DNA from: Alienimonas californiensis
GTDB taxonomy: Bacteria; Planctomycetota; Planctomycetia; Planctomycetales; Planctomycetaceae
Direction of reading: 5' to 3'
Assembly: GCF_007743815.1 (NCBI RefSeq)
Contig: NZ_CP036265.1
Coordinates: 1,080,501 to 1,144,500 of the forward strand
Length of the DNA: 64,000 nt
Part shown: one piece after another, positions 1-64,000 of the stretch
How positions within the stretch are numbered: the stretch's first letter is position 1
Layout: each line of letters opens with the position of its first letter
Made by a program: the position numbers and the translations under genes
Notes under the pieces: model-generated
The model's database searches: none
What the model was told of the DNA's origin: nothing
What the model saw: the letters and a program-made list of their open reading frames with translations, nothing else

Positions 1-77
1 GGACTGGGAACGGTGCTCGGAAGTCAACGCCCCCTCACCCCCGACCCCTCTCCCCCAAAAAGGGGGAGAGGGGGGAC
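1..77. repeat. Composite ~175-bp element, copy E (cut by left edge)
   Basis: One end of the composite element found in full at 14611-14786, 14826-14998, 26036-26210 and 40057-40234. Visible here are the CCCCCTTTTTGGGGG-type hairpin, the CCCCTCACCCCCGACCCC arm and the start of the core (GGAAGTCA, then the GAACGGTG segment). The other end lies outside the window. It begins about 10 bases past the stop of the minus-strand cytochrome gene, so it probably forms that gene's 3' end hairpin. Confidence 0.75.
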
Positions 78-88
78 GCGAACGCCGC

Positions 89-3000
89 TCACTCCCCCTC
101 GCCGCGGCCGCCTTCGCCGTGTTCGCCGTCGGGGGCGGTTTTGAGGCTGGCGAGATACTCCACCAAATCCCGCATCTCCCGTTTGGTGAGGGCGTCGGGG
201 ATGTCGGCCGGCATGGCGCTGGGGCCGTCGGCCCGGTCGAGGATCTGGGCCGTCGGGATCACCACCTCCTCGGCGGTCGGCAGGACGAGGGTCAGGGCCT
301 CGGCGGTTTCGCTTTTCAGCACGCCGGTGACGACCTGACCGTCTTCCTTAAGGACGACGGCGGTGGCGAAGCCCTCGGCGATCTTCGCGCTGGGGAGGAC
401 GATCGATTCCAACAAATAGGCCCGGTCCCGCTTGGCGGCGATGCCGTCCAGTCGCGGGCCGACCTCGCCGCCCTCGCCGTCGGCGATGTGGCAGCGCCGG
501 CAGCTCGCGGCGCTGCGGCCGAAGAAGATCTCCTTGCCCGCCGCGACGTCTCCGCCGGTCAGGGTCTCGCTCCACTGGGCGAGCTTGTCCGGCCCGCGCT
601 TGTCCTCGTACATCGCCAGGTACTCGCCGAAGGCGCCGTCCTTGCGGGTGGAGGCCGCTTCGAGCAGTTCGAGCGTGATCTCCGGCGGAGCCTCGCCCGC
701 CATCAGGCGCTTCAGCCAAGTCTCAATGACGGCGTCGGCCTCTCCGGACTCCAGCCCGGCGAGGGCCGAGACGGCCCGCTGGCGTTCCAGCGTGGCGCCC
801 TCCTCCAGGGCCTCCGAGAGCAGCCCGACGGCGGAGGCCGGGTCCCGCTTCACCAGCACCGCCCGGGCGGTCGCCCGCACGGACGGGTCCTCGGCTTTGA
901 GGGCCGACCGGGCGACGGCGATCGCCACCGCGGCGTCGTCGGCCAGATCGTCCACGGCCCGCACCGCGGCGACGCGGACCTCGGACGGCTGGGAAGCATC
1001 CTCGGCGAGGGCCCGCATCGCATCCAGCGACGCCTCGATCTTGTACTTCGCCAGCAGTTCGACGGCGGCGGCCCGCACCTTCTCGGAGCCGTCCAGCAGG
1101 GCCGGGGCGTTCTCCGTCAGCAGGGCCGGCAGGAAGGCGGCGTCCCGGACGATCTCGGCCTGCCCGTCCTTCGCGTTCTCCAACGCCGCCTCCGTCGCGG
1201 GGACGATGCGGTTCGCCGGGTTGGCGGCGGCCCACTCGGCGGCGGGGCGGAGCCGGCCGGTCACGCGGTCGATGCGGTCCGGGGCGTCCCACATCGTCAG
1301 CGTTGCGATCGCCTCCTCCCGCAGGGCGGAGGGCAGGCCACCGTCCGCCGCGACCGCGGCGACCCGGGCCGCCGCGGAGGCGTCGCCGAGCAGGAAGTTC
1401 GCCATCAGCACCCGGCGGAGCAGCGGGTCGCGGGTCGGTTCGTCGCCGAACTGGGTCGTGTTGGCGAGGGCGAACAGTGCCGGGCCGGACTCCGCGACGG
1501 CGGGTTCGTCGATGACGGCCCGGGCCAGTTCCAGCCGCACCGCGGGGTTCTCCGCCCCGCCCCGGCCGAGGGCGTCGGCCAACGCGGTCCAGGCCCCCGC
1601 CCGCCGCAGGGCGACGACGGCGGCCGTGTGCAGCCGGGCGTTCTGGGCGGCGACGTCCGCGTCGCCGAGCCCCGGACGGGAGGCGAAGGAGGCGCCCAAG
1701 AACGCCGCCAACTCGCCCGGGCCGGCGGTGGCACTAAGTCCGACCGTCGCGGCGTGGAACAGGGCCGGGTCGGTGCCGTCGGCGGCGATCACCTCCCGCA
1801 GCCAGGCGGTCGCGGTCGGCTCGGGTGTCGTCGTTTCGCCCAGCGCCAGGGCGGCTTCCCGCACGACGCGGGCGTCCTCGTCCTTGAGCGCGGCGGCGAA
1901 CAGCGGGGCGTACTGGTCGGCGGCGTTCTCGCCCAGCAGGCGGAGCGCCCACCACCGCAGCAGCGGGTCGGTGTCCGTGGCGAGGGTCGCCAGCGGGGCC
2001 GGGTCGGCGCCGTGGACGCGGACGCACTGCCCGTAGCCCCAGAGGGCGTGCCGGCGGGCGAAGGGGTCGGCGGTGGCGTCCTCGGCGACGCTCAGCAGGG
2101 CGTCGGTCGCGTTGCGGCTGCCCAATTCATACTGGGCCTCCGCCCGCACGCGGCGGTCGGCGTGGTTCAACAATTCGAGCAGGCGATATTCGTTCGCCTC
2201 TGTGAACCCGTCGGCGAGAATCTTGGCGCTCTCCTCGGCCGTGTATTTCGGCTGGGCGATGCGATAGACGCGGCCCTTGCCGACGCCGGTCCAGCCGGTG
2301 ACCCAGTCGGAGACGAACAGGCTGCCGTCCGGGGCGAAGGTCGCGTCGGTGGCGAGCACGCCCCAGAGATATTGGCCGTCGTCGACCGGTTTGAAGCTGG
2401 CGCCGTGGCGTTCGTTGGTCCAGTGCCGCACGCCGCTGTTGCCGGGGGTGCCGCGGAAGTCGCAGGCGAAAAAGTGCCCGCGAAGCTCCGGCGGCAGGCC
2501 GACGCCGGGGTCGTAGGTCAGGCCGCTGGGGCCGTCGCCGATGTTCGCCAGCGGCGGGAACACGTGGGCCGGCTGGACCTGGGCGGCGGCGGTCTCTTTA
2601 GGGACGCCGCTGGCGCCGAATTGCACCGTGGCCGGGGTGTCGCGGGGGATCCACATCATCTCCCGGTTCCAGGGGCCGCGGTCCGGGAGGTACTGAAAAT
2701 ACATCCGCCAGCCGTTGTCGGCGCCCTGCAACACGTGCACCCAGCGGGCCTTGTCGCCGCTGTCCGAGTTATTATCCCAGGTGAACAGGTTGCCGGCGTC
2801 GTCGAAGGCGATCTCCTGCGGGTTCCGCAGACCGTACGAGAAGATTTCCAGCCCGCTGCCGTCCAACTCGCTGCGGAAGACCGCCCCGGTGTCCGGCATC
2901 GCCAGCAGTTCGGCCGGTTTCCCCTCGGACGGGGGGGAGAGCACATGAAAGCCGCGGTCGCCGATGGACCAATACAGGCGGCCGTCCGGGCCCATCGTCA

Positions 3001-3730
3001 GGCCGTGCATATCGTGGCCGCGGAAGGCGAACCGCACGCCGTAGCCGGTGGAGAGGGCATCGCGTTTGTCGGCGACGCCGTCGCCGTCGGTGTCCTTCAG
3101 CTTCCACAGGTCCGGGATGCAGGTGTAATACACGTCCCCGTCCGGGCGGACGAGCACCCCGGCGCCGGTGCCGGAGACGATCGTGTTGAACCCGTCGGCG
3201 AAGACTGTGGCGGCGTCGGCCTTGCCGTCGCCGTTGCTGTCGGTGACGAGGCGGATGCGGTCCTGCTCCGCGGTGTATTTGGCGTCGGCGTCCTCAATAT
3301 AGTTGCGGGAGTAGGCGGCCCGGTCCTCGACCGTTTCCGCGGCGAGGTCCGCCCGCAGCCAGTCCATATGACCGCGGTTGTCCTCCACGCCTTTGCCCTG
3401 GCGGAACGTCTCGCAGACCCACAACCGCCCCTGATAGTCGACGTCGATCGCCACCGGGTTCGCCAGCAGCGGCTCGGCGGCCCAGACGGAGCCGGTCGCG
3501 CCCTTCGGCAGCGTGAACCCGGCGAGGGCGTTTTCGCCCTCGTCGGAGGCAGGAGCGATCGGCGGATTGTAGGTCTGCTCCGCCGGATCGGCGGGGGCCG
3601 GTTCGACCGGTCCCCGGGCGATCGTCAACGAGGGCAACGCCAACGCCGCGGCGAGGGCGGCGGCGCCCCAAACGGGACGGGTTCGTGACGGACGGATGCG
3701 TGAGGAACCGGCGGGACGGACGGCATTCAT
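89..3730 (-). CDS. PVC-type membrane-bound dehydrogenase with HEAT repeats and C-terminal cytochrome c
   Basis: A 1213-residue exported protein typical of planctomycetes. A basic N terminus and a hydrophobic stretch (about residues 20-40) suggest a signal peptide or anchor. Residues ~60-500 form the beta-propeller 'membrane-bound dehydrogenase' region, with repeated D-x-D-G-D-G calcium-type loops and a GDRGFH segment. Residues ~510-1050 are HEAT-like Ala/Leu-rich helical repeats. The C-terminal ~150 residues are a cytochrome c domain with one haem motif, C1077-R-R-C-H1081, and a Met near the MPADIP segment as possible sixth ligand. The family is exported and thought to oxidise sugars or related substrates; the substrate is unknown. 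The C terminus ends in a Gly/Glu-rich tail. No Shine-Dalgarno is visible before the ATG. It is a standalone gene followed by a repeat hairpin. A paralogue lies at 23127-26021. Confidence 0.93.
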   Translation of the reverse strand: MNAVRPAGSSRIRPSRTRPVWGAAALAAALALPSLTIARGPVEPAPADPAEQTYNPPIAPASDEGENALAGFTLPKGATGSVWAAEPLLANPVAIDVDYQGRLWVCETFRQGKGVEDNRGHMDWLRADLAAETVEDRAAYSRNYIEDADAKYTAEQDRIRLVTDSNGDGKADAATVFADGFNTIVSGTGAGVLVRPDGDVYYTCIPDLWKLKDTDGDGVADKRDALSTGYGVRFAFRGHDMHGLTMGPDGRLYWSIGDRGFHVLSPPSEGKPAELLAMPDTGAVFRSELDGSGLEIFSYGLRNPQEIAFDDAGNLFTWDNNSDSGDKARWVHVLQGADNGWRMYFQYLPDRGPWNREMMWIPRDTPATVQFGASGVPKETAAAQVQPAHVFPPLANIGDGPSGLTYDPGVGLPPELRGHFFACDFRGTPGNSGVRHWTNERHGASFKPVDDGQYLWGVLATDATFAPDGSLFVSDWVTGWTGVGKGRVYRIAQPKYTAEESAKILADGFTEANEYRLLELLNHADRRVRAEAQYELGSRNATDALLSVAEDATADPFARRHALWGYGQCVRVHGADPAPLATLATDTDPLLRWWALRLLGENAADQYAPLFAAALKDEDARVVREAALALGETTTPEPTATAWLREVIAADGTDPALFHAATVGLSATAGPGELAAFLGASFASRPGLGDADVAAQNARLHTAAVVALRRAGAWTALADALGRGGAENPAVRLELARAVIDEPAVAESGPALFALANTTQFGDEPTRDPLLRRVLMANFLLGDASAAARVAAVAADGGLPSALREEAIATLTMWDAPDRIDRVTGRLRPAAEWAAANPANRIVPATEAALENAKDGQAEIVRDAAFLPALLTENAPALLDGSEKVRAAAVELLAKYKIEASLDAMRALAEDASQPSEVRVAAVRAVDDLADDAAVAIAVARSALKAEDPSVRATARAVLVKRDPASAVGLLSEALEEGATLERQRAVSALAGLESGEADAVIETWLKRLMAGEAPPEITLELLEAASTRKDGAFGEYLAMYEDKRGPDKLAQWSETLTGGDVAAGKEIFFGRSAASCRRCHIADGEGGEVGPRLDGIAAKRDRAYLLESIVLPSAKIAEGFATAVVLKEDGQVVTGVLKSETAEALTLVLPTAEEVVIPTAQILDRADGPSAMPADIPDALTKREMRDLVEYLASLKTAPDGEHGEGGRGEGE

Positions 3731-3921
3731 TACGGGGGCTCTCGCCGGACGGAAGGGAACGGGGAGAGTTTATCCACCAACGCCCCCCTTGCCGAACGGG
3801 ACGAGCCGGCGGGGCGCCCGCTCGGCGAGGATTCGCCCCCCTGCCCCTCGGGCGCTGCGCGTTCGTTGCCTCCGCGCATCATGGCGGGGACCTGCCCGCA
3901 GCGCGGGAAGCGATCGCCGGA

Positions 3922-5379
3922 TCACAGAGCGAGGTAGGCGTCGCTGGCGACGAACTCGTCGCCGCGCGGATAGAACTCCGTGAGTTCGGCGGGTTCGTAC
4001 ACCATCGCGAACTCCTCCTCCAGCCGTCGGAGCTGATCGGCGGCGGCGTCGAAGTCGCCGGCGGCGATGAAGGCGGAGAGCAGCCCCGCCTGGGCGAGCG
4101 TGAGGTCCGGTTCCTCCTCGACCGCCGCGATCGCCGCGGCCATCGCGTCGGCGTCGCGGCCCACCTTGGGCAGGCACGTCGCGAGCATCCCCCGCAGGTA
4201 CGGGTCGCCGTCCAACGCCCGGTCCAGCCGCTCCAGTACGACGACCAATTTCTCCGGTTCTTCGACATAGTAGCCGATCTTCAACAGATCCAGCGATGGA
4301 TCATCCGGGAAACGGCGATCCACGTCGGCCAACGCCGCATTATACCGGTCCGGGTCGTCCAACCGACCGGCGGCCTGCACTCGCAACACCTGGACCGCAC
4401 GCAGTTCCTGGAGGTTCTTCGGCAATCGCTGATACCGATCGAGCGCGTCCTCGGAATCTCCCCGCAGGGCGGCGTGTTGAAAGGCTTGCATCGCTTCGAG
4501 CGTGTCCATGCCGCCGTCTTTCGCGCCGAGGCTCGATCCGAAAAGCCGCCGCATCATCGTGGAAAATCGCTCGCCGGTCGTAAACAGATATACGTCGGCG
4601 ATCCGGACTCCCGGGGTGGGGTAGAACGCCAGATAAGACATGCTGCCGTCGTCGTACAGCAGGCGGACCAGCGCCACGGACCCGCCGTCGCGTCGGGAGA
4701 CGCCCAAAAATCGCGCCCAGCCGTATTCCTCTAAGGCCTCGCCCCATTTTCCGGCGCTCTGCCTCGCCCCCTCGGCGAAGCCGCTCCTCATCGACTCCCG
4801 GTCGCGGTCGGACAGTTCGAGCCCGTCGATCGCCAGGTCATACACCGCGTCCGAGTCCAGCAGCCGAGCCATCGCATGGCTGTCGCGGTCGTTGAGAGCG
4901 GCCTCGATCTTCTCGCCGAGCGCCCGGGCCGTCGCCGACGAGGCGGGGGCGGGGGTCGGCGACTCCGTGGCGGCGGCGATCTCGGCGGCGGCGCGGCGGT
5001 TCTCCGCCCGGTCCGCCACCTCCCGGACCCGGTTGGCCGCCGGGACTAGCAGCGCCCCCAAGCACCCGCCGCACACCAGCAGGACCGCCGCGGTTCCGCC
5101 GCCGATCCATGTCCAAATCGGCACGCCGGAGGACGATTTCGCCCGGGCTCGCCCCACCGACGGGTCGCGCCGCACGGGGGCCGGGGCGTTCCGGGCGTCG
5201 CTCCACTCCGCCTCCGCGTCGGGGTCGGCGTAGGCGTCGGACGCGGCCCCGTCGTCGGCGAGCAGCACGAACGGCTCCCCGCAGCCGGGGCAGGGCTTCG
5301 TTTTCCCGAGGGCGGCGGCCGACTTTAATCTCGCCTGACGACCGCAGTGCGGACAGGTAATCGGGATTCCGACGGACAC
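3922..5379 (-). CDS. Zinc-ribbon, single-pass membrane protein with TPR-like C-terminal half
   Basis: 485 residues. The N terminus carries a C9-x2-C12 ... C30-x2-C33 zinc ribbon (CPHCGRQ and CPGCGEP), then an acidic/Pro linker, one membrane segment at about 88-112 (Trp/Gly/Val/Leu-rich), and a large C-terminal part. That part has a mixed alpha/beta region (~150-280) and Ala/Leu/Asp-rich helical hairpins (~290-480) resembling tetratricopeptide repeats. The zinc ribbon would be cytoplasmic and the TPR part outside. No enzyme motif is seen. Planctomycete genomes have many proteins of this plan, with no assigned function. It is transcribed toward the cytochrome gene with a 191-bp gap. Confidence 0.82.
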   Translation of the reverse strand: MSVGIPITCPHCGRQARLKSAAALGKTKPCPGCGEPFVLLADDGAASDAYADPDAEAEWSDARNAPAPVRRDPSVGRARAKSSSGVPIWTWIGGGTAAVLLVCGGCLGALLVPAANRVREVADRAENRRAAAEIAAATESPTPAPASSATARALGEKIEAALNDRDSHAMARLLDSDAVYDLAIDGLELSDRDRESMRSGFAEGARQSAGKWGEALEEYGWARFLGVSRRDGGSVALVRLLYDDGSMSYLAFYPTPGVRIADVYLFTTGERFSTMMRRLFGSSLGAKDGGMDTLEAMQAFQHAALRGDSEDALDRYQRLPKNLQELRAVQVLRVQAAGRLDDPDRYNAALADVDRRFPDDPSLDLLKIGYYVEEPEKLVVVLERLDRALDGDPYLRGMLATCLPKVGRDADAMAAAIAAVEEEPDLTLAQAGLLSAFIAAGDFDAAADQLRRLEEEFAMVYEPAELTEFYPRGDEFVASDAYLAL

Positions 5380-5454
5380 AGGCGGCGGCGGGACGGAGCG
5401 TTGTGAGGCCCACAGCCTACCGTCCGCGTGCGCCTCTCCGCTCTCGCACCGCGC

Positions 5455-5502
5455 AATAAAAAACCCCCGGCCGGCGATCCTGTCGCGCCGGTCGGGGGTT
5501 CC
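5455..5502 (-). terminator. Rho-independent terminator of the HtrA gene
   Basis: Read on the minus strand, AACCCCCGACCGGCG pairs with the downstream CGCCGGCCGGGGGTT, and the stem is followed by a T run (TTTTTTATT). It lies about 60 bases beyond the protease stop codon and before the start of the next minus-strand gene. This is one of the few canonical stem-plus-T terminators in the window. Confidence 0.85.
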
Positions 5503-5564
5503 CTCCTCACTCCTCTCTCACGAGGACCTTCATTTTAGGCGCGAGGGCGTCGCGCGGCCTCGAT

Positions 5565-7259
5565 TTATTCCTCGCGCTCGGCGTCCGAATCCTCGGCGTC
5601 GGGGCGCTCCGCGTCGGGGCGGAGGGTGCGGAAGGAGGAGTTGCCGCCGCGGGGGTCGCTGACCAGGGCCAGCAACGGTTTGTCCTCGTCCACGGCGTCG
5701 ATCGCCGCCTGCAGGTCGTCGGCGGAGGCCAGTTCGTGCCGGCCGAGGCGTTCCACCAGTTGGCCGGGCCGCAGGCCCGCCGCCCGGGCGGGGCCCTTCA
5801 CGGCGACGACCACGGCGCCGGTCGCGGTCTCCTCCAGGCCCAGCCGGTCCCGCCACTCGTCGGAGAGCGGGGCGAGGGCCAGACCGAAGGCGTCCAGCTG
5901 GAACACCTCGCCGATCTCCGCGTCCCCGTCGCCGTCGCGGCTGGGGCGGGATTCGCGGCGGGCGGTCTGCTGCGGGGCCTCGGAGAGGTTCGCGGCCTTC
6001 AGTTGCAGGGTGCGGCGGCCGCCGTCACGGATCACGTTCAGCGGAACTTCCTTGCCGATCTCCAACCGTTCGACCAGCCGGCTCAGTTGGCGCGGGTCGC
6101 TGACGTCGCGGCCGTCGAGGCTGACGATCACGTCGCCTTCCTCCACGCCGGCGGCCTCGGCGGGGCTGCCCTGGATCACGTCGGCCACCAGCACGCCGGC
6201 GTCGGTCGGCACGCCGAGGGCCTCGGCGGCGGAGGGGTCGAGGGGCTGCATATACACGCCGAGGAAGGCCCGGGTGACGGAGCCCTTCTCCGCAAGCTGG
6301 TTCACGACCCATTCCGCGTCGCTGCTGGGCACGGCGAAGCTGATGCCGTCGTACCCGCCGCCGCGGCTGGAGATCGCGGTGTTCACGCCGACGATCTGCC
6401 CGTCCAGGTTCACCAGCGGGCCGCCGGAGCTGCCCGGATTAATGGCGGCGTCGTGCTGGAGGAAGTTCTCCCGCTCCGCCAGGCCGCTGGTCCGGCTTTT
6501 CCCGGAGACGATGCCGGCGGTCATGCTGAACTGCTGGTTCAGCGGGCTGCCGAAGGCCAGCACCCAGTCGCCGATCTGCGTGCGGGAGCTGTCCGCCAGT
6601 TGCACGCTGGGCAGCTTCCGATCGCCCAGGTCCTTCGGGTTCAGCCGCAGCAGGGCGACGTCGGTGTCCGGGTCGGTGAGGATGTCGCTGGTGGTGTATT
6701 CGTCGCCGTTTTCAAAGCGAACCGTCACCTCCGAGGCGCCCTCGACGACGTGGTTGTTCGTCAGGATCAGCCCGGCGGGGTCGATCACCGCCCCGGAGCC
6801 GCTCTTCACCCGGATCGCGCCGCGGGGGGCGCCGCGGAGCTGGTTGCGTTCAAACCGAAACCCCTCCGGCAGTTCGCGGCCGGGGAAGGAGTCCTCAAAG
6901 AACCGGCGGAACTGCGGATCGGTGAACGGGTCGAACCCCTCCGGATTCACGCCGGGGGGCAGCTGGCCGCGGAACTGCCGCACCTGCGGGGCCGCGGCGG
7001 CCGGTGCTTCGACGCGGGCCTCGACGGCGACGACCGCCGGCATGACCTGCTCGGCGACGGTGCGGAACACGCCGGACAGTTCCCGGGCGTCGGCGGCGGT
7101 GGCGTTCGTGCCGACCGCGGCGACCGCCGGGACGAGCGGGGGAGCGGCGCCGGCGGTCAGCGCCGCGGCGGTGCCCCCGGCGGCGAGCAATCCGGCGAGC
7201 GCGGCCGGCACCAGGCCGCGGGTGTGTTTCGTGACGGGCATCGGTGTGAATCGTTCCAT
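5565..7259 (-). CDS. htrA: HtrA/Deg-family periplasmic serine protease with two PDZ domains
   Basis: 564 residues from the chosen ATG. A hydrophobic Ala/Gly/Leu-rich N terminus (about 15-50) is a signal peptide or anchor. The chymotrypsin-like domain spans about 60-310 with the triad H170 (LTNNHVVEG), D200 (DPDTDVALL) and S278 (NPGSSGGPL). A PDZ domain follows at ~315-405, with a second more divergent one at ~445-540 and an acidic tail. The role is quality control or degradation of exported proteins. The reading frame stays open another 166 codons upstream to 7757, but that extension is Arg/Pro/Ser-rich and precedes a good signal sequence, so I reject it. A second candidate ATG lies at 7241. 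No strong Shine-Dalgarno is visible for either. The gene is monocistronic with a strong terminator. Confidence 0.92.
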   Translation of the reverse strand: MERFTPMPVTKHTRGLVPAALAGLLAAGGTAAALTAGAAPPLVPAVAAVGTNATAADARELSGVFRTVAEQVMPAVVAVEARVEAPAAAAPQVRQFRGQLPPGVNPEGFDPFTDPQFRRFFEDSFPGRELPEGFRFERNQLRGAPRGAIRVKSGSGAVIDPAGLILTNNHVVEGASEVTVRFENGDEYTTSDILTDPDTDVALLRLNPKDLGDRKLPSVQLADSSRTQIGDWVLAFGSPLNQQFSMTAGIVSGKSRTSGLAERENFLQHDAAINPGSSGGPLVNLDGQIVGVNTAISSRGGGYDGISFAVPSSDAEWVVNQLAEKGSVTRAFLGVYMQPLDPSAAEALGVPTDAGVLVADVIQGSPAEAAGVEEGDVIVSLDGRDVSDPRQLSRLVERLEIGKEVPLNVIRDGGRRTLQLKAANLSEAPQQTARRESRPSRDGDGDAEIGEVFQLDAFGLALAPLSDEWRDRLGLEETATGAVVVAVKGPARAAGLRPGQLVERLGRHELASADDLQAAIDAVDEDKPLLALVSDPRGGNSSFRTLRPDAERPDAEDSDAEREE

Positions 7260-7893
7260 GAAAGAGAATAAGGAGGAGATCCCCGCCGCCGCGGGCGTCG
7301 GGCCGCCTCGGGAACCGGCGTCCAGAGAACAGGCGTCGAGCAAAGACGGCCGGGGACAGCGCTTCCTACGCGGTCCCGCCCGTCGCAGTTGGCCGACGCA
7401 GCCGGTTTTTTCGATACAGATGGAGAACCCGGGGGAAGCCCGGGGGCGCGCCGGGGCGAAACGGGGTCGGCAGTCGTCGCGGTGGTGGTCGCCGCGGCGG
7501 CTGCCCCCCAGATGTCGGGGGGGTGCGGCGGGGGGACGCGGCGAAGGAGCGGGATCGCAGCGTGAGGCGGGCGGTGGTGATCCTGCGGACTCGGGGAACA
7601 CGGGGGCCGACGGCCGCCCGGACTCGGTCGGAAACCGGTCGGGAGCGTTGTGTTCGGGTCCGCGCCCGCCCAGCATGTCCACGCCCCACGAGGGTCGGCC
7701 CAGCGACGGGCCGTCCCCGCGGCCGGCGCGACCCGCGACGTTCGCCCCCAAGGCCACGCCCGGCGTCCTGCCGTCAGTCCCTCCCCAGGGACGCTCCCCC
7801 CACGGGCGTTAGGACGACCCCGGACCGGATCTTCCCTCCCGCCGCCGGTCGGCTCCCCCGGCTCGACGCACTCGACGGACCGCCCCTCCCGCC
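7260..7893. other. Divergent intergenic region (634 bp), no gene seen
   Basis: This lies between the protease (minus) and the hypothetical gene at 7894 (plus). Open frames on both strands are Arg/Pro/Gly-rich and look like GC shadows. A short T-rich run (GGTTTTTTCGATACAGATGG, near 7403-7422) is the only AT-rich patch and could be part of a promoter for the protease. No convincing -35/-10 pair was found. Confidence 0.5.
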
Positions 7894-8523
7894 ATGCTCC
7901 AAATCGCCGACACCAAGCTGCCGCACACCGTGTTGTGCTACGTCGCCTTCCGGGCGGCGTTCCACGACACGCTGGAGCAAATCGCCGTTCACGACGCCCG
8001 CGACGGCGACCCGCACGCCCGGTTCGGGTTCCTCACGGAGGTGCCGTTCCTCCGCTGCGTGCCGGCCCACGTCCAACTGGACCTGCTGGCCGAAACCTGG
8101 AGTCGCCACGCCGCCCACGACCCGCACGAGGCGGACCTGGTGGACGAGGCGGTCCTCTACGCCGCCTGCGAGACCGCCGGCCGGCTGTGCGCCGAGGAGC
8201 CGGAGACCGTCGCCCGCTACCTGATGGGCGGTCCGATCGACGTAACGCTGGCCGTCGACGGCCTGCTGGCCGACGAACTGCGGGCGCTGCACCTGAACCT
8301 CGCCGGCGAGGGCGACTTCCTCACGGTCAGCCAATTCGAAGACCTCCCGCCCAAAGAGGGCCGGGCGTTGAAGATCAAGCTGGGCGTGGACCCGGAGCGA
8401 CTGGACTCCCTGTTCGAGGCCCTCGGCCGCTGGAACCTCTCCGCGGAGTTCCTCGGCAACCTCAGCGGATTAATGACGGGCTACGAGATCCTCTCCGCCG
8501 TCAACGTGCTCGGCGTTAAATAA
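7894..8523 (+). CDS. Conserved hypothetical protein, 209 residues
   Basis: A soluble mixed-composition protein with no signal peptide, membrane segment or recognised motif. It starts MLQIADTKLP, is rich in Asp/Glu/His/Ala helices, and ends in a Leu/Gly-rich stretch (EFLGNLSGLMTGYEILSAVN). Codon use matches the neighbours, with strong third-position GC, which supports real coding. I do not recognise the family. The stop codon is followed at once by a GC hairpin (8531-8559) of a repeat type also seen at 12616-12642. Confidence 0.75.
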   Translation: MLQIADTKLPHTVLCYVAFRAAFHDTLEQIAVHDARDGDPHARFGFLTEVPFLRCVPAHVQLDLLAETWSRHAAHDPHEADLVDEAVLYAACETAGRLCAEEPETVARYLMGGPIDVTLAVDGLLADELRALHLNLAGEGDFLTVSQFEDLPPKEGRALKIKLGVDPERLDSLFEALGRWNLSAEFLGNLSGLMTGYEILSAVNVLGVK

Positions 8524-8530
8524 AACGGCA

Positions 8531-8559
8531 GGCGAGCGGGGGGCGTGAGCCCCCTGAGT
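8531..8559. repeat. GGGGG-CGTGAG-CCCCC hairpin repeat, copy 1
   Basis: GGCGAGCGGGGGGCGTGAG followed by CCCCCTGAGT folds into a short GC stem. The same sequence type, in reverse orientation, lies at 12616-12642 (TTCAGGGGGCTGAGG then CCCCCCGCTCAC). Both copies lie directly past a stop codon, which suggests a 3'-end or terminator role. There is no T run. Confidence 0.65.
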
Positions 8560-8633
8560 CGTCGCGCCGCGTTCCTGCCGGCCTGCTTAGACGACCGTGA
8601 CGGCGCCCTGGAAGATCACGGACGCCCGCCGCG

Positions 8634-9587
8634 ATGCCTGAGCCCCCCGCCCCGCCGCTGACCGCCTTTCCCGACCGGGAGTCGGCCGCGGCGGAATTTA
8701 AATCCAGCCTCACGAGCTTCGCGGAGTTCGGGAAGAAGCTGTCCAAAGCCGCCTCCGGGTTCGCCAACACCGGCGGGGGCGTGTTCGTGATGGGCGTGGA
8801 CGACCACGGCGACGCCGACGGCGGCGTGGAGACCGTCGTGGGCCGTCAGGCGCTGTCGGACTGGATCGACGTGGTCGTCCATCAGGTCTTGCCCACGCCG
8901 CGCTACCGCACGCACCTGCTCACGGAGGCGGACGGCCGGGGCCGGATCGAACCGGGGCGGGTCGTGGCCGTGGTGGAATTCTTCGAGTCCGCCCAGGTCC
9001 CGCACATGGCGGACGACGAGCGGTACTACATCCGGGCCGGCGCCCACACCGTGCCGGCGGGGCAGTTCCTGGTGGACGCGCTCTACGCCAAGCGGGGCGT
9101 CGGCAAGCCGGTCCTCGCGCACGCGTTCCGCATGAAGCCGGGCTTTCCCGGCACGGTGCAACTGGGGGTGATGACGCTGTCCGAGGCCCCGGCGGTGCAG
9201 GTCCGGATCGACCTGTCCAACACCGCGGCCCACTTTAAAAGCGTGGAGAAGCATCTGCCGCTGGCGATCCCCGTCATCGGCTCCTCCACGCCGTTCTTTA
9301 TGGACGTGGCGACGTTCCACGACGCGGACGAACGGTTTGGCACGGACGTGCGGCTGTCCGTCGACTATCAGGACCTCGAGGGGCACGATTATCACTACGT
9401 CGCCCGGCTCAATATCTCCGACTCGCTGCCGCCGCTGTCGATCGGGACGGAGTCGAATGAGAAAGCCGCCAAGGCGCTGGAGAAGATCGAACGCACGCTC
9501 CGCAGCCTGCTGAAACACGTCGACTCCGGCAGTTCCTCCGACCCGACCCCGTCCACAACGCCCCCCGCCCCGCCGAGCGACGCATGA
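8634..9587 (+). CDS. AlbA_2 (Schlafen-type) domain protein
   Basis: 317 residues. The N-terminal ~130 residues carry the hallmarks of the AlbA_2 domain (known from Schlafen and many bacterial regulators): an ESAAAEFKSS start, then an SKAASGFANTGGGVFVMGVDDHG segment whose Ala-Asn-Thr-Gly-Gly-Gly core is the signature, and a YIRAGAHTVPA segment matching the family's YxRxGxxT motif. The rest is a beta-rich C-terminal domain ending in a Ser/Pro/Thr tail. The family binds nucleic acid or nucleotides, but the role here is unknown. The stop overlaps the start of the SRPBCC gene (ATGA), so the two are translationally coupled. Confidence 0.85.
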   Translation: MPEPPAPPLTAFPDRESAAAEFKSSLTSFAEFGKKLSKAASGFANTGGGVFVMGVDDHGDADGGVETVVGRQALSDWIDVVVHQVLPTPRYRTHLLTEADGRGRIEPGRVVAVVEFFESAQVPHMADDERYYIRAGAHTVPAGQFLVDALYAKRGVGKPVLAHAFRMKPGFPGTVQLGVMTLSEAPAVQVRIDLSNTAAHFKSVEKHLPLAIPVIGSSTPFFMDVATFHDADERFGTDVRLSVDYQDLEGHDYHYVARLNISDSLPPLSIGTESNEKAAKALEKIERTLRSLLKHVDSGSSSDPTPSTTPPAPPSDA

Positions 9588-10042
9588 GCGCCCCCGAACC
9601 CTCCTCCGCACCAACCGTCACCGCACCAACCGTCACCGTGCAGACCGTCGTCGCCGCTCCGGTCCAGCGGGTGTGGGACGCGTGGACGGATCCGGCCGCG
9701 ATCCAGCAGTGGAACGCCGCCTCCGACGACTGGCATTGCCCGTCCGCCACCAACGACGTGCGGGTCGGCGGGGGGTTCTCCTCCCGGATGGAAGCCCGCG
9801 ACGGCAGCATGGGGTTCGACTTCGCCGGGATCTATACCGAGGTCGTCCCCCACGAGCGGATCGTCTATCAAATCGAAGACGGCCGGACGGTCCAGATTCA
9901 ATTCGAAACGGTAGACGGCGGCACGCGGGTCACGGAAACCTTCGTCGCCGATTCGACCCACCCCGTCGAGATGCAACGCGACGGCTGGCAGTGCATTCTG
10001 GACCGGTTCAGATCCTATACCGAGTCCCGGGCGACGAATTGA
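9584..10042 (+). CDS. SRPBCC / AHSA1-type START-like domain protein
   Basis: 152 residues. After ~12 low-complexity residues (Ala/Pro/Thr/Val) the sequence matches the Aha1/SRPBCC fold: an AAPVQRVWDAWTDPAAIQQW helix-loop, a WHCP.. strand, the GGxFSSRMEARDGSMGFDFAGIY hairpin, and a C-terminal helix after ETFVAD with a final W..ILDRF. The fold binds hydrophobic ligands or acts as a hydrolase or chaperone co-factor; no ligand can be told here. It starts inside the stop codon of the AlbA_2 gene (4-base overlap), so the pair forms an operon. A long inverted repeat 34 bases past the stop probably ends it. Confidence 0.9.
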   Translation: MSAPEPSSAPTVTAPTVTVQTVVAAPVQRVWDAWTDPAAIQQWNAASDDWHCPSATNDVRVGGGFSSRMEARDGSMGFDFAGIYTEVVPHERIVYQIEDGRTVQIQFETVDGGTRVTETFVADSTHPVEMQRDGWQCILDRFRSYTESRATN

Positions 10043-10075
10043 ACCGGCGGCGCCGCAACGTGTCGTGAACGTGTC

Positions 10076-10154
10076 GTGAGCCCGGAGCGCAAGCTCCGGC
10101 CGTCGCCGCAGCCGGCTTTGGAACGCACGGCCGGAGCTCGCGCTCCGGGCTCAC
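10076..10154. repeat. Inverted pair of GTGAGCCCGGAGCGCAAG repeats
   Basis: The left arm, 10076-10103, begins GTGAGCCCGGAGCGCAAG and ends CTCCGGCCGT. The right arm, 10127-10154, is its reverse complement with one internal difference, and the loop is 23 bases. Each arm is itself a hairpin (CCGGAGC/GCTCCGG). A single arm recurs at 63909-63936 and a diverged pair at 40297-40357. It lies between the convergent SRPBCC gene and the kinase-PAS gene. Confidence 0.8.
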
Positions 10155-10186
10155 GGCTCATCGGCGACGACCTTCTTCGAAATTCT

Positions 10187-12487
10187 TTACTCGGCGTCGC
10201 AGGACCCCGAGACGTCCAGCACGCTGCCGAACAGTTCGAGGACGTTGCCGTCGGCGTCTTTGATCGGTTCGCCGCGGGTGAGGACGCGGTTCCAGCCGCC
10301 GGTCGGGAGGCGGTGGCGGACCTGGACCTCAAAGCCGTCGCCGCCTTTGCCGGCGGCGTCGAGGGCCATTAACAGTGCCGGGCGGTCGTCCGGGTGCACG
10401 GTGTCTAAATACTCGTCGAAGCCGGGCGGTTCGTCGGCCGGCTCCAGGCCGGCGATGCGGAAGGTTTCCTCGCTCCAGTAGACGGCGCCGCTGGCGACGT
10501 CCAGCTCCCAGGTGCCCAGCCCGGCGATCCGCTGGGTGCGGCGGAGGCGGTCCTCGCTCTTTTTTAATCCCGCTTCCTGACGCTTGCGGACGGTCATGTC
10601 CCGGGCGTTGGCGACCACGACCCGCCGGCCGTCCACCTCCGTCGCCCGGGCGCTGACGAGCATCGTGAGCCGGCCGCCGCCCTTCATGTGGAAGTCGACC
10701 TCGGCGTTCTCGAACTCGCCCCGCTCCTGCAGGCCGTGGACGAACTTCTCGCGGCAGCGACTGGGCGGCCAGAACGCCGCCTCGTCCACCGTCTTCCCCA
10801 CCACATCCGCCGGCGCGTAGCCCAGCAGCGCGGTGAATTGATCGTTCACCTCGGTGACGCGGCCGTCGGTCAGGTCGACGAGGAACACGCAGTCCGGGCT
10901 GGCGAGAAACGCCCGACTCCATTTGAGCACGCCCTGCTCGAGCGCGGAGCGTTCCGCCTCGGCGTTCGCCAGGCGCTGCCGGGCCTCGCGGCAGCGTTCG
11001 GCGACGGGTTCGTCGTGCAGTCCGCCGGCCTCGATCAGGCCCTCGCCCAGTTCGAGGTCGCCGTTGTCGCAGGCGCGCTCGGCGAAGACGATGCGGACGG
11101 CCCGCAGCGTCTGGCGGGCGCAGTCGTTCCCCTCCCAGGCGGCGAGGGCCTCCATCAGCGTGCGGGTGGCGAGGCCGAAGGAGGCGTAGTCGCCGGAGCG
11201 GTCCGCCTCCGCGGCGAGCTGCCGGCCACGGCGGGTCAGGCGAACGCTCTCCGTGTGGGATTCGTACTCCGCCAGCAGTTCCTTGAACGCCGCCACGCCG
11301 GGCGGGCGGTCGGCGGGGTCGTCGGCCATCACGCGGCGGGCGATCTGCACCAGTTCCGCGTCCCACTCGGCCTCGTCGTCGTCGCCGCAGGGGTCGTCGG
11401 AGAGAGCGACGTCGAACCGCTCCGGCCGGTAGCGGTTGACGACCGGCTCCTGCCGCGGCGGCTCGGGCAGGTCCAGCCGGTTGGCGGCGGCGCTTTTGAG
11501 GCAGGCCGTCAGCGTCTCCCCGGCGTGGGGGCGGCGGCCGGTGGCGATCTCGAACAGCACCGCGCCCAGCAGGTAGACGTCCGTGCCGGGGCCGAGATCC
11601 TCGGCGTCGCCGCGGGCCTGTTCCGGCGCCATGTAGGCGGGGGTGCCGGCGATCCCGGTGGCGTCGATCCCGCCGCACAGCCGGCCGGTGGGGGCCTCGC
11701 CGTCGTCGCGGTCCGCCCGGCAACGGGCGGCCTGCTGCCGGGCGATCCGCCGCTGGGCGTCACGGGCGTCGGCCCGGTCCTCCTCGGTCAGCGCCAGGCC
11801 CCAGTCGTTCAGCAACACCTCGCCGAACGCGCCCAGCAGCACGTTTTCCGGCTTGATGTCCCGGTGCACCACGCCGCGGGAGTGGGCGAAGGCGACGGCG
11901 TCCGCCACCGCGGCGAGGATCCGCAGGTTCTCCGCCCGGGTCATCGTGCGGATCGACTCGCTCCAGGGCGTGCCGACCACCCGCTTCATCACCAGGAACG
12001 GCTCGCCCCCCTCGTCCGCGGCCAGTTCGTAGACCGGCAGAATGTTGGGGTGATCCAGACCGCCGACGACGCGGGCCTCGGCGAGGAACCGGGGGCGGGC
12101 GTCGGGCCGACCGGGTTTGAGCCGTTTGACGGCGACGGTGCGGCCCAGGGAGACCTGAATCGCCTCCCGCACCACGCCGCTGCCCCCCTCGCCGATGCGT
12201 TCGCCGAGTTGATAGTCCGCCGTCGGATCGTCGCCGACGGTGCGGACCGGCAGCGGCGGGCCGGCGGCCAGCGCCGCCGCGGTGACGTTCGTGAAGTCCC
12301 CGTTCGGCGCCGGGGTCAGTTGCAGCGTGCGACCGTTGGGGTCGGCGGTGTCGCCCCCGGGATCGACCTCGCCGCCGGCGTCCAGCGGGCCGGGGCGGCC
12401 GGTGGCCCGCAGCCCGGTAAGCAGCCCCTGTCCACTCCATCCCCCGGAGATGACGGTGCGGGCGGAGTCGTCAGCCGCGGCGGGCAT
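10187..12487 (-). CDS. Ser/Thr protein kinase with C-terminal PAS domains
   Basis: 766 residues from the ATG chosen by the MPAAADDSAR start; an in-frame upstream ATG at 12607 adds 40 Arg-rich residues and is unlikely. The kinase domain spans ~92-400: glycine loop GEGGSGVV (~100), Lys121 in AVKRL, catalytic HRDIKPEN (D210), D228-W-G in place of DFG, and APE in YMAPEQ. Residues ~400-530 are helical. Two PAS domains follow (~540-650, containing DCVFLVDLTDGRVTEVN, and ~655-766, PAC-like, ending GSVLDVSG). No histidine-kinase or cyclase output follows, so the PAS pair is probably the sensor for a cytoplasmic kinase. DWG for DFG still keeps the metal-binding Asp. Confidence 0.93.
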   Translation of the reverse strand: MPAAADDSARTVISGGWSGQGLLTGLRATGRPGPLDAGGEVDPGGDTADPNGRTLQLTPAPNGDFTNVTAAALAAGPPLPVRTVGDDPTADYQLGERIGEGGSGVVREAIQVSLGRTVAVKRLKPGRPDARPRFLAEARVVGGLDHPNILPVYELAADEGGEPFLVMKRVVGTPWSESIRTMTRAENLRILAAVADAVAFAHSRGVVHRDIKPENVLLGAFGEVLLNDWGLALTEEDRADARDAQRRIARQQAARCRADRDDGEAPTGRLCGGIDATGIAGTPAYMAPEQARGDAEDLGPGTDVYLLGAVLFEIATGRRPHAGETLTACLKSAAANRLDLPEPPRQEPVVNRYRPERFDVALSDDPCGDDDEAEWDAELVQIARRVMADDPADRPPGVAAFKELLAEYESHTESVRLTRRGRQLAAEADRSGDYASFGLATRTLMEALAAWEGNDCARQTLRAVRIVFAERACDNGDLELGEGLIEAGGLHDEPVAERCREARQRLANAEAERSALEQGVLKWSRAFLASPDCVFLVDLTDGRVTEVNDQFTALLGYAPADVVGKTVDEAAFWPPSRCREKFVHGLQERGEFENAEVDFHMKGGGRLTMLVSARATEVDGRRVVVANARDMTVRKRQEAGLKKSEDRLRRTQRIAGLGTWELDVASGAVYWSEETFRIAGLEPADEPPGFDEYLDTVHPDDRPALLMALDAAGKGGDGFEVQVRHRLPTGGWNRVLTRGEPIKDADGNVLELFGSVLDVSGSCDAE

Positions 12488-12615
12488 TGGGCGGGGCGGG
12501 GCGGCGAGGCCGGGAGGGGTCGCCCAGTGTACCCACCGCCGCCGTCGAGACAGCAATCGCCGGTCGGCCCGGGGACGGTCTCGTCCCGTTTTCAGGGATC
12601 GCCCCACGTGCGCAG

Positions 12616-12642
12616 TTCAGGGGGCTGAGGCCCCCCGCTCAC
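12616..12642. repeat. GGGGG-CTGAG-CCCCC hairpin repeat, copy 2
   Basis: TTCAGGGGGCTGAGG then CCCCCCGCTCAC is an inverse-orientation copy of the hairpin at 8531-8559. It directly abuts the stop codon of the minus-strand YHS gene (12643) and is well placed to terminate it. Confidence 0.65.
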
Positions 12643-13869
12643 CTACTGGCCGACGGCGGCGGCGTACCGGCGGGGGTCTTTGACGAAGGCGGCCCGGGTC
12701 TTCTCCGAGGTGAACAGGTACAGCCGATCGCGGTAGACGACGCAGCGATCCGGCCGGCCGGGGACGCGGAAGCCCTCCAACACGCCCAGCACCACGTCTC
12801 CGCCGCCGGCGATCGGCTGATAGCGGGCCGGGTTCTTCAGGAACGCCGCCCGGGCCTCCGGGGTGGCGAAATGCCAGGGGGCCGCCTCGTGCGTCGCCGC
12901 GTGCTCCGTCCGGCCCGGGGCCAGCCGCATCTCGTCCCGCAGGGTGACGGGGCAGAACGGACCGAACCCGGGCGTGTACACCTTCGCCGCCTTCGCCGCG
13001 GCGGCCGCCTTCGCCGCCTCGGCCAGTTGCCGGGCGACGAGGCGGTCGGCCTCGGCCCGATCGGCCGCCATCTGCTCCGCCTCCGCGCGCTCCGCTGTCA
13101 GACGGGCGGCTTCGCGGCGTTCGGCGTCGATTCGTTCCCGCTCCAAGTGGTCGGCCTCGGCCTGTTGCTCGGCGGCCCGCTGCTCGGCGGCCTTCTGTTC
13201 AGCGGCCTGTTGCTCGGCGGCGGCGGTTTCGGCGGCCTGCTGCTCGGCGGCGGTCTCGGCGGCGGGGAGTTCGGTCGGCTCCTCGAAGGGGTCGATCCAA
13301 CTCGGGGGGGCGGAGTCGGGGGCGCCGGGGGCAGCGGGGCGGGCGGACGCCGCAGCGTCGAGGACCGCCGCGGACGCTGCGGCGAGGGCGACGGAGGAAT
13401 CGAACAGCGGCTCCGGCGCCGGCTCCACCTGGGGCTCTGTTTGGGTATCCGCGGCGGGCGCCACGGCGGGCGTCGGCGTCGAGGCGAGGGCCGGTTCGAT
13501 CGCGGTCAGTTCGACCTCCCACTCCGGCTCGACGTCGGCCTCCGGCTCCGGCGGGGTGACGATGATCTCGCCGCCGGCGCCGGTCAGGGCGAGGGCGGGG
13601 CGGCGGGCGTCCAGCGCCGCCAACTCCGCCAGCAGTGCCGTGCGGAACCGGCCCGGCGGCAGCGCCTCGGCGGCCCGACGCCCGCGGGAGGCGGCGACGG
13701 GTCGGCCGGCCTCCGCCCGCCCGGCCTCCGCCCGCTCGGCCGCGACGCCCCCGATCGCGACGCCCTCGGCCGCGACGCCCCCGATCGCGACGCCCTCGGC
13801 CGCGGCGCCCAGCGCCGCCAGGCACATGAGCGGCGCAACGACGGGTCGCAGGACGGAACGGCGGACCAT
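12643..13869 (-). CDS. Secreted YHS-domain protein with Ala/Glu-rich coiled coil
   Basis: About 408 residues from the ATG at 13869, giving MVRRSVLRPV then a hydrophobic stretch typical of a signal peptide; an ATG five codons upstream is also possible. A direct repeat near the N terminus encodes two AAEGVAIGGV units. The middle (~190-290) is a long Ala/Glu/Gln/Arg coiled coil. The C-terminal ~120 residues hold one full YHS-type domain (CPVTLRDEM ... HFATPEARAAFLKNPARYQ) and a second YHS-like strand pair ending YLFTSEKTRAAFVKDPRRY. YHS domains are small, usually metal-associated modules found in transporters and oxygenases; function here is unknown. It is divergent from the gene at 13989, which encodes a shorter YHS-like protein. 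Confidence 0.85.
   Translation of the reverse strand: MVRRSVLRPVVAPLMCLAALGAAAEGVAIGGVAAEGVAIGGVAAERAEAGRAEAGRPVAASRGRRAAEALPPGRFRTALLAELAALDARRPALALTGAGGEIIVTPPEPEADVEPEWEVELTAIEPALASTPTPAVAPAADTQTEPQVEPAPEPLFDSSVALAAASAAVLDAAASARPAAPGAPDSAPPSWIDPFEEPTELPAAETAAEQQAAETAAAEQQAAEQKAAEQRAAEQQAEADHLERERIDAERREAARLTAERAEAEQMAADRAEADRLVARQLAEAAKAAAAAKAAKVYTPGFGPFCPVTLRDEMRLAPGRTEHAATHEAAPWHFATPEARAAFLKNPARYQPIAGGGDVVLGVLEGFRVPGRPDRCVVYRDRLYLFTSEKTRAAFVKDPRRYAAAVGQ
13741..13800. repeat. Two perfect 30-bp tandem repeats inside the YHS gene
   Basis: The 30-bp unit starting CGCGACGCCCCCGATCGC is present twice head to tail with no mismatch, at 13741-13770 and 13771-13800. It encodes a 10-residue repeat (EGVAIGGVAA) near the N terminus. 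Perfect identity suggests recent slippage or expansion. Confidence 0.9.
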
Positions 13870-13988
13870 GGGAGCGCTGGGCACGGGGACGGGGCCGGTC
13901 CTGCGCTTATCGGCCGGCCGGTCCGACGGATCGCGGCGAATCTGCGGGCGGGGTGAAGAAATCGGCGGTCGGGCGTCGATGTCGGCTC

Positions 13989-14606
13989 ATGTCGGCGGCG
14001 ATCCCGGACCGGGGCCGCCGCCCCGCGGCGTTCGCTCCCCGTTCCCCCGTCGGCCTCGCCCTCATGCCCGTCTCGCTGCCGGCCGCCCTGCTGTGCGCCC
14101 TGCTGCCGGGCGCCTCGCCCGAAACGCCGACCTTGGCCGAGACCCCCACGCTGGCCGAGACCCCCACGCTGACCGAAAGCCCCACGCTGGCCGAGGCGCC
14201 GACCGGCGTGCCGACGCTCGCCGGGTCGCCGGCGCCGGACGTGGGCGGGGCGGGCTTCGTGCCGGCGGAGATCGCCGCCGCGGACGCCCCGCCGCTGTCC
14301 GCCCTCAGCACCGTGTGCGTGGTGGCGCTGGCGGAGCGTCGGTTCGAAGCGGCCTCCCCGCACTTCAGCGCCGTGCACGCCGGCCGCACCTATTTCTTCG
14401 CCTCGGAGCAGGCCCTCCAGACCTTCCGCGAGGCTCCGGACCGCTACGCCCCGGCCTGGTGCGGCATGGACCCGGTCGCCTACCTGGATGAAGACACCCT
14501 CGCCGAGGGCGCCCACCTCCGCCGCCACGCCGGCCGCTTCTACCTGTTCACGACCGTGGAGAACTGGAACGTCTTCCGCACCGCCCCGGGGCGCTACGCC
14601 CGCTGA
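13989..14606 (+). CDS. Secreted YHS-like small protein with Thr-Pro-Leu-Ala-Glu repeats
   Basis: 205 residues from the ATG at 13989 (MSAAIPDRGRR, positively charged, then a hydrophobic stretch). Alternatives are 13953 (12 residues longer) and 14064 (shorter, no charged n-region). After the signal come four hexapeptide repeats of the ETPTLA type. The C-terminal ~120 residues hold two YHS-like units: a Cys-containing one (CVVALAERRF ... YFFASEQALQTFREAPDRYAP) and one ending FYLFTTVENWNVFRTAPGRYAR. It shares the final 'YLFT..xxFxxxPxRYA' signature with its divergent neighbour, so the two look like relatives under a shared promoter region. Confidence 0.8.
   Translation: MSAAIPDRGRRPAAFAPRSPVGLALMPVSLPAALLCALLPGASPETPTLAETPTLAETPTLTESPTLAEAPTGVPTLAGSPAPDVGGAGFVPAEIAAADAPPLSALSTVCVVALAERRFEAASPHFSAVHAGRTYFFASEQALQTFREAPDRYAPAWCGMDPVAYLDEDTLAEGAHLRRHAGRFYLFTTVENWNVFRTAPGRYAR
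14121..14192. repeat. Four 18-bp tandem repeats in coding sequence
   Basis: The 18-base units (consensus GAGACCCCCACGCTGGCC) occur four times in a row with 1-4 differences each and encode ETPTLA-like hexapeptides. They form a Pro/Thr-rich spacer just after the signal sequence of the YHS-like protein. Confidence 0.85.
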
Positions 14607-14610
14607 ACGT

Positions 14611-14786
14611 CTCCCCTCGCCCCCTTTTGGGGGAGAGGGGTCGGGGGTGAGGGGGCAGTGATTCCCGATTACCGTTCACTGTCCGCCTGCTCGCCCGTCG
14701 ACCGATTCGTCACCGCACAGTGCGGAGACGTAGGAACCGTGCGTCACCCTCACCCCCGGCCCCTCTCCCTGAGGGAGAGGGGGGAA
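14611..14786. repeat. Composite ~175-bp element, copy A
   Basis: Its left end is a hairpin (CCCCCTTTTGGGGG flanked by CCCTC/GAGAGGGG), followed by the arm TCGGGGGTGAGGGGGC. The core reads GTGATTCCCG ... CGTTCAC ... CCGTCG ... CGTCACCGC ... GAACCGTGCGTCAC. Its right end is the reverse-complement arm CACCCTCACCCCCGGCC, then a second hairpin CCCTCTCCCTGAGGGAGAGGG. The two arms are complementary over ~14 bases across ~100 bases. It starts 4 bases after the stop of the YHS-like gene. Confidence 0.85.
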
Positions 14787-14825
14787 GAGCGACGCGAACC
14801 GTTCTCGGCGTTCGTAGGCCTGCTG

Positions 14826-14998
14826 CCCCCCTCGCCCCCCTTTGGGGGAGAGGGGTCGGGGGTGAGGGGGCGGTGACTTCCGCACGCCCTGCACTGCCCG
14901 CTTCGCTCTCTCGTCGGTTTGTCACCGCAGAGAGCGGAGACCGGTGAACCGTGCCCCACCCTCACCCCCGGCCCCTCTCCCTGAGGGAGAGGGGGGAA
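14826..14998. repeat. Composite ~175-bp element, copy B
   Basis: It has the same orientation and architecture as copy A, separated from it by 39 bases, with both hairpins and the core landmarks TTCCG, CGTCGG, GTCACCGC and GTGAACCGTG conserved. It ends 7 bases before the stop codon of the minus-strand HlyD-like gene. Copies A and B together fill the whole 399-bp gap between two convergent genes. Confidence 0.85.
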
Positions 14999-15005
14999 CG
15001 AAGGC

Positions 15006-15962
15006 TCACTCCGCGGCGACCGCGGCGTCGGGCGACGGGCCGATCTCCAATCGCACCTTCAAGCCCGGCCGCAGGCGGAGGCCGGCGTTGTCGATCGTGG
15101 CCCGGACGCGGACCTCTCCCGTGCTGGGTTCGACCTCGCTGCCGATGTAGGTGACGCGGCCGACGCGGCGGATCGGCTTTTCTGCGGACGACGTGCCGGG
15201 GGTGTCGCCGGTCGGCTGGTAGATCACCGCGGCGGGGGCGCCGAGGCGGTCGCGGACGGCGTCGTAGTCGGCGAAGCCCTCCGCCCGCAGCACGTCCAAC
15301 CGCAACACCCGCACCACGGGGGAGCCCGGCTCCACCCACTCGCCGGGTTGCCGGAGGCGCTCCTCCACCACGCCGGCCAGCGGCGAGGTCAGCGTGTGCC
15401 GCTTCAGGGTGAGTTCCGCCAGCTTGAGGTCCAGCTCCTCCGCGGCGACCTTCAGTTTCTTGACGTCCTGCTCCAACGTGCGTTGGGCGAGAGTCGCCTC
15501 GGCCTCGGCGAGGGCCCGGCGGCGGGTATCCAGTTCGTCCAGCGACGCCGACGCCGCGTTGCGTTCCCGGATCGCTTCGATTCGCTCCAGAGCGGTGCGG
15601 GCGAATTCCACGGAGGCGGCGGCGAACTCGCGGGCGCTGTCCTCCTCGGCCTCCCGCCGCGTGAGGGCCAGTTGCCCGGCCGCGGCGTCGCGGGCGATTA
15701 CCGCGGCGGCGGCGTCCAGCCGGGCGACCGGGTCGCCCTCTTTCACCTCGCCCAGTTCCGGCACGGTCAGTTCGGCCAGCACGCCGGCGGTTTCCGCGGG
15801 CACGTCCGCCTTCTGATCGACCCGCAGGAAGGCCGAGTCGATCGTCAGCACGTCCGCGGCGCCGGCGCTTTCCCCGGGCGAGCCGGCGGCCCGCTGCGGA
15901 CCGGCGGCGAGGAGCAGGACGAGGGCGAACGCGACAGGCATGACGGGCGACCGGAGATCCAA
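15006..15962 (-). CDS. HlyD/RND-type periplasmic adaptor (membrane-fusion) protein
   Basis: 318 residues. The N-terminal signal (PVMPVAFALVLLLAAG) is followed by a short lipoyl/barrel-sandwich half (~45-80, with GEVKEGDPVARLD), a long alpha-helical hairpin (~80-190, Glu/Ala/Arg-rich, two antiparallel coiled coils), the second barrel half (LTSPLAGVVEERL...PGEWVEPGSPVVRV, ~205-240) and a beta-barrel domain with GLRLRPGLKVRLEI near the end. These match membrane-fusion proteins that bridge inner-membrane pumps to outer-membrane channels. No pump or channel gene lies beside it, so its partner is unknown. An alternative ATG is at 15941. Confidence 0.87.
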   Translation of the reverse strand: MDLRSPVMPVAFALVLLLAAGPQRAAGSPGESAGAADVLTIDSAFLRVDQKADVPAETAGVLAELTVPELGEVKEGDPVARLDAAAAVIARDAAAGQLALTRREAEEDSAREFAAASVEFARTALERIEAIRERNAASASLDELDTRRRALAEAEATLAQRTLEQDVKKLKVAAEELDLKLAELTLKRHTLTSPLAGVVEERLRQPGEWVEPGSPVVRVLRLDVLRAEGFADYDAVRDRLGAPAAVIYQPTGDTPGTSSAEKPIRRVGRVTYIGSEVEPSTGEVRVRATIDNAGLRLRPGLKVRLEIGPSPDAAVAAE

Positions 15963-16059
15963 CGGGCGGCGGAGCGGACCAACGCCGCTCTACGTTCCGT
16001 CCGCTCCGGCCCCGACGCCACCCCGGCCGTTCCACCCCGGCCGTTCCACCCCGGCGTCG

Positions 16060-16272
16060 CTACCGGGCGGCGAGGGCGACCGGGCGGGGGCGGCAACCGC
16101 GGCAGGGGGCCGTGCGGTGCGTGGCGGGGTCGAACACCACCGCGGCGCCGCAGTGCGAGCAGGCCCGAATCTCCACCGCCGCGTCCCAGTCGCACAACGC
16201 CGTCCCCCGCACCAGCGACCCGCAGACCAGCAGCGATCCCGCCAGCATGGCAGTGCTGAGCAATCGAAACAT
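16060..16272 (-). CDS. Small exported zinc-ribbon protein (70 residues)
   Basis: The ATG at 16272 gives MFRLLSTAMLAGSLLVCGSL, a good signal peptide with a possible lipobox-like Cys. The mature part has C-S-H-C ... C-R-G-C, a four-Cys zinc ribbon, ending in an Ala/Arg tail. The frame is open far upstream, but the upstream part lacks a signal and overlaps the divergent gene's leader. The compact signal-plus-ribbon plan and complete motif argue that it is real, although short. Function is unknown. It lies downstream of nothing obvious and is divergent from the CDF transporter. Confidence 0.6.
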   Translation of the reverse strand: MFRLLSTAMLAGSLLVCGSLVRGTALCDWDAAVEIRACSHCGAAVVFDPATHRTAPCRGCRPRPVALAAR

Positions 16273-16621
16273 CGTCGGTCCCTCCCCGGCCGAGGCCGGT
16301 ACGGGCCGCCCGCCCCGCAGGGCGTATGCGGGGGGAGCCGGTCTTGGTTGGATCGGCGCACCGGCTTTCGGAGCGACGCCCCTCCACTTGTCGGCCACAA
16401 ATTCACACGTTCTTCGCATCACCTTCAACATCGGTTCCCGCCTCCTCGGCCGGGAGGTTCCCCCGGGGAAGTTCCCGAGCGAGCGCCCGACACCGGACGG
16501 CGCGGGAAGCCGGGGCGGCGGGTCGGGGGGGGCGAACGGGGGCACAGCGGTCGGCAGGCCGGGGGGCGGCGGGATAGGATGTCGCCCCGCTCGCCCGCCC
16601 CCCGCCACGACCGGTTCGCTC
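16273..16621. other. Divergent intergenic region (349 bp)
   Basis: It separates the small zinc-ribbon gene (minus) from the CDF transporter (plus). The plus frame of the transporter is open through it to 16112, but that stretch is antisense to the small gene and lacks membrane segments. One lower-GC stretch (AAATTCACACGTTCTTCG, 16399-16416) could hold a promoter. No repeat was found. Confidence 0.4.
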
Positions 16622-17623
16622 GTGACCGGCCCCGCCGTGACTTCCGCCGCGTCCCCCGCCCCGACCCGGCCCGTGCGGCCGGCGTTTCCGGATCCGGTGC
16701 CGCCGGAGGACCCCGCTGCCGTGCGGGCGGCCCGCCGCAATCGGACCCGGCGGCTGATCTTCGCCGGCGCCGTCGGCGTGGGCGTGCGGCTGGTGGTGAT
16801 CGTGGCGGAGTTCGCCGCCTACCTGGCCTGCGGCGCCGACGTGCTGCTGGTCGACGCCGTCGCCAGCCTCGCGGACGTCGCCGCCAGTCTCGCCCTGCTG
16901 GCGGCGGTGAAATACGCGGAGCGTCCGCCGGACGACGATCACCCCTTCGGGCACGGCCGGTTCGAGCCGCTCGCGGGGCTGCAACTGGGGGTGCTCATCG
17001 TGCTGCTGGGCGCCGTGCTGGGCGGACAGGCCGTGTGGGACGCGGCCCGGGAGGAAGTCGCCCTGAACCTGCCGCTGTGGGCCGCCGCGGTCCCGCTGGC
17101 GGCGGCCGTGCTGCTGGAGATCACCGGCCGGGTGGTGAAGAACGTCGGCCGGCGGGAACACAGTTCGGCCCTGATCGCCGAGGCCTACCACTACCGCATC
17201 GACGCCGGCACCAGCCTGATCGCGGCGGTCGGCCTGGCCGCGGCGGCGACCGTGCCGGACTGGGGCGGGCTGATCGACCGCGGCGGGGCGGCGCTGCTGG
17301 CGGCCTTGATGATCGGCCTCGGCGCCGCCGCCGTCTGGGAGAACCTGCATCAACTCGTGGACGGCGTGCCGGACGACGCCCGGTTCGAACTGGTCCGCGA
17401 GGCCGCCGCCTCCGTGGAGGGCGTTTTGGAAGTGGAGAAGGTCCGCATTCAACACGCCGGCCCGGACGCCCATGTGGATATCGACGTGGAGGTGAACCCG
17501 GAGGAGACCGTCTGCGAAGCCCACCGCACCGCCCAGCACGTGCGGGCCGCGGTGCAGTCCGCCTGGCCCAGCGTGCGGGAGGTGGTCGTGCACGTGGAGC
17601 CGTATTACGAAGGCGACCATTAA
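16622..17623 (+). CDS. Cation diffusion facilitator (CDF) family metal transporter
   Basis: 333 residues from the GTG at 16622; no ATG occurs between the start of the antisense gene and the first membrane segment. Six membrane segments lie at ~45-290, followed by a cytoplasmic ferredoxin-like metal domain (~255-333, with VHVEPYYEGDH). Family marks are HPFGHGRFE after TM2 and the TM5 motif H180-x3-D184. The TM2 site reads A81-S-L-A-D85, so the residue normally His, Asp or Asn is Ala, leaving three of the usual four site residues. It would export a divalent metal in exchange for protons; the metal cannot be told. It follows a divergent promoter region. Confidence 0.9.
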   Translation: MTGPAVTSAASPAPTRPVRPAFPDPVPPEDPAAVRAARRNRTRRLIFAGAVGVGVRLVVIVAEFAAYLACGADVLLVDAVASLADVAASLALLAAVKYAERPPDDDHPFGHGRFEPLAGLQLGVLIVLLGAVLGGQAVWDAAREEVALNLPLWAAAVPLAAAVLLEITGRVVKNVGRREHSSALIAEAYHYRIDAGTSLIAAVGLAAAATVPDWGGLIDRGGAALLAALMIGLGAAAVWENLHQLVDGVPDDARFELVREAAASVEGVLEVEKVRIQHAGPDAHVDIDVEVNPEETVCEAHRTAQHVRAAVQSAWPSVREVVVHVEPYYEGDH

Positions 17624-17714
17624 TCGGGAGCGGACGCCGTCGCTGGACAAGGCGGTCTGAGGCCGGGCAGAGTGCTCCTCCCGCCTTCCCCCGCCCTTCC
17701 CGGGTCCCGCCTTG

Positions 17715-18695
17715 ATGTCGTTCTCCCGCTCCGCGTTCGCCCCCGCTGCGCCCGTACGCCGCCCGTCCCGTCGGCGGGGCTTCACCCTAATTGAACTGCT
17801 GGTGGTGATCGCGGTCATCGCGATCCTGGTCTCCCTGTTGCTGCCCGCGGTGCAGCAGGCCCGGGAGGCGGCCCGGCGGACGGCCTGTTTGAACAACCTC
17901 AAGCAGATCGGGCTGGCAATGCACAATTACGAGTCGACGCTCAAGACGTTCCCCTCCGGCTACCTCTACGCTCCGGGCGACGTCGGCGCCCCCGGGGGCG
18001 TGGGCAACACCCGCGGCTACGGCTGGGGGGCGCTGCTGCTGCCGTATCTCGACCTGCCGAACGTACACGCGGAGATCGACTTTAACGTCCCGATCTACGA
18101 CCCCGCCAACGCCGCGATCCGCACCCGCCACCTGCCGGTGTTCCTCTGTCCGACGGACACCGTCTCCGACGGCGGCTACGTGGTAATGGGCGAGGGGGAG
18201 GCGACCGAACCGCAGATCTCCACCGGCGAGGTCGAGGCCTACGCGATGGCCAGTTTCGTCGCCTGTTTCGGCCCGCCGGATCTGGACGACAACCAGACGC
18301 AGCGCGACGGGATGTTCAGCCGCAACAGCGCCACCCGCATCGCCGAGGTCCGCGACGGGCTCTCCAACACCCTGATGGTCGGCGAACGCAACAACGGCCC
18401 GTTCCGCAGCGGGGCGGAGCACGGCGTGCACTTTGAATACGAAACGAACTGGATCGGCGGCGTCCGGGAGATCACCGAAGCCTCCGACGACCACGGCCAC
18501 ATGATCCTGTTCCAGACTGGCCACACGCCCAACAGTCCGCAGAGCGACGACCGGGACGTCTCCGCCCCGCACGTCGGTTTCGCCCAGTTCCTGCTGGGGG
18601 ACGGTTCCGTGCACACGATCGGCGAGTCGATCGACTTCGACGTCTACAACGGCCTGGGCACCCGGGCCGGCAACGAGGTGTTGGACGAGTGGTGA
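17715..18695 (+). CDS. DUF1559 pilin-like prepilin protein
   Basis: 326 residues from the ATG at 17715 (the codon before it is TTG). A typical planctomycete pseudopilin: [19 protein letters not shown] at ~23-41 is the prepilin peptidase site (cleaved after Gly, F+1, E+5) and hydrophobic helix. It is followed by the [13 protein letters not shown] and [16 protein letters not shown] motifs and ends with a [16 protein letters not shown] motif (H-x-G-DG family signature). DUF1559 proteins occur in dozens of copies per planctomycete genome, and their assembled structure is unknown. It follows the CDF gene by 91 bases on the same strand. Confidence 0.95.
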
Positions 18696-18705
18696 CCGCC
18701 GCCGC

Positions 18706-18801
18706 GATCGGGATCGCTGCAACCGGGATCGCCGCGACCGGGATCGCCGGGGCGCCAGTTGGAGGTGCGCCGGCGGGGGGGGCGCCGGTTGGAGGTGCCG
18801 C
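18706..18801. repeat. Short tandem repeats after the DUF1559 gene
   Basis: About three 15-base units of the type CAACCGGGATCGCCG (18706-18752) run into two copies of GGGGCGCCAGTTGGAGGTGC / GGGGCGCCGGTTGGAGGTGC (from ~18750 and ~18780). They fill the gap between the stop of the DUF1559 gene and the protease promoter region. Coding potential is nil. Confidence 0.65.
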
Positions 18802-18856
18802 GGATTCGTTCGGCCCCTAAACTCCCCCGTCCCCTCCCGAACCGCCCGCACCGCCG

Positions 18857-19810
18857 ATGCCCCGTTCGTTCGCTCTCGCCGCCGCGCTGGTCGCGACGCT
18901 TCCGGTTCTCGCCGCCGCCGCGGCCGCCGCGGACGTGCTGGAACTCCGCGGCGGGCAGAGTGTGACTGGGGAGGTGTTGAAGGAGGACGGCGACGCCCTG
19001 TACGTCGATCTGGGCGTGGACGTGGTCCGCATCCCCAAGGACCGCGTGCTGAAGCGGCGGGCGGAGTCCGAAACGGACGCCGTCAGCAACGTGACCGACC
19101 GCGGCGTCTATCAGACCGCCGACCTGCCCGGCGGCAGCGTCAAGCAGCTCGCCGATCAATACGGCGAGGGCGTGGTGCTGATCCAGACCCCCGGCGGACT
19201 GGGCAGCGGGTTTATCATCAACGAGGACGGCCTCGCGGTGACGAATTATCACGTCGTCGAGAAAGAGACCCGCCTCGCCGCGACGCTGTATACCAAGGAG
19301 GGCCAGTCCCTGCGGCGCCGGCGGGTGCAAGACGTGGAACTGGTCGCGTTGAACCCGTTTCTGGATCTGGCGCTGGTCCGCATCCCCAAGCCGGAGGGGG
19401 TGACCTTCAAGCCGGTGTTCCTCAGCGAGGAAGCCGATTACCGCGAGGGCGACGCCGTGTTCGCCATCGGCAACCCGCTGGGTTTGGAGCGGAGCGTCAG
19501 TCAGGGGATCGTCTCCAACCGCCACCGCAACTTCGAGGGGCTGACGTATATTCAGACGACCGCCCAGATTAACCCCGGCAACAGCGGCGGCCCGCTGTTC
19601 AACGACCGCGGCGAGGTCATCGGGGTGACCAATATGAAGCTGACCTTCGGCGAGGGGCTGGGCTTCGCGATTCCGGTCACCTTCGTCAAATCGTTCCTGG
19701 ACGAGTGGGAGGCGTTCGCCTACGACCGCAACAACGCCAACAGCGGCTATCGCTATCTGGAGGCGCCCTCCCGCCGCAATCCGAACCCCCCGCCGGCGGC
19801 CGAGGAGTAG
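18857..19810 (+). CDS. Secreted trypsin-like (S1C) serine protease without PDZ
   Basis: 317 residues. A signal peptide (1-25) is followed by a small beta domain (~26-68, [12 protein letters not shown].., a planctomycete SLA1-like strand motif) and a chymotrypsin-fold protease with triad H132 (TNYHVVEK), D170 (NPFLDLALV) and S243 (NPGNSGGPL). The chain ends ~60 residues after the protease domain in a Pro-rich tail, so it lacks the PDZ domains seen in the HtrA protein at 5565-7259. Trimer or substrate regulation must differ from DegP. No neighbours suggest a substrate. Confidence 0.93.
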
Positions 19811-20005
19811 GCGGCCCGCGGCGCCGCTTGCCGTGACGGCACAATCGGGCGTCGGGCGGTGCGATCCCCCATGAAATAGGGCGGTGCGGTTGACGGTAAG
19901 CGGCGTCGTTTCAAGAATCGCCGACCTTCAATCGGCGGACGCAGAGTCCGCCCGGACGAACACGAGTTCGCCCGCGTTCCCCCCGTCTCTTCACAGCGTC
20001 TCCCT

Positions 20006-20452
20006 ATGAGCGGCCCGATCGTCCGCACCGGCTCCAACAGTAAGCTGCGTGAGGGCTGGGACCGTATCTTCGGCGACGACGCCGACGCGGCCCCCGCCAA
20101 GTCCAAGAAGTCCGCCGGCAAGAAGGCCGCCGCCAAGCCCGCCGCGGCGAAGAAGGCGACCCCGAAGGCGGTCGCCCAGAAGACGGCCGCCGCCGCCCCG
20201 AAGGCCGCCGCGAAGAAGGCCCCCGCCAAGAAGGAAGCGGCCCCGGCCAAGAAGGCGGCGCCCGCCAAGAAGGAAGCGGCTCCCGCGAAGAAGAAAGCGG
20301 CGGCTCCCGCGAAGGCGGCGGCGAAGTCGGAGAAGGCCCCCGCCAAACAGGAGAAGAAAGCCGCGGCGAAGAAGGCGGTCGCCGGCACGACCGCCAAGGC
20401 GGCGGTCAAAGAGAAGGGCGCGGCGAAGAAGACCGCCCGCAGCAAAAAGTAG
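20006..20452 (+). CDS. Histone H1-like Lys/Ala-rich DNA-binding protein
   Basis: 148 residues. The first ~28 residues (MSGPIVRTGSNSKLREGWDRIFG) form a short conserved head seen in many planctomycete proteins. The remaining ~120 are almost only Lys, Ala and Pro in AAKK, PAKK and KKAA repeats, as in bacterial H1/Hc1-like proteins that compact DNA. Coding is supported by the regular repeat with consistent third-base GC. The real downstream gene has a +1-shifted long frame running through this one, which I treat as a shadow. Confidence 0.85.
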   Translation: MSGPIVRTGSNSKLREGWDRIFGDDADAAPAKSKKSAGKKAAAKPAAAKKATPKAVAQKTAAAAPKAAAKKAPAKKEAAPAKKAAPAKKEAAPAKKKAAAPAKAAAKSEKAPAKQEKKAAAKKAVAGTTAKAAVKEKGAAKKTARSKK

Positions 20453-20522
20453 TCGGCCCGACCGTTTCCCCCGTATGGGGTTTGCCGCACAGGGGGTTTG
20501 CCGCCATGTGGAACGTGCCGCG

Positions 20523-22070
20523 ATGAAGGGCGTCGTCGCGGGAACGCTGCTGTTCGCGGCGCTCATGGCCTATTCGCTCGTGCAGAGCCCCGTGCCGGGC
20601 GTGAACGAGCCGCAGTACCTCGGCAAGGCGCTGCACCTGGTCGACCCGAGCTTCTGCCCGGGCGATTTCTTCCTGGATTCCTCGGACCCGCACGGCGTGT
20701 TCGGGTTGCTGTGCGGCCCCGTGGCGGACGGGTTCGGCCTACCCGCCGCCGCCCTGTTCGGCCGGGCGACCGGGCTGGCCCTGCTGGCCTGCGGCTGGAC
20801 GCTGCTGGCGACCCGGGTGATCGGCACCCCCTGGGCGGCGCCGCTGAGCGGGGCGGCGTTTCTCGCGGCGGCGGCGGTGGGCAACCTGTCGGGCGAATGG
20901 CTCGTCGGCGGGGCCGAGGGCAAGGTCTTTTCGTACGGCTTCCTGCTGCTCGGGCTCGCCTGGGGGCTGGAGCGACGCTGGCTGCCAGCGGCGGCGGCGG
21001 CGGGGGCGGCGGTCTCGTTTCACCCCGTCGTCGGCGTGTGGGGCGCCGCCTGCGGGGCGTTCGCGGCGGCGGCGCTGGCCGGCGCCCGACGGTGGCGGGG
21101 GGAACCGATGGAGCGCCCGGCTCCCCGGACGGCAGCCGCCGCCGCGGGGCTGTTCCTACTGTGCGCCGTCCCCGGGCTGTGGTTCGCCCTCGACGCCTTG
21201 GACGCGGCGCCCGGGGCGAACGTCGGCCGGGCGAACTTTTTGCAGGTCTATCTGCGGCTGCCCCATCACCTCGACCCGATGACGTTCCGCACCCATTCGT
21301 GGTTCGGGTTCTTCCACCTGACCGCCGCGTGGGTCCTGCTGCGGCGCTGGGGCGCCCGGACGGCGGCCGAGACGGCGTTCGCCCTCGTCGTGCTGGGGAG
21401 CCTGCTGATCGCCTACGTCGGCGTGCTGATCGGCCTGCGCACCGGGGAGCCGCACGAGGCCGCGTTCCCCTACCTGCGGGCCTTCCTGCTGAAGTTCTAC
21501 CCGTTCCGCCTGGCCGACGTGCTGGTCCCGCTGGCGGCGGCGCTGGCCTTCGCGGGGTGCGCGATCCGCTGGGCGACCACGCCGCCGCGGACCCTCGCCG
21601 CGACGGGCGCCGCGGGGGCGCTGTTCCTCCTCAGCGTCTGGACGCCCTTTTACGACCGCGACCCCTCCGGGCTCTCCCCTGAGGACGCCGCCGCCTGGGA
21701 GTCGATGTGCGGCTGGATCGACGAGACCCTGCCGGCGGACGCGGTCGTCGTCACGCCGACCCGCAATCACGCCTTCAAGTGGTTTGCGCAGCGGGCGGAG
21801 TACGTCTGCTTCAAGGACTGCCCGCAGGACCCGGCGGGGATTCTCGAGTGGAACCGCCGCCTGCGGCTGGTGCGGGACTGGGCCCGCCTGCGGTGGGGCG
21901 ACGACGAAACGCCGGGCTTCGACCGTTCGGAGTTGGGCGAACTGGGCGTCGCCACGGAGGCGGACTACCTGCTGACCGCCACGCTGGAGCCGATCGACGC
22001 CCCCCCGACCCACGTCGCCGGCCCCTGGCGCCTGTACGCCCTGCGGCCGGAGCCGCCGAACGCGGATTGA
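20523..22070 (+). CDS. Large multi-pass membrane protein (DUF6798-like)
   Basis: 515 residues from the ATG at 20523. About ten hydrophobic segments cover residues 1-~385, with a soluble C-terminal ~130 residues (MCGWIDETLPADAVVVTPTRNHAFKWFAQR...). The soluble part, with 'TP' and 'W-F' motifs after a transmembrane region, resembles planctomycete proteins listed under DUF6798, and in plan the glycosyltransferase-C-like membrane enzymes; I cannot show catalytic residues. The reading frame is open to 20049 through the H1-like gene, but that upstream part is pure Arg/Pro. It starts 70 bases after the H1-like stop and may be cotranscribed. Confidence 0.85.
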   Translation: MKGVVAGTLLFAALMAYSLVQSPVPGVNEPQYLGKALHLVDPSFCPGDFFLDSSDPHGVFGLLCGPVADGFGLPAAALFGRATGLALLACGWTLLATRVIGTPWAAPLSGAAFLAAAAVGNLSGEWLVGGAEGKVFSYGFLLLGLAWGLERRWLPAAAAAGAAVSFHPVVGVWGAACGAFAAAALAGARRWRGEPMERPAPRTAAAAAGLFLLCAVPGLWFALDALDAAPGANVGRANFLQVYLRLPHHLDPMTFRTHSWFGFFHLTAAWVLLRRWGARTAAETAFALVVLGSLLIAYVGVLIGLRTGEPHEAAFPYLRAFLLKFYPFRLADVLVPLAAALAFAGCAIRWATTPPRTLAATGAAGALFLLSVWTPFYDRDPSGLSPEDAAAWESMCGWIDETLPADAVVVTPTRNHAFKWFAQRAEYVCFKDCPQDPAGILEWNRRLRLVRDWARLRWGDDETPGFDRSELGELGVATEADYLLTATLEPIDAPPTHVAGPWRLYALRPEPPNAD

Positions 22071-22083
22071 TTCGCCGGGCGGG

Positions 22084-22147
22084 CGCCGCTTGCGGTTTCA
22101 CGGTGGTCGAACGCCCTCGGCCCCCGCGAAACCGCAAGCGGCAGGCG
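22084..22147. repeat. Inverted repeat CGCCGCTTGCGGTTTC / GAAACCGCAAGCGGC
   Basis: Arms at 22084-22101 and 22128-22147 are reverse complements over ~16 bases with a ~26-base loop. It lies 14 bases past the stop of the membrane protein gene and before the terminator of the convergent cytochrome gene, another palindrome placed at a convergent 3' end. Confidence 0.75.
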
Positions 22148-22153
22148 TCCATG

Positions 22154-22190
22154 AAAAAACGACCGCCCCCGTTGCCGGAGGCGGTCGTCA
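22154..22190 (-). terminator. Rho-independent terminator of the monohaem protein gene
   Basis: Read on the minus strand, GACGACCGCCTCCGG, loop, CGGGGGCGGTCG is followed by TTTTTTC. It lies ~36 bases past the stop codon at 22227. It is a canonical stem-loop with a T run. Confidence 0.85.
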
Positions 22191-22226
22191 CGACTGATGG
22201 GATACGGCTGTGAGCCGGAACCGGGC

Positions 22227-22676
22227 TCAGTTGGCGGCGTCCGGGACCGGGACGAGCGGCTGGCCGGTGGGCAGCGGATCGCAGCCTTCGGCCGGCAGTT
22301 CCTTCTTTTTCTTGATGCGCTCGCCGAAGGTCTCGCCGTTGCAGCTTTTTTCGCTCTCGATGCTCTCCATGGCCTTGGTGAAGGCTTCCTGATCCTTCTC
22401 GTTCTCCTTGACGACCTTCGCCAGGGCGGCGCCGTAGGGGTTCCGGATCTTCTTATCTTTGGGCTGGGTCTTCTCGTGACAGATATCGCACTTCACCTTA
22501 CTGATCTGATCTTTTTCGATCTCCTCGGCGTACTTCTGGGCGAAGAACTTGAGGTGCTGGGGACGGGCCTGGGCCTCGTCGGCGCCGTTGGGGGCCGGGG
22601 CGAGCAGCAGGCCGGCGGCAAGGGCGGCGAGGGCGACGCCGCCAATCAGACGGCGGGCGGGGCGAGCAGTGATCAT
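22227..22676 (-). CDS. Exported monohaem c-type cytochrome-like protein
   Basis: 149 residues. The ATG at 22676 gives MITARPARRLIGGVALAALAAGLLL, a clear signal peptide; the longer upstream frame is Arg/Pro-rich and rejected. The mature part is Lys/Glu-rich with one CxxCH haem motif (CDICHEK, ~65-69) and a lone downstream Cys (SCNGETFG). It would carry one haem c, probably as a periplasmic electron carrier. It is divergent from the giant cytochrome at 23127-26021, with 450 bp between, which is suggestive but not proof of a shared pathway. Confidence 0.8.
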   Translation of the reverse strand: MITARPARRLIGGVALAALAAGLLLAPAPNGADEAQARPQHLKFFAQKYAEEIEKDQISKVKCDICHEKTQPKDKKIRNPYGAALAKVVKENEKDQEAFTKAMESIESEKSCNGETFGERIKKKKELPAEGCDPLPTGQPLVPVPDAAN

Positions 22677-23126
22677 GGGCGAATGTCGGTGGGTTGAGGA
22701 GGGTCCGGGGCGGCCGGGGAACGGGCCGCGGATGGAAACGGGGCCGCGGGGCACGACGCGCCGACGAGCCGGGGCCGTGTCCGCATCGCGGGGACACGGT
22801 TCGGTCGGACGGATGGAGCACGCCGCGTACCGGCCGGGCCGGACCCGACGATTCTCCCCCCGATCCCCGGCGGAACCGGGAACGGCGAGACGAACGAATC
22901 GGGCAGGCTGATTAGATCGCCCCCCGGGACCGTGCGTCAACCGGCGTTCAGGCCGATCCCCACCCGCCGGCGCCCTCCGGCGGCCCCCGCCGACGCTTCG
23001 GGAGCCGCTCCGCCCCGCCCCGCGCCGGCCGGAAGTGTCCCGCGGGTGCGACGCAGCGTGTAAGTTCGACACCCGCGATCGTCGCGCACCGGCCCCTTTG
23101 TCAAACGACCGTCTCGGAACGTCCGC
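22677..23126. other. Divergent intergenic region between two cytochrome genes (450 bp)
   Basis: No gene is seen; open frames are Arg/Gly/Pro shadows. The only lower-GC patch is near 23050-23110 (GTGTAAGTTCGACACC, then CCTTTGTCAAACG), just before the giant cytochrome start, possibly its promoter. A -35/-10 pair could not be assigned with confidence. Confidence 0.4.
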
Positions 23127-26021
23127 ATGTTCGGCCTCCCGCTCGCCGCCTCGTTCGCCTTGGCGTGCGCGGCGGATCCGTCCCCCGCGGCCGCCGACGT
23201 GGAGGGGCCGTCGGCGGCGGAGATCGCCGCGACGCTGACCGTCGTGCCCGGCCTGACGGTGGAGCTGGCCGCCGCGGAGCCGCTGGTCGTCGATCCGGTC
23301 GCCCTACGGTTCGACGAACGCGGCCGGGCGTGGGTCGTGGAGATGGGCGACTACCCCACCCCGCCGCCCGAGGGCTTTTCCGAGGAGAATCCGCCCCGCG
23401 GCCGAGTGCGGATCTTGGAGGACGCCGACGGCGACGGCACCTTCGACGCCGCCCTCACCTTCGCCGACCGCCTCGCCTTCCCCACCGGCGTGCAGCCGTG
23501 GAAAGGCGGCGCCTTCGTCACCCTCGCGGGCAAGGTGAGCTACTTCCCGGACACCGACCGGGACGACGTCGCCGACAGGGAGGAAGTCTGGTTCACCGGC
23601 TTCGCGGAGGAGAACGAACAGCTGCGGGCCAATCACCCGACGCTCGGCCCGGACGGTTGGATCTACGTCGGCAACGGCCTCCGCGGCGGCAAAATCGTGA
23701 AGGGGGAATCGAACCCAAGCCGGACGCATGCGTCCGGCTTAGGCGAGGATAAGGACGCTGAACCGCTGGACCTGTCCGGCCGCACGTTCGCCTTCGACCC
23801 GCACATTGGCGAAGCAAAGGTCGTGGCCGGCGCCGGGCAGTACGGGCTGAGCATCGACGCCTTCGGGAACCGCTTTTTCTGCGAGAACCGTAAACCGGTC
23901 CGACACGCGGTGTTGCCGGACTCGCTGACGGCGCTGAACCCGCACCTCGCCGTCGAATCCGCCGTGCACGACGTCGCCGCCTGGGGGCCGGACTCCAAGC
24001 TGTACCCGACGCAAAAGGCGTTCACCACGAGCCTCGCCCACGCCGGCCAATTCACCGCCGCCTGCGGGGTGTTGAAGCTGCCCCGCGGCGTGTTGACCAA
24101 AGAATATGAGAACAGCGTCTTCACCTGCGAGCCGACCGCCGGGCTGGTGCACCGGGAGGTTCTCGAACCGCAAGGAGCGACGTTCACCTCGAAGCCGGCC
24201 CGCGACGGGGTGGAGTTTCTCACGTCCGCCTCGCCCTGGTTCCGCCCGGTGGACCTCGCCGTCGGCCCGGACGGCAGTGTATATGTCGTCGACATGGCCC
24301 GGGCGGTGATCGAACACCCGCATTGGATGCCGGAGGAATTAAAAAACCGCCCGGACCTGCGATGGGGCGAAACCCGCGGCCGGCTGTGGCGGGTGCGGGC
24401 GGCGGGGGAGCCCCCCTGGCGGGCGGACGTTCTGGGGGCGGCGTCGCCTTCCGAACTGGCGGGGGCGCTGCACGAACCGGGCTGGGGCGGCGAGACCGCC
24501 CAGCGATTGCTCCACGAACGCCGCGACCCGGCCGCCGTCACGCCGGTTCGCGAGTCCAACAGAATCTATTGGGAGCATGAGGATTTATCGCGGGGGCTGG
24601 CGTACTTGGCCGCCGTCGGAGCGTTGACCGAAGGCGATGTGTTACACGCACTCGACGAAATGCCCGGACGAGCGGCGAGGATTGCCGCCGACGCCGGACT
24701 GATGACTCCCGCAGCGCTCGATGCGGCCGTCGCGGCGCTCAGCGAGTACGTCTGGGAAGGCCGAACCGCCTTCGACCTCTGCGTCGCCCTCGCCCCGCAC
24801 GCGGACGACCCGGCCGTGTTTGCGGCGCTGGTGGACGCGGCGGTTCAGTCCGACGATCCCTATCTGCACACCGCCGTGTTGGCCGGGGCCGGGCGGGCCG
24901 GGATGCCGACGCCCCTCACCGCGGCGCTGTGGCTCTCCGAGACGCCGGCGCCGCCGGACCTGTTGGCCCGCTCCGCCGAGGTCGCCGGGCGCCGGGGCGA
25001 GTTGACGGCGACGATGGGCATGGCCGTCGGGTCCGTCCTCGCCGATCGGGTCGTCCCTGAGAAGGCCGCGGCCGTGCTGCGGGGCCTCGACCGTGGCGCC
25101 GGCCCGGCACTGCGGCGGGAACTGGCGGCACTGGAGGCGGGGTACCGGGAGACGCTCGCCGCCGCGTTCGTGCAGCGGTCGGCCGCCACTGCGGATCGGG
25201 AGAACGACCTATTTCTGCTCGGCCTGCTGGAAGAAACCTGGCCGGAGCTGACGGCGGTCGCCGCGGAGGACCCGGACCCGGCGGTGCGGAGCGCCGCGGT
25301 CCGCCAGTTGGCCCGCACCGCCTCCCCCGCCGCGGCCGATCTGGTGCGCAACCTGCCCGCCGAAACGCCCGCCGTGCGGGCGGCGCTGCTGGAACTGGCC
25401 CTGACCGCCCCCGACCGGGCCGCGGCGCTGCTGACGTTGGTCGAAGACCGCGAACTGACCGCCGCGGCCGTCGGCCCCGCGGCGACGCGGCGACTAGTTC
25501 AATTCAATGACGAGGCGATCCGCACCCGGGCCGAGGCGGCGCTCTCCGGCGGCGGCGAGGACCGGGCGGCGGCACTGGCCCGCTATCAGTCGGCCCTCAC
25601 GATGGAGGGCGACGTGGCCCGCGGCCGCGCGGCGTTCGGGCGGGTTTGCGCGACCTGTCACGCGGTCGACGGCGTGGGCACGGCGGTCGGGGCGGACATC
25701 TCCGACACCTACAACCGCACCCCCGAGAGCCTGTTGACGAACATCCTCGACCCGAACCGGGCCGTGGACGTCGGGGGCTTCGCCTATACCGTCCTCACCG
25801 CCGACGGCCGCGTCCTCACCGGCCTGCTGACCAGCGAAACGGCCGGTTCGATCACCCTGCAGTCCCCCGGCGGCGAGACCGTCTCCCTACCCCGCGGCGA
25901 CCTGCTGGAACTCCGCAGCGAAGGCGTCTCGCTGATGCCCACCGGCCTGGAGGAACAGCTCACCCCGGAGCAGATGGCCGACCTCCTCGCGTTTTTAAAA
26001 GGCTGGCGGTACGCGGAGTGA
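23127..26021 (+). CDS. PVC-type membrane-bound dehydrogenase with cytochrome c, second copy
   Basis: 964 residues. A signal peptide (~1-22) is followed by the beta-propeller dehydrogenase region (~35-430, with ADGDGTFD calcium-loop segments and the NGLRGGK and DLSGRTFAFDP motifs of the family), HEAT-like helical repeats (~450-830), and the C-terminal cytochrome c with C841-A-T-C-H845, then LLTNILDPNRAV and MPTGLEEQLTP segments. Same plan as the 1213-residue protein at 89-3730, but shorter. A perfect palindrome at 23717-23740 is inserted in frame and encodes residues 197-205 (see finding). No start ambiguity is serious. Confidence 0.93.
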   Translation: MFGLPLAASFALACAADPSPAAADVEGPSAAEIAATLTVVPGLTVELAAAEPLVVDPVALRFDERGRAWVVEMGDYPTPPPEGFSEENPPRGRVRILEDADGDGTFDAALTFADRLAFPTGVQPWKGGAFVTLAGKVSYFPDTDRDDVADREEVWFTGFAEENEQLRANHPTLGPDGWIYVGNGLRGGKIVKGESNPSRTHASGLGEDKDAEPLDLSGRTFAFDPHIGEAKVVAGAGQYGLSIDAFGNRFFCENRKPVRHAVLPDSLTALNPHLAVESAVHDVAAWGPDSKLYPTQKAFTTSLAHAGQFTAACGVLKLPRGVLTKEYENSVFTCEPTAGLVHREVLEPQGATFTSKPARDGVEFLTSASPWFRPVDLAVGPDGSVYVVDMARAVIEHPHWMPEELKNRPDLRWGETRGRLWRVRAAGEPPWRADVLGAASPSELAGALHEPGWGGETAQRLLHERRDPAAVTPVRESNRIYWEHEDLSRGLAYLAAVGALTEGDVLHALDEMPGRAARIAADAGLMTPAALDAAVAALSEYVWEGRTAFDLCVALAPHADDPAVFAALVDAAVQSDDPYLHTAVLAGAGRAGMPTPLTAALWLSETPAPPDLLARSAEVAGRRGELTATMGMAVGSVLADRVVPEKAAAVLRGLDRGAGPALRRELAALEAGYRETLAAAFVQRSAATADRENDLFLLGLLEETWPELTAVAAEDPDPAVRSAAVRQLARTASPAAADLVRNLPAETPAVRAALLELALTAPDRAAALLTLVEDRELTAAAVGPAATRRLVQFNDEAIRTRAEAALSGGGEDRAAALARYQSALTMEGDVARGRAAFGRVCATCHAVDGVGTAVGADISDTYNRTPESLLTNILDPNRAVDVGGFAYTVLTADGRVLTGLLTSETAGSITLQSPGGETVSLPRGDLLELRSEGVSLMPTGLEEQLTPEQMADLLAFLKGWRYAE
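23717..23740. repeat. Perfect 24-bp palindrome inserted inside a coding region
   Basis: AAGCCGGACGCA followed by its exact reverse complement. The encoded peptide is P-S-R-T-H-A-S-G-L between a conserved GGKIVKGES and the conserved DLSGRTF segment of the PVC cytochrome. A close relative lies in intergenic DNA at 27123-27148 (same AAGCCGG ... CCGGCTTA arms). The frame is kept, as in Rickettsia palindromic elements. Confidence 0.9.
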
Positions 26022-26035
26022 CGGGCGTTTTTCTT

Positions 26036-26210
26036 CCCCCCTCTCCCTCAGGGAGAGGGGCCGGGGGTGAGGGTGACGCACGGTTCACCCGCCCCCGCTC
26101 TGTGCCGTGACGTCCCGGCCGACGGGAGAGGGAGCGGGCAGTGAACCGCAATCGGAAGTCACAGCCCCCTCACCCCCGGCCCCTCTCCCCCAAAAGGGGG
26201 CGAGGGGAGC
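26036..26210. repeat. Composite ~175-bp element, copy C (inverted)
   Basis: A full-length copy in the opposite orientation to A, B and D. It fills almost all of the gap between the convergent cytochrome (+) and APS reductase (-) genes. Both hairpins, the two complementary arms and the core landmarks (GTGAACCG, GTCACGGC, CCGTCGG, CGGTTCAC) are recognisable on the reverse strand. Confidence 0.85.
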
Positions 26211-26231
26211 AGAGGCGATTGAGCGCCCTGA

Positions 26232-27023
26232 TTAAATCACGAAGTCCGTCGCGCGACCCAGGACGCGGTCGATCAGGTCCTCCGGCAGGTCCACCGAAAG
26301 TTGCTCCGGGGGCATCATGTCCGTCGGATTGATGCCGCAGTATTGGCTCCAGGGGCCGAGGTGCCGCCAGCGGCCGGCCCGCTTCGGTTCGCCGGGCAGC
26401 ACCGGGGTGGTGCACCGGTTGCAGCCGATCGTCGCGTAACCCTGCTCGTGCAGGGGGTTGGTGGGGATCGCGTTGTCTTTGAGGTACGCGGCGAGTTCCT
26501 CGTCCGCCATCGTCACCAGCGGGTTGATGCGGAGGGTGTTCGTCTCCGGGTCCGGCGAGAGCACCGGGGTGCGGCCGCGGGGGCCGCCGTCGCTGCGGCG
26601 CAGCGAGGAGATCATCGCGTCGTACTGATCGGCGACGGCCAGCAGCGGGTCGCTTTTCCGCATCCGGCAGCACTCCGCCTGCCCCTCCGGGGTGAGGTAG
26701 AGCACGCCGAGCTGGTTGGTCTGCTCCTCCATCGTCAGTTCGGGAGTGAGCGTGCGGATCGTCAGACCGTACTCCTCCGCAATCAGATCACGGTGGGCGT
26801 AGGTCTCCGGGAACAGCACACCGGTGTCGACGAACAGCACCGGGATGTCCAGATCCAACGTGCTGAGCATGTGGCAGACCGCGCAGCCGGTCTTCTGCAT
26901 CGAACTCAGCGCGGCGAGCCGGTCGCCGAAGAGGTCTTTCGCCCAGCGGATCAGGTCCCGGGGGTCGCTGTGCTCGAACTGGGCGTTGAGGTCGGCCAGG
27001 TCGGCCAGCGTCAGGCGGGCCAC
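26232..27023 (-). CDS. cysH: APS/PAPS reductase (sulfate assimilation)
   Basis: 263 residues from the GTG at 27023 (valine before ARLTLADL); the upstream extension to 27101 is Pro-rich. Reduces adenylyl sulfate to sulfite with thioredoxin. Motifs: [11 protein letters not shown] (~65-75), a Cys pair C118-C119 and C201-x2-C204 for the [4Fe-4S] cluster, and catalytic C229 in YCGIN near the C-terminal end. The four cluster Cys indicate the APS-type rather than the PAPS-type enzyme. An extra C47-x2-C50 pair near the N terminus is unusual. No other sulfate-assimilation gene is visible nearby. Confidence 0.92.
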
Positions 27024-27122
27024 GGCGGGCCTTTCGGAGGGGGGAGATCGGGCGGGGATAATAGGCGCCGGGGCGGTCCGAGGTGAACCGCGATCCGGCA
27101 ACGCCCCGCTCTCCCGCCGTTT

Positions 27123-27148
27123 AAGCCGGCCCCATGGGTCCGGCTTAG
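27123..27148. repeat. Near-perfect palindrome TAAGCCGG...CCGGCTTA
   Basis: A 26-base palindrome, TAAGCCGGCCCCA and its reverse complement with one mismatch pair, followed by GGCGGGG. It lies between the start of the cysH gene and the stop of the M28 peptidase gene, both on the minus strand, in the peptidase 3' region. Same family as the coding-sequence palindrome at 23717. Confidence 0.85.
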
Positions 27149-27162
27149 GCGGGGTCGCCCCC

Positions 27163-28503
27163 TCAGAACACGCTGAGCAACAGCACCTGGCTGAGCCGGA
27201 CCAGCCAGCTGCGTTCCTTCTCCGTCATCACGCCGCGTTCCAGCACGCCCTCGGTGACGCTTTTCGTCTGGGCGAGCGTCACCTTCTGCATCGTGCCGAA
27301 CCGGCGGCCCGTGGGGTTCTCCGGGCTGGCGGCCCGTTCCAGCAGCAGGCCGGTGATGCGGTTCACGGCCCGGGCCTCGTCCAGGTCCGGCGACGGGTTC
27401 GCCTCCCAGACGGGGGCCTCGGCGTCGTTGGCCGTGGTCACCGTGATCGCCAGGATCAGCGAGGCCACCCGGGCGGCCTTCTCCACGTTGAGGTTCTCCG
27501 GCGTGTCGGTGGGGCGGTGGTAGTCCTTGTGCTCGCCGGTGCTGAAGAACAGGAAGGGGATGTCGCGGTCGCGGAACGGGCCGTAATCGCTGCGGGTGCC
27601 GATCAGGTCGATGCCCAGCCGGGCCGCTTCCAGCCCCTCCGGCGTGCCGACGCGGTCGAGAACGCTTTTGAGGTGCGGGGCGTGCTCGCTGCCCATCACG
27701 AATACGGTAGGCAGGTCCAGGTCGCCCAGACTGCGGCCGATCATGTCCGCGACGAACACCGCCTTGAGTTGCCGCATCGTGGCGTCATCCTGCCCGCCGG
27801 TCAGCACGGCGGGGGGGTGGGCGGCGAACCAGCGGGAGCCGAACAGCATGCGCTCCTCCAGGTCGAACGCGACGAACAGCACGCTGCGGCGGGGGCCGTC
27901 GCCCTGTTTGGCGTCGTCGGCGAGGCGTTCGGCGGCCTCCATCAGCATCGCGGTACCGCTGGCGTTGTCGTCGGCGCCCGGATACAGCACCCCGCCCCGC
28001 ACGCCGAGGTGGTCGTAATGGGCGCCGATCATCACCACTTCCGCCTTCGCCGCCGGGTCCGAGCCCGGCAGCAGGGCCGCCACGTTCCGCCCGAACGGCC
28101 CGCCGTCCGGCCCGGCGATCGTCTGGAAGAAGCTCTTCCCCCCCGCTCCGCCGTCGCCGTCAGCCGGCGCGTTCCCGGGCGCAGCTGCCGGGGATGCCTC
28201 GAAGACCGGCTCCAGCCCCAGCGATTGGAAGTGAGCGGCGAGGTACTCCGCGGCGGCGTCCGCCCGGCCGCCGGGGCGACCGCCGCGGGCGGGGTCGGCG
28301 AGGAACTCGACGTGCGGCCGCAGATCGTCCGCCGTGATCCGCTGCGGGGTGATCTGCTCCGCGGCGACGACCGGCGGGGGCGTCTCGGCGGGGGCGTCCT
28401 GCCCCAGCGCCGCGGCGGACGGCAGGGCGAAGACCCAGACGGACGCGGCGATCAATCGCGCGCGGGTCGGTGAGGGACGAACGGGAACGGGCGGGAGCCG
28501 CAT
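27163..28503 (-). CDS. M28-family zinc aminopeptidase, exported
   Basis: 446 residues from the ATG at 28503 ([12 protein letters not shown], then a hydrophobic stretch and AALGQD signal cleavage); the frame is open to 29283 but that part is Arg/Gly-rich. Metal-binding motifs of M28: H162-Y-D164-H, D178-D-N-A-S-G, the Glu pair in [10 protein letters not shown] (~214-217), a Asp in ADMIG, and His in [12 protein letters not shown]-like insert sits around 90-140 (Gly/Ala/Pro/Asp-rich). Bacterial homologues release N-terminal amino acids from peptides. A Leu-rich helix ends the chain. It is divergent from the small Tyr-rich secreted protein. Confidence 0.92.
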
Positions 28504-28757
28504 GGGAGACGCATCCGTGCGCGGGATCGGGAACGCCCCCAAGTTCGCCTGCGGGGCGGCCGCCGGCAAGGGCCGGCGGGCGCGAAGAAAGCGACGGGCG
28601 CGATTTTTCCCCCGGGGAGCGTCCTCCCGCTCAAACGGGCTGAACCGCATCCGCCGGTCGGGCCGAAGAACCGTTCGCGGCCGCATCGCGGCCCCGGGCC
28701 GGCGGGCCGCTTCGCCGGCCGCGCCCGACCCGCCCAACACCGCCCCCCGCCGCCGCC

Positions 28758-29084
28758 ATGAACCGCCGCGTGCTTGTTCTCCCCTCCAACCGTCGCCTGT
28801 TGCGGTTGGCCGCGCTCGCCGCCCTGACGGTCTGCTGCGCGTTCGCCGGCCCGGACTCGGCCCATGCCAGCGGCAAGGGCCAGCCGACCGACTGGAACCG
28901 CTTCTACCACTACCCGTACGTCTACTACCCGCGGAACTTCGAAGCCCCGCAGGAGTACGACAGCCTGTACTACAAGTACCCCGAGGAACGCCGGATTCCC
29001 GTCTATCGCACGGACTGGCACAACTTCTACCCTCGCAACCGTCCGTACCACAGCGGCCACCACTTCTACCTCGACGTGTTCTGA
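28758..29084 (+). CDS. Small Tyr/Arg-rich secreted protein (planctomycete family)
   Basis: 108 residues. A signal peptide (1-~36, RRLLRLAALAALTVCCAFA) precedes a Tyr/Pro-rich mature part with NRFYHYPYVYYPRNF, DSLYYKYPEERRIPVY and a terminal HFYLDVF. I recall this as a planctomycete family sometimes called 'calmodulin-binding', a label with little support. No catalytic motif is visible; it may be an envelope structural protein. It lies in the divergent gap upstream of the M28 gene, on the opposite strand. Confidence 0.83.
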   Translation: MNRRVLVLPSNRRLLRLAALAALTVCCAFAGPDSAHASGKGQPTDWNRFYHYPYVYYPRNFEAPQEYDSLYYKYPEERRIPVYRTDWHNFYPRNRPYHSGHHFYLDVF

Positions 29085-29137
29085 GCCGACTGGTCTGAGC
29101 CGATCGGCCGGTCCCGGACCGCCCGATCCCGACATCG

Positions 29138-29177
29138 CCCCGCAAGGATGCGGGGTTGTCCCCGCAAGGATGCGGGG
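29138..29177. repeat. Tandem CCCCGCAAGGATGCGGGG hairpin pair
   Basis: The 18-base hairpin CCCCGC-AAGGAT-GCGGGG occurs at 29138-29155 and again at 29160-29177, separated by TTGT. It lies between the small secreted protein and the first kinase gene. It is a compact double hairpin that could attenuate or terminate transcription. Confidence 0.85.
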
Positions 29178-29328
29178 CACGCCCGCCAGACCCCTCTTCG
29201 TGAGGGATCGGCGGGCGGTTGCTTGCGCGGCGTCTTCCGGACCGAACGGTCCTCGGATTCGTTCCGCGGCCAAGGCGCGACATTTTTCAGAACGCGCCGG
29301 CTTGAGACGAGTTACGTTCGCCGTCCTG

Positions 29329-30864
29329 ATGGCTGACGTTCCGCCCGCCACGCCGCCGCCCGACCCTGCCGGACCGCCCGACGCATTGGGGCTGCCCGCT
29401 GCGGTCGGGTCGTCGCGGACGGCGCCGACGTCCGCGGACAAAACGGTCGGCCCCGCCGGGATCACCCGGTCCGGCGGCGCCCGCTCGGGCGCCGGTGCGG
29501 GGACGGTTCCCGCCGGCCGGTTCCTGGGGCGCTTTCGGATCGACGGGACGTTGGGCTACGGCGGGATGGGCACCGTCTACCGGGCCTTCGACCCGACGCT
29601 GGAGCGGCACGTCGCCCTGAAGGTGCCCCGGTTCGACGCCGACGACGATCCGGAACTGCTCCGCCAATTCCTGCGGGAGGCGCGAGCCGCCGCCGCCGTG
29701 CGGCACCCGCACTTGGTGGAGGTGTACGAAGCCGGCACGATCGACGCGTCCGGCGAGGGCGGCCGGCAGTGCTACCTCGCCAGTGCCCTGTGCGACGGGC
29801 CGGACCTGGCGAAGTGGCTGGCGAACCGCGTCGAGCCGGTTCCTCCCCCGCTCGCCGCGGCGTTGTTGATCCCGATTGCCGAGGCCGTGCACCGCTGCCA
29901 CCTCGCCGGGGTGATTCATCGCGATTTGAAGCCGGCGAACGTGTTGCTGGACGCCCCGGACCCGCGCCCCGCCGAGGCCGGGGAGCTGCCCTTCGTGCCC
30001 AAGGTGTCGGACTTCGGCGTGGCCCGGGTGCTGGAGGAGAGCGCCGCGGCGACCCGCACCAGCCGGGCGGTCGGCACGCCGCTCTACATGGCGCCGGAGC
30101 AGGCGGGCGAACGCCCGGAGGAGATCGGCCCGGCCACGGACGTGTGGGCGCTGGGGGCGATGCTGTACGAACTGCTGGCCGGGCGACCTCCGTTCGACGG
30201 TCGCACCACGCTGGCGCTGCTCAAACAGATCGACGAGGAGGACCCGCCGCCCCCGCGGACGGTGCGGCCGGGACTGCCCTCCGGGCTGGACGCGATCTGC
30301 ATGAAGTGCCTGCGGAAGCGGCCGGGAGACCGTTACGCCGGCGCCGCGGCGCTCGCCGCGGACCTGATCGCCTGGCGGGAGGGGCGGGCGGTCACGGCCC
30401 GGCGATTCTGCTGGCGGGACCGGCTCCTCACCTGGCTCCGCCGCCCGGAGCGGCTGCGGGACGCGGGCATCGTGTTGATCATGTGGAACGCCCCGTTCTC
30501 CGCGGGCATGGCCGTGTTGGCGCTCGACACCTGGCTGGAGCGAGTCACCGCGCTACCGAAAGACGACGCCCTCCTGGGCGAAGCGATCGCCGGATCGGCC
30601 ATGTCCGCCGCGATGACGTACGTCGGCGCTCGATTGCTCCGCGGCGATCGCTGGGCCTGGTGGGTCGGCTTCGTCGCGGCCCTCGGCGTTTGGCTGTACG
30701 CCTGCAGCGGGTGGATCTGGGGCGGCGGGGCGGGGTTCAGCATCTACGACCGACTCCCGGCGGCCAAGTACCTCGTGATGCTCTCGGTCACCGCCGGGAT
30801 GACCCTGCAATTGACGGCGGTGGCGGTGGCGGCCGGCGCCCGAGCCCCCGGCCGGAGGGACTGA
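29329..30864 (+). CDS. Ser/Thr protein kinase with C-terminal membrane domain (copy 1)
   Basis: 511 residues from the ATG at 29329. A Pro/Ala/Gly-rich linker (~1-60) precedes the kinase domain: glycine loop GYGGMGTVY (~76-84), K98 in VALKVP, HRDLKPAN with D189, D218-F-G, and APE in YMAPEQ; roughly 65-330 in total. The C-terminal ~120 residues hold about four hydrophobic segments, so it is an integral membrane kinase with the catalytic domain toward the cytoplasm. It is adjacent to a paralogue (30931-32454) with long stretches of near-identical DNA. The target is unknown. Confidence 0.93.
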   Translation: MADVPPATPPPDPAGPPDALGLPAAVGSSRTAPTSADKTVGPAGITRSGGARSGAGAGTVPAGRFLGRFRIDGTLGYGGMGTVYRAFDPTLERHVALKVPRFDADDDPELLRQFLREARAAAAVRHPHLVEVYEAGTIDASGEGGRQCYLASALCDGPDLAKWLANRVEPVPPPLAAALLIPIAEAVHRCHLAGVIHRDLKPANVLLDAPDPRPAEAGELPFVPKVSDFGVARVLEESAAATRTSRAVGTPLYMAPEQAGERPEEIGPATDVWALGAMLYELLAGRPPFDGRTTLALLKQIDEEDPPPPRTVRPGLPSGLDAICMKCLRKRPGDRYAGAAALAADLIAWREGRAVTARRFCWRDRLLTWLRRPERLRDAGIVLIMWNAPFSAGMAVLALDTWLERVTALPKDDALLGEAIAGSAMSAAMTYVGARLLRGDRWAWWVGFVAALGVWLYACSGWIWGGGAGFSIYDRLPAAKYLVMLSVTAGMTLQLTAVAVAAGARAPGRRD

Positions 30865-30930
30865 CGAAGGAAGCGGGCTCGCCCGGGGCGGCAACCGGGG
30901 CGGCCGTCCCCTTAAGCTGACTGGCCGCCC

Positions 30931-32454
30931 ATGAACCGCCCCTCCCCCGAACTGCCGCCGCCCGACAGCGGGAACGAGCTCTCCGCCTGGGACGAGGGCG
31001 CGGCGTCGGCGAAAACGACCGGGCGGCGCGGCGACACCACCTCCGCCGGTTCGACCGGCCCGCCCTTGCCCCCGACGCCCGCCGGGCGGGCGCTGGGTCG
31101 GTTCCTGATCGAAGGCACGCTCGGCCACGGCGGGATGGGCACCGTCTACCGGGCGTTCGACCCGACGCTGAATCGCCGCGTGGCCCTGAAGGTGCCGCGG
31201 TTCGACGCCGCCACCGACCCGAATCTGCGGCAACAGTTCCTCGGCGAGGCCCGGGCCGCCGCCGCCGTCAGCCATCCCCACCTGGTCGAGGTCTACGAGA
31301 CCGGCACCGTGGCGGACCCGGACGGCATCGGCCTGCGGTGCTACATCGCCAGCGCCCTGTGCGAGGGGCCGGATCTGGCGGAGTGGCTGGCGGACCGCGA
31401 CGAGCCGGTTCCTCCCCCGCTCGCCGCGGCGTTGTTGATCCCGATCGCCGAGGCCGTTCACCGCTGCCACCTCGCCGGGGTGATTCACCGGGACCTCAAG
31501 CCGGCGAACATCCTGCTGGACGCGGCGGACCGGAGCCCGTCCGACCCCGGGCTCTCGGGGATGGGCTTTCACGCCTCGGAACTGCCGTTCGTGCCCAAGG
31601 TGTCGGACTTCGGCGTGGCCCGGGTGCTGGAGGAGAGCGCCGCGGCCACGACCGCCAGCCGGGCGGTCGGTACGCCGCTCTATATGGCGCCCGAGCAGGC
31701 GCAGGAGCGAACGGAGGAGATCGGCCCGGCCACGGACGTGTGGGCCTTGGGGGCGATGTTGTACGAACTGCTGACCGGCCGCCCGCCGTTCGAGGGCCGC
31801 ACCGCCCTCACGCTGCTCCGTCACATCGCCGAGGACGAGCCCCGGCCCCCGCGGTCGTTGCGGGCCGGACTGCCCTCCGGGCTGGACGCGATCTGCATGA
31901 AGTGCCTGCGGAAGCGGCCGGGGGATCGTTACCCGACCGCGGCGGCGTTCGCCGCGGATCTCGCCGCGTGGCGGAACGGGCGGGCGGTGTCGGCCCGACC
32001 GTTCGGTTGGCGGGACCGCTTCGCCGCCTGGCTCTGCCGCCCGGAGCGGGTGCGGGACGCGGGGGCGGTCGCCGTCGTCTGGAACGGCGTGCTGGCCGTG
32101 GGGATCGGCTTCATGGCGCTGGACATCGGCATGGGCTGGGAGACGCCGCTGCCGCCCAGCGAAGAGTTTCTGGGGGAAGCGATCCTGCTCTCGCTGATCC
32201 ACGCGGCGTTGACGGTCGTGGCGTGGCGTCACCTGTGCAGGGACCGCTGGGCCTTCTGGATCGGACTGGCCGCCGCGACGATCTGCTGGGGCGTGGTGAT
32301 GAACGCCCTGCTGCTGGGGGGCGGGGGCGGGTTCAGCATGTACCGCGATCTGCCGGAGGCGAAGTACCTGATGATGGTGACGCTCGTCTGCGCGTTCAGC
32401 GCCCAGTTGCTGGTCTTCCTGTTCGCCGTTCGGGCGCGAATGAGCCTGAAATAA
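30931..32454 (+). CDS. Ser/Thr protein kinase with C-terminal membrane domain (copy 2)
   Basis: 507 residues. Same plan as the gene 66 bases upstream: acidic/Pro linker, glycine loop (GHGGMGTVY), Lys in VALKVP, HRDLKPAN, DFG, YMAPEQ, and about four C-terminal membrane segments. A Gly/Met/His-containing insert (SDPGLSGMGFHASELPF) before DFG distinguishes it. The DNA of the two genes is nearly identical around EPVPPPLAAALLIPIAEAVH, suggesting recent duplication or gene conversion. The two may be cotranscribed. Confidence 0.93.
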   Translation: MNRPSPELPPPDSGNELSAWDEGAASAKTTGRRGDTTSAGSTGPPLPPTPAGRALGRFLIEGTLGHGGMGTVYRAFDPTLNRRVALKVPRFDAATDPNLRQQFLGEARAAAAVSHPHLVEVYETGTVADPDGIGLRCYIASALCEGPDLAEWLADRDEPVPPPLAAALLIPIAEAVHRCHLAGVIHRDLKPANILLDAADRSPSDPGLSGMGFHASELPFVPKVSDFGVARVLEESAAATTASRAVGTPLYMAPEQAQERTEEIGPATDVWALGAMLYELLTGRPPFEGRTALTLLRHIAEDEPRPPRSLRAGLPSGLDAICMKCLRKRPGDRYPTAAAFAADLAAWRNGRAVSARPFGWRDRFAAWLCRPERVRDAGAVAVVWNGVLAVGIGFMALDIGMGWETPLPPSEEFLGEAILLSLIHAALTVVAWRHLCRDRWAFWIGLAAATICWGVVMNALLLGGGGGFSMYRDLPEAKYLMMVTLVCAFSAQLLVFLFAVRARMSLK

Positions 32455-32599
32455 AGGGCTCTTTCAGCGGACCCGCTCTTGACGGCGGTCGGCCCGCGGA
32501 CCTACCCCCCGCCGGTCCGTCGACTCCGTCGCCGCGCCCCCGGTCTCCGCCGATCCGGACGCCGCTGCGCCCGCCCCGCGTTCCGAACCCGCCGCCCCG

Positions 32600-34258
32600 A
32601 TGCCCAAGCCCGCCCGGCCGCGCGTCCGGTTCCCCCGCCCCCTGCCGGGGCCGCGTCCGCTGTTCCGTCCGAAGAGCCTGGTCCGCCCGCGGGCCGCGTG
32701 CGTCGCGGCGCTGATCGGCACGTTGATCGGCTCCGGCGGGGGCTGCGCCGCCCTGCCGGCCCTGGGCGGCCCCGGCAATCCGCCGGTCGCCGAGGCGGAC
32801 CCCGACGACGCCGACCCGGAGGCCGACGGCGGCGTTCAACTCGCCGGCGCCGAGGGCCCCGCGGACGACTCCCCCTTCTACGGCGACGACGACGCCCTGC
32901 GGTCCACGACCCCGGAGCAGCCCGGCGTGCTGGCGAAGCCGCGGGAGTGGTTGAAGGGCCTGACCGGCCGGAAGGGCGAGGCGGAGGTCTCCGCGACCCG
33001 CCTGCCGCCGGAGGCCCGTCAGGCGTTCGAGGCCGCCCGCAACGATCTGGAGCGGGGCGAGCACAAGCGGGCCGCGTCCGCCTTCAAATCGCTCTCCCGC
33101 CGCTACGCCGACACCGCCATCGAGGAGGATTCCCTCTTCTACCGGGCCGAGGCGCTCTACGCCGCGGAGGACTACGCCCCCGCCCAGGACGCCTACGACA
33201 CGCTGCTGGACCGCTACCCGTCCACGCGGCGCTTGGACGTGATCAGCAAACGGCAGTTCGACATCGCCCGCCGCTGGCTGGGCTTCCCGGAGGCGGTGGT
33301 CAGCGCCGACGTGAAGCCGGTCTCCTACGCGGAGGTCGCCGCCGGTTCGCCCCCGCCCCCGCCGGCCGAACGCTATGAAGCGGACGCCCCGCCGCGGCCG
33401 TTCGATCCGACGCTCGCGGTGCCCGTCCTGCCGAACTTCCACGACTCCACCCGCCCGCTGTTCGATACGAACGGCCGGGCGTTGCAGGCGTTGAAGAACG
33501 TCTGGATGAACGACCCGACCGGCGAACTCGCCGACGACGCCCTGTTCCTCTCCGCCGGGTATTATTTTCGCGAGGGCGATTATCTGGAGGCCGGCCGTCT
33601 GTACGACGTCCTGCGGAAGGAGTACCCGAACAGCCCGCACGTGAAGGACGCCTACCTGCTGGGCGCCCACGTCCGGGAGATCAGTTGGATCGGGCCGGCG
33701 TACGACGACAGCGGCCTGAAGGAGAGCCGGCAAATTAAAGAGAGCTTCCAGCGGCTGTACCCCGAGGAGGCCGACCGGGCCCGCATCGCCGAGAGCCTCG
33801 CCAACATGGCGGAGGCGCAGGGCGAATCTCACTGGTCGACGCTGCAGCTTTATCAGCGCAAAGGCAATCCGACGGCGGTGGCGATCTGCGCCCGCCGACT
33901 GATCGTCGAGCACCCCGGCACGCAGGCCGCGGTGCGGGCGCGCAAAGTCTGGGACGAATTGCCCGCCGAGGCGAAGCGGATGGCCGGCCCGCTGCCGACC
34001 GCCCCGGGCTTCGGGGCCCGGTCGACGGAGGCCCCGCCGAGCGTCGAACGCAGCGTGCGGCCGCCCGTCGCCCGTCCCGAGGAGCGCCCGCAGACCCCGC
34101 CGGCCCGCCCGGCGGCGCCGCCGCGGAGCGTCGAACCGGCCCCGCTGCCGGGCTCCACGCAGCCGCCGGACGACCCGTTCACCAAGGGCGACCCGTTCTC
34201 CGGCGATCCGTTCTCGGGGGCCGGCGATCCGTTCACCGACTCGGGGCCGTTCGGATGA
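32600..34258 (+). CDS. TPR-containing BamD-like outer-membrane assembly lipoprotein
   Basis: 552 residues. A basic N terminus, a hydrophobic stretch and C49 (GSGGGCAALP) suggest a lipoprotein, although the lipobox is poor. Two TPR-like helical pairs are seen: ~138-220 (AFEAARNDLERGEHKRAASAFK.., YADTAIEEDSLFYRAEALYA) and ~310-360 (LFLSAGYYFREGDYLEAGRLYDVL), the pattern of BamD/YfiO-type outer membrane biogenesis factors. The C-terminal ~90 residues are Pro-rich with repeated DPF units. The stop overlaps the LptE gene start (ATGA), linking the two in an operon. Confidence 0.8.
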   Translation: MPKPARPRVRFPRPLPGPRPLFRPKSLVRPRAACVAALIGTLIGSGGGCAALPALGGPGNPPVAEADPDDADPEADGGVQLAGAEGPADDSPFYGDDDALRSTTPEQPGVLAKPREWLKGLTGRKGEAEVSATRLPPEARQAFEAARNDLERGEHKRAASAFKSLSRRYADTAIEEDSLFYRAEALYAAEDYAPAQDAYDTLLDRYPSTRRLDVISKRQFDIARRWLGFPEAVVSADVKPVSYAEVAAGSPPPPPAERYEADAPPRPFDPTLAVPVLPNFHDSTRPLFDTNGRALQALKNVWMNDPTGELADDALFLSAGYYFREGDYLEAGRLYDVLRKEYPNSPHVKDAYLLGAHVREISWIGPAYDDSGLKESRQIKESFQRLYPEEADRARIAESLANMAEAQGESHWSTLQLYQRKGNPTAVAICARRLIVEHPGTQAAVRARKVWDELPAEAKRMAGPLPTAPGFGARSTEAPPSVERSVRPPVARPEERPQTPPARPAAPPRSVEPAPLPGSTQPPDDPFTKGDPFSGDPFSGAGDPFTDSGPFG

Positions 34259-34782
34259 CTCACGCTCCCCCGATCCCCCGCCGGCTGGCGTTGGTGGGCC
34301 TCGGTCTGGCCGCCTTCACCGGGTGCGGCTACAAGTTCGGCCACCTCGCCGACCCGGAGATCCGCACGGTCGCCGTGCCGATGTTCACCAGCGTCGCGGA
34401 CCGCACCGGGCTGGAAATCCAACTGACCGAGGCGGTTCAGAAGGAGATTCAAACCCGCACCCCGTTCCGGCTCGTCCACGAGCATCAGGCGGACACCGTC
34501 CTCCGCGGGCAGGTCGTGGGCGTGCGTAAGCGCCGGCTGTCCCAGAGCATCACCGACGACGTCCGCGAGGCGGAGTTCGCCGTCGCCGTGGACGTTACCT
34601 GGGAGGACCGCCGCGGCGACGAGTTGAACAGCGGCTCGCTGAAGATCGATCCGGGCTCCGTCCCGGTGTTGTCGAACGGCGAGGCCGCCTTCGAGATCGG
34701 CGAATCCCGCGCGACCGCCCTCGACGACGCGATCCAGCGGGCGGCCCGACAGATCGTGGACCTGATGGAGGTTCCCTGGTAG
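34255..34782 (+). CDS. lptE: LptE-like LPS-assembly lipoprotein
   Basis: 175 residues. The signal ends in FTG-C24, followed at once by GYKFG, the LptE start signature (CGY). The rest is a compact alpha/beta domain (TVAVPMFTS .. LTEAVQKEIQTRTPF .. FAVAVDVTWEDRRG), the usual length for LptE. LptE plugs the LptD barrel to insert LPS into the outer membrane; its presence fits LPS in planctomycetes. It overlaps the TPR lipoprotein gene by 4 bases, so the two are coupled. LptD is not in the window. Confidence 0.85.
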   Translation: MTHAPPIPRRLALVGLGLAAFTGCGYKFGHLADPEIRTVAVPMFTSVADRTGLEIQLTEAVQKEIQTRTPFRLVHEHQADTVLRGQVVGVRKRRLSQSITDDVREAEFAVAVDVTWEDRRGDELNSGSLKIDPGSVPVLSNGEAAFEIGESRATALDDAIQRAARQIVDLMEVPW

Positions 34783-34917
34783 CCGGCGGTTCCCTGGTAG
34801 CTGGCGGGACGCGGCGGCGATCCGTCGCCGCGGCTTCGACGGCTCCGCCCTCCCCGCTACACTGCCGCCCCCTTCAGGGGAAGCCCCTCCAGTGGAAGAC
34901 CGGGTCGGCGGAGCCTC

Positions 34918-35796
34918 GTGCGGATTCTCTCCTACAACATCCACAAGGGCATCGGCGGGCGGGATCGCCGCTATCGGCTGGAGCGGATCAAGGCGGTCGT
35001 CGCCGCCGCCGACCCGGACGTCCTCTGCTTGCAGGAGGTGGACCGCAACGTCCGCCGCACCCGGTTCGACGACCAACCCCGGCTGCTGGCCGAGTGGTTC
35101 CTCGGGCGGCACCTGCCCCACATCGGGCCGCACCCGCACACCGAGCCGCACTCCTACGGCGACTCGCTGGCCAGGGTCGAGCCCGGCGGCGAACCCCGCC
35201 CCGGGGCGGTGTTTCAGATGAATCACGCGCTCACCACCGGCCGCACGCTGCCCGGCGGACCGCACCGGGGCGGGTACGGGAACCTGATCGTCTCCAAGCG
35301 GCCGATCCTCGAAGCCCACACGGTGGACCTCACGAGGGGCCGGCGGAAGAAGCGCGGCGCCGTGGTCGCCCTGCTGGAGACCGAGGCCGGCCCGCTGCGG
35401 CTGGTCAACTGGCACCTCGGCCTGCTGGACGGCGAACGGCAGTGGCAGGTCCGCCGGTTGCTGAGTCATGAACTGTTCGAGGCCGTCGGCCAATGCGTCG
35501 GCGGCGCCCTGCCGACGCTGCTGATCGGCGACACCAACGACTGGCGCAGCACCCTGATGCGCGGCGGGCTGGGCGACGCCGGCTACCAACTGCTCACGAA
35601 CCCCGCCAGACAGTTCCGCAGCTTCCCCGCCTGGCTGCCGACGGCGGCGCTGGATCGGGCCTTCGGGCTCGGCTTGCCCGGCGAGGGCGTGACCGCCACG
35701 GTCTGCGGCGGGCCGGGCCACCCCCTCGGTAGCCCGGACGCCGCCCACGCCGACGCCTCGGATCACCTCCCGCTGATCGTCGACCTGCCCGGCTGA
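34918..35796 (+). CDS. Endonuclease/exonuclease/phosphatase family enzyme
   Basis: 292 residues from a GTG at 34918. All family catalytic motifs are present: LSYNIHKG (start, N and H), LQEVDRN (metal-binding Glu, ~41), the NWHLGLLDGER segment, LIGDTNDWR (Asp-x-Asn), and the terminal ASDHLPLIVDL (Asp-His pair). Substrate may be DNA, phosphoinositide or other phosphodiesters; it cannot be told. No signal peptide. It follows the LptE gene after 136 bases. Confidence 0.92.
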   Translation: MRILSYNIHKGIGGRDRRYRLERIKAVVAAADPDVLCLQEVDRNVRRTRFDDQPRLLAEWFLGRHLPHIGPHPHTEPHSYGDSLARVEPGGEPRPGAVFQMNHALTTGRTLPGGPHRGGYGNLIVSKRPILEAHTVDLTRGRRKKRGAVVALLETEAGPLRLVNWHLGLLDGERQWQVRRLLSHELFEAVGQCVGGALPTLLIGDTNDWRSTLMRGGLGDAGYQLLTNPARQFRSFPAWLPTAALDRAFGLGLPGEGVTATVCGGPGHPLGSPDAAHADASDHLPLIVDLPG

Positions 35797-35908
35797 CGGG
35801 CTCGAACGGCCCCCTTCAGCCCACATCGGCGGTCGGGAAAATTGGTCATCGGCGAGAGCGATCGTTACGCTGGTGCGTTCCGATCCGTTTCTTCCCAGGA
35901 CGCGCTCC

Positions 35909-38251
35909 ATGGCCCCCTCCCGTTCCCGCGTCGCCGGTCTGCTGGCGCTCCTCCTGACCGCCGCGGCGTCGCCGGCGGGGGCGGCGGAAGTCTTCGTCGA
36001 GGCCGAATCCTTCGCCGACCGCGGCGGGTGGCAGCTGGACACCCAGTTCATCCGCCACATGGGCTCCCCCTACCTGCTGGCCCACGGCATCGGCACGCCG
36101 GTGAAGGACGCCGCCACCGCCGTGAACTTCCCCGAGGCCGGCGAATATCGGGCCTTCGTCCGCACCTTCGACTGGGTCGCCCGCTGGGACGCCGAGGGCT
36201 CCCCCGGCCGGTTCCAGCTGAGCGTCAACGGCAAGAAACTCCCCGAAACGCTGGGCACCCAGGGCAAGGACTGGGCCTGGCAGAACGCCGGCACGGTGAC
36301 GGTCGACAAGGGCGAGGCGACCGTCGCCCTGCACGATCTGACCGGCTTCGACGGCCGCGTGGACGCGATCTACTTCACCACGGGAACGGAACCGCCGCCG
36401 AACGATTCGACGATCCTCCCCCCCTGGCGGCGGGCGCTGTTGGGCCTGCCGGAGGAAGCCCCGACCAAGGACGGCTACGACCTGGTCGTGATCGGCGGCG
36501 GGTACTCCGGCCTGGGGGCGGCGATCTCCGGCGCCCGCATGGGCTGCAAGGTCGCCCTCATTCAGGACCGCCCCGTGCTGGGCGGCAACGGCAGCAGCGA
36601 AGTCCGCGTCTGGGCGATGGGCCACATCCGCCGCGGCAACTACCCCCGCGTCGGCGAAATTATCGAGGAGATCGCCGACCACGCCACGAAGTCCCCCGGC
36701 ACGGAGGAGGAGTTTGAGGACGAGAAGAAGGAGAAGATCGTCCGGGCCGAGGACAACATCGATCTGTTCCTCAATCACCACGCCTTTGAAGTCGAGTCGA
36801 AGGACGTCGAGGGCGGGGCGAAGCGGATCACGGGCGTCTCCGCGCTGGACACCCGCACCGGGGAGATCACCCGCTTCGAGGGCAAACTCTACGCCGACTG
36901 TACCGGCCACGGCACGATCGGCGCCGAGGCCGGCGCCGACTGGGAGATGACCCCCGAGGGCCGCATGGGCATGAGCAATATGTGGCGCTGGGACGAAGTC
37001 GATCAGCCGACCGAATTCCCCGACGCCGACTGGGCGCTGGACCTGTCCATGAAGGACTTCCCCTACCCCCGCGACCACCACGGCCAGTGGTTCTGGGAGA
37101 GCGGGTTTAATAAGAACCCGCTGGGCGGGGCCGAGGCGATCCGCGACTGGAACCTGCGGGCCGTCTACGGGGCCTTCGACGCGATGAAGAACGGCGACGG
37201 CGCCGCCAAGCACCGGAACGCGATCCTCACCTGGGTCGCCTTCGTCGGCGGCCCGCGGGAGTCCCGCCGCCTGCTGGGCGACGTGCAGCTCACCCAGGAC
37301 GACATCGTCGACAAACGCGAATTCCCCGACGGCTGCGTGCCCAGCACCTGGAGCATCGACCTGCACTATCCCAAGGAGCAATACGCGGAGAAGTTCCCCG
37401 ATAATCCGTTCATCTCCTACGCCGTCCACGATCAGCGGATCGACCGCAATTACGGCTACCCGGTGCCCTATCGCTGCTTTTATTCCCGCAACGTCGAGAA
37501 CCTGTTCATGGCGGGGCGGAACATCAGCGTGACCCACCAGGCGCTGGGCACCACCCGCGTGATGAAGACCTGCGGGATGATGGGCGAGGTCGTCGGCCGG
37601 GCCGCCAGCATCTGCATTAAGAACGGCTGCACGCCCCGCCGCGTCTATCAGGATTATTGGCCGGAGATGGTCGAATTGCTGGAACTGCCCGGCAAGGCCC
37701 GCCGGGAGACGGTCAACGACGAGATCGTCGTCCCCGACGACGCCATGAAACTCGCCCCCGGCTACGGCCCGCCGACCGGGCTGGACCCGGCGGAACTGGA
37801 CGGCCTGGTCGTCGACGACCGGGCCGCGGAGCTGGAGGGCGCCTGGACCGAGGGCACCGGCCTGAAGGGCTACGTCGGCTACGCCTACCGCTACGCCTCC
37901 CCCGGCTCCGGCGCCAAAGCGACCTTCAAGGCGACCGTGAAGGAGACCGGCCGCTACGACGTGCAGCTCGCCTGGCTGCCCCACGAAAACCGCGGCAAAA
38001 CGGTCCCGGCGAACGTGACCGTGGGGCGGACGTCGAAGGACTTCAAACTCGACATGACGAAGCCGGCCTCCGGCAAGAACGATTTTGAATCGCTCGGCGC
38101 CTTCGACGTGCGGGCCGGCGAGACCGTCGAGGTGACGATCCGCAGCGAAGGCGCCGGCGGCAACGTGCACGCCGACGCCATCCGCCTCATCAAGGTCGGC
38201 GAGCCCCGGGTCGGCCAGCCCCGCAGCGGGGAGCCGCGGGGGAACGAGTGA
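35909..38251 (+). CDS. Exported FAD-dependent oxidoreductase with beta-sandwich domains
   Basis: 780 residues from the ATG at 35909, giving MAPSRSRVAG, hydrophobic stretch and cleavage after GAA (Sec-like signal). Residues ~27-150 are a CBM-like beta domain (VFVEAESFADRGGW..). The FAD-binding oxidoreductase (PF12831-like) follows at ~188-620 with the nucleotide motif VVIGGGYSGLGAA (~194-206) and NGSSEVRVW. Residues ~650-765 form a golvesin-like C-terminal domain (TGLKGYVGYAYRY, VEVTIRSEGAGGNVHADAIRL). The substrate is not known. Its stop overlaps the start of the flavin/CxxxCP membrane protein (GTGA), so the two are an operon. An exported flavoprotein with a Sec rather than Tat signal is unusual. 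Confidence 0.9.
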   Translation: MAPSRSRVAGLLALLLTAAASPAGAAEVFVEAESFADRGGWQLDTQFIRHMGSPYLLAHGIGTPVKDAATAVNFPEAGEYRAFVRTFDWVARWDAEGSPGRFQLSVNGKKLPETLGTQGKDWAWQNAGTVTVDKGEATVALHDLTGFDGRVDAIYFTTGTEPPPNDSTILPPWRRALLGLPEEAPTKDGYDLVVIGGGYSGLGAAISGARMGCKVALIQDRPVLGGNGSSEVRVWAMGHIRRGNYPRVGEIIEEIADHATKSPGTEEEFEDEKKEKIVRAEDNIDLFLNHHAFEVESKDVEGGAKRITGVSALDTRTGEITRFEGKLYADCTGHGTIGAEAGADWEMTPEGRMGMSNMWRWDEVDQPTEFPDADWALDLSMKDFPYPRDHHGQWFWESGFNKNPLGGAEAIRDWNLRAVYGAFDAMKNGDGAAKHRNAILTWVAFVGGPRESRRLLGDVQLTQDDIVDKREFPDGCVPSTWSIDLHYPKEQYAEKFPDNPFISYAVHDQRIDRNYGYPVPYRCFYSRNVENLFMAGRNISVTHQALGTTRVMKTCGMMGEVVGRAASICIKNGCTPRRVYQDYWPEMVELLELPGKARRETVNDEIVVPDDAMKLAPGYGPPTGLDPAELDGLVVDDRAAELEGAWTEGTGLKGYVGYAYRYASPGSGAKATFKATVKETGRYDVQLAWLPHENRGKTVPANVTVGRTSKDFKLDMTKPASGKNDFESLGAFDVRAGETVEVTIRSEGAGGNVHADAIRLIKVGEPRVGQPRSGEPRGNE

Positions 38252-40032
38252 GCGACCCGACGCCGCCGAACCCGTCCCGGGCGTGGCGGCGGCGGGTTCT
38301 GCACGCGGTCCGGCTGGGCCTGTTCGCGACGGTCGTCGGTCTGATCGCCTCCGTCCCCGCGGAGTCGATCGAGAACCCGGCCGGCGACGGCGACGGCCTG
38401 CCCCCCGCTGCCCGGACTGCGGCCACAAGGTTGCTTCCCGACGCGGCCTCCTTCGGCGAGCCCGACGCCGCCACCGGCGCCGTGCCCGTGCTGGACGCCG
38501 CCGGCGAGCGGCTCGGCTTCGTCCTGAAAACAATGCCCGCCAGCCGGCGGATCGTCGGCTTCTCCGGCCCGAGCGACCTGCTCATTGCGTTTGAAGAGGG
38601 CGACGGCGACGCGACGGTCCGCGGGGTCTCCATCCTCCGCAGCGGCGACACCGACGAACATGTCGCCGCCGTCCGCGAAGCCGACGTGCTGAACGGTCGG
38701 TTCGTCGGCCAAACCTGGAGCGAAGCCGCCTCCACCCCGCCGCCGGACGCCGTCTCCGGCGCCACGCTGACCGCCCGTGCGATGTGGCAGTCGATCCGCG
38801 TGCGGCTGGACGGCGACGCCCCCATCGTCCCGCGGTTCGAAGAAGTGTTGACCGTCGAAAAGGCGCAATCCCTCTTCCCCGACGCTGCCGCGATCACGCC
38901 CGCCGAGGAGGTCGGCCGCTTCACCGTCACCAACGCCGCCGGCGAGCCGCTGGGGTCGCTGCTGCGAACCTCCCCCGCCGCGGACGGGGTGATCGGCTAT
39001 CAGGGACCGACGGAAGCCTTCGTCGCTTTTAATGAGGAGGATCAAAAGGCGGTCGGCCTGATCGTCGACGACAGTTTTGATAACGAGCCCTACGTCACCT
39101 ATCTGCGGGAGGACGAGTGGGGCTTCCTGCGGCTGTTCGACGGAATGACGGTCGAGGAATTAGCGAACCGCGGCCCGGCCGACGGCAGCTATGACGCCGT
39201 CAGCGGGGCGACGATGACCAGCCTCGCCGTCGTCGACGGGGCGATCCTCGCCGCGAAAACGGACCTCGCCCCGGAGGAGTCGCCCGCGGCTCCTCAAACG
39301 ACCGACGACGCCCCCGCCGCCGCGTGGAACGCCCTGTCGTGGCGCCACGTCGACTGGGGCATGCTGGCGCTGATCGCCGGGGCGGTGGTCGTCGGCTTCA
39401 CCCGACTGCGGGGATTTAAGGCGGTGCGGTGGGCGTGGCTGGCGTTATTAATCGGCTATCTGGGTGTGTGGCGGGGCGATTTACTCTCGCAGGCGATGTG
39501 GGTTGGCTGGGCGGAGCACGGCGTCCCCTGGCGGACGGCGGGCGGGCTGGCGTTGCTCAGCGCCGCGGCCCTCAGCCTGCCGGTCGCCACGAAACGCAAC
39601 GTGTACTGCACGCACCTCTGCCCGCACGGCGCCGTGCAGCAGGCGTTCGTCGGCGGGGTGTTCGGGGAGCGGTTGAAGCCTCGCCGTAGCGTCGGCCGCG
39701 GCGCCCGCCGGGCGCTGGCATTCTTGCCGCCGGCCTTATTGGCTCTCGTACTGCTGGCGGCGTTCGGGTTCCCGCTGGTGGCCCCGGTGGCGCTGGAACC
39801 GTTCGACGCCTGGCACTGGAGCTTGGCGGGGCTGGCGACGAAGACGATCTTCGTGGTCGGCCTGATCGCGGCCCTGTTCATCCCGATGGCCTACTGCCGC
39901 CACGGCTGCCCGACCGGGGCGCTCCTCGAATACCTCCGCGCCAACGCCCGCAGCGACCGCTGGACGGGGCGCGATTGGGTCGCCGTCGGCCTCACGGCCT
40001 TTGCCGCGGGGCTGCGGGTTATCGTGTATTAA
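38248..40032 (+). CDS. NosR/NapH-like membrane protein with two FMN-binding domains
   Basis: 594 residues from a GTG at 38248. An N-terminal anchor (~23-38) precedes two FMN_bind domains, each with the ApbE flavinylation consensus: D167-A-V-S-G-A-T173 and D316-A-V-S-G-A-T322. Six or so membrane segments follow (~372-592) with two CxxxCP motifs, C454-THL-C458-P and C550-RHG-C554-P, as in NosR, NapH and PceC. No ferredoxin domain follows. The family moves electrons across or out of the inner membrane through covalently bound FMN. Coupled to the FAD oxidoreductase, it is probably its electron partner. ApbE is not seen in the window. Confidence 0.9.
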   Translation: MSDPTPPNPSRAWRRRVLHAVRLGLFATVVGLIASVPAESIENPAGDGDGLPPAARTAATRLLPDAASFGEPDAATGAVPVLDAAGERLGFVLKTMPASRRIVGFSGPSDLLIAFEEGDGDATVRGVSILRSGDTDEHVAAVREADVLNGRFVGQTWSEAASTPPPDAVSGATLTARAMWQSIRVRLDGDAPIVPRFEEVLTVEKAQSLFPDAAAITPAEEVGRFTVTNAAGEPLGSLLRTSPAADGVIGYQGPTEAFVAFNEEDQKAVGLIVDDSFDNEPYVTYLREDEWGFLRLFDGMTVEELANRGPADGSYDAVSGATMTSLAVVDGAILAAKTDLAPEESPAAPQTTDDAPAAAWNALSWRHVDWGMLALIAGAVVVGFTRLRGFKAVRWAWLALLIGYLGVWRGDLLSQAMWVGWAEHGVPWRTAGGLALLSAAALSLPVATKRNVYCTHLCPHGAVQQAFVGGVFGERLKPRRSVGRGARRALAFLPPALLALVLLAAFGFPLVAPVALEPFDAWHWSLAGLATKTIFVVGLIAALFIPMAYCRHGCPTGALLEYLRANARSDRWTGRDWVAVGLTAFAAGLRVIVY

Positions 40033-40056
40033 AGTGGGGCCGGCGTGGATCTCAGT

Positions 40057-40234
40057 CCTCCCCTCGCCCCCTTTCGGGGGAGAGGGGTCGGGGGTGAGGG
40101 GGCAGTGATTTCTGGACGCTGTTCACGCTCCGTCTTCTCAACCGTTCCTCGGGCCGTCACAGCCTGAGCGGGCGCCTGCGAACCGTGCGCTCACCCTCAC
40201 CCCCGGCCCCTCTCCCTCAAGGGAGAGGAGGGAA
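40057..40234. repeat. Composite ~175-bp element, copy D
   Basis: A full copy in the same orientation as A and B: CCCCCTTTCGGGGG hairpin, TCGGGGGTGAGGGGGC arm, core (GTTCACGC, CCGTTCC, CCGTCACAGC, GAACCGTGCGC) and the complementary arm with the second hairpin. It lies between the convergent FMN/CxxxCP gene (+) and the Gfo/Idh gene (-), after ~24 bases. Confidence 0.85.
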
Positions 40235-40296
40235 GAGCGAGGCGGGGCCCGATTCGTCACGCGTCAGCGCAAACTTTATAGAACGTCGCCGCCGCT

Positions 40297-40357
40297 GTGA
40301 GCCCGCAGCGCAAACGGGGGTCGGAACCGCAGAGCCTCGCTTGCGCTTCGGGCTCAC
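40297..40357. repeat. Diverged GTGAGCCCGCAGCGCAA inverted pair
   Basis: The left arm GTGAGCCCGCAGCGCAAACG (40297-40316) pairs with the right arm CGCTTGCGCTTCGGGCTCAC (40338-40357) with some mismatches. It is a diverged member of the family at 10076-10154 and 63909-63936. It ends 10 bases before the stop of the Gfo/Idh gene. Confidence 0.7.
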
Positions 40358-40367
40358 GACACTTCGT

Positions 40368-41795
40368 TCACGCTGCCGGGTGGGTCCACGGGGCGCGGTA
40401 GGGCCGCGCCAGGCGGGCGTTGGCCTCGGCATCGCCGGGGACCTGCCAGTTGGCCTGGTCCCAGGTCAGCGAGCGGCCCAACTCCAGCGACAAGTTCGCC
40501 AAAATACAGGCCACGCTGGAGGTCACGCCCTGCTCGATGTCGGCCACCGGCCGCTGCGCCTCGCCGCCGCCGGCCTCGGTCGCCTCGACGGCCTTCAAAA
40601 AGTTCTTCATATGGGCCCGGCTGGCGGGGGCGACGTGGCGCTCGATGCGGGGTTCGTCCTGCTCCTCCGGGTACTGCTCCGGTTCGAGGACCACGTCGCC
40701 CCGCACGGACGGTTCCTTCTTGCCGGTGGGAATGAATTCGTATTTCTGCACGCTGGCCTTCAACGTGCCGTTCTTGCCGTAGACGAAGGCGGCCCAGGGG
40801 TACTCCGGGTCCGGGGCGTTGCCCCAACTGCGGTGCGTCCAGACGACCGGGAGATTATTGAAGGTAAAGGTCGCGGTCTGGGTGTCCGAGATGTTGGCCT
40901 TGCTGTCCGGGTCGATCAGAATGCCGCCCTCGCTGTAGACGGTATTGACCGGGCCGAGGTCCAGCATCCAGCGGACCATATCGAGCATGTGCACGCACAT
41001 ATCGCCGACAATGCCGTTGCCGTATTCCATAAACGCCCGCCAGCTGCGGGGGTGCGTCAGGGAATTATACGGCCGCATCGGCGCCGGGCCGGTCCACAGG
41101 TCGTAATTGAGGTTCTTCGGCGGCTCCGTGTCCGGCGGATTCCCCTTGGCCCGCATGTGATAATAGCAACAGATTTCCACGTGGCCGACGTCGCCCAGCA
41201 GGCCCGCGTCGATCACCCGCTGTTTCGCTTCGACCAGGTGCGGGGTGCTCCGCCGCTGCGTGCCGACCTGCACAACACGGTTGTGCTTGCGGGCCGCCTC
41301 CAGCATCGCTTTGCTTTCGAGCACGTCCACGCTGGTGGGCTTTTCGACGTAGACGTGCGCCCCGGCCTCCACCGCCGCGATCATCGGCAGGGCGTGCCAG
41401 TGGTCCGGGGTGGCGACGACAACGATCTCTAAATCCTCGGCCTGCAGCATCTCCCGATAGTCGCCGTAGGTTTTGGGCGACTTGCCGTCCTGCCGCTCGG
41501 CGATGAGTTTCGCGGCCTCGGCCAGCATCTCGCTGTCCACGTCGCAGACGGCGACGACCTCCACGGGGGCGACCTGGAGCATGCGGAAGACGTCGAACTT
41601 ACCGTACCACCCGCTGCCGATCAGCCCGACCCGGCGGGGGGAGAACTCCGGCACTTCTTCGGCATGCAGCCGCGGGGCCAGCCCGGCGAGCGTGCCGACG
41701 GCCGCCCCGGCGGCGGCGGTGGAGAGGAACCCGCGGCGGTCGACGCCGTTCACGGGGGCTCCGGCGGGATGAAGAATCTCGGGGACGGTCGGCAT
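40368..41795 (-). CDS. Gfo/Idh/MocA-family oxidoreductase, Tat-exported
   Basis: 475 residues from the ATG at 41795, which has a GAGGAG Shine-Dalgarno 6 bases upstream. A twin-arginine signal (DRRGFLSTAAAGAAVG) is followed by the Rossmann domain (VGLIGSGWYGKFDV), the family Glu-Lys-Pro motif in VYVEKPTS, and the alpha/beta dimer domain with GDMCVHMLDM. The usual reaction is NAD(P)-dependent oxidation of a sugar or inositol-type substrate. Planctomycetes have many such exported copies. The substrate cannot be told. The ORF extends 23 codons further upstream without a ribosome site. Confidence 0.93.
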   Translation of the reverse strand: MPTVPEILHPAGAPVNGVDRRGFLSTAAAGAAVGTLAGLAPRLHAEEVPEFSPRRVGLIGSGWYGKFDVFRMLQVAPVEVVAVCDVDSEMLAEAAKLIAERQDGKSPKTYGDYREMLQAEDLEIVVVATPDHWHALPMIAAVEAGAHVYVEKPTSVDVLESKAMLEAARKHNRVVQVGTQRRSTPHLVEAKQRVIDAGLLGDVGHVEICCYYHMRAKGNPPDTEPPKNLNYDLWTGPAPMRPYNSLTHPRSWRAFMEYGNGIVGDMCVHMLDMVRWMLDLGPVNTVYSEGGILIDPDSKANISDTQTATFTFNNLPVVWTHRSWGNAPDPEYPWAAFVYGKNGTLKASVQKYEFIPTGKKEPSVRGDVVLEPEQYPEEQDEPRIERHVAPASRAHMKNFLKAVEATEAGGGEAQRPVADIEQGVTSSVACILANLSLELGRSLTWDQANWQVPGDAEANARLARPYRAPWTHPAA

Positions 41796-41890
41796 CTTCG
41801 ACTCCTCAGGCGTCAACAGGGGGCGAGCGGCCCGAGCGTACCGCTCCCCCAAACGCCCCGGCAAGCGGCGCGGAGCCGGCCCGTCCCACC

Positions 41891-41966
41891 AACCCGACGC
41901 GTCAGCGAGGGCCGCGTGCAGGATCCGCCGCCGCCGAGTGAACGCCCTCGCTGACGCTTCGGGTTA
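41891..41966. repeat. Inverted repeat AACCCGACGCGTCAGCGAGGGC
   Basis: The left arm (41891-41912) and right arm GCCCTCGCTGACGCTTCGGGTT (41944-41965) are reverse complements with one or two mismatches and a ~31-base loop. It lies in the divergent gap before the 42000 gene. It is one of the several distinct palindromic repeat families in the window. Confidence 0.8.
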
Positions 41967-41999
41967 GTATCCGCCCCCCTCCAAAGCGAGTGTCCGCCG

Positions 42000-42638
42000 A
42001 TGTTCTGGGCCGCGATCCTGCCGTTTCAGATCACCTGCGTGCTGATCGTGGTGGGGTACACGGCGTTCGTCATCTGGGCGCCGAAGTGGAAGATGAAACG
42101 CGGGCACGCCGCGGCGACGGGCCTTGGGCTGGCGGTGGTGGGATTTATTCCGCTGTGCCTCGGCGTCGGAACGCTGCTCGACCCATTCCGGTTCGGGGAG
42201 TTTCATTACGAAACGGCGGCGAAGGCGAACGATTATCATGTCCGCCGTTCTATTCCGGAGGCGGCGCGGGATATCACCATCTACCAGAAAGCGGGCGGAT
42301 TCGAGGCGCAATACAGCATCTCCCGAGCCGACCTCGAGGAGTGGATCGACGCGGAGTGGAAATACATGGCCAGCTACCTTGCTATCGAACGGGAGGAACT
42401 CGACGCCCCCGCGCCGGAGCCAACGCCTGAAGAACTCGCCGGCCCGGGGGGCGAGCAATGGTTGAAATATCAGGCTGAGATTAGAGCACTATCCTGGAGC
42501 CGGTTCAGCGATCACGGCTGGCCAATGCCAGCGGACGCGGTGGAGATTCAGGGTGCCCACGCTCGAAACGGTGCCGGATCGACGTACTACTACAGCGAAA
42601 GCGAAGGCCGGGCCTATCAGCGGGCCGGTTATTGGTGA
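42000..42638 (+). CDS. Hypothetical membrane protein, lower GC than neighbours
   Basis: 212 residues. Two membrane segments (~5-26 and ~40-58) are followed by a soluble Glu/Ala/Tyr-rich part with no recognised motif. Codon use is visibly less GC-rich (GAT, TAT, CAT, AAA and ATT are frequent) than in the flanking genes, which may mean recent acquisition or weak expression. It lies between the divergent Gfo/Idh gene and a convergent minus-strand gene. Function is unknown. Confidence 0.68.
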   Translation: MFWAAILPFQITCVLIVVGYTAFVIWAPKWKMKRGHAAATGLGLAVVGFIPLCLGVGTLLDPFRFGEFHYETAAKANDYHVRRSIPEAARDITIYQKAGGFEAQYSISRADLEEWIDAEWKYMASYLAIEREELDAPAPEPTPEELAGPGGEQWLKYQAEIRALSWSRFSDHGWPMPADAVEIQGAHARNGAGSTYYYSESEGRAYQRAGYW

Positions 42639-42690
42639 TCGGCGGCGGACGAACGGCCCCTTCCTGACGGTCGGGGCTCTACGTTTCCCC

Positions 42691-43575
42691 TCAGTCGCCC
42701 ACGCGGCGGAGTTTGCTGGCGCTGGTCAGGTCCACCTTGAAGCCGCCGGGGCCGGAGAGGGTCGCTTTTTGGGAAGAATCCACCGCGGCGAGACGGCCGT
42801 TGGCGACGTCGAACACCACGGCGCCAGTCTGCGTGCCGCCGTCGAACTTCATCGGGGCGTCGGCCTGGGCGTCCAGGGGCTTCAGTTCGCTGTTGAGGGT
42901 GACGACGGCGGCTTTGTCGTCGGCGCTTTTGAGCGTCAGCGTGCGGGCGTCCGTCACCTTGCCGAAGGCCAGGGCGAGGGTTTCCTCGTTCTTCCAGCTG
43001 GCGCCGACCGCCGTGCCGGCGGGCGGGAGGGTGTAGCCGCGGTCGGTGAACAGCAGTTTGACCTGCTCCTCGCCGAATTGATTGCCCTCGCCGGCGGCGG
43101 CGATGGCCCGGGTCACCTTGGCGGGCATCTCAACGCCCTTCACCTCCCCGTCGGCGGCGATCGTGCTGGTGAAGGTCTGCCCGGCGAGGCTGCCCAGCAC
43201 CCGCAGTCGGGCCGGCAGGGTGGCGGGGTCGCGGGCCTCGTCGCCCTCGGCGGCGCTGTCGAAGGTCACCGGGGTCGCCCCGCCGCCGGTCGCCTTCACC
43301 GTGACCCGCTGCACCGTGCGTTCGACCACGGCGGAGCCGTCCGGGTTCACGCTTTTCACCTCCCAACTGAGGACGATGCCGAGGTCGTTCTTCACCTCGG
43401 AGGTCTCCCCCAGCTGGGTGATGCTCGCGGTGGAGTTCTGGGTGAAGGCGTAGGTGTGGGTGTCGCCGGCGGCGAACTCCCAGCGGACGTCGGCGGCGGC
43501 GGCGGTTTGTGCCGCCGCGACAGACGGCAGCGCCGGGGCGAGGAGCAGAGCGGCGAAGGCGAGCGGCGAACGCAT
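42691..43575 (-). CDS. Exported hypothetical protein, DUF6263-like
   Basis: 294 residues. A signal peptide (MRSPLAFAALLLAPALPSVAAAQ) is followed by a beta-rich mature part with long Thr/Ser/Asp/Val strands (HTYAFTQNSTASITQLG, LSWEVKSVNPDGSAVVERTV, SWKNEETLALAFGKVTDARTLTL). It resembles secreted planctomycete proteins with repeated 'V.. V..T' strands grouped under DUF6263; this is a tentative family call. No catalytic residues can be named. The upstream hairpin at 43615-43655 separates it from the aldehyde dehydrogenase gene. Confidence 0.72.
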   Translation of the reverse strand: MRSPLAFAALLLAPALPSVAAAQTAAAADVRWEFAAGDTHTYAFTQNSTASITQLGETSEVKNDLGIVLSWEVKSVNPDGSAVVERTVQRVTVKATGGGATPVTFDSAAEGDEARDPATLPARLRVLGSLAGQTFTSTIAADGEVKGVEMPAKVTRAIAAAGEGNQFGEEQVKLLFTDRGYTLPPAGTAVGASWKNEETLALAFGKVTDARTLTLKSADDKAAVVTLNSELKPLDAQADAPMKFDGGTQTGAVVFDVANGRLAAVDSSQKATLSGPGGFKVDLTSASKLRRVGD

Positions 43576-43614
43576 GGGGAGTCCGTTCAGAGAAACTTGG
43601 CGGCGGCGCAGGAT

Positions 43615-43655
43615 AACGCCCCCGCGGTCCGGCGTCGCCGGGCCGCGGGGGCGTT
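43615..43655. terminator. GC-rich 18-bp palindrome between two minus-strand genes
   Basis: The left arm AACGCCCCCGCGGTCCGG pairs with CCGGGCCGCGGGGGCGTT with one mismatch and a 5-base loop. It lies 27 bases past the aldehyde dehydrogenase stop and 39 bases before the next start. It lacks a T run. It is a probable terminator or mRNA stabiliser. Confidence 0.65.
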
Positions 43656-43682
43656 GGCAGCGGCCTCAGGACGATCGACGGC

Positions 43683-45215
43683 TCAATCGAGGCTCATCGT
43701 GACCGTCTTACTTTCGAGATAGTTCGACAGCGCCGCCTCGCCCAGTTCGCGGCCGATGCCGCTTTCCTTGAAGCCGCCGAAAGGGGCGGCGGCGTCGAAC
43801 ACGTCGTAGCAGTTCACCCAGACCGTGCCGGCCCGCAGGGCGGCGGCGGCTTTGTGCGCCTTCGCCACGTCCCGCGTATAAACGGCGGCGGCGAGACCGT
43901 AATTGGTGGTATTGCCGCGGCGGACGACGTCCTCGACGTCCGTGAATTTCTGCACCTGCATCACGGGGCCGAAGATTTCCTCCCGGGCGATCTTCATGTC
44001 GTCCTGCACGTCGGTGAAGACGGTCGGCTCGATGAAGTAGCCCTTGTCGCCGTAGCGGGAGCCGCCGGTCTTGAGGGTCGCCCCCTCGCTCTTGCCGCTC
44101 TCCACGTAGGCCATAATCGTGTCGAACTGCTCTTTGGAGATCTGCGGGCCCTGCTCCGTGGCTTCGTCGAACGGGTCGCCCACTTTGCGGCTGGAGGCCA
44201 TATTAGTGAGGGTCTCGACCATCTCGTCGTAGACCGGCTCCTCCACGAGGATGCGGCTGCCCGCGCAGCAGGCCTGCCCCTGGTTGAGGAACAGCCCGAC
44301 GAAGGCCCCGGCGGCGGCCTGCTTGAGGTCGGCGTCGGCGAAAATAATGTTCGGGCTTTTGCCGCCCAGTTCGAGCGTCACCCGCTTCATGGAGTTCGCC
44401 GCCTCCCGCATGACGTGCTTGCCGACCGACGTGCTGCCGGTGAACGCCACTTTATCGATCTGCGGGTTGTCCAAAATTCCCTGACCGGCCGTCGGGCCGA
44501 AGCCGGGGACGACGTTAATCACCCCGTCCGGGAAGCCGGCCTCCTGGGCGAGTTCCGCCAGCCGCAGGCAGCTCAGCGGGGTCTGCTCGGCGGGCTTCAT
44601 GACGATCGTGCAGCCGGCGGCCAGCGCCGGTCCCCACTTCCAAGACGCCATCAGCAGGGGGAAGTTCCAGGGGATGATCTGCCCCGCCACGCCCACGGGC
44701 TCCTTCCGCAGATAGCAGAAGTGATTGCCGCGGATCGGCACGGTGCTGCCGTGGATCTTGTCGGCCCAGCCGGCGTAGTACCGCAGGCAGTCGATCACCA
44801 GCGGCAGGTCGGCGGACTTCGCCTCGCCGATCGGTTTGCCGTTGTCCAGCACTTCCAGCCGGGCCAGATCGTCGAGGTTGTCCTCGACGAGGTCGGCGAG
44901 TTTATACAGCAGCCGGCCGCGGTCGCGGGCGTCCATCGTTCGCCAGGGGCCGTCGTCAAAGGCCTTGCGGGCGGCGGAGGCGGCCCGATTGATGTCCTCG
45001 GCGTCGCCCTCGGCGACCTTGGCGATCACCTCCTCGGTGGCGGGGTTGAGTGTCTCGAACGTCTTGCCGGAGGCGGCGTCCACCCACTGCCCGTCGATAA
45101 AGCACTGGGTCGGCCCCAGCTTCACCCCCTTCGCGGCGGCCCGCCCGTTGGCGGACCGGGAGCCCGCCGTCTCGGCGGCGGACGAATGAGGGGGACGGTC
45201 GAGAGTCGCGGGCAT
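43683..45215 (-). CDS. NAD(P)-dependent aldehyde dehydrogenase
   Basis: 510 residues from the ATG at 45215; the frame is open 23 codons further upstream but lacks conserved sequence. All class ALDH residues are there: N184 (IPWNFP), K207 (MKPAE), E282 (LELGGKSP) and catalytic C316 ([11 protein letters not shown]), with the 34-residue Glu-Cys spacing of ALDH1/2. Residues 1-30 are a Ser/Ala/Arg-rich tail. It oxidises an aldehyde to an acid with NAD(P). Tail and neighbours do not tell the substrate. Confidence 0.95.
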
Positions 45216-45299
45216 CGGGGGGCTCCGAACGGAGAGGACAGCGAACCGTCCCATTGTAACGGTCGCGACCGATGCGTGCCTCACCCCGGGCCGTTCCGC

Positions 45300-45809
45300 T
45301 CACGCCTTCGGCGGGGCGGGGTCGGGGGCGAGGTACCAGTCGGCGGCGTCCGGGTCGTACTCCTCCGGGTCGTGCTCCCACGCCTCCTCGTCGGTCTGGG
45401 CGGAGCGGTTCAGCAGGGCGAGGACCATCTCCGCCAACTCCTCCTTGAAGCGGCGGGCGAGGGTGACGCGGGGGTTCTCGTCGGGGATGAAGTCGTCCGG
45501 TCGCTTCCGCCAGGTCAGCAGCAGGGCGGCGACGTGCTTGCACCGGCCCTCGGCGTCCGGCTCCGTGCCGCCGCCCACCGGGCAGGTGCAGGCCGACGCC
45601 GTCACCCGTCCGTCCGCGACCGTCGCCGCGACCCGGTAGAAGGGGGCGTAGGTCCCCGTGCACCGGGCCGCGACCCGCACCCCGCCGCTCACGTCGTAGA
45701 CCCGTCCGCCGCTGATCGCCCGGTCGCCGGCCAGCGCCTTGCCGCGGTCGTAATACGTCCCGCCGACCCAGTCGCGAACGGCTTCAGCGGTCAGCGGAGA
45801 AGAAGACAT
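45300..45809 (-). CDS. SWIM zinc-finger protein
   Basis: 169 residues from the ATG at 45809. A SWIM motif is visible: CTCP, then ~10 residues, C-K-H-V (~78-97). SWIM fingers bind DNA or protein and occur in transposases, helicases and small standalone bacterial proteins. Before it lies a beta-rich part (YDRGKALAGDRAISGGRVYDVSGGVRVAARC). The C-terminal part is acidic and ends in Pro/Ala. The ORF is open 183 codons further upstream through the beta-helix gene; that part is a shadow. No transposase or helicase adjoins. Confidence 0.85.
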   Translation of the reverse strand: MSSSPLTAEAVRDWVGGTYYDRGKALAGDRAISGGRVYDVSGGVRVAARCTGTYAPFYRVAATVADGRVTASACTCPVGGGTEPDAEGRCKHVAALLLTWRKRPDDFIPDENPRVTLARRFKEELAEMVLALLNRSAQTDEEAWEHDPEEYDPDAADWYLAPDPAPPKA

Positions 45810-45856
45810 GGCGGAGGCGGGGGCGCCATTTAGACGGGGAACCGGCGGAGCGAATT

Positions 45857-47191
45857 CTACCGGACGATCTCGCCCGACGGCGGTTCGGGCGGGCGGTAGC
45901 CGTGGGTGGGGTGCGTCGGCAGGGGCTTGTCGGTCGGCCAGGCGGCGGGAGGGTCGACGAAGGTCACCGCGGGGTCGGTCGGCGGGGTCTTCGGCGAATC
46001 GCTGTTGGGCTTCGTCGCGGAGACGACGGTGTCCGTCAGCGTGATCGGCCCCTTCGAGGTCTTCTTGCCGACGGCACCGCAGGCGACGATCAGGCTGCCC
46101 GTCAGCGTGACGCCGCCGGTCGCTTTGTCGTCGGTCATCACCGCCGGGCCGTCGAGGCGGGCGAAGGCGCTGCCCCGCACGGTCACTGCCTCCCCGTTGG
46201 ACCACAGCCCCGTCTTGCCGTCGGCGACGAAGCAGTTTTCGAGGGTCGCCGTCGACCACAGGCGAATCCCCCGGCCGTTCTCCAGCGCCACGCAGTCGGT
46301 CAGCGTCACCGGCGGCTTCAGGTCGTATCCGCCGTCCCGATTCCGCACCGCGATGCAACGGACGAAGGAGACGCCCTCGACGGTCCCCTCCACCACGAAG
46401 CCGTCGCCGTTCGGGTATTTGCCGGGCCGCACCTGCATGCGGTTGTTCGCGGCGAGGCAGTCTTCAAAGCGAAAGTCGCCCTGCGGGGGGTTCGAATTGT
46501 TGACGGTGAAGCCGAACGGGATGAGTTCCGCCGTCTCGTTCTCCCACGTTTCGTCCCCCTCGGAGCAGTCCGCGGTGCAGCGGAGGATGCGCACGGCCCG
46601 GCAGCCGGCCTCGAAGCGGAAGGCGTGCTTGCTGTAGCGGCTCACGTCGCAGTCAATCAATTTTAAATCCCGGCAGTGGGAGAGGTAGACGTGATGCCGC
46701 ATCCGGGCGGCGTCGACGTCTTCCAGCGTGAGGCGTTCGATCGTTCCCTCGCCGTCGGTCGGAGAGCGGACGCCGAACTGGTAGTTCCGCAGCCGCAGCC
46801 CGGCCAGCGTCACGTCCGAGACGCCGGGTTGAATGGAGATCGCGGTCGGCCCCTTCTTCACGTTCGCCGCGGACCAGGCGCCGACCCACTCCGGCAGGCC
46901 GCCGCCGGTGTCGACGCCGCGGAGTTCCTTCGCCCGGCCCCGCTCCCCGCCGGTTTGAATCGCCAGCGAGGCCCCCGCGTAGCGGCCGGAGCCGAGCAGC
47001 ACGCGATCGCCGGGACCGGCGAGTTCGTTGACCGCCTCCGTCAGCCGCTCCGCCGGCAGGGCGTTCGCCCAACCCGCCCCGTCTTTTCGCCCCGCTCCGT
47101 CCGGGGTGACGTGCAGGTCCGCCGCGACCGCCGCGGTCGCCAGACACCAGGGCAGGACGAACAGCAACCGCGAGGGGAAACGGACGAGCAT
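45857..47191 (-). CDS. Secreted right-handed beta-helix protein
   Basis: 444 residues from the ATG at 47191, with a signal peptide ([22 protein letters not shown]). The mature part consists of short repeated Val/Leu/Asn turns, including several lines of the type '[29 protein letters not shown]', typical of a parallel beta-helix (pectate-lyase/PbH1-like). The first 100 residues have the [13 protein letters not shown] motif seen in planctomycete beta-helix proteins. It may bind or cleave polysaccharides, but no catalytic residue is clear. It lies 47 bases upstream of the SWIM gene, same strand. Confidence 0.85.
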
Positions 47192-47281
47192 CACGGCGGG
47201 GCGAAGCGGGGATCGGGCGAGGCGCCGCCCGTTATAGTCCCCGGCGGGAGCGCCCTGCACGGCCACGCCGAACGCGTCGCC

Positions 47282-48514
47282 TCATCCTGGGCCGGGGTCG
47301 TCGACTCGGAAGAGCAGGCGGCGGAGGGCCTCGGAGTGGGCGGCGGACTCCGCCGCCCGTTCGCGATACCGGTTCGCCGACCATCCCCGGCCGCCGGTCT
47401 TCTCGGCCAGGCGAACGAGCAATTCGGCCCGCTCCCGCATCGCCCGCACCGCCGCCCACAGGGCCGCGTCGAGCGCCTCGTCCTGCGACGCCAGCAGGGC
47501 CTCCGCGGTGAATCCGTGACCGACGCGGCAGCGGAACCGCATCAGCTCCCCGTCGACGACCGCCTCGCCGAGTTCGTCGCCGTGCTCTTCACGGCTCTCG
47601 TCGCCGTTCGAAGCGGGGTCCCCCTCCCCTCGCTCGCCGGCCGCCTCGCCGCCGGCCTCGCGGGAGCGGGTCGCGTCGCCGCCGGCGCCGCCCTCCACCA
47701 GCCAGAGGGTGCCGTGGCACTCCGGACAGGCGAGGGGCACGGCGGGGCCGGACTGGTAACCCTGGGTGCGTTCGTTCACGACGCCCTCCGAAAGCGCCAC
47801 CTCCGCCCGGAGGTCGTCGGGCACGGGAACCGCCGGGCCGGTCGGTTCCCGCACCAATCGGCCGAGGGTCGCACCGAGATTGGCGAGCGTCAGGCGATAG
47901 TCCACGCGGTCGGCCCCGACCGCCGCCAGCGCGGCCTTGGGCATGTCCGGGTAGGCGGCGTCCTCGGGGTCCTGTACGACGGCGATGCCGCCGCAGCGTT
48001 TGACGGCCCGCAGGCCACTGGCCCCGTCGTTGAGCAGGCCGGTCAGCACCACGCCGATCGCCCGGGGGCCGCGGGCGACCGCGACCGACCGCAGCAGCGG
48101 GTCGACCGCCGGCCGGGTGTTGTTCTCGTGGGGGCCCCGGGAGAGCCGCAGCACGTCGTCGACCAACAGCAGGTGGCGGTCCGGCGGGGCGACGTAGACG
48201 TGGCCGGGGCGGACCGGCTCGCCGTCCGCGGGATGGGTCGCCGGCAGCGGCCCGGCGCGGTCAAGAATGCGGGCCAGCAGCGGCCGGCCGTACGGGACGG
48301 TGTGGCTGACGATCAGCACCGCCGCGGGCAGATCGGGCGGCAGGGCGCGGCACATCGCGACCAGCGCCTCCTGCCCGCCCATCGAGGTCCCCACGGCGAT
48401 TACGTCCGGCGTCGACAAGCGATTCTCGTTCCGTTCGTCCGGTTCGTCGCGTGGGTCAGTGAGCAGTCGCCCGGCAGTCGCCCGCAACTGCCGACTGAGC
48501 CGTGCCGGCGCCAA
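47282..48514 (-). CDS. cheB: Stand-alone CheB methylesterase with zinc-ribbon tail
   Basis: 410 residues. The catalytic domain (~36-220) has the triad S44 ([11 protein letters not shown]), H71 (VSHTVP) and D163 ([11 protein letters not shown]), with spacings like those of enteric CheB. There is no receiver domain. A C-terminal region carries C-P-E-C ... C-R-V-G-H (zinc) after an Ala/Glu/Gly-rich insert, ending in a coiled coil. CheB removes methyl groups from chemoreceptors and deamidates them; as a stand-alone enzyme without CheR here, its target is unknown. The exact start is uncertain, since 30 Arg/Glu-rich residues precede the domain. Confidence 0.88.
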
Positions 48515-48703
48515 CGGCGGCGGGAACGGGGGGGGGCGCGGCGCTCACGCCCCTATGTTGCCGCCCGATCGCCGTCCGGCCTCGGGGAGCTCCCCCCACC
48601 CGCCGACCGGGCGATTTCGCAGTGCCGCCGCCCGGCGGCGGACCGCCCGGCGACCGTCGGTGACGGACGGCACGGCGACGCCGGCCGCGTTACACTCCGC
48701 CGC

Positions 48704-49426
48704 ATGACCGCCCTGCATGTGAACGTCGATCACGTCGCCACCGTCCGTCAGGCCCGCCGCACCACGGAGCCCGACCCCGTGCAGGCCGCCGTGTTGGCCG
48801 AGTTGGCCGGGGCGGACGGCATCACGGTGCATCTTCGCGAGGACCGCCGGCACATCCAAGACCGGGACGTCCGCGTGCTGCGGGAGACGGTCCAGACCCG
48901 GCTCAACCTCGAAATGGCCCCCACCGCGGCGATGTGCGCGCTGGCGATCGAAGTGAAGCCGGACGTGGCGATGCTCGTGCCGGAGAACCGCCAGGAGATC
49001 ACCACCGAGGGCGGGCTGAACGTCTACGAACTGAAGGATTCCGTCCGCGAAGCCGTTCAAAAACTGCACGACGCCGGCATCCCGGTCAGCCTGTTCCTCG
49101 ACCCGGAGGAAAAGCAGATCGACACCGCCGCGGAGCTGGGCGCCGAGGTCGTCGAACTGCACACCGGCCGCTACGCCGAGGCGACCGCCGAGCGCCAACG
49201 CCGGCTCGAACTGGACATCCTCATGACCGAGGCCTCCCGGGTCCTGGACGAGGGCATGCAACTGAACGCCGGCCACGGCCTGAACTACCGCAACGTCCGA
49301 CCGATCGCGGCGATCCCCGGCGTGCGGGAACTGCACATCGGCCACGGCATCGTCAGCCGGGCGGTGCTGGTCGGTTTCGAACAGGCCGTGCGGGAGATGA
49401 AGGCGTTGATGACAGGTCACCGGTGA
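48704..49426 (+). CDS. pdxJ: Pyridoxine 5'-phosphate synthase PdxJ
   Basis: 240 residues, the usual family length, from the ATG at 48704; the frame is open far upstream antisense to CheB but the conserved start [18 protein letters not shown] fixes it. Condenses 1-deoxyxylulose 5-phosphate with 3-amino-2-oxopropyl phosphate to make pyridoxine 5'-phosphate (vitamin B6). Catalytic residues H43 ([10 protein letters not shown]), E70 (TRLNLEMAP) and H191 (LNAGHGLNY) match E. coli H45, E72 and H193. The other B6 genes are not in the window. A repeat-containing leader separates it from larA. Confidence 0.97.
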
Positions 49427-49442
49427 GCGGGACGTTCGTGTA

Positions 49443-49507
49443 GGGTCCGCTCCGCGGACCGTGTACGGTGTGCGACGATCATTCGAAACGGTCCGCCCAG
49501 CGGACCC
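49443..49507. repeat. Inverted repeat GGGTCCGCTCCGCGGACCGT in the larA leader
   Basis: The left arm (49443-49462) and right arm ACGGTCCGCCCAGCGGACCC (49488-49507) are reverse complements at 18 of 20 positions with a ~25-base loop. It fills the pdxJ-larA gap and lies 17 bases before the larA start, so it could fold in the larA leader or terminate pdxJ. Confidence 0.8.
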
Positions 49508-49523
49508 CTCGGGAGCGCCGCCG

Positions 49524-50825
49524 ATGAAATTCACCCTCGCCTACGGCAAAACCGGCCTCGAAGCCGTCGTGCCCGACGCCAACCTCGTCGGCCCGCTGGA
49601 GATCCGCCCGGCCCCGCCGCTGGCCGACCCGCGCTCCGCCGTCGCCGCCTCGCTGCGCGAACCGACCGGCTGCCCCCCGCTGAGCGAACTGGCCCGCGGC
49701 CGGCGCACGGCCTGCATCCTCATCTGCGACATCACCCGCCCGGTGCCCAACGAGCTGTTGCTGGGCGAGTTGTTGCCGACGCTCGAAGCCGCCGGCGTAC
49801 CGCGGGACGGGATCACCATCCTCATCGCCACCGGCCTGCACCGGCCGAACGAGGGCGACGAGTTGATCGAACTGGTCGGTCCGGAGATCGCCGCGAACTA
49901 CCGCGTCGAAAACCACTTCGGCAAGGACCTCGCCAGCCACACCGACCTCGGCGTCAGCCCGCGAGGGGTGCCGATTCATATCGACTCCCGCTATGTGGAC
50001 GCCGATCTCAAGATCGCCACCGGCCTGATCGAACCGCATTTAATGGCCGGCTACAGCGGCGGCCGCAAGCTCGTCTGCCCCGGCATCGCGGCGCTGGAGA
50101 CGGTGCGGGTCTGGCACGGCCCGCAGTTTTTAGAGCACCCCAACGCCGACTGCGGCATTCTGGAGGGGAACCCGGTTCACGAGGAGAACACCTGGATCGC
50201 CCGCCGGGCCGGCTGCGATTTTATTCTCAACGTGACCCTCGACGGCGACCGCCGCGTCACCGGCGTGTTCGCCGGGGAGATGGAAGAGGCCTTCCACGAA
50301 GGCGTCGCCTTCGCCCGGCAGGTGGTCACGGTGCCGGTGGACGGCCCGGTCGACGTGGCCGTCACCAGCGCCGCCGGCTACCCGCTGGATCAGAACTTTT
50401 ATCAGTCGATCAAGGGCCTGACGGGCGTGCTGCCGGTCATGAAGGAGGGCGGCACGATTATTATCGCCGCGGAAATGACGGAGGGCGTCGGCAGTCCGGA
50501 GTTCGCGGGGCTCTTCGAGGAGTTCCCCGACCCGGCCGACTTTATGACCGCCATCACCGGCGCCGACCCGACCCGGCCGGACTTCTTCGTGATGGACCAA
50601 TGGCAGTTGGAGGAGATGGCCAAGGTCCTCCGCCGCTGCGAGGTGGTCTACGTGACGAACCACGCCCCGTTCGCCGATCAATTAGAGAAACTGTACGTCA
50701 CCCGGGCCGCCAGCGTGGAAAGCGCCGTCGCCGCGGCCCTGGCGAAGCACGGCGACGACGCCCGCATCGCTGTGGTCCCCGAGGGCCCCTACGTGCTGCC
50801 GACGTTGGAAGCGGTCGCCGGCTGA
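49524..50825 (+). CDS. larA: Nickel-pincer-cofactor lactate racemase family protein LarA
   Basis: 433 residues from the ATG at 49524. Compared with Lactobacillus plantarum LarA, the key residues appear with an offset of 2-3: D69-x-T-R (DITRPVP), H106 (GLHRPN), H172 ([10 protein letters not shown]), K182 (cofactor lysine) and H198 (nickel ligand, VWHGP). All are present, so this looks an intact racemase or related epimerase/hydrolase of the family, which may act on another hydroxy acid. The Lar cofactor genes larB, larC and larE are not in the window. Its stop overlaps the next gene by one base (TGATG). Confidence 0.93.
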
Positions 50826-51310
50826 TGGCTGTCCCGCCCCACGCGCAACGACCCGCGACCGAGGGCTGGGAGGAGGCGTACCGGCCGAGCGGCCTGGTGT
50901 TGGGGATCGTCGGAGCGATCACGGGAGCGCTGGCGGTCGCCGCCGGCGTGGCGATCGGGCGGGAGCTCGATGCCGGGCGGTCGCCCGAGTGGGCGCTATG
51001 GTGGGCCGCGGGCGCCTTCGGCTCCGCGGCCCTCGCCTGTGCGGCGATGTGGGCGTGGACGCGGCCGGCGACGCTGCGGTGGGACGGACGGGGAATTGAA
51101 GTCCGTCCGAACCGTCCGTTCCCCCCGCCGCGAACGGTCCGCTGGGAGGCGGTCACCGGGTTCACGGTCCGCCCGCTCGCCCCGACCGGCCACGGCGTGT
51201 GGATCGAAAGCGCCGACGCCCGCCCGATGATGATTCTCCTGAACCGGCTGAACGCCGGCGCCGGCCGCGACCTGCTCGCCCGCCTCGGCGCCGCCGTCGA
51301 TTCCACGTAA
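50825..51310 (+). CDS. Hypothetical membrane protein coupled to larA
   Basis: 161 residues. The start ATG shares one base with the larA stop (TGATG), so translation is coupled. Two membrane segments (~25-46 and ~58-78) precede a small domain (~80-161) with RWDGRGIEVRPNRPFPP and TVRWEAVTGFTV, reminiscent of bacterial PH-like (bPH) domains seen in many two-pass proteins. This is a fold-level guess. No transport or catalytic motif is visible. Confidence 0.75.
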   Translation: MAVPPHAQRPATEGWEEAYRPSGLVLGIVGAITGALAVAAGVAIGRELDAGRSPEWALWWAAGAFGSAALACAAMWAWTRPATLRWDGRGIEVRPNRPFPPPRTVRWEAVTGFTVRPLAPTGHGVWIESADARPMMILLNRLNAGAGRDLLARLGAAVDST

Positions 51311-51392
51311 CGGCCTGAGACGGGAGGCGTCGGATGTCCGGCCGAGCCGTTCCCTAGATCAACGCTGTCCCCGACGTGAGAGGACTTTCGTC

Positions 51393-51794
51393 ATGCCTAA
51401 AGCAATCTTGAGGACCGCCCGTCTCAACTGGAAAACCCCGGAGGGGGCGGGCGGGGCCGTGGACGTGTTCGTCCCCGCGCTGCTGTCGAACCTGCGGATG
51501 GTCGACCGACGGCTCAAAAAGGCCGGTCTGCGAGAACTGGAAGACCTCATGTTCCCCGACGACGGGCGGCCCGTCCCCCGCCGGGACGCCGCGGTCGCGT
51601 TCGAGGCGGCGCTCGATTTTTTCGACCGGCGTCCCGAGTCGATCCCGTTCTCGGACATCCTCGTCCCCACGCTCGGCGGGATGGTCGAGGCTCTCGCCGG
51701 GATTCCGGAGGACGCGGAGATTCAATTCTCGCGGGTGGACATCGGCCACGCCGGGCTCGACCACGGCAGCGTGATCGCCCCGCCGGCGGGGTGA
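51393..51794 (+). CDS. Conserved hypothetical protein (133 residues)
   Basis: A soluble acidic/basic mixed protein with no signal or membrane segment. Landmarks are a start MPKAILRTARLNWKTPEG, a helix LLSNLRMVDRRLKKAGLRELEDL, and an end with HAGLDHGSVIAPP. Strong third-position GC and placement between two clear genes support coding. I do not recognise the family. It starts 83 bases after the membrane protein and ends 117 before the sulfatase. Confidence 0.7.
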   Translation: MPKAILRTARLNWKTPEGAGGAVDVFVPALLSNLRMVDRRLKKAGLRELEDLMFPDDGRPVPRRDAAVAFEAALDFFDRRPESIPFSDILVPTLGGMVEALAGIPEDAEIQFSRVDIGHAGLDHGSVIAPPAG

Positions 51795-51910
51795 GGCCGC
51801 AACCGAACGCCCCGAACCGGCCGCCTCGCCCCGGCCGGCATGCACAGGGGCGGGTGCCTTTCCGGGTCGTTAATCTGGCTGCGTTCGCCCCTTCCCGGAT
51901 TGGTCCGCCG

Positions 51911-53464
51911 ATGCTCGCCCGCTTCGCCTTCAGCTTCGCCCTGTTCCTGCCCGCAGGGGCCGTCGCGGACGACGGGGAGCAGAAACGCCCGCCGAACGTG
52001 GTGGTGATTATGGCGGACGACCTCGGGTACGGGGACGTCTCCTGCTACGGGGCGACGGCACTGGAAACGCCGCACATCGACGCCCTCGCGGACCGCGGCC
52101 AGCGGTTCACCAGCGGGTATTGCAGCGCCTCGACCTGCACCCCCACGCGGTTCAGCCTGCTGACCGGGATGTACGCCTTCCGTCAGAAGGGCACCGGCAT
52201 CGCCCCGCCGAACGCCGCCTCCCTCATTCAACCGGAGACAGTCACCGTCGCCGACCTGCTGAAACAGGCGAACTACGAAACGGCCGTCGTCGGCAAGTGG
52301 CACCTTGGCCTCGGCGAGCGCGGCGCCGGGCCGGACTGGAACGGCGATTTGAAGCCCGGCCCGCTGGAGATCGGCTTCGATCACGCCTTCCTGCTGCCCA
52401 CCACCAACGACCGCGTGCCGCAGGTCTACGTGCAGGATCGGCGGGTGCTGAACCTCGACCCCGCCGACCCGCTGTGGGTCGGCGCCAAAAAGCCGTCGCC
52501 GGAGCATCCCACCGGCATCACGCACCGGGACGAATTGAAGATGGACTGGTCCCACGGCCACAACGGCACGATTCATAACGGCATCAGCCGGATCGGCTTC
52601 TACACCGGCGGCCACGCGGCCCGCTTCCGGGACGAGGACCTCGCCGATCGCTGGGTCGCGGAGTCCGTCGCCTTTATGGAGACCCATCAGCAGGAGAGCC
52701 CGGACGACCCGTTCTTCCTGTTCTTCAGCTCCCACGACTTGCACGTGCCCCGCATGCCGCACGAGCGGTTCCAGGGGGCCACGTCGCTGGGGTTCCGCGG
52801 CGATTCGATCGTGCAGTTGGACTGGTGCGTCGGCGAACTGACCGCGGCGCTGGAGCGGCTGAGCCTGACGGAGGAGACGCTGGTCGTGTTCTGCTCCGAC
52901 AACGGCCCGGTGCTGGACGACGGGTACAAAGACGGGGCCGTCGAGCAGATCGGCGACCACCAGGCCGCCGGGCCGTATCGCGGGGGGAAATATAGCGTGT
53001 TCGAGGGCGGCGTGCGGACGCCGTTCATCACCTGCTGGCCGGGGACGATCGCACCGGGCGTCAGCGAGGCGGTCGTCTGCACGATCGACCTGCCGGCGAG
53101 TCTGGCGGCGCTGGCCGGCGTGGAGATTCCCGCGGGGGCCTGCCCGGACAGCGTGAACGTCGCCCCCGCCCTGCGGGGCGAGCCGGGGGCGACGGGTCGG
53201 GAAGAATTGGTCGTGCAGAACAACGGCAGCGCCTTCGCCCTGCGGCAGGGCCGCTGGAAACTGCACCGGCACGACGGCAAACGCACGCAGAACCTCGTGG
53301 TGGAGACGAAACTCGCCGCCACCCCAGTCCCGCGGCTGGCGCTGTTCGATCTGGAGACCGACCCGCGGGAGACGAACAACCTGATCGAGGAACGCCCGGA
53401 GATCGCCAACCAAATGGCGGAGCGACTGGAGGCATACCTCAGCGGCGGGAGAACTCAGCGGTAG
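51911..53464 (+). CDS. Secreted type I (formylglycine) sulfatase
   Basis: 517 residues from the ATG at 51911, with a signal peptide ending ..GAVAD. Metal site D36-D37 (MADDLGY), FGly motif C76-T-P-T-R80 (Cys type, modified by a formylglycine-generating enzyme), GKWHLG Lys/His, and DNG (~C-terminal metal residues). The enzyme hydrolyses sulfate esters, most likely of marine polysaccharides, fitting planctomycete biology; the exact glycan cannot be told. It also has FALRQGRWKLHRH and terminal LFDLETDPRETNNL family motifs. The frame is open 40 codons upstream without signal sequence. Confidence 0.95.
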   Translation: MLARFAFSFALFLPAGAVADDGEQKRPPNVVVIMADDLGYGDVSCYGATALETPHIDALADRGQRFTSGYCSASTCTPTRFSLLTGMYAFRQKGTGIAPPNAASLIQPETVTVADLLKQANYETAVVGKWHLGLGERGAGPDWNGDLKPGPLEIGFDHAFLLPTTNDRVPQVYVQDRRVLNLDPADPLWVGAKKPSPEHPTGITHRDELKMDWSHGHNGTIHNGISRIGFYTGGHAARFRDEDLADRWVAESVAFMETHQQESPDDPFFLFFSSHDLHVPRMPHERFQGATSLGFRGDSIVQLDWCVGELTAALERLSLTEETLVVFCSDNGPVLDDGYKDGAVEQIGDHQAAGPYRGGKYSVFEGGVRTPFITCWPGTIAPGVSEAVVCTIDLPASLAALAGVEIPAGACPDSVNVAPALRGEPGATGREELVVQNNGSAFALRQGRWKLHRHDGKRTQNLVVETKLAATPVPRLALFDLETDPRETNNLIEERPEIANQMAERLEAYLSGGRTQR

Positions 53465-53480
53465 TCCGCAGTCCGCGCAT

Positions 53481-53518
53481 GCGTCACGCCGAGGGGCCGC
53501 GGCCCCTCGGCGTGACGC
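53481..53518. repeat. Perfect 38-bp palindrome between convergent genes
   Basis: GCGTCACGCCGAGGGGCCG followed exactly by its reverse complement, a 19+19 base perfect palindrome with no loop. It lies 16 bases past the sulfatase stop (+) and 26 bases before the thioredoxin stop (-). Likely a bidirectional 3'-end signal, or a target of a mobile palindrome. Confidence 0.85.
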
Positions 53519-53544
53519 AGCGTTCGCAGCACAGTCTTGAGCCG

Positions 53545-54282
53545 TCAGCCGCCGAGGGCGTCGGCGACGGCGGCGTCGAGTTCGGCCCGCGGGCCCTCCC
53601 CGCCGCCGATGATGCGGGCGACCTCTTCGCCGTCCGCGTTGAACACCAGCAGGGTCGGCAGGGGCAGGCCGTCCGGGCCGGCCAGCGGGTCCCACTGCTC
53701 GCTCTCGCCGCCGTCCTCGGTGTAGACGTTCGTCAGTTCGCCGGCGCCGACCTCGGTGAGGAACGACTGCACGGCGTCCAGGTCCTTCTCGCTGTTGAAC
53801 GCCAGCGAGATGACCGTCAGCCCGTCCTCCTTGTGCTCGCGGGCCAGGGCGACGGTGTGCGGGAAGGCCTCGCGACAGGGGGCGCACCAGTCCGCCCACA
53901 TGTCCACCAGCACGGGGCCGTCCGCGGCTTCGATGAGGGACCGCAACTCCTCGTAGCTGACCGGCTTGGCGGTGACGGGCGGGCCGGCGGGGGCGGTTTC
54001 GTTCATGCCCTCCGCGTTCGCGCCCTCCGTGTTCATGCCCTCCGTGGTGGCGCCGGCTTCGTCGCCGTCCGGTTCGCCGTCCAGGTTCGCCGGGCCGACG
54101 GTGCCGGCGTCGCCGGGGTCGAGGGAGCGGTTCACCGCCCCGTCGGGGAACTCGCCGGTGCCCTCGGTCGCTTCCGCGGCCTCGTCGACGTAGGGCGACG
54201 TTCCCTCACTACAGCCGGTGAGGAGGAGCGGGCCGACGACGAACGCTGCGGCGAGGGTCGGAACAAAGGGGTAGCGGCGCAT
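53545..54282 (-). CDS. Thioredoxin-fold lipoprotein (TlpA/thioredoxin-like)
   Basis: 245 residues. Lipobox LLTG-C23 after a signal (MRRYPFVPTLAAAFVVGP), so a membrane-anchored lipoprotein. Residues ~24-105 are an acidic/Thr/Gly linker. A thioredoxin fold follows with the active site W-C-A-P-C (~133-137) and the usual cis-Pro (LPLPTLL). It probably reduces disulfides or aids cytochrome c assembly in the periplasm. It is next to the redoxin gene 54433-55056 on the same strand, with a hairpin-rich gap. Confidence 0.9.
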   Translation of the reverse strand: MRRYPFVPTLAAAFVVGPLLLTGCSEGTSPYVDEAAEATEGTGEFPDGAVNRSLDPGDAGTVGPANLDGEPDGDEAGATTEGMNTEGANAEGMNETAPAGPPVTAKPVSYEELRSLIEAADGPVLVDMWADWCAPCREAFPHTVALAREHKEDGLTVISLAFNSEKDLDAVQSFLTEVGAGELTNVYTEDGGESEQWDPLAGPDGLPLPTLLVFNADGEEVARIIGGGEGPRAELDAAVADALGG

Positions 54283-54311
54283 CGGAGAAACGAGCGGGGG
54301 CGGAAACGGGA

Positions 54312-54338
54312 ACGAACCGGCCCGACGGGCCGGTTCGT
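54312..54338. terminator. Perfect 12-bp stem ACGAACCGGCCC / GGGCCGGTTCGT
   Basis: The stem has a 3-base loop (GAC) and lies 30 bases upstream of the thioredoxin start. Together with the second hairpin at 54392-54423 it can end the redoxin transcript. There is no T run. Confidence 0.65.
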
Positions 54339-54391
54339 GGATGAGCGCACTTACGATCGCCGCAGACGACGGGGCGCCGCGGCGATCGCGC

Positions 54392-54423
54392 CTGGGGGAA
54401 TCACTCGGACGGCGATTCCCCAG
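54392..54423. terminator. Hairpin CTGGGGGAATC / GATTCCCCAG past the redoxin stop
   Basis: A 10-base stem with an 11-base loop, 10 bases beyond the redoxin stop codon. It is a likely minus-strand 3'-end signal. Confidence 0.6.
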
Positions 54424-54432
54424 ACGGGCGGC

Positions 54433-55056
54433 TCACTCGTAGACGATGCCGCAGCCGACCTGCCGCTTCTCGGAGATCGCCGGTTCTGCGCCAGCCAGCA
54501 CGGCGTCGACGGCGTCGCGGACGTAGTGCTCCTCGGCGGTCTTGGCTTCACGCCAGCTGTCGTCCCAGGCGCCCATGTAGCGGACCTTCCGGTCCGGCCC
54601 CAGCACGAAGGTCTGCGGGGTGACGGTCGCGCCGTACGCCTTACCGACCGCCTGCGACTCGTCTCGGGCGTAGGCGAAGTTGAAGCCCTGCTCCTTGGCC
54701 CGGGCGGTCATCTGGGAGAGTTCGTCCTCCGGCTCCTGGGAGACGGACAGGGCGACCAGTGCCACGCCCTTCTTGCCGTACTCCTCCGCGAAGGCCTTCA
54801 TCCGCCCCTCGTAGGCCTTGGCGACCGGGCAGTGATTACAGGTGAAGACGATCACGACCGCCTTCTTGTCCTTCAGGTCGGCCAGGGAGAGCGTTTTGCC
54901 GTCGGCGGTCGGCAGTTTCTCGAAGGCCGGGGCCTTGTCCCCCACGTCGAGGACCTGATTGAACTCCGAGGCGTCCGCCGAGCCGACGGAGACGACGCCC
55001 AACGTCAGGGCGAGCAACGGGGCGAGCGAGCGAACGAGCGCGGGGCGACAGTGCAT
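54433..55056 (-). CDS. Exported redoxin (AhpC/TSA-thioredoxin) family protein with CNHC motif
   Basis: 207 residues from the ATG at 55056, with a signal peptide (MHCRPALVRSLAPLLALTLGVVSVGSADA). The thioredoxin-fold part has VVIVFTCNHCPVAK (CxxC, ~75-81), cis-Pro in VTPQTF, and the helix DDSWREAKTAEEHY. The CNHC type is common in planctomycete redoxins, often listed as 'thioredoxin family / peroxiredoxin-like'. It likely reduces thiols or peroxides outside the cytoplasm. It lies just left of a tRNA gene on the other strand. Confidence 0.87.
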   Translation of the reverse strand: MHCRPALVRSLAPLLALTLGVVSVGSADASEFNQVLDVGDKAPAFEKLPTADGKTLSLADLKDKKAVVIVFTCNHCPVAKAYEGRMKAFAEEYGKKGVALVALSVSQEPEDELSQMTARAKEQGFNFAYARDESQAVGKAYGATVTPQTFVLGPDRKVRYMGAWDDSWREAKTAEEHYVRDAVDAVLAGAEPAISEKRQVGCGIVYE

Positions 55057-55351
55057 CCGTGGAATCCTGCAGATTCGAGGGAACGGCGGCGCCCGATTGA
55101 TTCGGGGCCGGCGGGAACCGTGAGGGAACCGGGCGTGATCGGCGAACCGACGGCCGGTGGACGGTGTCCGGCCATCGTACCGCCGCACGCCGGCGACACA
55201 ACGGGTCGCAGCGATCCGGCGGAGTTCGCCGCCCCGGCCGGTTCCGCCGATCGCCGCGGCGGCGACGGAAGGACCGGCGTTGACACCCCCGCCGCCGTTC
55301 GCCACACTTCGCCCCCCCGCCGCCCCGACGGCGGGACGGATCAACCAATCA

Positions 55352-55425
55352 CGGGATGTAGCTCAGCCTGGTAGAGCGCTACGTTCGGGACGTAGAGGCC
55401 GCAAGTTCGAATCTTGTCATCCCGA
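55352..55425 (+). tRNA. trnP: tRNA-Pro (CGG anticodon)
   Basis: A 74-base cloverleaf. Acceptor CGGGATG pairs with CATCCCG; the D arm is GCTC...GAGC, the anticodon stem CTACG/CGTAG with loop TTCGGGA (anticodon CGG, Pro), and the T arm ends GTTCGAAT. C1-G72 is the usual Pro identity pair. The 3' CCA is not encoded. A terminator hairpin with T run follows within 4 bases. Confidence 0.95.
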
Positions 55426-55428
55426 TTT

Positions 55429-55460
55429 CGCCCCGCGGGCTTCCCGCGGGGCGTTTCTTT
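55429..55460 (+). terminator. Rho-independent terminator of tRNA-Pro
   Basis: CGCCCCGCGGG, loop, CCCGCGGGGCG is followed by TTTCTTTT, directly past the tRNA 3' end. Confidence 0.9.
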
Positions 55461-55521
55461 TGGATCCCCGTCGGGGGCGTTCCCCCGCCGGGACCGCCCG
55501 CCGAGAGGAGCGACCCGTCGG

Positions 55522-55941
55522 TTATTCGGCGGGGCCGAAATGCTCCGCCGCCGCGGTCTGGTCCATGAACATCAATTCCCACGCGTGGCCGTCCGGGTCG
55601 CGGAAGCCGTGGAAGTACATCCAACCCGCGTCCGTCGGCTCCCGGTGCGTGCTGCCGCCGGCGGCGACGGCCTTCGCGATCAGGTCCTGCACCTCCTCCC
55701 GGCTTTCGCAGGACAGGCAGACGATCGCCTCGGTCACGTCCGGCCCGGCGATGGGACGCGGGGCGAACTCCTCAAACTTCTTGTGGGTCAGCAGCATCGC
55801 GTAGATCGTGTCGCTGAAGGCTACGCCGGCGGCGGTCTCGTCCGTGAAGCGCGGATCGATCCGAAACCCCAGGGCGGTGAAGAACGCCTTGCTCCTCTCG
55901 AGGTCGGCCACGGGCAGGTTGACGAAGATTTCGCGGGACAT
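55522..55941 (-). CDS. VOC-family (glyoxalase-like) protein
   Basis: 139 residues from the ATG at 55941. The bleomycin-resistance/dioxygenase fold is clear: IFVNLPVADLERSKAFFTALGF, GVAFSDTIYAMLLTH, and DPDGHAWELMFMD at the end with a metal-type Glu. Similar proteins act on small electrophiles or phenols; the ligand is not known. It follows the DoxX-like gene by 94 bases on the same strand and may belong to the TetR operon. Confidence 0.88.
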   Translation of the reverse strand: MSREIFVNLPVADLERSKAFFTALGFRIDPRFTDETAAGVAFSDTIYAMLLTHKKFEEFAPRPIAGPDVTEAIVCLSCESREEVQDLIAKAVAAGGSTHREPTDAGWMYFHGFRDPDGHAWELMFMDQTAAAEHFGPAE

Positions 55942-56035
55942 GGCGCTGGCGAGGGGTGAATGAGGGATGACGTGGAAGAAAGCCAACTGGCCGGCGCCGG
56001 TCGACGGGCCGGGCGGGCGGGGTCGTTCCCCGCGG

Positions 56036-56500
56036 TCAGCGATTCCGGAGCGACAGCGCCCGGCGGACGTTCAGGTCGCGCAGCAGCAATCCGAGCCACA
56101 GCAGCGCCGCAAACACGATTCCCGGGACGATCTGGCCGAATTCGCTGCGGTGGACGTGGTGGTTCACCGCCCCGCCCATGTAGGCCGTCAGCAGGATCGC
56201 CCCCAGAACCGACGTGCGCGGCACGAAGTACAGGACCGCCGACAGCACGATGACCACGCCCAGCGGGATCAGCATCGACTCCGGATAGCCGGCTGCGGTG
56301 ATTCCCTCCACGACGAAGTCGAGCTTGAGGAGGTCCGTCACCCCGCCCATCAGCAGCGCCGCGGCCGGCAGCCCGCCGAGAAGCCAGCCGGCCCAATACG
56401 CCGCCCGACCGGGCCGGGCGGACGACGAGTGCGGCGGGGTCGTGACGGCATCGACGGGAGACGACGGGGCGAGGGCTGACGGGGCGAGGGCTTGAGACAC
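56036..56500 (-). CDS. DoxX-like four-helix membrane protein
   Basis: 154 residues from the GTG at 56500 (valine before SQALAP); the frame is open further upstream but that part overlaps the TetR gene. Residues ~30-150 form four membrane helices with SARPGRAAYWAGWLLGG, PLGVVIVLSAVLYFVPRTSVLG and the terminal LRDLNVRRAL. DoxX-like proteins are associated with redox or metabolite stress; the exact role is unknown. The start is 20 bases after the TetR stop, so it is cotranscribed with TetR. Confidence 0.8.
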   Translation of the reverse strand: MSQALAPSALAPSSPVDAVTTPPHSSSARPGRAAYWAGWLLGGLPAAALLMGGVTDLLKLDFVVEGITAAGYPESMLIPLGVVIVLSAVLYFVPRTSVLGAILLTAYMGGAVNHHVHRSEFGQIVPGIVFAALLWLGLLLRDLNVRRALSLRNR

Positions 56501-56520
56501 CGGGCGGACCTGCGGCTGGG

Positions 56521-57144
56521 TTACGGCGGGGAGGAGGAAAACAGCAGCTCGATGTAGCGGCGGAGGTGCCGCAGACTCTCGATCGCGACGGCCGGGCCGT
56601 TGGCGGCCTTGGCGTAGATCAGGGCCCCCTGCAGCACCGTTTGCATGTGCACGGACAAGGTGTGCGGGTCGACGTCCGGCCGGGGTTCGCGGGCCGCGAC
56701 GGCCGCGGCGACATCGCGTTCGATCATCGCGACGTGCTGAAACATCAGCGGTTCGATCGTCTCCCGGACGGCCGGGTGCGATTCGTACATCTCCTGCAAC
56801 AGCGTGCCGTGCAGGCAGGCGTACTGGTGGATCGGCCCCTGCAGCAGGGCGATGCGGAAGTCCACGTACCCCAGCAGGCGGTCGAGCGGATCGGGCAGCC
56901 GCTGGTACGGGGCGTCGCGGAAGATGCGGTCGGCGAAGTCGGCGAAGTGCTGGGCCGCCGCCGTCGCGAGGGCTTCCTTGCTGGAGAAGTGGTGGAAGAA
57001 GCTCCCCTTGGTGACCGCCGCCGCCCGGCAGACATCGTCGACGGTGGTGGCGGCGTAGCCCTTCTGGCGCAACGCCATCAGGGCGGCGTCGAGCAGGTTG
57101 GCCCGCGTCTGTTCCCCGGCGAGCTGTTTGGCTGTTTTTTCCAT
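56521..57144 (-). CDS. TetR-family transcriptional regulator
   Basis: 207 residues from the ATG at 57144. The N-terminal helix-turn-helix (TTVDDVCRAAAVTKGSFFHHFSSKEAL, ~30-55) is the TetR/AcrR signature. The C-terminal part is all-helical (ligand pocket and dimer). The palindrome 57143-57160 overlaps the start codon, so it should repress its own operon with DoxX and perhaps the VOC gene. A 5' leader with a ribosome site does not fit before this start; translation may be leaderless. The ligand is unknown. Confidence 0.92.
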   Translation of the reverse strand: MEKTAKQLAGEQTRANLLDAALMALRQKGYAATTVDDVCRAAAVTKGSFFHHFSSKEALATAAAQHFADFADRIFRDAPYQRLPDPLDRLLGYVDFRIALLQGPIHQYACLHGTLLQEMYESHPAVRETIEPLMFQHVAMIERDVAAAVAAREPRPDVDPHTLSVHMQTVLQGALIYAKAANGPAVAIESLRHLRRYIELLFSSSPP

Positions 57145-57160
57145 ACCGACCGGTTGGTAT
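57143..57160. promoter_or_regulatory. Probable TetR operator ATACCGACCGGTTGGTAT
   Basis: A near-palindrome with 16 of 18 positions symmetric, of the size and ACCGxxCGGT style of TetR/AcrR family operators. It overlaps the first two bases of the TetR start codon. Bound regulator would block its own promoter and start. It is downstream of the VOC gene at 57232 and so does not clearly regulate that one. Confidence 0.75.
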
Positions 57161-57231
57161 GTACCGCACCGCGGAGACGCTCGCAATCCCGAACCCGTGC
57201 GATTGGGGTTCCGAACGGCCCCCCGCATGCG

Positions 57232-57594
57232 TCACGAACCGCCGGCGGGGGCGGCGTCCTGCGGCTCGGCGAGGACGACGAGGTTCCCGTCCGGGTCCCG
57301 CAGCCGGATCAGGCGGACGTAGTTCGCCGGTTCGATCGGCCCCGGGTTCAGGCCGGCGGCCTCCAACCGGGCTCGCTCCGCCGGCAGGCCGTCCACGATC
57401 AGCGTCAGCGTGCCGTGGCCGGCGTCGGCGGGGTTCTCGAACAGTTGCAGCCCGGCGGCGTCGCCGTGATGCCATTCCTGCAGGCTGCCCATCGGCCGGG
57501 CGTCCGGCTCCCGATTAAACAGGGCGGCGAACCAGGCGCCGCTCGCCGACGGATCGGAGCAACTGAGGTGGGCGAAGATCCGTCGGAGCGGCAT
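57232..57594 (-). CDS. VOC-family (glyoxalase-like) protein
   Basis: 120 residues, one VOC domain: RRIFAHLSCSDPSASGAWFAALFNREPD at the start, GDAAGLQLFEN, and YVRLIRLRDPDGNLVVLAEP at the end with a family Asp-Pro-Asp-Gly turn. It could act on an electrophilic aldehyde or related molecule. It lies 43 bases after the quinone reductase gene, probably cotranscribed. It is distinct in sequence from the VOC protein at 55522. Confidence 0.88.
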   Translation of the reverse strand: MPLRRIFAHLSCSDPSASGAWFAALFNREPDARPMGSLQEWHHGDAAGLQLFENPADAGHGTLTLIVDGLPAERARLEAAGLNPGPIEPANYVRLIRLRDPDGNLVVLAEPQDAAPAGGS

Positions 57595-57637
57595 TGCAGC
57601 GTCCTGAACGGCGGAACCGCGGGATCGAAACGCCGGC

Positions 57638-58588
57638 TCACCCCGGGGCGGCGTCGACCGTCAGCACGATCTTCCCGCGGAAACTGTCGTTTTCAATCAT
57701 CCGATGCGCCGCGGCGGCCTCGGCGAGGGGGAAGCGGCGGGCGATCGTCACCTTCAACTGGCCGGCGTCGTACAGGCGCATCAGTTCCGTCAGGTCCTCC
57801 GCCCGTGACTGGGCCAGCATCACCTTGCTCTGCTGGTCCATCGGCCAGCTCAGCAGCGAGGTCGCCGCGTTCTTCAGGCTCGGCTCCGTGGAGACGTAGC
57901 GGCCGTCCTCCGTCAGCACGGCCTTCGCCTTGCCGAACGAGCTTTTCCCAGCCGCGTCGAAGATCACGTCCCACTTCTGCCCCGAGTCGGCGAACGACGT
58001 CTTCTCGTAGTCGATGAACTCGGCGGCGCCGAGGTCCCGCACGAACGCCTCGTTCGACCCGCCGGCGACGCCGGTGACGGTCGCCCCGTAGGCCGCGGCG
58101 ATCTGCACGGCGAAGGCGCCCACGCCCCCGCTGGCGCCGTTGATCAGCACGCGGTCGCCGGACTGCATCTTGCCGTGATCCCGCAGCGACTGGAGCGCCG
58201 TCGAGGCGGCCAGCGGGATGGCGGCGGCCTCGTCGAACGGCACGGCGTCGCCGATCGGGATCATGCTGTCCGCGGAGCAGACCGCCCGTTCCGCGGACGC
58301 CCCGCCGTAGAGGTGATCGAGGAACGCCACCACCCGATCGCCCGGTTTGAAGTGCGTGCGGTCCCCCGCCGCAACGACGGTCCCGGCCACGTCGTAGCCG
58401 GGGATGCGCGGGAACCCGCCCGGCAGCAGCCATTTCATCTCGCCCTGCCGCAGCCGGGCGTCGACGGGGTTCACGCTGGCGGCGGCCACTTGGATGAGGA
58501 CCTCGTCGCCCCCGTACTCCGGGTCAGGCCGGTCCTCCAGGTGCAGGACGTCCGGGTCGCCGTAGTCTCGGAAGACGATGGCACGCAT
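57638..58588 (-). CDS. NADPH:quinone reductase-type medium-chain dehydrogenase
   Basis: 316 residues. The zinc-less quinone reductase class of the MDR family: start MRAIVFRDYGDPDVL, substrate domain with PRIPGYDVAGTVVAAG, and NADPH-binding VLINGASGGVGAFAVQIAAA (~147-166). The catalytic zinc ligands of alcohol dehydrogenase are absent, as usual for the class. It reduces quinones or alpha,beta-unsaturated carbonyls. Together with TetR, DoxX and two VOC genes it makes a detoxification-like cluster. Confidence 0.93.
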   Translation of the reverse strand: MRAIVFRDYGDPDVLHLEDRPDPEYGGDEVLIQVAAASVNPVDARLRQGEMKWLLPGGFPRIPGYDVAGTVVAAGDRTHFKPGDRVVAFLDHLYGGASAERAVCSADSMIPIGDAVPFDEAAAIPLAASTALQSLRDHGKMQSGDRVLINGASGGVGAFAVQIAAAYGATVTGVAGGSNEAFVRDLGAAEFIDYEKTSFADSGQKWDVIFDAAGKSSFGKAKAVLTEDGRYVSTEPSLKNAATSLLSWPMDQQSKVMLAQSRAEDLTELMRLYDAGQLKVTIARRFPLAEAAAAHRMIENDSFRGKIVLTVDAAPG

Positions 58589-58905
58589 GGGGGCTCCCTC
58601 TCAGCACGAACGGCGGGGCGGCGGGGCGGTCGTGACGCCGGGGGAGTCCTACCCGAGCGCCGCCCGGCGGCCCGCGGGAACATTCCCGGGCGGGGCGCTG
58701 GGGACGACGCCGGCTCAATGGTGCTTCAACGCCGCTTCAGGACCGCCGCCACGCCGCTGGCGACGTTTCCCCCGTCCGCACGACCGGCGCCCGTCCCACC
58801 GGGCCGAAGCGGATGCGGGGCGATTCGCTCACGCCCCGGCGAACGCCGGCCGACCCTCATGAAGCACTGGAAGTTCGTGACGGTCCGCCAGGGAAGGCGC
58901 TCACA
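58589..58905. other. Divergent intergenic region (317 bp)
   Basis: It lies between the quinone reductase (-) and the DUF2490 gene (+). Open frames here are Arg/Pro/Gly shadows. No operator like the one at 57143 is visible, so control of the quinone reductase by the nearby TetR is unproven. No promoter pair is clear. Confidence 0.4.
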
Positions 58906-59697
58906 ATGGGACAGTTTCACTTCGGACGAATCGGGATCCTGACCGCCGCGCTGTCGGTGGCGGCGCTGGCGTCTCCCGGCGCCGCCTCGGCCCAGACGCT
59001 CGACGACGCGGGGCTGTGGTTCGCGGCGTTCAGCAACGGGGAGATCGACTTCTCCGACGACGGGTCCACCCCCTGGCTCTATTGGTTCGACGGGCAGATC
59101 CGCCTTTCGGACGACGCCGAAGGCTTCAATCAGAGCCTCGTCCGCCCGGGGATCGGCCGGAAGATCGCCGACGATCAGGCGCTGTGGGCCGGCTACGCCT
59201 GGATCAACACGCAGCCGATCGACCGCGGCGGGTCGAACTTCGACCCCGAACACGTCAACGAGCACCGCTACTGGCAGCAGTGGACGTGGTCCCCCTCGGC
59301 CGGGGATTATCGCTTCCTGCACCGCAGCCGATTCGAGCAGCGGACGATCGAGGGGAGCAGCGACGTCGCCCTCCGCCTGCGGCAACTGGCCCGCGCCCAA
59401 TACCTCCTCACCCGCGGCGACGACGCCTGCGACGCCGGCTGCGATGGGCTCTGCGGCGGGACCGGCCGCCCGGAGTGGTCGCTGATCGCCTGGGACGAAG
59501 TCTTCTTCAACCTGAACGACGCGGAGTGGGGCCCGCAGTCCGGTCTCGACCAGAACCGGGCGTTCTTCGGCGTCGGCTACAAGCCGACCGCGGACGCCCC
59601 CGTCCGGACGGAGATCGGCTACCTGAACCAGTTCATCAACTCGCAGGGCGGCACGGACGTGATGAATCACATCCTGTCCGTCAACTTCTTCTTCTGA
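58906..59697 (+). CDS. DUF2490-family outer-membrane beta-barrel protein
   Basis: 263 residues from the ATG at 58906, preceded by AGGGAAGG 10 bases upstream. Signal peptide (GRIGILTAALSVAALASPGAASA) and then alternating-polarity beta strands (LYWFDGQIRLSDD, WAGYAWINTQP, WQQWTWSPS, YRFLHRSRFEQRT, FFGVGYKP) ending in Phe-Phe-Phe, the outer membrane barrel signature. A Cys/Gly loop (DACDAGCDGLCGG, ~190) is unusual. DUF2490 proteins are thought to be porin-like; function is unknown. Confidence 0.85.
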   Translation: MGQFHFGRIGILTAALSVAALASPGAASAQTLDDAGLWFAAFSNGEIDFSDDGSTPWLYWFDGQIRLSDDAEGFNQSLVRPGIGRKIADDQALWAGYAWINTQPIDRGGSNFDPEHVNEHRYWQQWTWSPSAGDYRFLHRSRFEQRTIEGSSDVALRLRQLARAQYLLTRGDDACDAGCDGLCGGTGRPEWSLIAWDEVFFNLNDAEWGPQSGLDQNRAFFGVGYKPTADAPVRTEIGYLNQFINSQGGTDVMNHILSVNFFF

Positions 59698-59778
59698 TCC
59701 CAACCCGTCCGCCCTGGCGGGGAGGACGCCGGCGCCCGTTGCAACCGGCGCCGAGGCGGTCGCCGGCGGCCGCGCACG

Positions 59779-59817
59779 AAAACGCCCGGCTCCCCCGCGG
59801 AGGAGCCGGGACGTTTG
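59779..59817. terminator. Bidirectional terminator
   Basis: CCCGGCTCC, a GC-rich loop, and GGAGCCGGG form the stem. It is flanked by AAAACG on the left and CGTTTG on the right, giving short T runs on each strand. It lies between the convergent DUF2490 (+) and zinc-ribbon (-) genes. Confidence 0.8.
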
Positions 59818-59842
59818 CAGGCGGACGCGACTCGACGGGAGG

Positions 59843-60154
59843 TCAGTCCTTGTCGTCGTCGTCGCGTTCGTCGTCGCCCATGTCGTAATCCTCGTCGTCG
59901 AAGACCTCCCGCACCGGCTTCTCCGGGATGGGGGCTTCTTCGAGGATGTCCGCACAGGCGGGACAGATCTTCAGTTCGCGGATGATCTCATGCCCGAACC
60001 CGCCGCGATCGATCGTGCGGGTGCGGGCGCGGCCGCGACGGCCCTGGACCTCGGCGGTGCGTTCGGCGTACTCCACCGGACGCCGCTGCACGGTCGCCGA
60101 CCGCGTTTTGGTGCGCGGGGGAACGACGGTGCCACAGTTTTGACAGCGAAACAT
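59843..60154 (-). CDS. Zinc-ribbon protein with acidic tail
   Basis: 103 residues from the ATG at 60154. Two CxxC pairs make a zinc ribbon: C-Q-N-C (~4-7) and C-P-A-C (~63-66), with an Arg/Thr-rich middle. The last ~25 residues are nearly all Asp/Glu, typical of proteins that bind nucleic acid or ribosomes with a disordered acid tail. Found widely in planctomycetes; the role is unknown. The upstream 26-codon extension is Arg/Pro-rich and rejected. Confidence 0.8.
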   Translation of the reverse strand: MFRCQNCGTVVPPRTKTRSATVQRRPVEYAERTAEVQGRRGRARTRTIDRGGFGHEIIRELKICPACADILEEAPIPEKPVREVFDDEDYDMGDDERDDDDKD

Positions 60155-60438
60155 CAACAGCCTGGGGTTCGGCCGGCGGGGCTGGCCGCCGAGGGTGGAG
60201 GGGAAAACGCCCGGGCGGGCACGCGGCCGCAACGCCGGGGGAGTGGGAACGCGACGAGCGAGCCCCGCGGGAGCGCTCGAACGAGAACCGCCCCGCGTCG
60301 CGCCGGTGGGACCGGGTGAGGCGGGGCGGGGAGTTTATAGGGCGAGGTCGAATCCGTCGAGGGACCGCTCGTCGCCCGGGCAAAGCGCGGGGCGTGCGAA
60401 CCGTCGTTCGGGAACCGTCGTCCGAAGCGGGCGATGCG

Positions 60439-60639
60439 TCAGCCGATCGGCCGAACGCCCTCGGCGCGGGGACCCTTGGGGCCTTCGCCCTGGGTGAACT
60501 CGACCTGCTGGCCTTCGTAGAGCTCTTCGAAGCGAACGCCTTCGAGATTGCTCATGTGGAAGAACAGGTCTTTGCCGGTACCGGCGTCGATAAAGCCAAA
60601 GCCTTTATCGGTCACCCGCTTGATCACACCTTCAGCCAT
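60439..60639 (-). CDS. Cold-shock (CspA-type) RNA chaperone
   Basis: 66 residues from the ATG at 60639. A single cold-shock domain with RNP1 K-G-F-G-F-I-D and RNP2 L-F-F-H-M-S-N; the GFGFID to FFH spacing is canonical. Binds single-stranded RNA and DNA and melts secondary structure. The domain is complete; its C-terminus (ERVRPIG) is usual. It is divergent from the calcium antiporter with a 284-bp gap likely holding both promoters. Confidence 0.95.
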   Translation of the reverse strand: MAEGVIKRVTDKGFGFIDAGTGKDLFFHMSNLEGVRFEELYEGQQVEFTQGEGPKGPRAEGVRPIG

Positions 60640-60923
60640 CGCCGCACGCACAGAAAAACTTGAGTGGGGCCGGCCGAGCTTCCCGCGGACTCGCGGGGCG
60701 GCAGGCCGCCGATTGAAGCATCCTGCAGGACCGACGCCGCCGCGTCAACCCTACGCGCCCGGAGACTTGCCAGACGCGAAAAGGGAGTTAGCCATTGCCC
60801 GCGGTCGGGGCTCCTCCCTACCGCCGCGGGCGGGGATGGGAGACGCCCCCGGGCCCCGTCCGTCGATAGCCCCGTGAATCCGTTCGCTGGACACCGGCGA
60901 GGCGAAAGCGGACACACGCCGCC

Positions 60924-62201
60924 ATGGCCAAATCCGCCCCGCCTCCCGCCGCTCCGGCGCCGAAGAAGAAGCCCGTCGTGCCGCACCGCACGCGGCCGTT
61001 CTGGAAGACCCTGCCGAAGATCGCCGCCCTGCTGGCCCTCGGTCTGCCGGCCGTGCTGTTCCTGCAGTTCTCCGGCGTCGGCGACGACGCCCCCGGCTGG
61101 CTGTTCGTCGCCGCGGCGCTGGCGATCCTGGGCACCGTCACGCTGATCGGCAAAGCGACTGAGGAAGTCGCCCTCTACGCCGGCCCACTGTGGGGCGGCC
61201 TGTTGAACGCGACCTTCGGCAACGTCACCGAACTCATCATCGCCGTGTTCGCCCTCTCGGAGGGCCCCAAGCTGTATCCCGTGGTGCGGGCCAGCATCAC
61301 CGGGTCGATCCTCGGCAACCTGTTGTTGGTCCTGGGGGCGGCGATGGTTTACGGCGGGACGAAATATACGACGCAGAAGTTCAGCCGCACCGGCGCCCAC
61401 GCCAATGTGGGCATGCTGTGGGTGACGGTCCTCATCCTCTCCGTGCCGGCGCTGGTGCATCTGGTCGCGGAGTTGCCCGGCCTCGACCCGACGCTCGTCC
61501 CGGCGGCGGAGGAACTGGTCGAAGCCGGGGCGGGCGAGGAAGGCCCGAGCCGCGTCGAGCGGCTGGCCGAGGCGAAGACGATCGCCGCCGAGTACACGGA
61601 CGAAGTCACCCTCGCCGGGGCCGGCATCCTGCTGGGCCTGTACGTGCTCATGCTGATCTTCAGTCTGCGGACGCACCGCTTCCTGCTGCGGTCCGACGAG
61701 GCGGAGCACGAGGCGCCGGAGTGGTCGGTGAAGACCGCCGCCGCCGTGCTGCTGGGGGCCACGCTGTGCGTCGCCTATCTCTCGGAGGCGTTCGTGCACG
61801 CCATCGACCTGTTCCGGGAGAGCGGCACGCTGGATATCAGCGAGTTGTTCCTGGGCGTGGTGGTCGTCGCGGTGGTCGGCAACGCGGCGGAGGGGCTGGT
61901 CGCCGTCTGGGTCGCCCGGGAGAACAAGATGGAGCTCTCCTTCCAGATCGCCATGGGCAGCAGTTTGCAGGTCGCGTTGCTGGTCGCCCCCGTGCTGGTG
62001 TTCGCCAGCGGCTTTATGAACGGCTGGGGGCCGGGCGAGTTGATGACGCTGGAGTTCAGCCTGTTCGAACTGCTCAGCCTCGCCGCGGCGGTGCTGGTCG
62101 CGGGGAACGCCCTGTCCGACGGGGAGTCGAACTGGCTGGAAGGAGCGATGTTCCTGGCGATGTACGTGTTCTTCGCCCTCGTCTTCTGGTTTCACCCTTG
62201 A
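60924..62201 (+). CDS. Calcium/cation:proton antiporter (CaCA, CAX/ChaA type)
   Basis: 425 residues. Lys-rich N terminus, then ~10-11 membrane helices. The two family alpha-repeats are present: GNVTELIIAVFAL (first) and GNAAEGLVAVWVA (second), with the acidic residue that binds the cation. A short acidic insert (GAGEEGPSRVERLAEA) separates the two halves. Exports Ca2+ (or Na+/other) for protons across the inner membrane. It stands alone. Confidence 0.94.
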   Translation: MAKSAPPPAAPAPKKKPVVPHRTRPFWKTLPKIAALLALGLPAVLFLQFSGVGDDAPGWLFVAAALAILGTVTLIGKATEEVALYAGPLWGGLLNATFGNVTELIIAVFALSEGPKLYPVVRASITGSILGNLLLVLGAAMVYGGTKYTTQKFSRTGAHANVGMLWVTVLILSVPALVHLVAELPGLDPTLVPAAEELVEAGAGEEGPSRVERLAEAKTIAAEYTDEVTLAGAGILLGLYVLMLIFSLRTHRFLLRSDEAEHEAPEWSVKTAAAVLLGATLCVAYLSEAFVHAIDLFRESGTLDISELFLGVVVVAVVGNAAEGLVAVWVARENKMELSFQIAMGSSLQVALLVAPVLVFASGFMNGWGPGELMTLEFSLFELLSLAAAVLVAGNALSDGESNWLEGAMFLAMYVFFALVFWFHP

Positions 62202-62235
62202 GGCCGGCAGGTGAGGACGGCGGGGCGAGGGAGCA

Positions 62236-62312
62236 GTGATGAGGGAGGGGGGAGGAGAGGTCAGTCGGCCGACGGCGGGCGACTCCGAAACTCCCCACCC
62301 CTCCCTCATCAC
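62236..62312. repeat. Long inverted repeat GTGATGAGGGAGGGG / CCCCTCCCTCATCAC
   Basis: Arms at 62236-62257 and 62291-62312, with one or two mismatches and a ~33-base loop. It lies 34 bases past the antiporter stop and may terminate it. The arms differ from the composite element, so I count it as a separate family. Confidence 0.7.
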
Positions 62313-62357
62313 CCCTCCCCCCTCACCCGACCCGCCCCCGCGGCCTAAACTGGGCGG

Positions 62358-63191
62358 ATGACGGAACGCTCCGACGCCGCCCCCACGCACGGCCCCGGCG
62401 GGCCGTATATCGAGGGCGTGTCCGATTACTGCGATCGCTGGTGCGAACGTTGCCCGCTGGCCGGGCGCTGCCGGTTGCGGGCGTTCGAGTTGGAACTGGG
62501 CGATCTGGCGGACCCCGCCGACACCGACGCCGACCGCCGCGCCCGCTTCTGGCGGGCGCTGAAGACCGTTTACGGCGTAGACGCCCGCGGCGAACTGCAC
62601 GAGTCGGACGCCTCCACCGTGGACGAAGTTTGGCAGGGCGACGGCGCCGCGGCGGCCATCTATGAGGAGGCCGAGGCGGACGACTGGGACGGCGACGCCG
62701 CCCTCGAGGAGCGCGACGAACCGACCGACCCGCTGGCGATCGCCGCCCGGGAGTTGGCCGTCGACCTGCTGAAATGGCTGCGGGAGCACGGGGAGGCGGC
62801 CCAGATCGCCTGCGACGCCGCCGCGGTGCATCCCTGCGGCGTGGCGCCGGCGGACGCGTTGGACGTGATCCGCTGGTACGGCGTGCAGTTGGGGCCGAAG
62901 TTGCAGCGGGCCGTCCGCTCCGACGCCAAGGGGAACGCCCGGGACCGGGCCGGCAGCGCCAAGGTGGCGCTGCTCGCCGCAGAGCGGACGTTCGGCGGCT
63001 GGACCGTGCTGCGGGACGTACTCCCGGCCGCCCTGCCCGCCCGGCGGGCGGAGTTCGCCGCGGAGATCGCCGACTTCCAACGCCGTCTGGCCAGCCTGCG
63101 GGCCGGCATCGACCGGGCCTTCCCCGCCGCCCGCACCTTCGTCCGCCCCGGCTTCGACGACGGCACGCTGGAGGAACCGGCCGCACTCTGA
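62358..63191 (+). CDS. Conserved hypothetical protein with four-Cys motif
   Basis: 277 residues. A C-x3-C-x2-C-x5-C cluster (YCDRWCERCPLAGRC, ~24-38) near the N terminus looks like a metal site. The rest is Asp/Glu/Ala-rich and helical, with no signal. Such short Cys clusters with WCERCP occur in uncharacterised proteins of planctomycetes and Bacteroidetes. No enzymatic motif is seen. The start ATG at 62358 matches conserved sequence onset. Confidence 0.72.
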   Translation: MTERSDAAPTHGPGGPYIEGVSDYCDRWCERCPLAGRCRLRAFELELGDLADPADTDADRRARFWRALKTVYGVDARGELHESDASTVDEVWQGDGAAAAIYEEAEADDWDGDAALEERDEPTDPLAIAARELAVDLLKWLREHGEAAQIACDAAAVHPCGVAPADALDVIRWYGVQLGPKLQRAVRSDAKGNARDRAGSAKVALLAAERTFGGWTVLRDVLPAALPARRAEFAAEIADFQRRLASLRAGIDRAFPAARTFVRPGFDDGTLEEPAAL

Positions 63192-63908
63192 CGGCAGCCC
63201 GGGGCGCGAGCCGAGGCCGGGCAATGCGGTGCATGCCGAACCGCCTCGGCGCGCGCCTCGGGCGGCCGTGGAGCGGCGCCGCGGCAGAATCCGCGCAGCG
63301 GCGAACCCGGCCGGGGAGGCGCTCCAAATCGGAGCGCTCCGCGGTCGGGCCGCCGGGTCCCCTTTTCGTGGGAGGACCGGTCGCCTGGGGTTCTGCATCA
63401 CGCGTGTCGTTCGCCGCCCCGCCCGGCCTGTACCGGGGAACCGGTGCCGGGGAAACCGGCGCCGGGGCCCGGCGGGTGGACGCCGGGGTGTGGGGAGTGA
63501 AGGAGGAATACGGGCGACCGGCGTTCGCCGGGCCTCGGGGACGTGCCGCCCGCGGCGCCCGGGGCCGGTCGAGCCCAGTTCGTGGGAACCTGGCTCGATG
63601 GCTCTCCCGGACGGTCGCGCGGCGGGGTGCGGCGTCCGTGCCGACGGGCGGGGGGCGGATCGCGCCGGCCGGCTGCGCAGGCCGATCGACGCGGGGGCGG
63701 GCTCGGCGGCGTCCGTCACCAACGTCGGCCGTTTCACCCGCCCCGCGAAGGCCCGACGGCCCCCGCATCCGGTGCGGGGGGAAACGATCGTGCCCTCACC
63801 CTCTGCGGGCTCGGGACCTGTTTTGCCGGAAGCCTCTGACAGGAGAGACGTTGCGGAGACGAACCGCGAGACCGCCCTGCGTCTCCGCGGGGTTTGGCAG
63901 CCCGACGC
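63192..63908. other. Intergenic region (717 bp), no convincing gene
   Basis: A plus-strand open frame (63229-63993) is Arg/Gly/Pro/Ala-rich with no motif and I reject it. One hairpin-like piece (GGCCCCCGCATCCGG, near 63769-63783) is visible. The region may hold promoter or 3' sequence of the next gene. Confidence 0.45.
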
Positions 63909-63936
63909 ACGGCCGGAGCTTGCGCTCCGGGCTCAC
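63909..63936. repeat. Single arm of the GTGAGCCCGGAGCGCAAG repeat family
   Basis: ACGGCCGGAGCTTGCGCTCC then GGGCTCAC, identical in type to the right arm at 10127-10154 except one base. No partner arm is visible within the window. Its GTGAG end (on the minus strand) overlaps the stop codon of the edge gene. Confidence 0.8.
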
Positions 63937-64000
63937 AACGACGCGACGGGGCGGTCTTTCTGTGGGTCCTTCCAGGCCGCGAAGGCCCAGTAGAGAACCG
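63933..64000 (-). CDS. Partial C-terminus of a gene cut by the right edge
   Basis: The last 21 codons of a minus-strand gene entering from beyond the window: V-L-Y-W-A-F-A-A-W-K-D-P-Q-K-D-R-P-V-A-S-L then TGA. The YWAFAAW part looks like a membrane segment end followed by a polar tail. Too short to identify. The stop codon lies within the GTGAG end of the flanking repeat, whose next base would otherwise extend the reading frame. Confidence 0.5.
   Translation of the reverse strand, partial: VLYWAFAAWKDPQKDRPVASL

Follow-up and report, generated by a model that had tools for sequence, protein, structure and literature searches.

BoxC motifs have been known in Escherichia coli since the 1990s, and to our knowledge neither an accepted function nor a way of spreading has been described for them. 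Holder et al. (2015; PMC4666352) count 23 such motifs (BoxC/PIT/TM) in E. coli K-12, and report by CD and NMR that the E. coli BoxC sequence forms a triplex in solution. According to the same paper, K-12 has five inverted BoxC pairs, always of a type A with a type B motif and with spacers of 16, 26, 27, 27 and 59 nt in the paper's table; the type A member mostly has a mismatched stem and an arm ending in GGGG. The abstract links BoxC to instability, and the discussion mentions prior work in which the E. coli motif had no terminator activity. An origin bias is described there for K-12, and not for other E. coli strains or bacteria, and E. coli BoxC was found to have no association with mobile elements.

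The window analysed here is a stretch of 64,000 nucleotides of Alienimonas californiensis (C1:1080501-1144500 of a single-contig genome of 5,475,215 bp). By its sequence, the composite repeated in this window is an inverted pair of BoxC, or intrastrand-triplex, motifs around a core of ~90 nt, and it is a new, long-core variant of the BoxC doublet in Planctomycetota. A sequence-only reading of the window had considered the composite impossible to name; as an inverted BoxC pair it can be named, and the cross-phylum composite now has a name. The same reading had counted five copies of ~175 bp, which we confirm, the coordinates of the four full copies being correct within 2 bases; the cut copy is also present, but its end had been set at 77, about 3 bases too far. 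The two hairpins it had called different are indeed of two kinds, more precisely two known types of one motif (BoxC). The features are collected in Table 1.

Table 1. Doublet copies in the window, parts of copy 1, sites compared with A. chondri (positions in the genome or in sampled stretches) and palindrome families at RAYT-like genes
Feature	Position	Strand	Remarks
Doublet copy 1, full	14611..14786	+	best-scoring genome copy (covariance model)
Left hairpin CCCCTCGCCCCC-TTTT-GGGGGAGAGGGG, G.A mismatch of E. coli type 'A mm'	14613..14640	+	sequence, triad test, Table 1 of PMC4666352
Left third-strand arm GGGGGTGAGGGGG	14643..14655	+	sequence, triad test
Core, ~90 nt	14656..14746	+	length kept, sequence not kept in sister species
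Right third-strand arm, complement of GGGGGTGAGGG	14747..14757	+	sequence, triad test
Right hairpin CCCCTCTCCC-TGA-GGGAGAGGGG, type B-like	14760..14782	+	sequence, triad test
Spacer, 39 nt	14787..14825	+	separates tandem copies 1 and 2
Doublet copy 2, full	14826..14998	+	tandem with copy 1
Doublet copy 3, full, inverted	26034..26209	-	
Doublet copy 4, full	40058..40234	+	
Doublet copy 5, truncated by window edge	1..74	-	full extent C1:1080403-1080574
Shared sites	1842884, 1274763, 2400592, 1292414		last in opposite orientation
A. chondri-only sites	L182:10031, L185:12445, L194:2350, L198:9281, L198:14519		
A. californiensis-only sites	1249072, 1775988, 1781932, 1276861/1277073		
Palindrome families at RAYT-like genes			R1 GCTTGCGCTTCGGGCT; T GGGCGTCAGCCC-type; R4 GCTGACGCTTCGGGTT; R2 GCTTGCGCTCCGGGCT; R3 CGAAACCGCAAGCG

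Anatomy of the doublet

The left half of the doublet reads C[CT]CCCCTC[GT]CCCCC-TTTT-GGGGGAGAGGGG, YC, GGGGGTGAGGGGG and then the core; after the core, the right half reads CCCTCACCCCC, GR, CCCCTCTCCC-loop-GGGAGAGGGG, RGAM. By sequence, each end combines a Y-R hairpin with a third purine strand that fits all purine-motif triad rules: 10 out of 10 triads are found in 54 of 54 right ends and in 50 of 53 left ends (one left end has no exact testable arm), the triads are only G.GC, A.AT and T.AT with the arm read antiparallel to the hairpin's purine arm, and none of 54 shuffled ends yields a triplex candidate. The complementary GGGGTGAGGG arms pointed out earlier are real, and in the triad test they correspond to the third strands of this candidate triplex. 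The left unit has a mismatched stem, a loop of TC/CC (not TTA) and the arm GGGGG; the right unit has a perfect stem, a CC loop and the arm GGGT. The base before the Y adjoining the stem is C in all 57 listed flanks, GTAG at the hairpin foot is found in none of the 57, and CGT(C) is merely a common 5' neighbour of doublets. Four of the K-12 pairs (L321-L324), read directly, have the layout seen in A. californiensis with shorter cores. A larger repeat of ~170-180 bp, present at several places per genome, encloses an E. coli BoxC pair (L321:939-1120, L328).

A covariance model built from 54 copies returned 146 rows; 98 were kept, and 48 were dropped (42 opposite-strand echoes of the same palindromes and six with E > 0.001). 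There are thus ~98 copies in the 5.475-Mb genome, and weak copies may be missed because the model scored the best 150 of 9225 candidates. Genome-wide, the exact pattern GGGGGTGAGGGGG-N70..100-CCCTCACCCCCG gives 70 rows vs none for the reversed control; three of these rows (200420, 487677 and 3047576) have a differing core start. Ten pairs of copies are arranged in tandem, with spacers of 35-40 nt that are alike where readable. We also observed a long doublet form of 235 bp, itself multi-copy (L016:10228-10462, L076:9592-9825, L081:8492-8726 and others); in this ~235-nt form the core has another palindrome (GCCCGAGGCG..CGCTTGCGCTTCGGGC) nested inside it.

The core has a steady length, 90.7 ± 2.6 nt in A. 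californiensis (n = 53) vs 90.6 ± 5.3 nt in the sister species A. chondri (n = 24), and a loose sequence: A. californiensis copies diverge from the consensus by 0.3% in the right end, 5.0% in the left end and 20.1% in the core, with no correlation between decay of the ends and decay of the core. At three sites shared with A. chondri the ends are 88-100% identical, and alignment of the cores needs 21-33 gap positions. Since the ends stay alike while the cores drift, the ends must be held, either for recognition or for host function; ends kept for host function would look the same as ends kept for mobility. The conserved islands that the sequence-only reading saw in the core hold within A. californiensis, but are not kept at the shared A. 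chondri sites compared. Nor can the core be taken as the defining part, as equal ends surround cores of unrelated sequence in A. chondri, other genera and Proteobacteria (among the matches listed, unrelated-core composites occur in Cupriavidus, Methylobacterium, Hyphomonas, Roseimaritima and others). As far as these alignments go, the core does not define the element; its ends and the length of its core do hold.

A structured bidirectional 3'-end RNA, which had been offered as one explanation of the core, finds no support. Cores fold like their shuffles (mean z -0.38, n = 53; +0.21 in the sister species, n = 24), double-sided changes are missing in 37 of 39 predicted pairs, the mutual information of the core gives nothing either, and the islands are lost at shared sites; the only Rfam match in the window is a tRNA. 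Folding, covariation and mutual information thus give no support to a structured non-coding RNA.

A first scan of named genomes for the element gave no match, and blastn of the element against E. coli, with low-complexity filtering on, gave one partial match. The 23-base right end is patchy within the class (51 of 297 genomes), and the two-arm pattern is found in 11 of 120 genomes of the family.

Placement, gain and loss

All copies but one in the sampled stretches fall in gaps between predicted genes, the genes being those of our own codon-usage caller (the window and stretch L009 share 499 bases). The distance to the nearest stop codon is mostly 3-40 nt, with copies about 15 nt behind the stop, and distances to start codons spread widely. 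In the DNA sampled outside the region empty of doublets (see below), copies are held by 30 of 116 convergent gaps (26%), 29 of 423 co-directional gaps and four of 135 divergent gaps (3%; convergent vs divergent, Fisher p ~1e-7); these rates are not genome averages because the sampled stretches over-represent copy-bearing places. In the window itself the 3'-end placement proposed earlier stands, but the accompanying count of three convergent gaps does not: according to our home-made gene caller, all four gaps holding the five copies are convergent.

20 element-bearing pieces of A. chondri (267 kb) were mapped by protein to 2.04 Mb of A. californiensis DNA, and the status of each site was judged by inspecting the neighbour genes of the mapped elements. 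Among mappable elements, four matched sites are shared, five are A. chondri-only and four are A. californiensis-only (L182 and L194 in the second group and 1276861/1277073 in the third rest on gene coordinates and the copy list). Presence and absence at these diverged sites could partly reflect old loss, and there is no clean empty site alignable base by base in Alienimonas because its intergenic DNA is too diverged. Loss takes a recognizable form: site 1249072 has a doublet in A. californiensis vs one hairpin in A. chondri, and between alx and sstT of E. coli two strains are without exactly 76 nt between the CCCTCTCCC arms, one hairpin remaining. The geometry is like that of REPIN excision in the passages of Bertels and Rainey (PMC3116915) cited here. 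In sampled gaps we counted 73 doublets vs 10 solo hairpins, four of which keep an arm. At another site (1292414 vs L189:3025) the doublet is reversed between the species, as if the segment between inverted ends had flipped.

The placement and the species comparison bear on a host-maintained 3'-end element, i.e. a barrier behind convergent genes that works both ways on RNA or DNA (as a terminator, exonuclease stop or supercoil sink), with mobility incidental. The tight placement at stop codons, the bias to convergent gaps and the drift of cores between kept ends at shared sites all fit such an element, and so does the finding that three of the five A. chondri-only sites have another palindrome family in the matching A. 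californiensis gap while A. chondri has another palindrome at A. californiensis's own site 1775988, as if the palindromes were interchangeable. However, none of 72 convergent gaps of at least 20 bp at 3.06-5.475 Mb holds a doublet, although gap lengths are similar, the doublet has no U-tract, and the E. coli motif did not act as a terminator in earlier work cited in the discussion of PMC4666352. We consider this explanation rather unlikely.

RAYT-type insertion is not known to leave a target duplication. In 38 single copies of the doublet the longest flank match is 0-4 nt, no more than in mispaired flanks, and no active jump of the doublet was seen. These copies argue against a classical MITE of a DDE transposase with terminal inverted repeats, and a MITE with target duplications was rejected on them; the imperfect inverted ends of ~40 nt, the fixed size and the intergenic location would suit a MITE, but no autonomous copy was found, and each end is itself a palindrome, like REP/REPIN and unlike DDE elements, so that a MITE has very little chance of being the right description. 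The wider claim of a non-autonomous mobile element fares better: gain and loss between sister species, ~98 copies (best 150 of 9225 candidates) and kept ends around drifting cores speak for it. The expected target-site duplications are absent; against it stand the lack of a transposase linked to the family (in the RAYT loci described below) and the missing association with mobile elements in E. coli (PMC4666352). The inverted BoxC doublet probably spreads as one non-autonomous, REPIN-like unit that most likely moves in trans or through fork processing. By analogy with REPINs, its folded ends (hairpin or triplex) would be exposed on single-stranded DNA at forks, where a strand-processing enzyme or repair process would act on them, and new copies would be inserted without target duplication. 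Most surviving insertions would be those in the short space after a stop codon, sparing reading frame and promoter; surviving doublets may serve as two-way 3' barriers, and a doublet can shrink to one hairpin by loss. Similarity between copies drops weakly with distance, from 0.72 to 0.685 (Mantel rho -0.16, p 0.0065). Local spreading by strict neighbour hopping is unsupported, because the decay is weak and the most similar pair of copies is separated by 817 kb.

Putative REP-RAYT systems are present in the A. californiensis genome: there are five Y1_Tnp (RAYT-like) genes (3812274, 5145228, 956187, 3264405 and 3322136; L049-L053), and all five are bounded on both sides by a distinct palindrome family of their own. 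BoxC ends flank none of these five genes and none of the 50 RAYT loci scanned in seven relatives (62 are listed, some of them weak); the sole BoxC copy near a relative's RAYT locus among the 50 lies ~1.8 kb away (L164). RAYT models, the first with seven seeds, detected beside the BoxC copies of named relatives only the known A. chondri RAYT. A hidden RAYT between neighbouring copies (L015 11213-11857, L010 6902-8137) was rejected, the genes there not being transposases by inspection. Copies of family R4 crowd next to their RAYT gene (L051, 956187; copies at 972596-1006741), with five of 31 within 50 kb of the RAYT vs 1.0 expected (first 2.98 Mb, one strand; tested post hoc), and this crowding suggests distance-limited spread. 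The R2 palindrome pair (GAGCCCGGAGCGCAAGCTCCGGCCGT and its complement) is also observed in the window, at 10062-10168 and 63909-63939.

Chromosomal region

The most surprising feature of the doublets, and the part most worth following, is their regional confinement. The stretch that runs from 5.347 Mb across 0 to 3.048 Mb holds 97 of the 98 copies and the remaining 2.3 Mb a single one, at 3863728 (Rayleigh R is 0.73 for the 98 copies and 0.70 for 84 loci with neighbours joined; all from the best 150 of 9225 candidates). Sampling of 780 kb at 3.06-5.475 Mb yielded no left or right ends of BoxC doublets and no solo hairpins. Two RAYT-linked families are thinned there: R1 has 14.1 copies per Mb in the 3.06-5.475 Mb sample vs 25.4 in the 1.0-2.45 Mb core, and R2 has 7.7 vs 14.4. 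A distinct composite palindrome (GGCGAGCG-GGGGGCGTCAGCCCCC .. GGGGGCTGACGCCCCC-CGCTCGCC) is commonest where BoxC doublets are missing, at 4.0-4.5 Mb (L104, L123-L126).

GC skew, taken over 101 stretches, clearly distinguishes two chromosome arms and changes sign at ~1.38 Mb (bootstrap 1.34-1.89) and ~4.5 Mb (4.47-4.87), the first change being the origin by the usual skew rule. With the skew-inferred origin placed at 1.40 Mb, 72 of 84 loci are no more than a quarter genome away from it, and one of 84 falls in the quarter of the origin-terminus distance nearest the terminus (best 150 of 9225 candidates). 'Origin' is used here in the sense of the skew, because DnaA matches (229 and 3822331) and ParB matches (1534973, 2402178 and 4123824) disagree with each other and with the skew minimum. 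Within the sampled stretches no parS-like sites or DnaA-box clusters were found, and there is no coding-strand bias; a 16S search had no match in the A. californiensis genome, with controls positive in only nine of 14 cases. Doublet orientation relative to the fork (50 of 83 loci, p 0.08) is not claimed as a bias. The element neighbours of A. chondri would agree with the confinement: those on 16 of the 20 pieces map to 0.76-2.99 Mb, with no match in the empty region and four pieces unmapped on the 2.04 Mb used as target (about three of the mapped pieces were placed via a single gene, and some matches are weak).

In E. coli, 15 of 18 K-12 loci (positions from Table 1 of PMC4666352) are within a quarter genome of oriC (p 0.0075). 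Both this and the confinement of A. californiensis doublets to the half around the skew minimum would agree with a fork-linked instability motif: replication would stall at its triplex-forming ends, and template switching would copy or delete them without an enzyme, so that the distribution follows replication biology; the exact deletion between direct-repeat arms in E. coli and the instability link in the abstract of PMC4666352 point in the same direction. But such a motif accounts for loss better than for how dozens of dispersed doublets, with a fixed core of ~90 nt, were gained, and the authors of PMC4666352 saw no bias towards the origin in other bacteria or in E. coli strains other than K-12; we judge it improbable.

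With a REPIN-like mobile doublet as the preferred reading, it is possible, if doubtful, that palindrome families hold chromosomal territories: BoxC doublets would be copied only in an origin-half nucleoid domain in both Alienimonas species, R4 is densest by its own RAYT, and T is commonest in the BoxC-empty half. If so, the mobility of small elements would be limited by distance or replication domain, and the K-12 origin bias would be the same rule in another phylum. The genome offers ~98 long-core doublets (best 150 of 9225 candidates) that stop at a sharp chromosomal boundary, a second species of the genus has also been sequenced, and the five RAYT-palindrome pairs of this genome act as internal controls; the BoxC mover and the origin-side confinement therefore become testable.

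Comparison with known systems

The doublet is similar to REPINs with RAYTs of Pseudomonas, as described in the cited passages of PMC3116915, in that an inverted doublet is the unit, the spacer is less conserved than the ends while its length is kept, and loss occurs by a deletion that extends from the left end across the spacer and into the other end. Unlike REPINs, it flanks no RAYT, has no GTAG foot and has a triplex third strand in its end. The GTAG- and CGTC-tagged REP dimers in the cited passages of PMC3733652 are likewise dimers of palindromes whose spacers are conserved or structured; they are mostly found downstream of genes, and the CGTC class is also without a dedicated transposase; however, CGTC elements are described there with stems of 8-9 bp and an A-T foot, whereas the stems of the BoxC doublet are G+C-rich and 10-12 bp long.

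The closest likeness is to E. coli BoxC. Shared features are the Y-R hairpin, the G.A mismatch variant, the GGGTGAGGG third strand, intergenic location, inverted pairing of two different types, reduction to one hairpin between strains and, in K-12, the origin-half bias. The two differ in the core (~90 nt and family-conserved in A. californiensis vs 16-59 nt in E. coli), in the stem (longer by one or two bases in A. californiensis), in the left-unit loop between stem and third strand (TC/CC rather than TTA) and in the number of doublets (~98, from the best 150 of 9225 candidates, vs five). Copies of A. californiensis lie behind stop codons, whereas E. coli motifs are, according to PMC4666352, more often upstream of ORFs, and the regional bias is far stronger in A. 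californiensis.

Follow-up and report, generated by a model that had tools for sequence, protein, structure and literature searches.

REPs are found mainly 3' of open reading frames, where they supply stop codons, and sometimes lie in frame inside genes; Opitutus terrae, a member of the PVC superphylum, was reported to be the richest in intragenic REPs of the GTAG type (PMC3733652). In the same work, the Rickettsia palindromic elements RPE-4 and RPE-6 were assigned to the CGTC group of REPs, and RPE-1 was described as a longer palindromic insertion (PMC3733652). The present analysis concerns a stretch of 64,000 nucleotides of the Alienimonas californiensis genome (contig NZ_CP036265.1, positions 1,080,501 to 1,144,500), hereafter the window, in which a palindrome is located inside a cytochrome gene. 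This palindrome is very probably a copy of a dispersed REP-like repeat which entered a loop of the cytochrome after the split from the sister species and was tolerated in frame.

The closest likeness by behaviour is to the RPEs, which are also in-frame palindromes in unrelated protein genes and missing from orthologues. The unit found here is however 24–34 bp long while RPE-1 is longer, it does not display the CGTC tag of RPE-4 and RPE-6, and it lies inside a gene in one copy out of 49. With the REPs of the GTAG and CGTC superfamilies, as in O. terrae, it shares a palindrome size of 20–40 bp, a location mostly downstream of ORFs, the supply of stop codons and occasional in-frame copies. In contrast to REPs, it has no conserved tag and a near-perfect palindromic stem with a CATG centre, and no RAYT gene flanked by the element was found in the window genome. 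A planctomycete parallel with Rickettsia had been suggested in the first-pass annotation as being of interest for protein evolution. It holds for the behaviour, but since intragenic REPs of the PVC superphylum are already published (PMC3733652), it is not new in kind. What is new is an untagged planctomycete family with REP- and RPE-like behaviour.

The palindrome in the cytochrome gene

The host gene (23127–26021, plus strand) encodes a PVC-type haem-binding protein of 964 residues in a single uninterrupted ORF. The N-terminal domain matches TIGR02604 (residues 42–426) and DUF7133 (residues 32–425), and the C-terminal CxxCH haem-binding domain TIGR02603 is encoded at positions 25608–26000 (plus strand; residues 828–958). 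The presence of the latter indicates that the reading frame is intact 3' of the insert. The insert-bearing cytochrome, with its intact ORF and domain matches, is presumably made and working. The earlier description as a 'giant cytochrome gene' was correct for the PVC-type family, while 'giant' was generous, as 964 residues are few compared with the open frames of about 1,990 residues in relatives.

A perfect palindrome of 24 bp, AAGCCGGACGCATGCGTCCGGCTT, was confirmed at positions 23717–23740 (no strand assigned), and it is one of the two perfect palindromes of at least 16 bp in the window. It is read in frame as codons 197–205 of the ORF, giving the sequence (P)SRTHASGLG flanked by the segments GGKIVK and DLSGRTF, as originally noted. 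The palindrome forms the core of a full stem-loop of 34 positions (23712–23745, no strand assigned), which was detected by the covariance model R1 with an E-value of 4.9e-11 and a score of 53.9 bits. The element reads AACCCAAGCCGG...CCGGCTTAGGCG, and its outer stem pairs are imperfect. A search of Rfam with the element region matched no family. Two frames of the palindrome are free of stop codons (LSRTHASGLG and PKPDACVRLR), and the third one holds TAA/TAG. The second copy announced near position 27123 proved to be the same element and intergenic (27118–27151, no strand assigned), with a core at 27123–27146 containing one mismatched pair (AAGCCGGCCCCATGGGTCCGGCTT), and lies 16 bp past the stop codon of a minus-strand gene (27163–28455).

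The host domain was modelled by AlphaFold2 with a mean pLDDT of 78. The insert corresponds to residues 176–184 of the model, located between the strands 168–171 and 199–202, and falls within the lowest-confidence block, where pLDDT drops below 50 at residues 181–186. The insert occupies a hypervariable loop of the N-terminal domain, modelled with low confidence. The following course of events is proposed. The usual home of the repeat, which counts about 49 copies, is immediately downstream of genes. After the split from the sister species, one copy would have entered the cytochrome at a hypervariable loop that separates two strands of its N-terminal domain, and it probably survived there because the stop-free frame LSRTHASGLG joined the ORF and because the loop tolerates changes in length.

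Other palindromic sequences were noticed in the window. A perfect palindrome of 40 bp, TGCGTCACGCCGAGGGGCCGCGGCCCCTCGGCGTGACGCA, is located at 53480–53519 between the convergent genes 51911–53464 (plus strand) and 53545–54282 (minus strand). The intergenic inverted repeat CCCCTCTCCCTCAGGGAGAGGGGCCGGGGGTGAGGG... at 26033–26220 belongs to the CCCTCTCCC family, of which about 20 occurrences were counted in 460 kb, all of them outside genes.

The repeat family and its relation to RAYT genes

In the genome of 5.475 Mb, 28 sites were found within three mismatches of the palindrome, against none for the reversed control. Using a covariance model built from 30 copies together with relaxed-spacer patterns, the size of the family was estimated at about 49 copies. 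An extended-pattern search of the genome did not add any copy, and a 26-bp site at position 821753, initially counted as a copy, was dropped as a poor match. The family consensus, CGCCTAAGCCGGACGCATGCGTCCGGCTTAGGCG, is a stem-loop of 30–34 bp with a 15-bp stem and a CATG centre, and the inner stem defines the subfamilies ACGC/GCGT, AGCC/GGCT and AGGC/GCCT. The core of the cytochrome copy, AAGCCGGACGCATGCGTCCGGCTT, is identical to that of eight other copies in the genome. Covariation of the base pairs was evident: changes on both sides were counted in 33 cells, against 16.3 for shuffled data, and no shuffle reached this value.

The family also occurs elsewhere within the genus and, more sparsely, in three further genera belonging to the taxonomic family (G013, G021 and G010), while a covariance-model search of 35 other relatives did not detect it. 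A related element with a far longer stem, AAGCCTGACGCATGCGTCAGGCTT (GTCATACTAAGCC...GGCTTAGTATGAC), was observed in one of these genera (G013, locus L048, 1489–1534). Among 12 copies examined in the sister species, five are at a position shared with the window genome and seven are elsewhere, indicating that copies turn over. The copies at positions 1888951 and 2571030 of the window genome have some flanking bases in common (ATAACGCAACC and GATCGACGG), as expected if copying sometimes carries flanks along.

With 34 positions and about 49 copies, the element corresponds to the description of REPs as short palindromes of 20–40 bp with many extragenic copies. It could therefore be considered as a REP mobilised by RAYT, in other words a miniature, non-autonomous repeat of the IS200/IS605 type. 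Its REP-like size, its location at gene 3' ends and its supply of stop codons are all as in published REPs (PMC3733652), and at least five RAYT-like Y1_Tnp genes were found in the window genome (L091 4826–5419, L092 3694–4387, L093 3870–4588, L077 5379–5942 and L094 3805–4517). However, the cytochrome element does not flank the Y1_Tnp gene at any of the five loci. Each of these genes displays its own inverted REP-like palindrome at the flanks, so that five different palindromes and five apparent REPtrons were recognised. Moreover, the oriented alignment of 61 copies revealed neither a conserved GTAG nor a conserved CGTC tag, the flanks being symmetric (R-G-G-C-G). Taken with these observations, mobilisation by RAYT appears unlikely. 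The element behaves like a REP or an RPE, yet of the features examined for RAYT-associated REPs it lacks two, namely the tag and the flanked Y1 gene. A link by proximity was also considered, as two of the five Y1_Tnp genes lie 1–1.5 kb from a copy, and was rejected because these genes have their own palindromes and another gene stands between. No mobilising enzyme could be linked to the family at the five Y1_Tnp loci examined. A head-to-head pair of another REP-like repeat (GTGAGCCCGGAGCGCAAGCTCCGGCCGT followed by its inverted copy), similar to a BIME, was seen in the window at 10076–10154; the same repeat flanks the RAYT gene at L077.

Location of the copies at gene 3' ends

Genes were called with a codon-bias caller in about 436 kb of sequence surrounding the copies. 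As many as 35 of the 49 copies fall between −2 and +35 bp relative to the 3' end of a gene, compared with 17.6% of random extragenic positions (P 6e-17). Random positions are extragenic in only 14% of cases, whereas 48 of the 49 copies are extragenic or in a weak ORF, and the cytochrome copy is the sole one of the 49 in the window genome lying deep in a well-supported gene. The element supplies the stop codon (TAA or TAG) in about eight copies, and about eight copies are found between divergent genes. Downstream regions containing the element fold at −26.9 kcal/mol versus −15.8 kcal/mol for shuffled sequences. The extragenic copies may act as RNA hairpins at 3' ends, participating in the formation of the transcript end or in its stability. 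Like intrinsic terminators, they are stable GC-rich hairpins a few to tens of bases past the stop codon. In contrast to these, they have no U-tract, their stem sequence is conserved between sites, some copies are between divergent genes and one is inside an ORF. No T-run was found after the stem in the aligned flanks, and the copies are thus not canonical intrinsic terminators.

An explanation in which the whole family is a selected bidirectional terminator or 3'-end stabilising hairpin, with the in-gene copy serving to attenuate the cytochrome mRNA or to regulate it as an internal hairpin, would account for the enrichment near gene 3' ends and for the more stable folding of the element-bearing regions. 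It would also fit the five orthologous sites shared with the sister species, at which both partners have changed in six stem pairs without loss of pairing. These paired changes are nevertheless compatible both with selection on an RNA hairpin and with palindrome-directed template switching, as may occur in the repair of palindromes, and the data do not separate the two. Besides the missing T-run and the copies between divergent genes, the in-gene copy itself speaks against this explanation, as it lies in an otherwise intact, presumably translated ORF in which the hairpin would be melted by ribosomes. Terminator function as the account of the family and of its in-gene copy is considered improbable, and a dispersed repeat tolerated in frame is retained as the preferred reading.

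Probable gain in the cytochrome and recurrence in the sister species

The orthologue from the same genus (L017, an Alienimonas chondri-like sister which, by inference, is the same species as the A. chondri record L116) is 83% identical at the protein level and lacks the insert residues. The linker at the site is NPSAAKQADDAP in this orthologue and NPSRTHASGLGEDKDAEP in the window; over a wider stretch, the sister has GKIVLGEANPSAAKQADDAPLDLSGRTF and the window GKIVKGESNPSRTHASGLGEDKDAEPLDLSGRTF, with a net difference of 18 nt. In the aligned homologues from other genera of the family and the class, this segment is shorter still, and some distant homologues carry unrelated insertions a few residues beyond it. 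No orthologue encoding the same residues without the palindrome, the observation that the first-pass annotation had named as contrary to its proposal, was found among those aligned. Its expectation that about ten residues would be absent elsewhere was borne out for the absence and not for the size, the net gain being six residues. On parsimony, using the more distant homologues to polarise the change and one genome of the same genus for comparison, the insert would represent a lineage-specific gain of net six residues after the split from the sister species. The net 18 nt against an element of 24–34 bp shows that this was not a clean insertion, and the shortfall points to a loss of native linker or to a later indel. 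In the alignment with the sister, the cytochrome insert shows no target-site duplication.

That the residues are instead ancestral and were lost in the sister, the palindrome having arisen in place or by chance, is highly improbable. A weak alignment of the sister linker (CCGTCAGCGGCGAAG) with the right arm of the palindrome would favour it, but eight further copies in the genome have exactly the same 24-bp core, the segment is shorter still in homologues from other genera, and the sister has the same peptide in an unrelated protein. The palindrome was probably brought into the cytochrome gene by copying and not by mutation in place.

The unrelated protein is encoded by a gene of 630 codons in the sister species, designated as GTPase-like from the reading of a GGTNLGKS motif. 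It contains the same palindrome in frame and the same peptide SRTHASGLG (...DADPSRTHASGLGEERGG...). This insert is missing from 11 orthologues, consisting of that of the window genome (80% identical) and ten from relatives of the family and class. In addition, a third copy forms a C-terminal extension in an aroA-like protein of the sister (FERLSRTHASGLGAGDEEVTS; named from its C-terminal motif) and is absent at the corresponding site of the window genome. The same element is therefore present in unrelated genes across two species: the cytochrome gene, the GTPase-like gene and the 3' end of the aroA-like gene. A preference for one open frame (three of three in-frame cases) is not significant with n=3. 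The search for other in-gene copies proposed at the outset was thus successful in the sister genome, with the same frame and peptide, while in-frame copies are exceptional in the window genome (1 of 49).

The cytochrome insert offers a polarisable case outside Proteobacteria of repetitive extragenic DNA turned into protein sequence, with a sister devoid of the insert, and the same nine-residue peptide recurs in unrelated proteins. It makes two questions testable: whether such inserts are neutral padding of loops, and what moves palindromes that are flanked by no RAYT. As a tentative proposition, an untagged, RAYT-independent planctomycete family could be at once a selected 3'-end RNA hairpin and a repeated in-frame lengthener of proteins, and variable linkers may be landing sites shared by different repeats. 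The latter idea comes from a single GTPase-like gene, which has the present palindrome in the sister and GTGAGCCCGAAGCGCAAGCGAGG at the same place in the window genome. There (L145, G000:C1:4414454–4416316), GTGAGCCCGAAGCGCAAGCGAGG is a RAYT-type REP lying in frame at the site of the AAGCCGG-palindrome of the sister. It is a different palindrome, and it also flanks one RAYT gene of the window genome.
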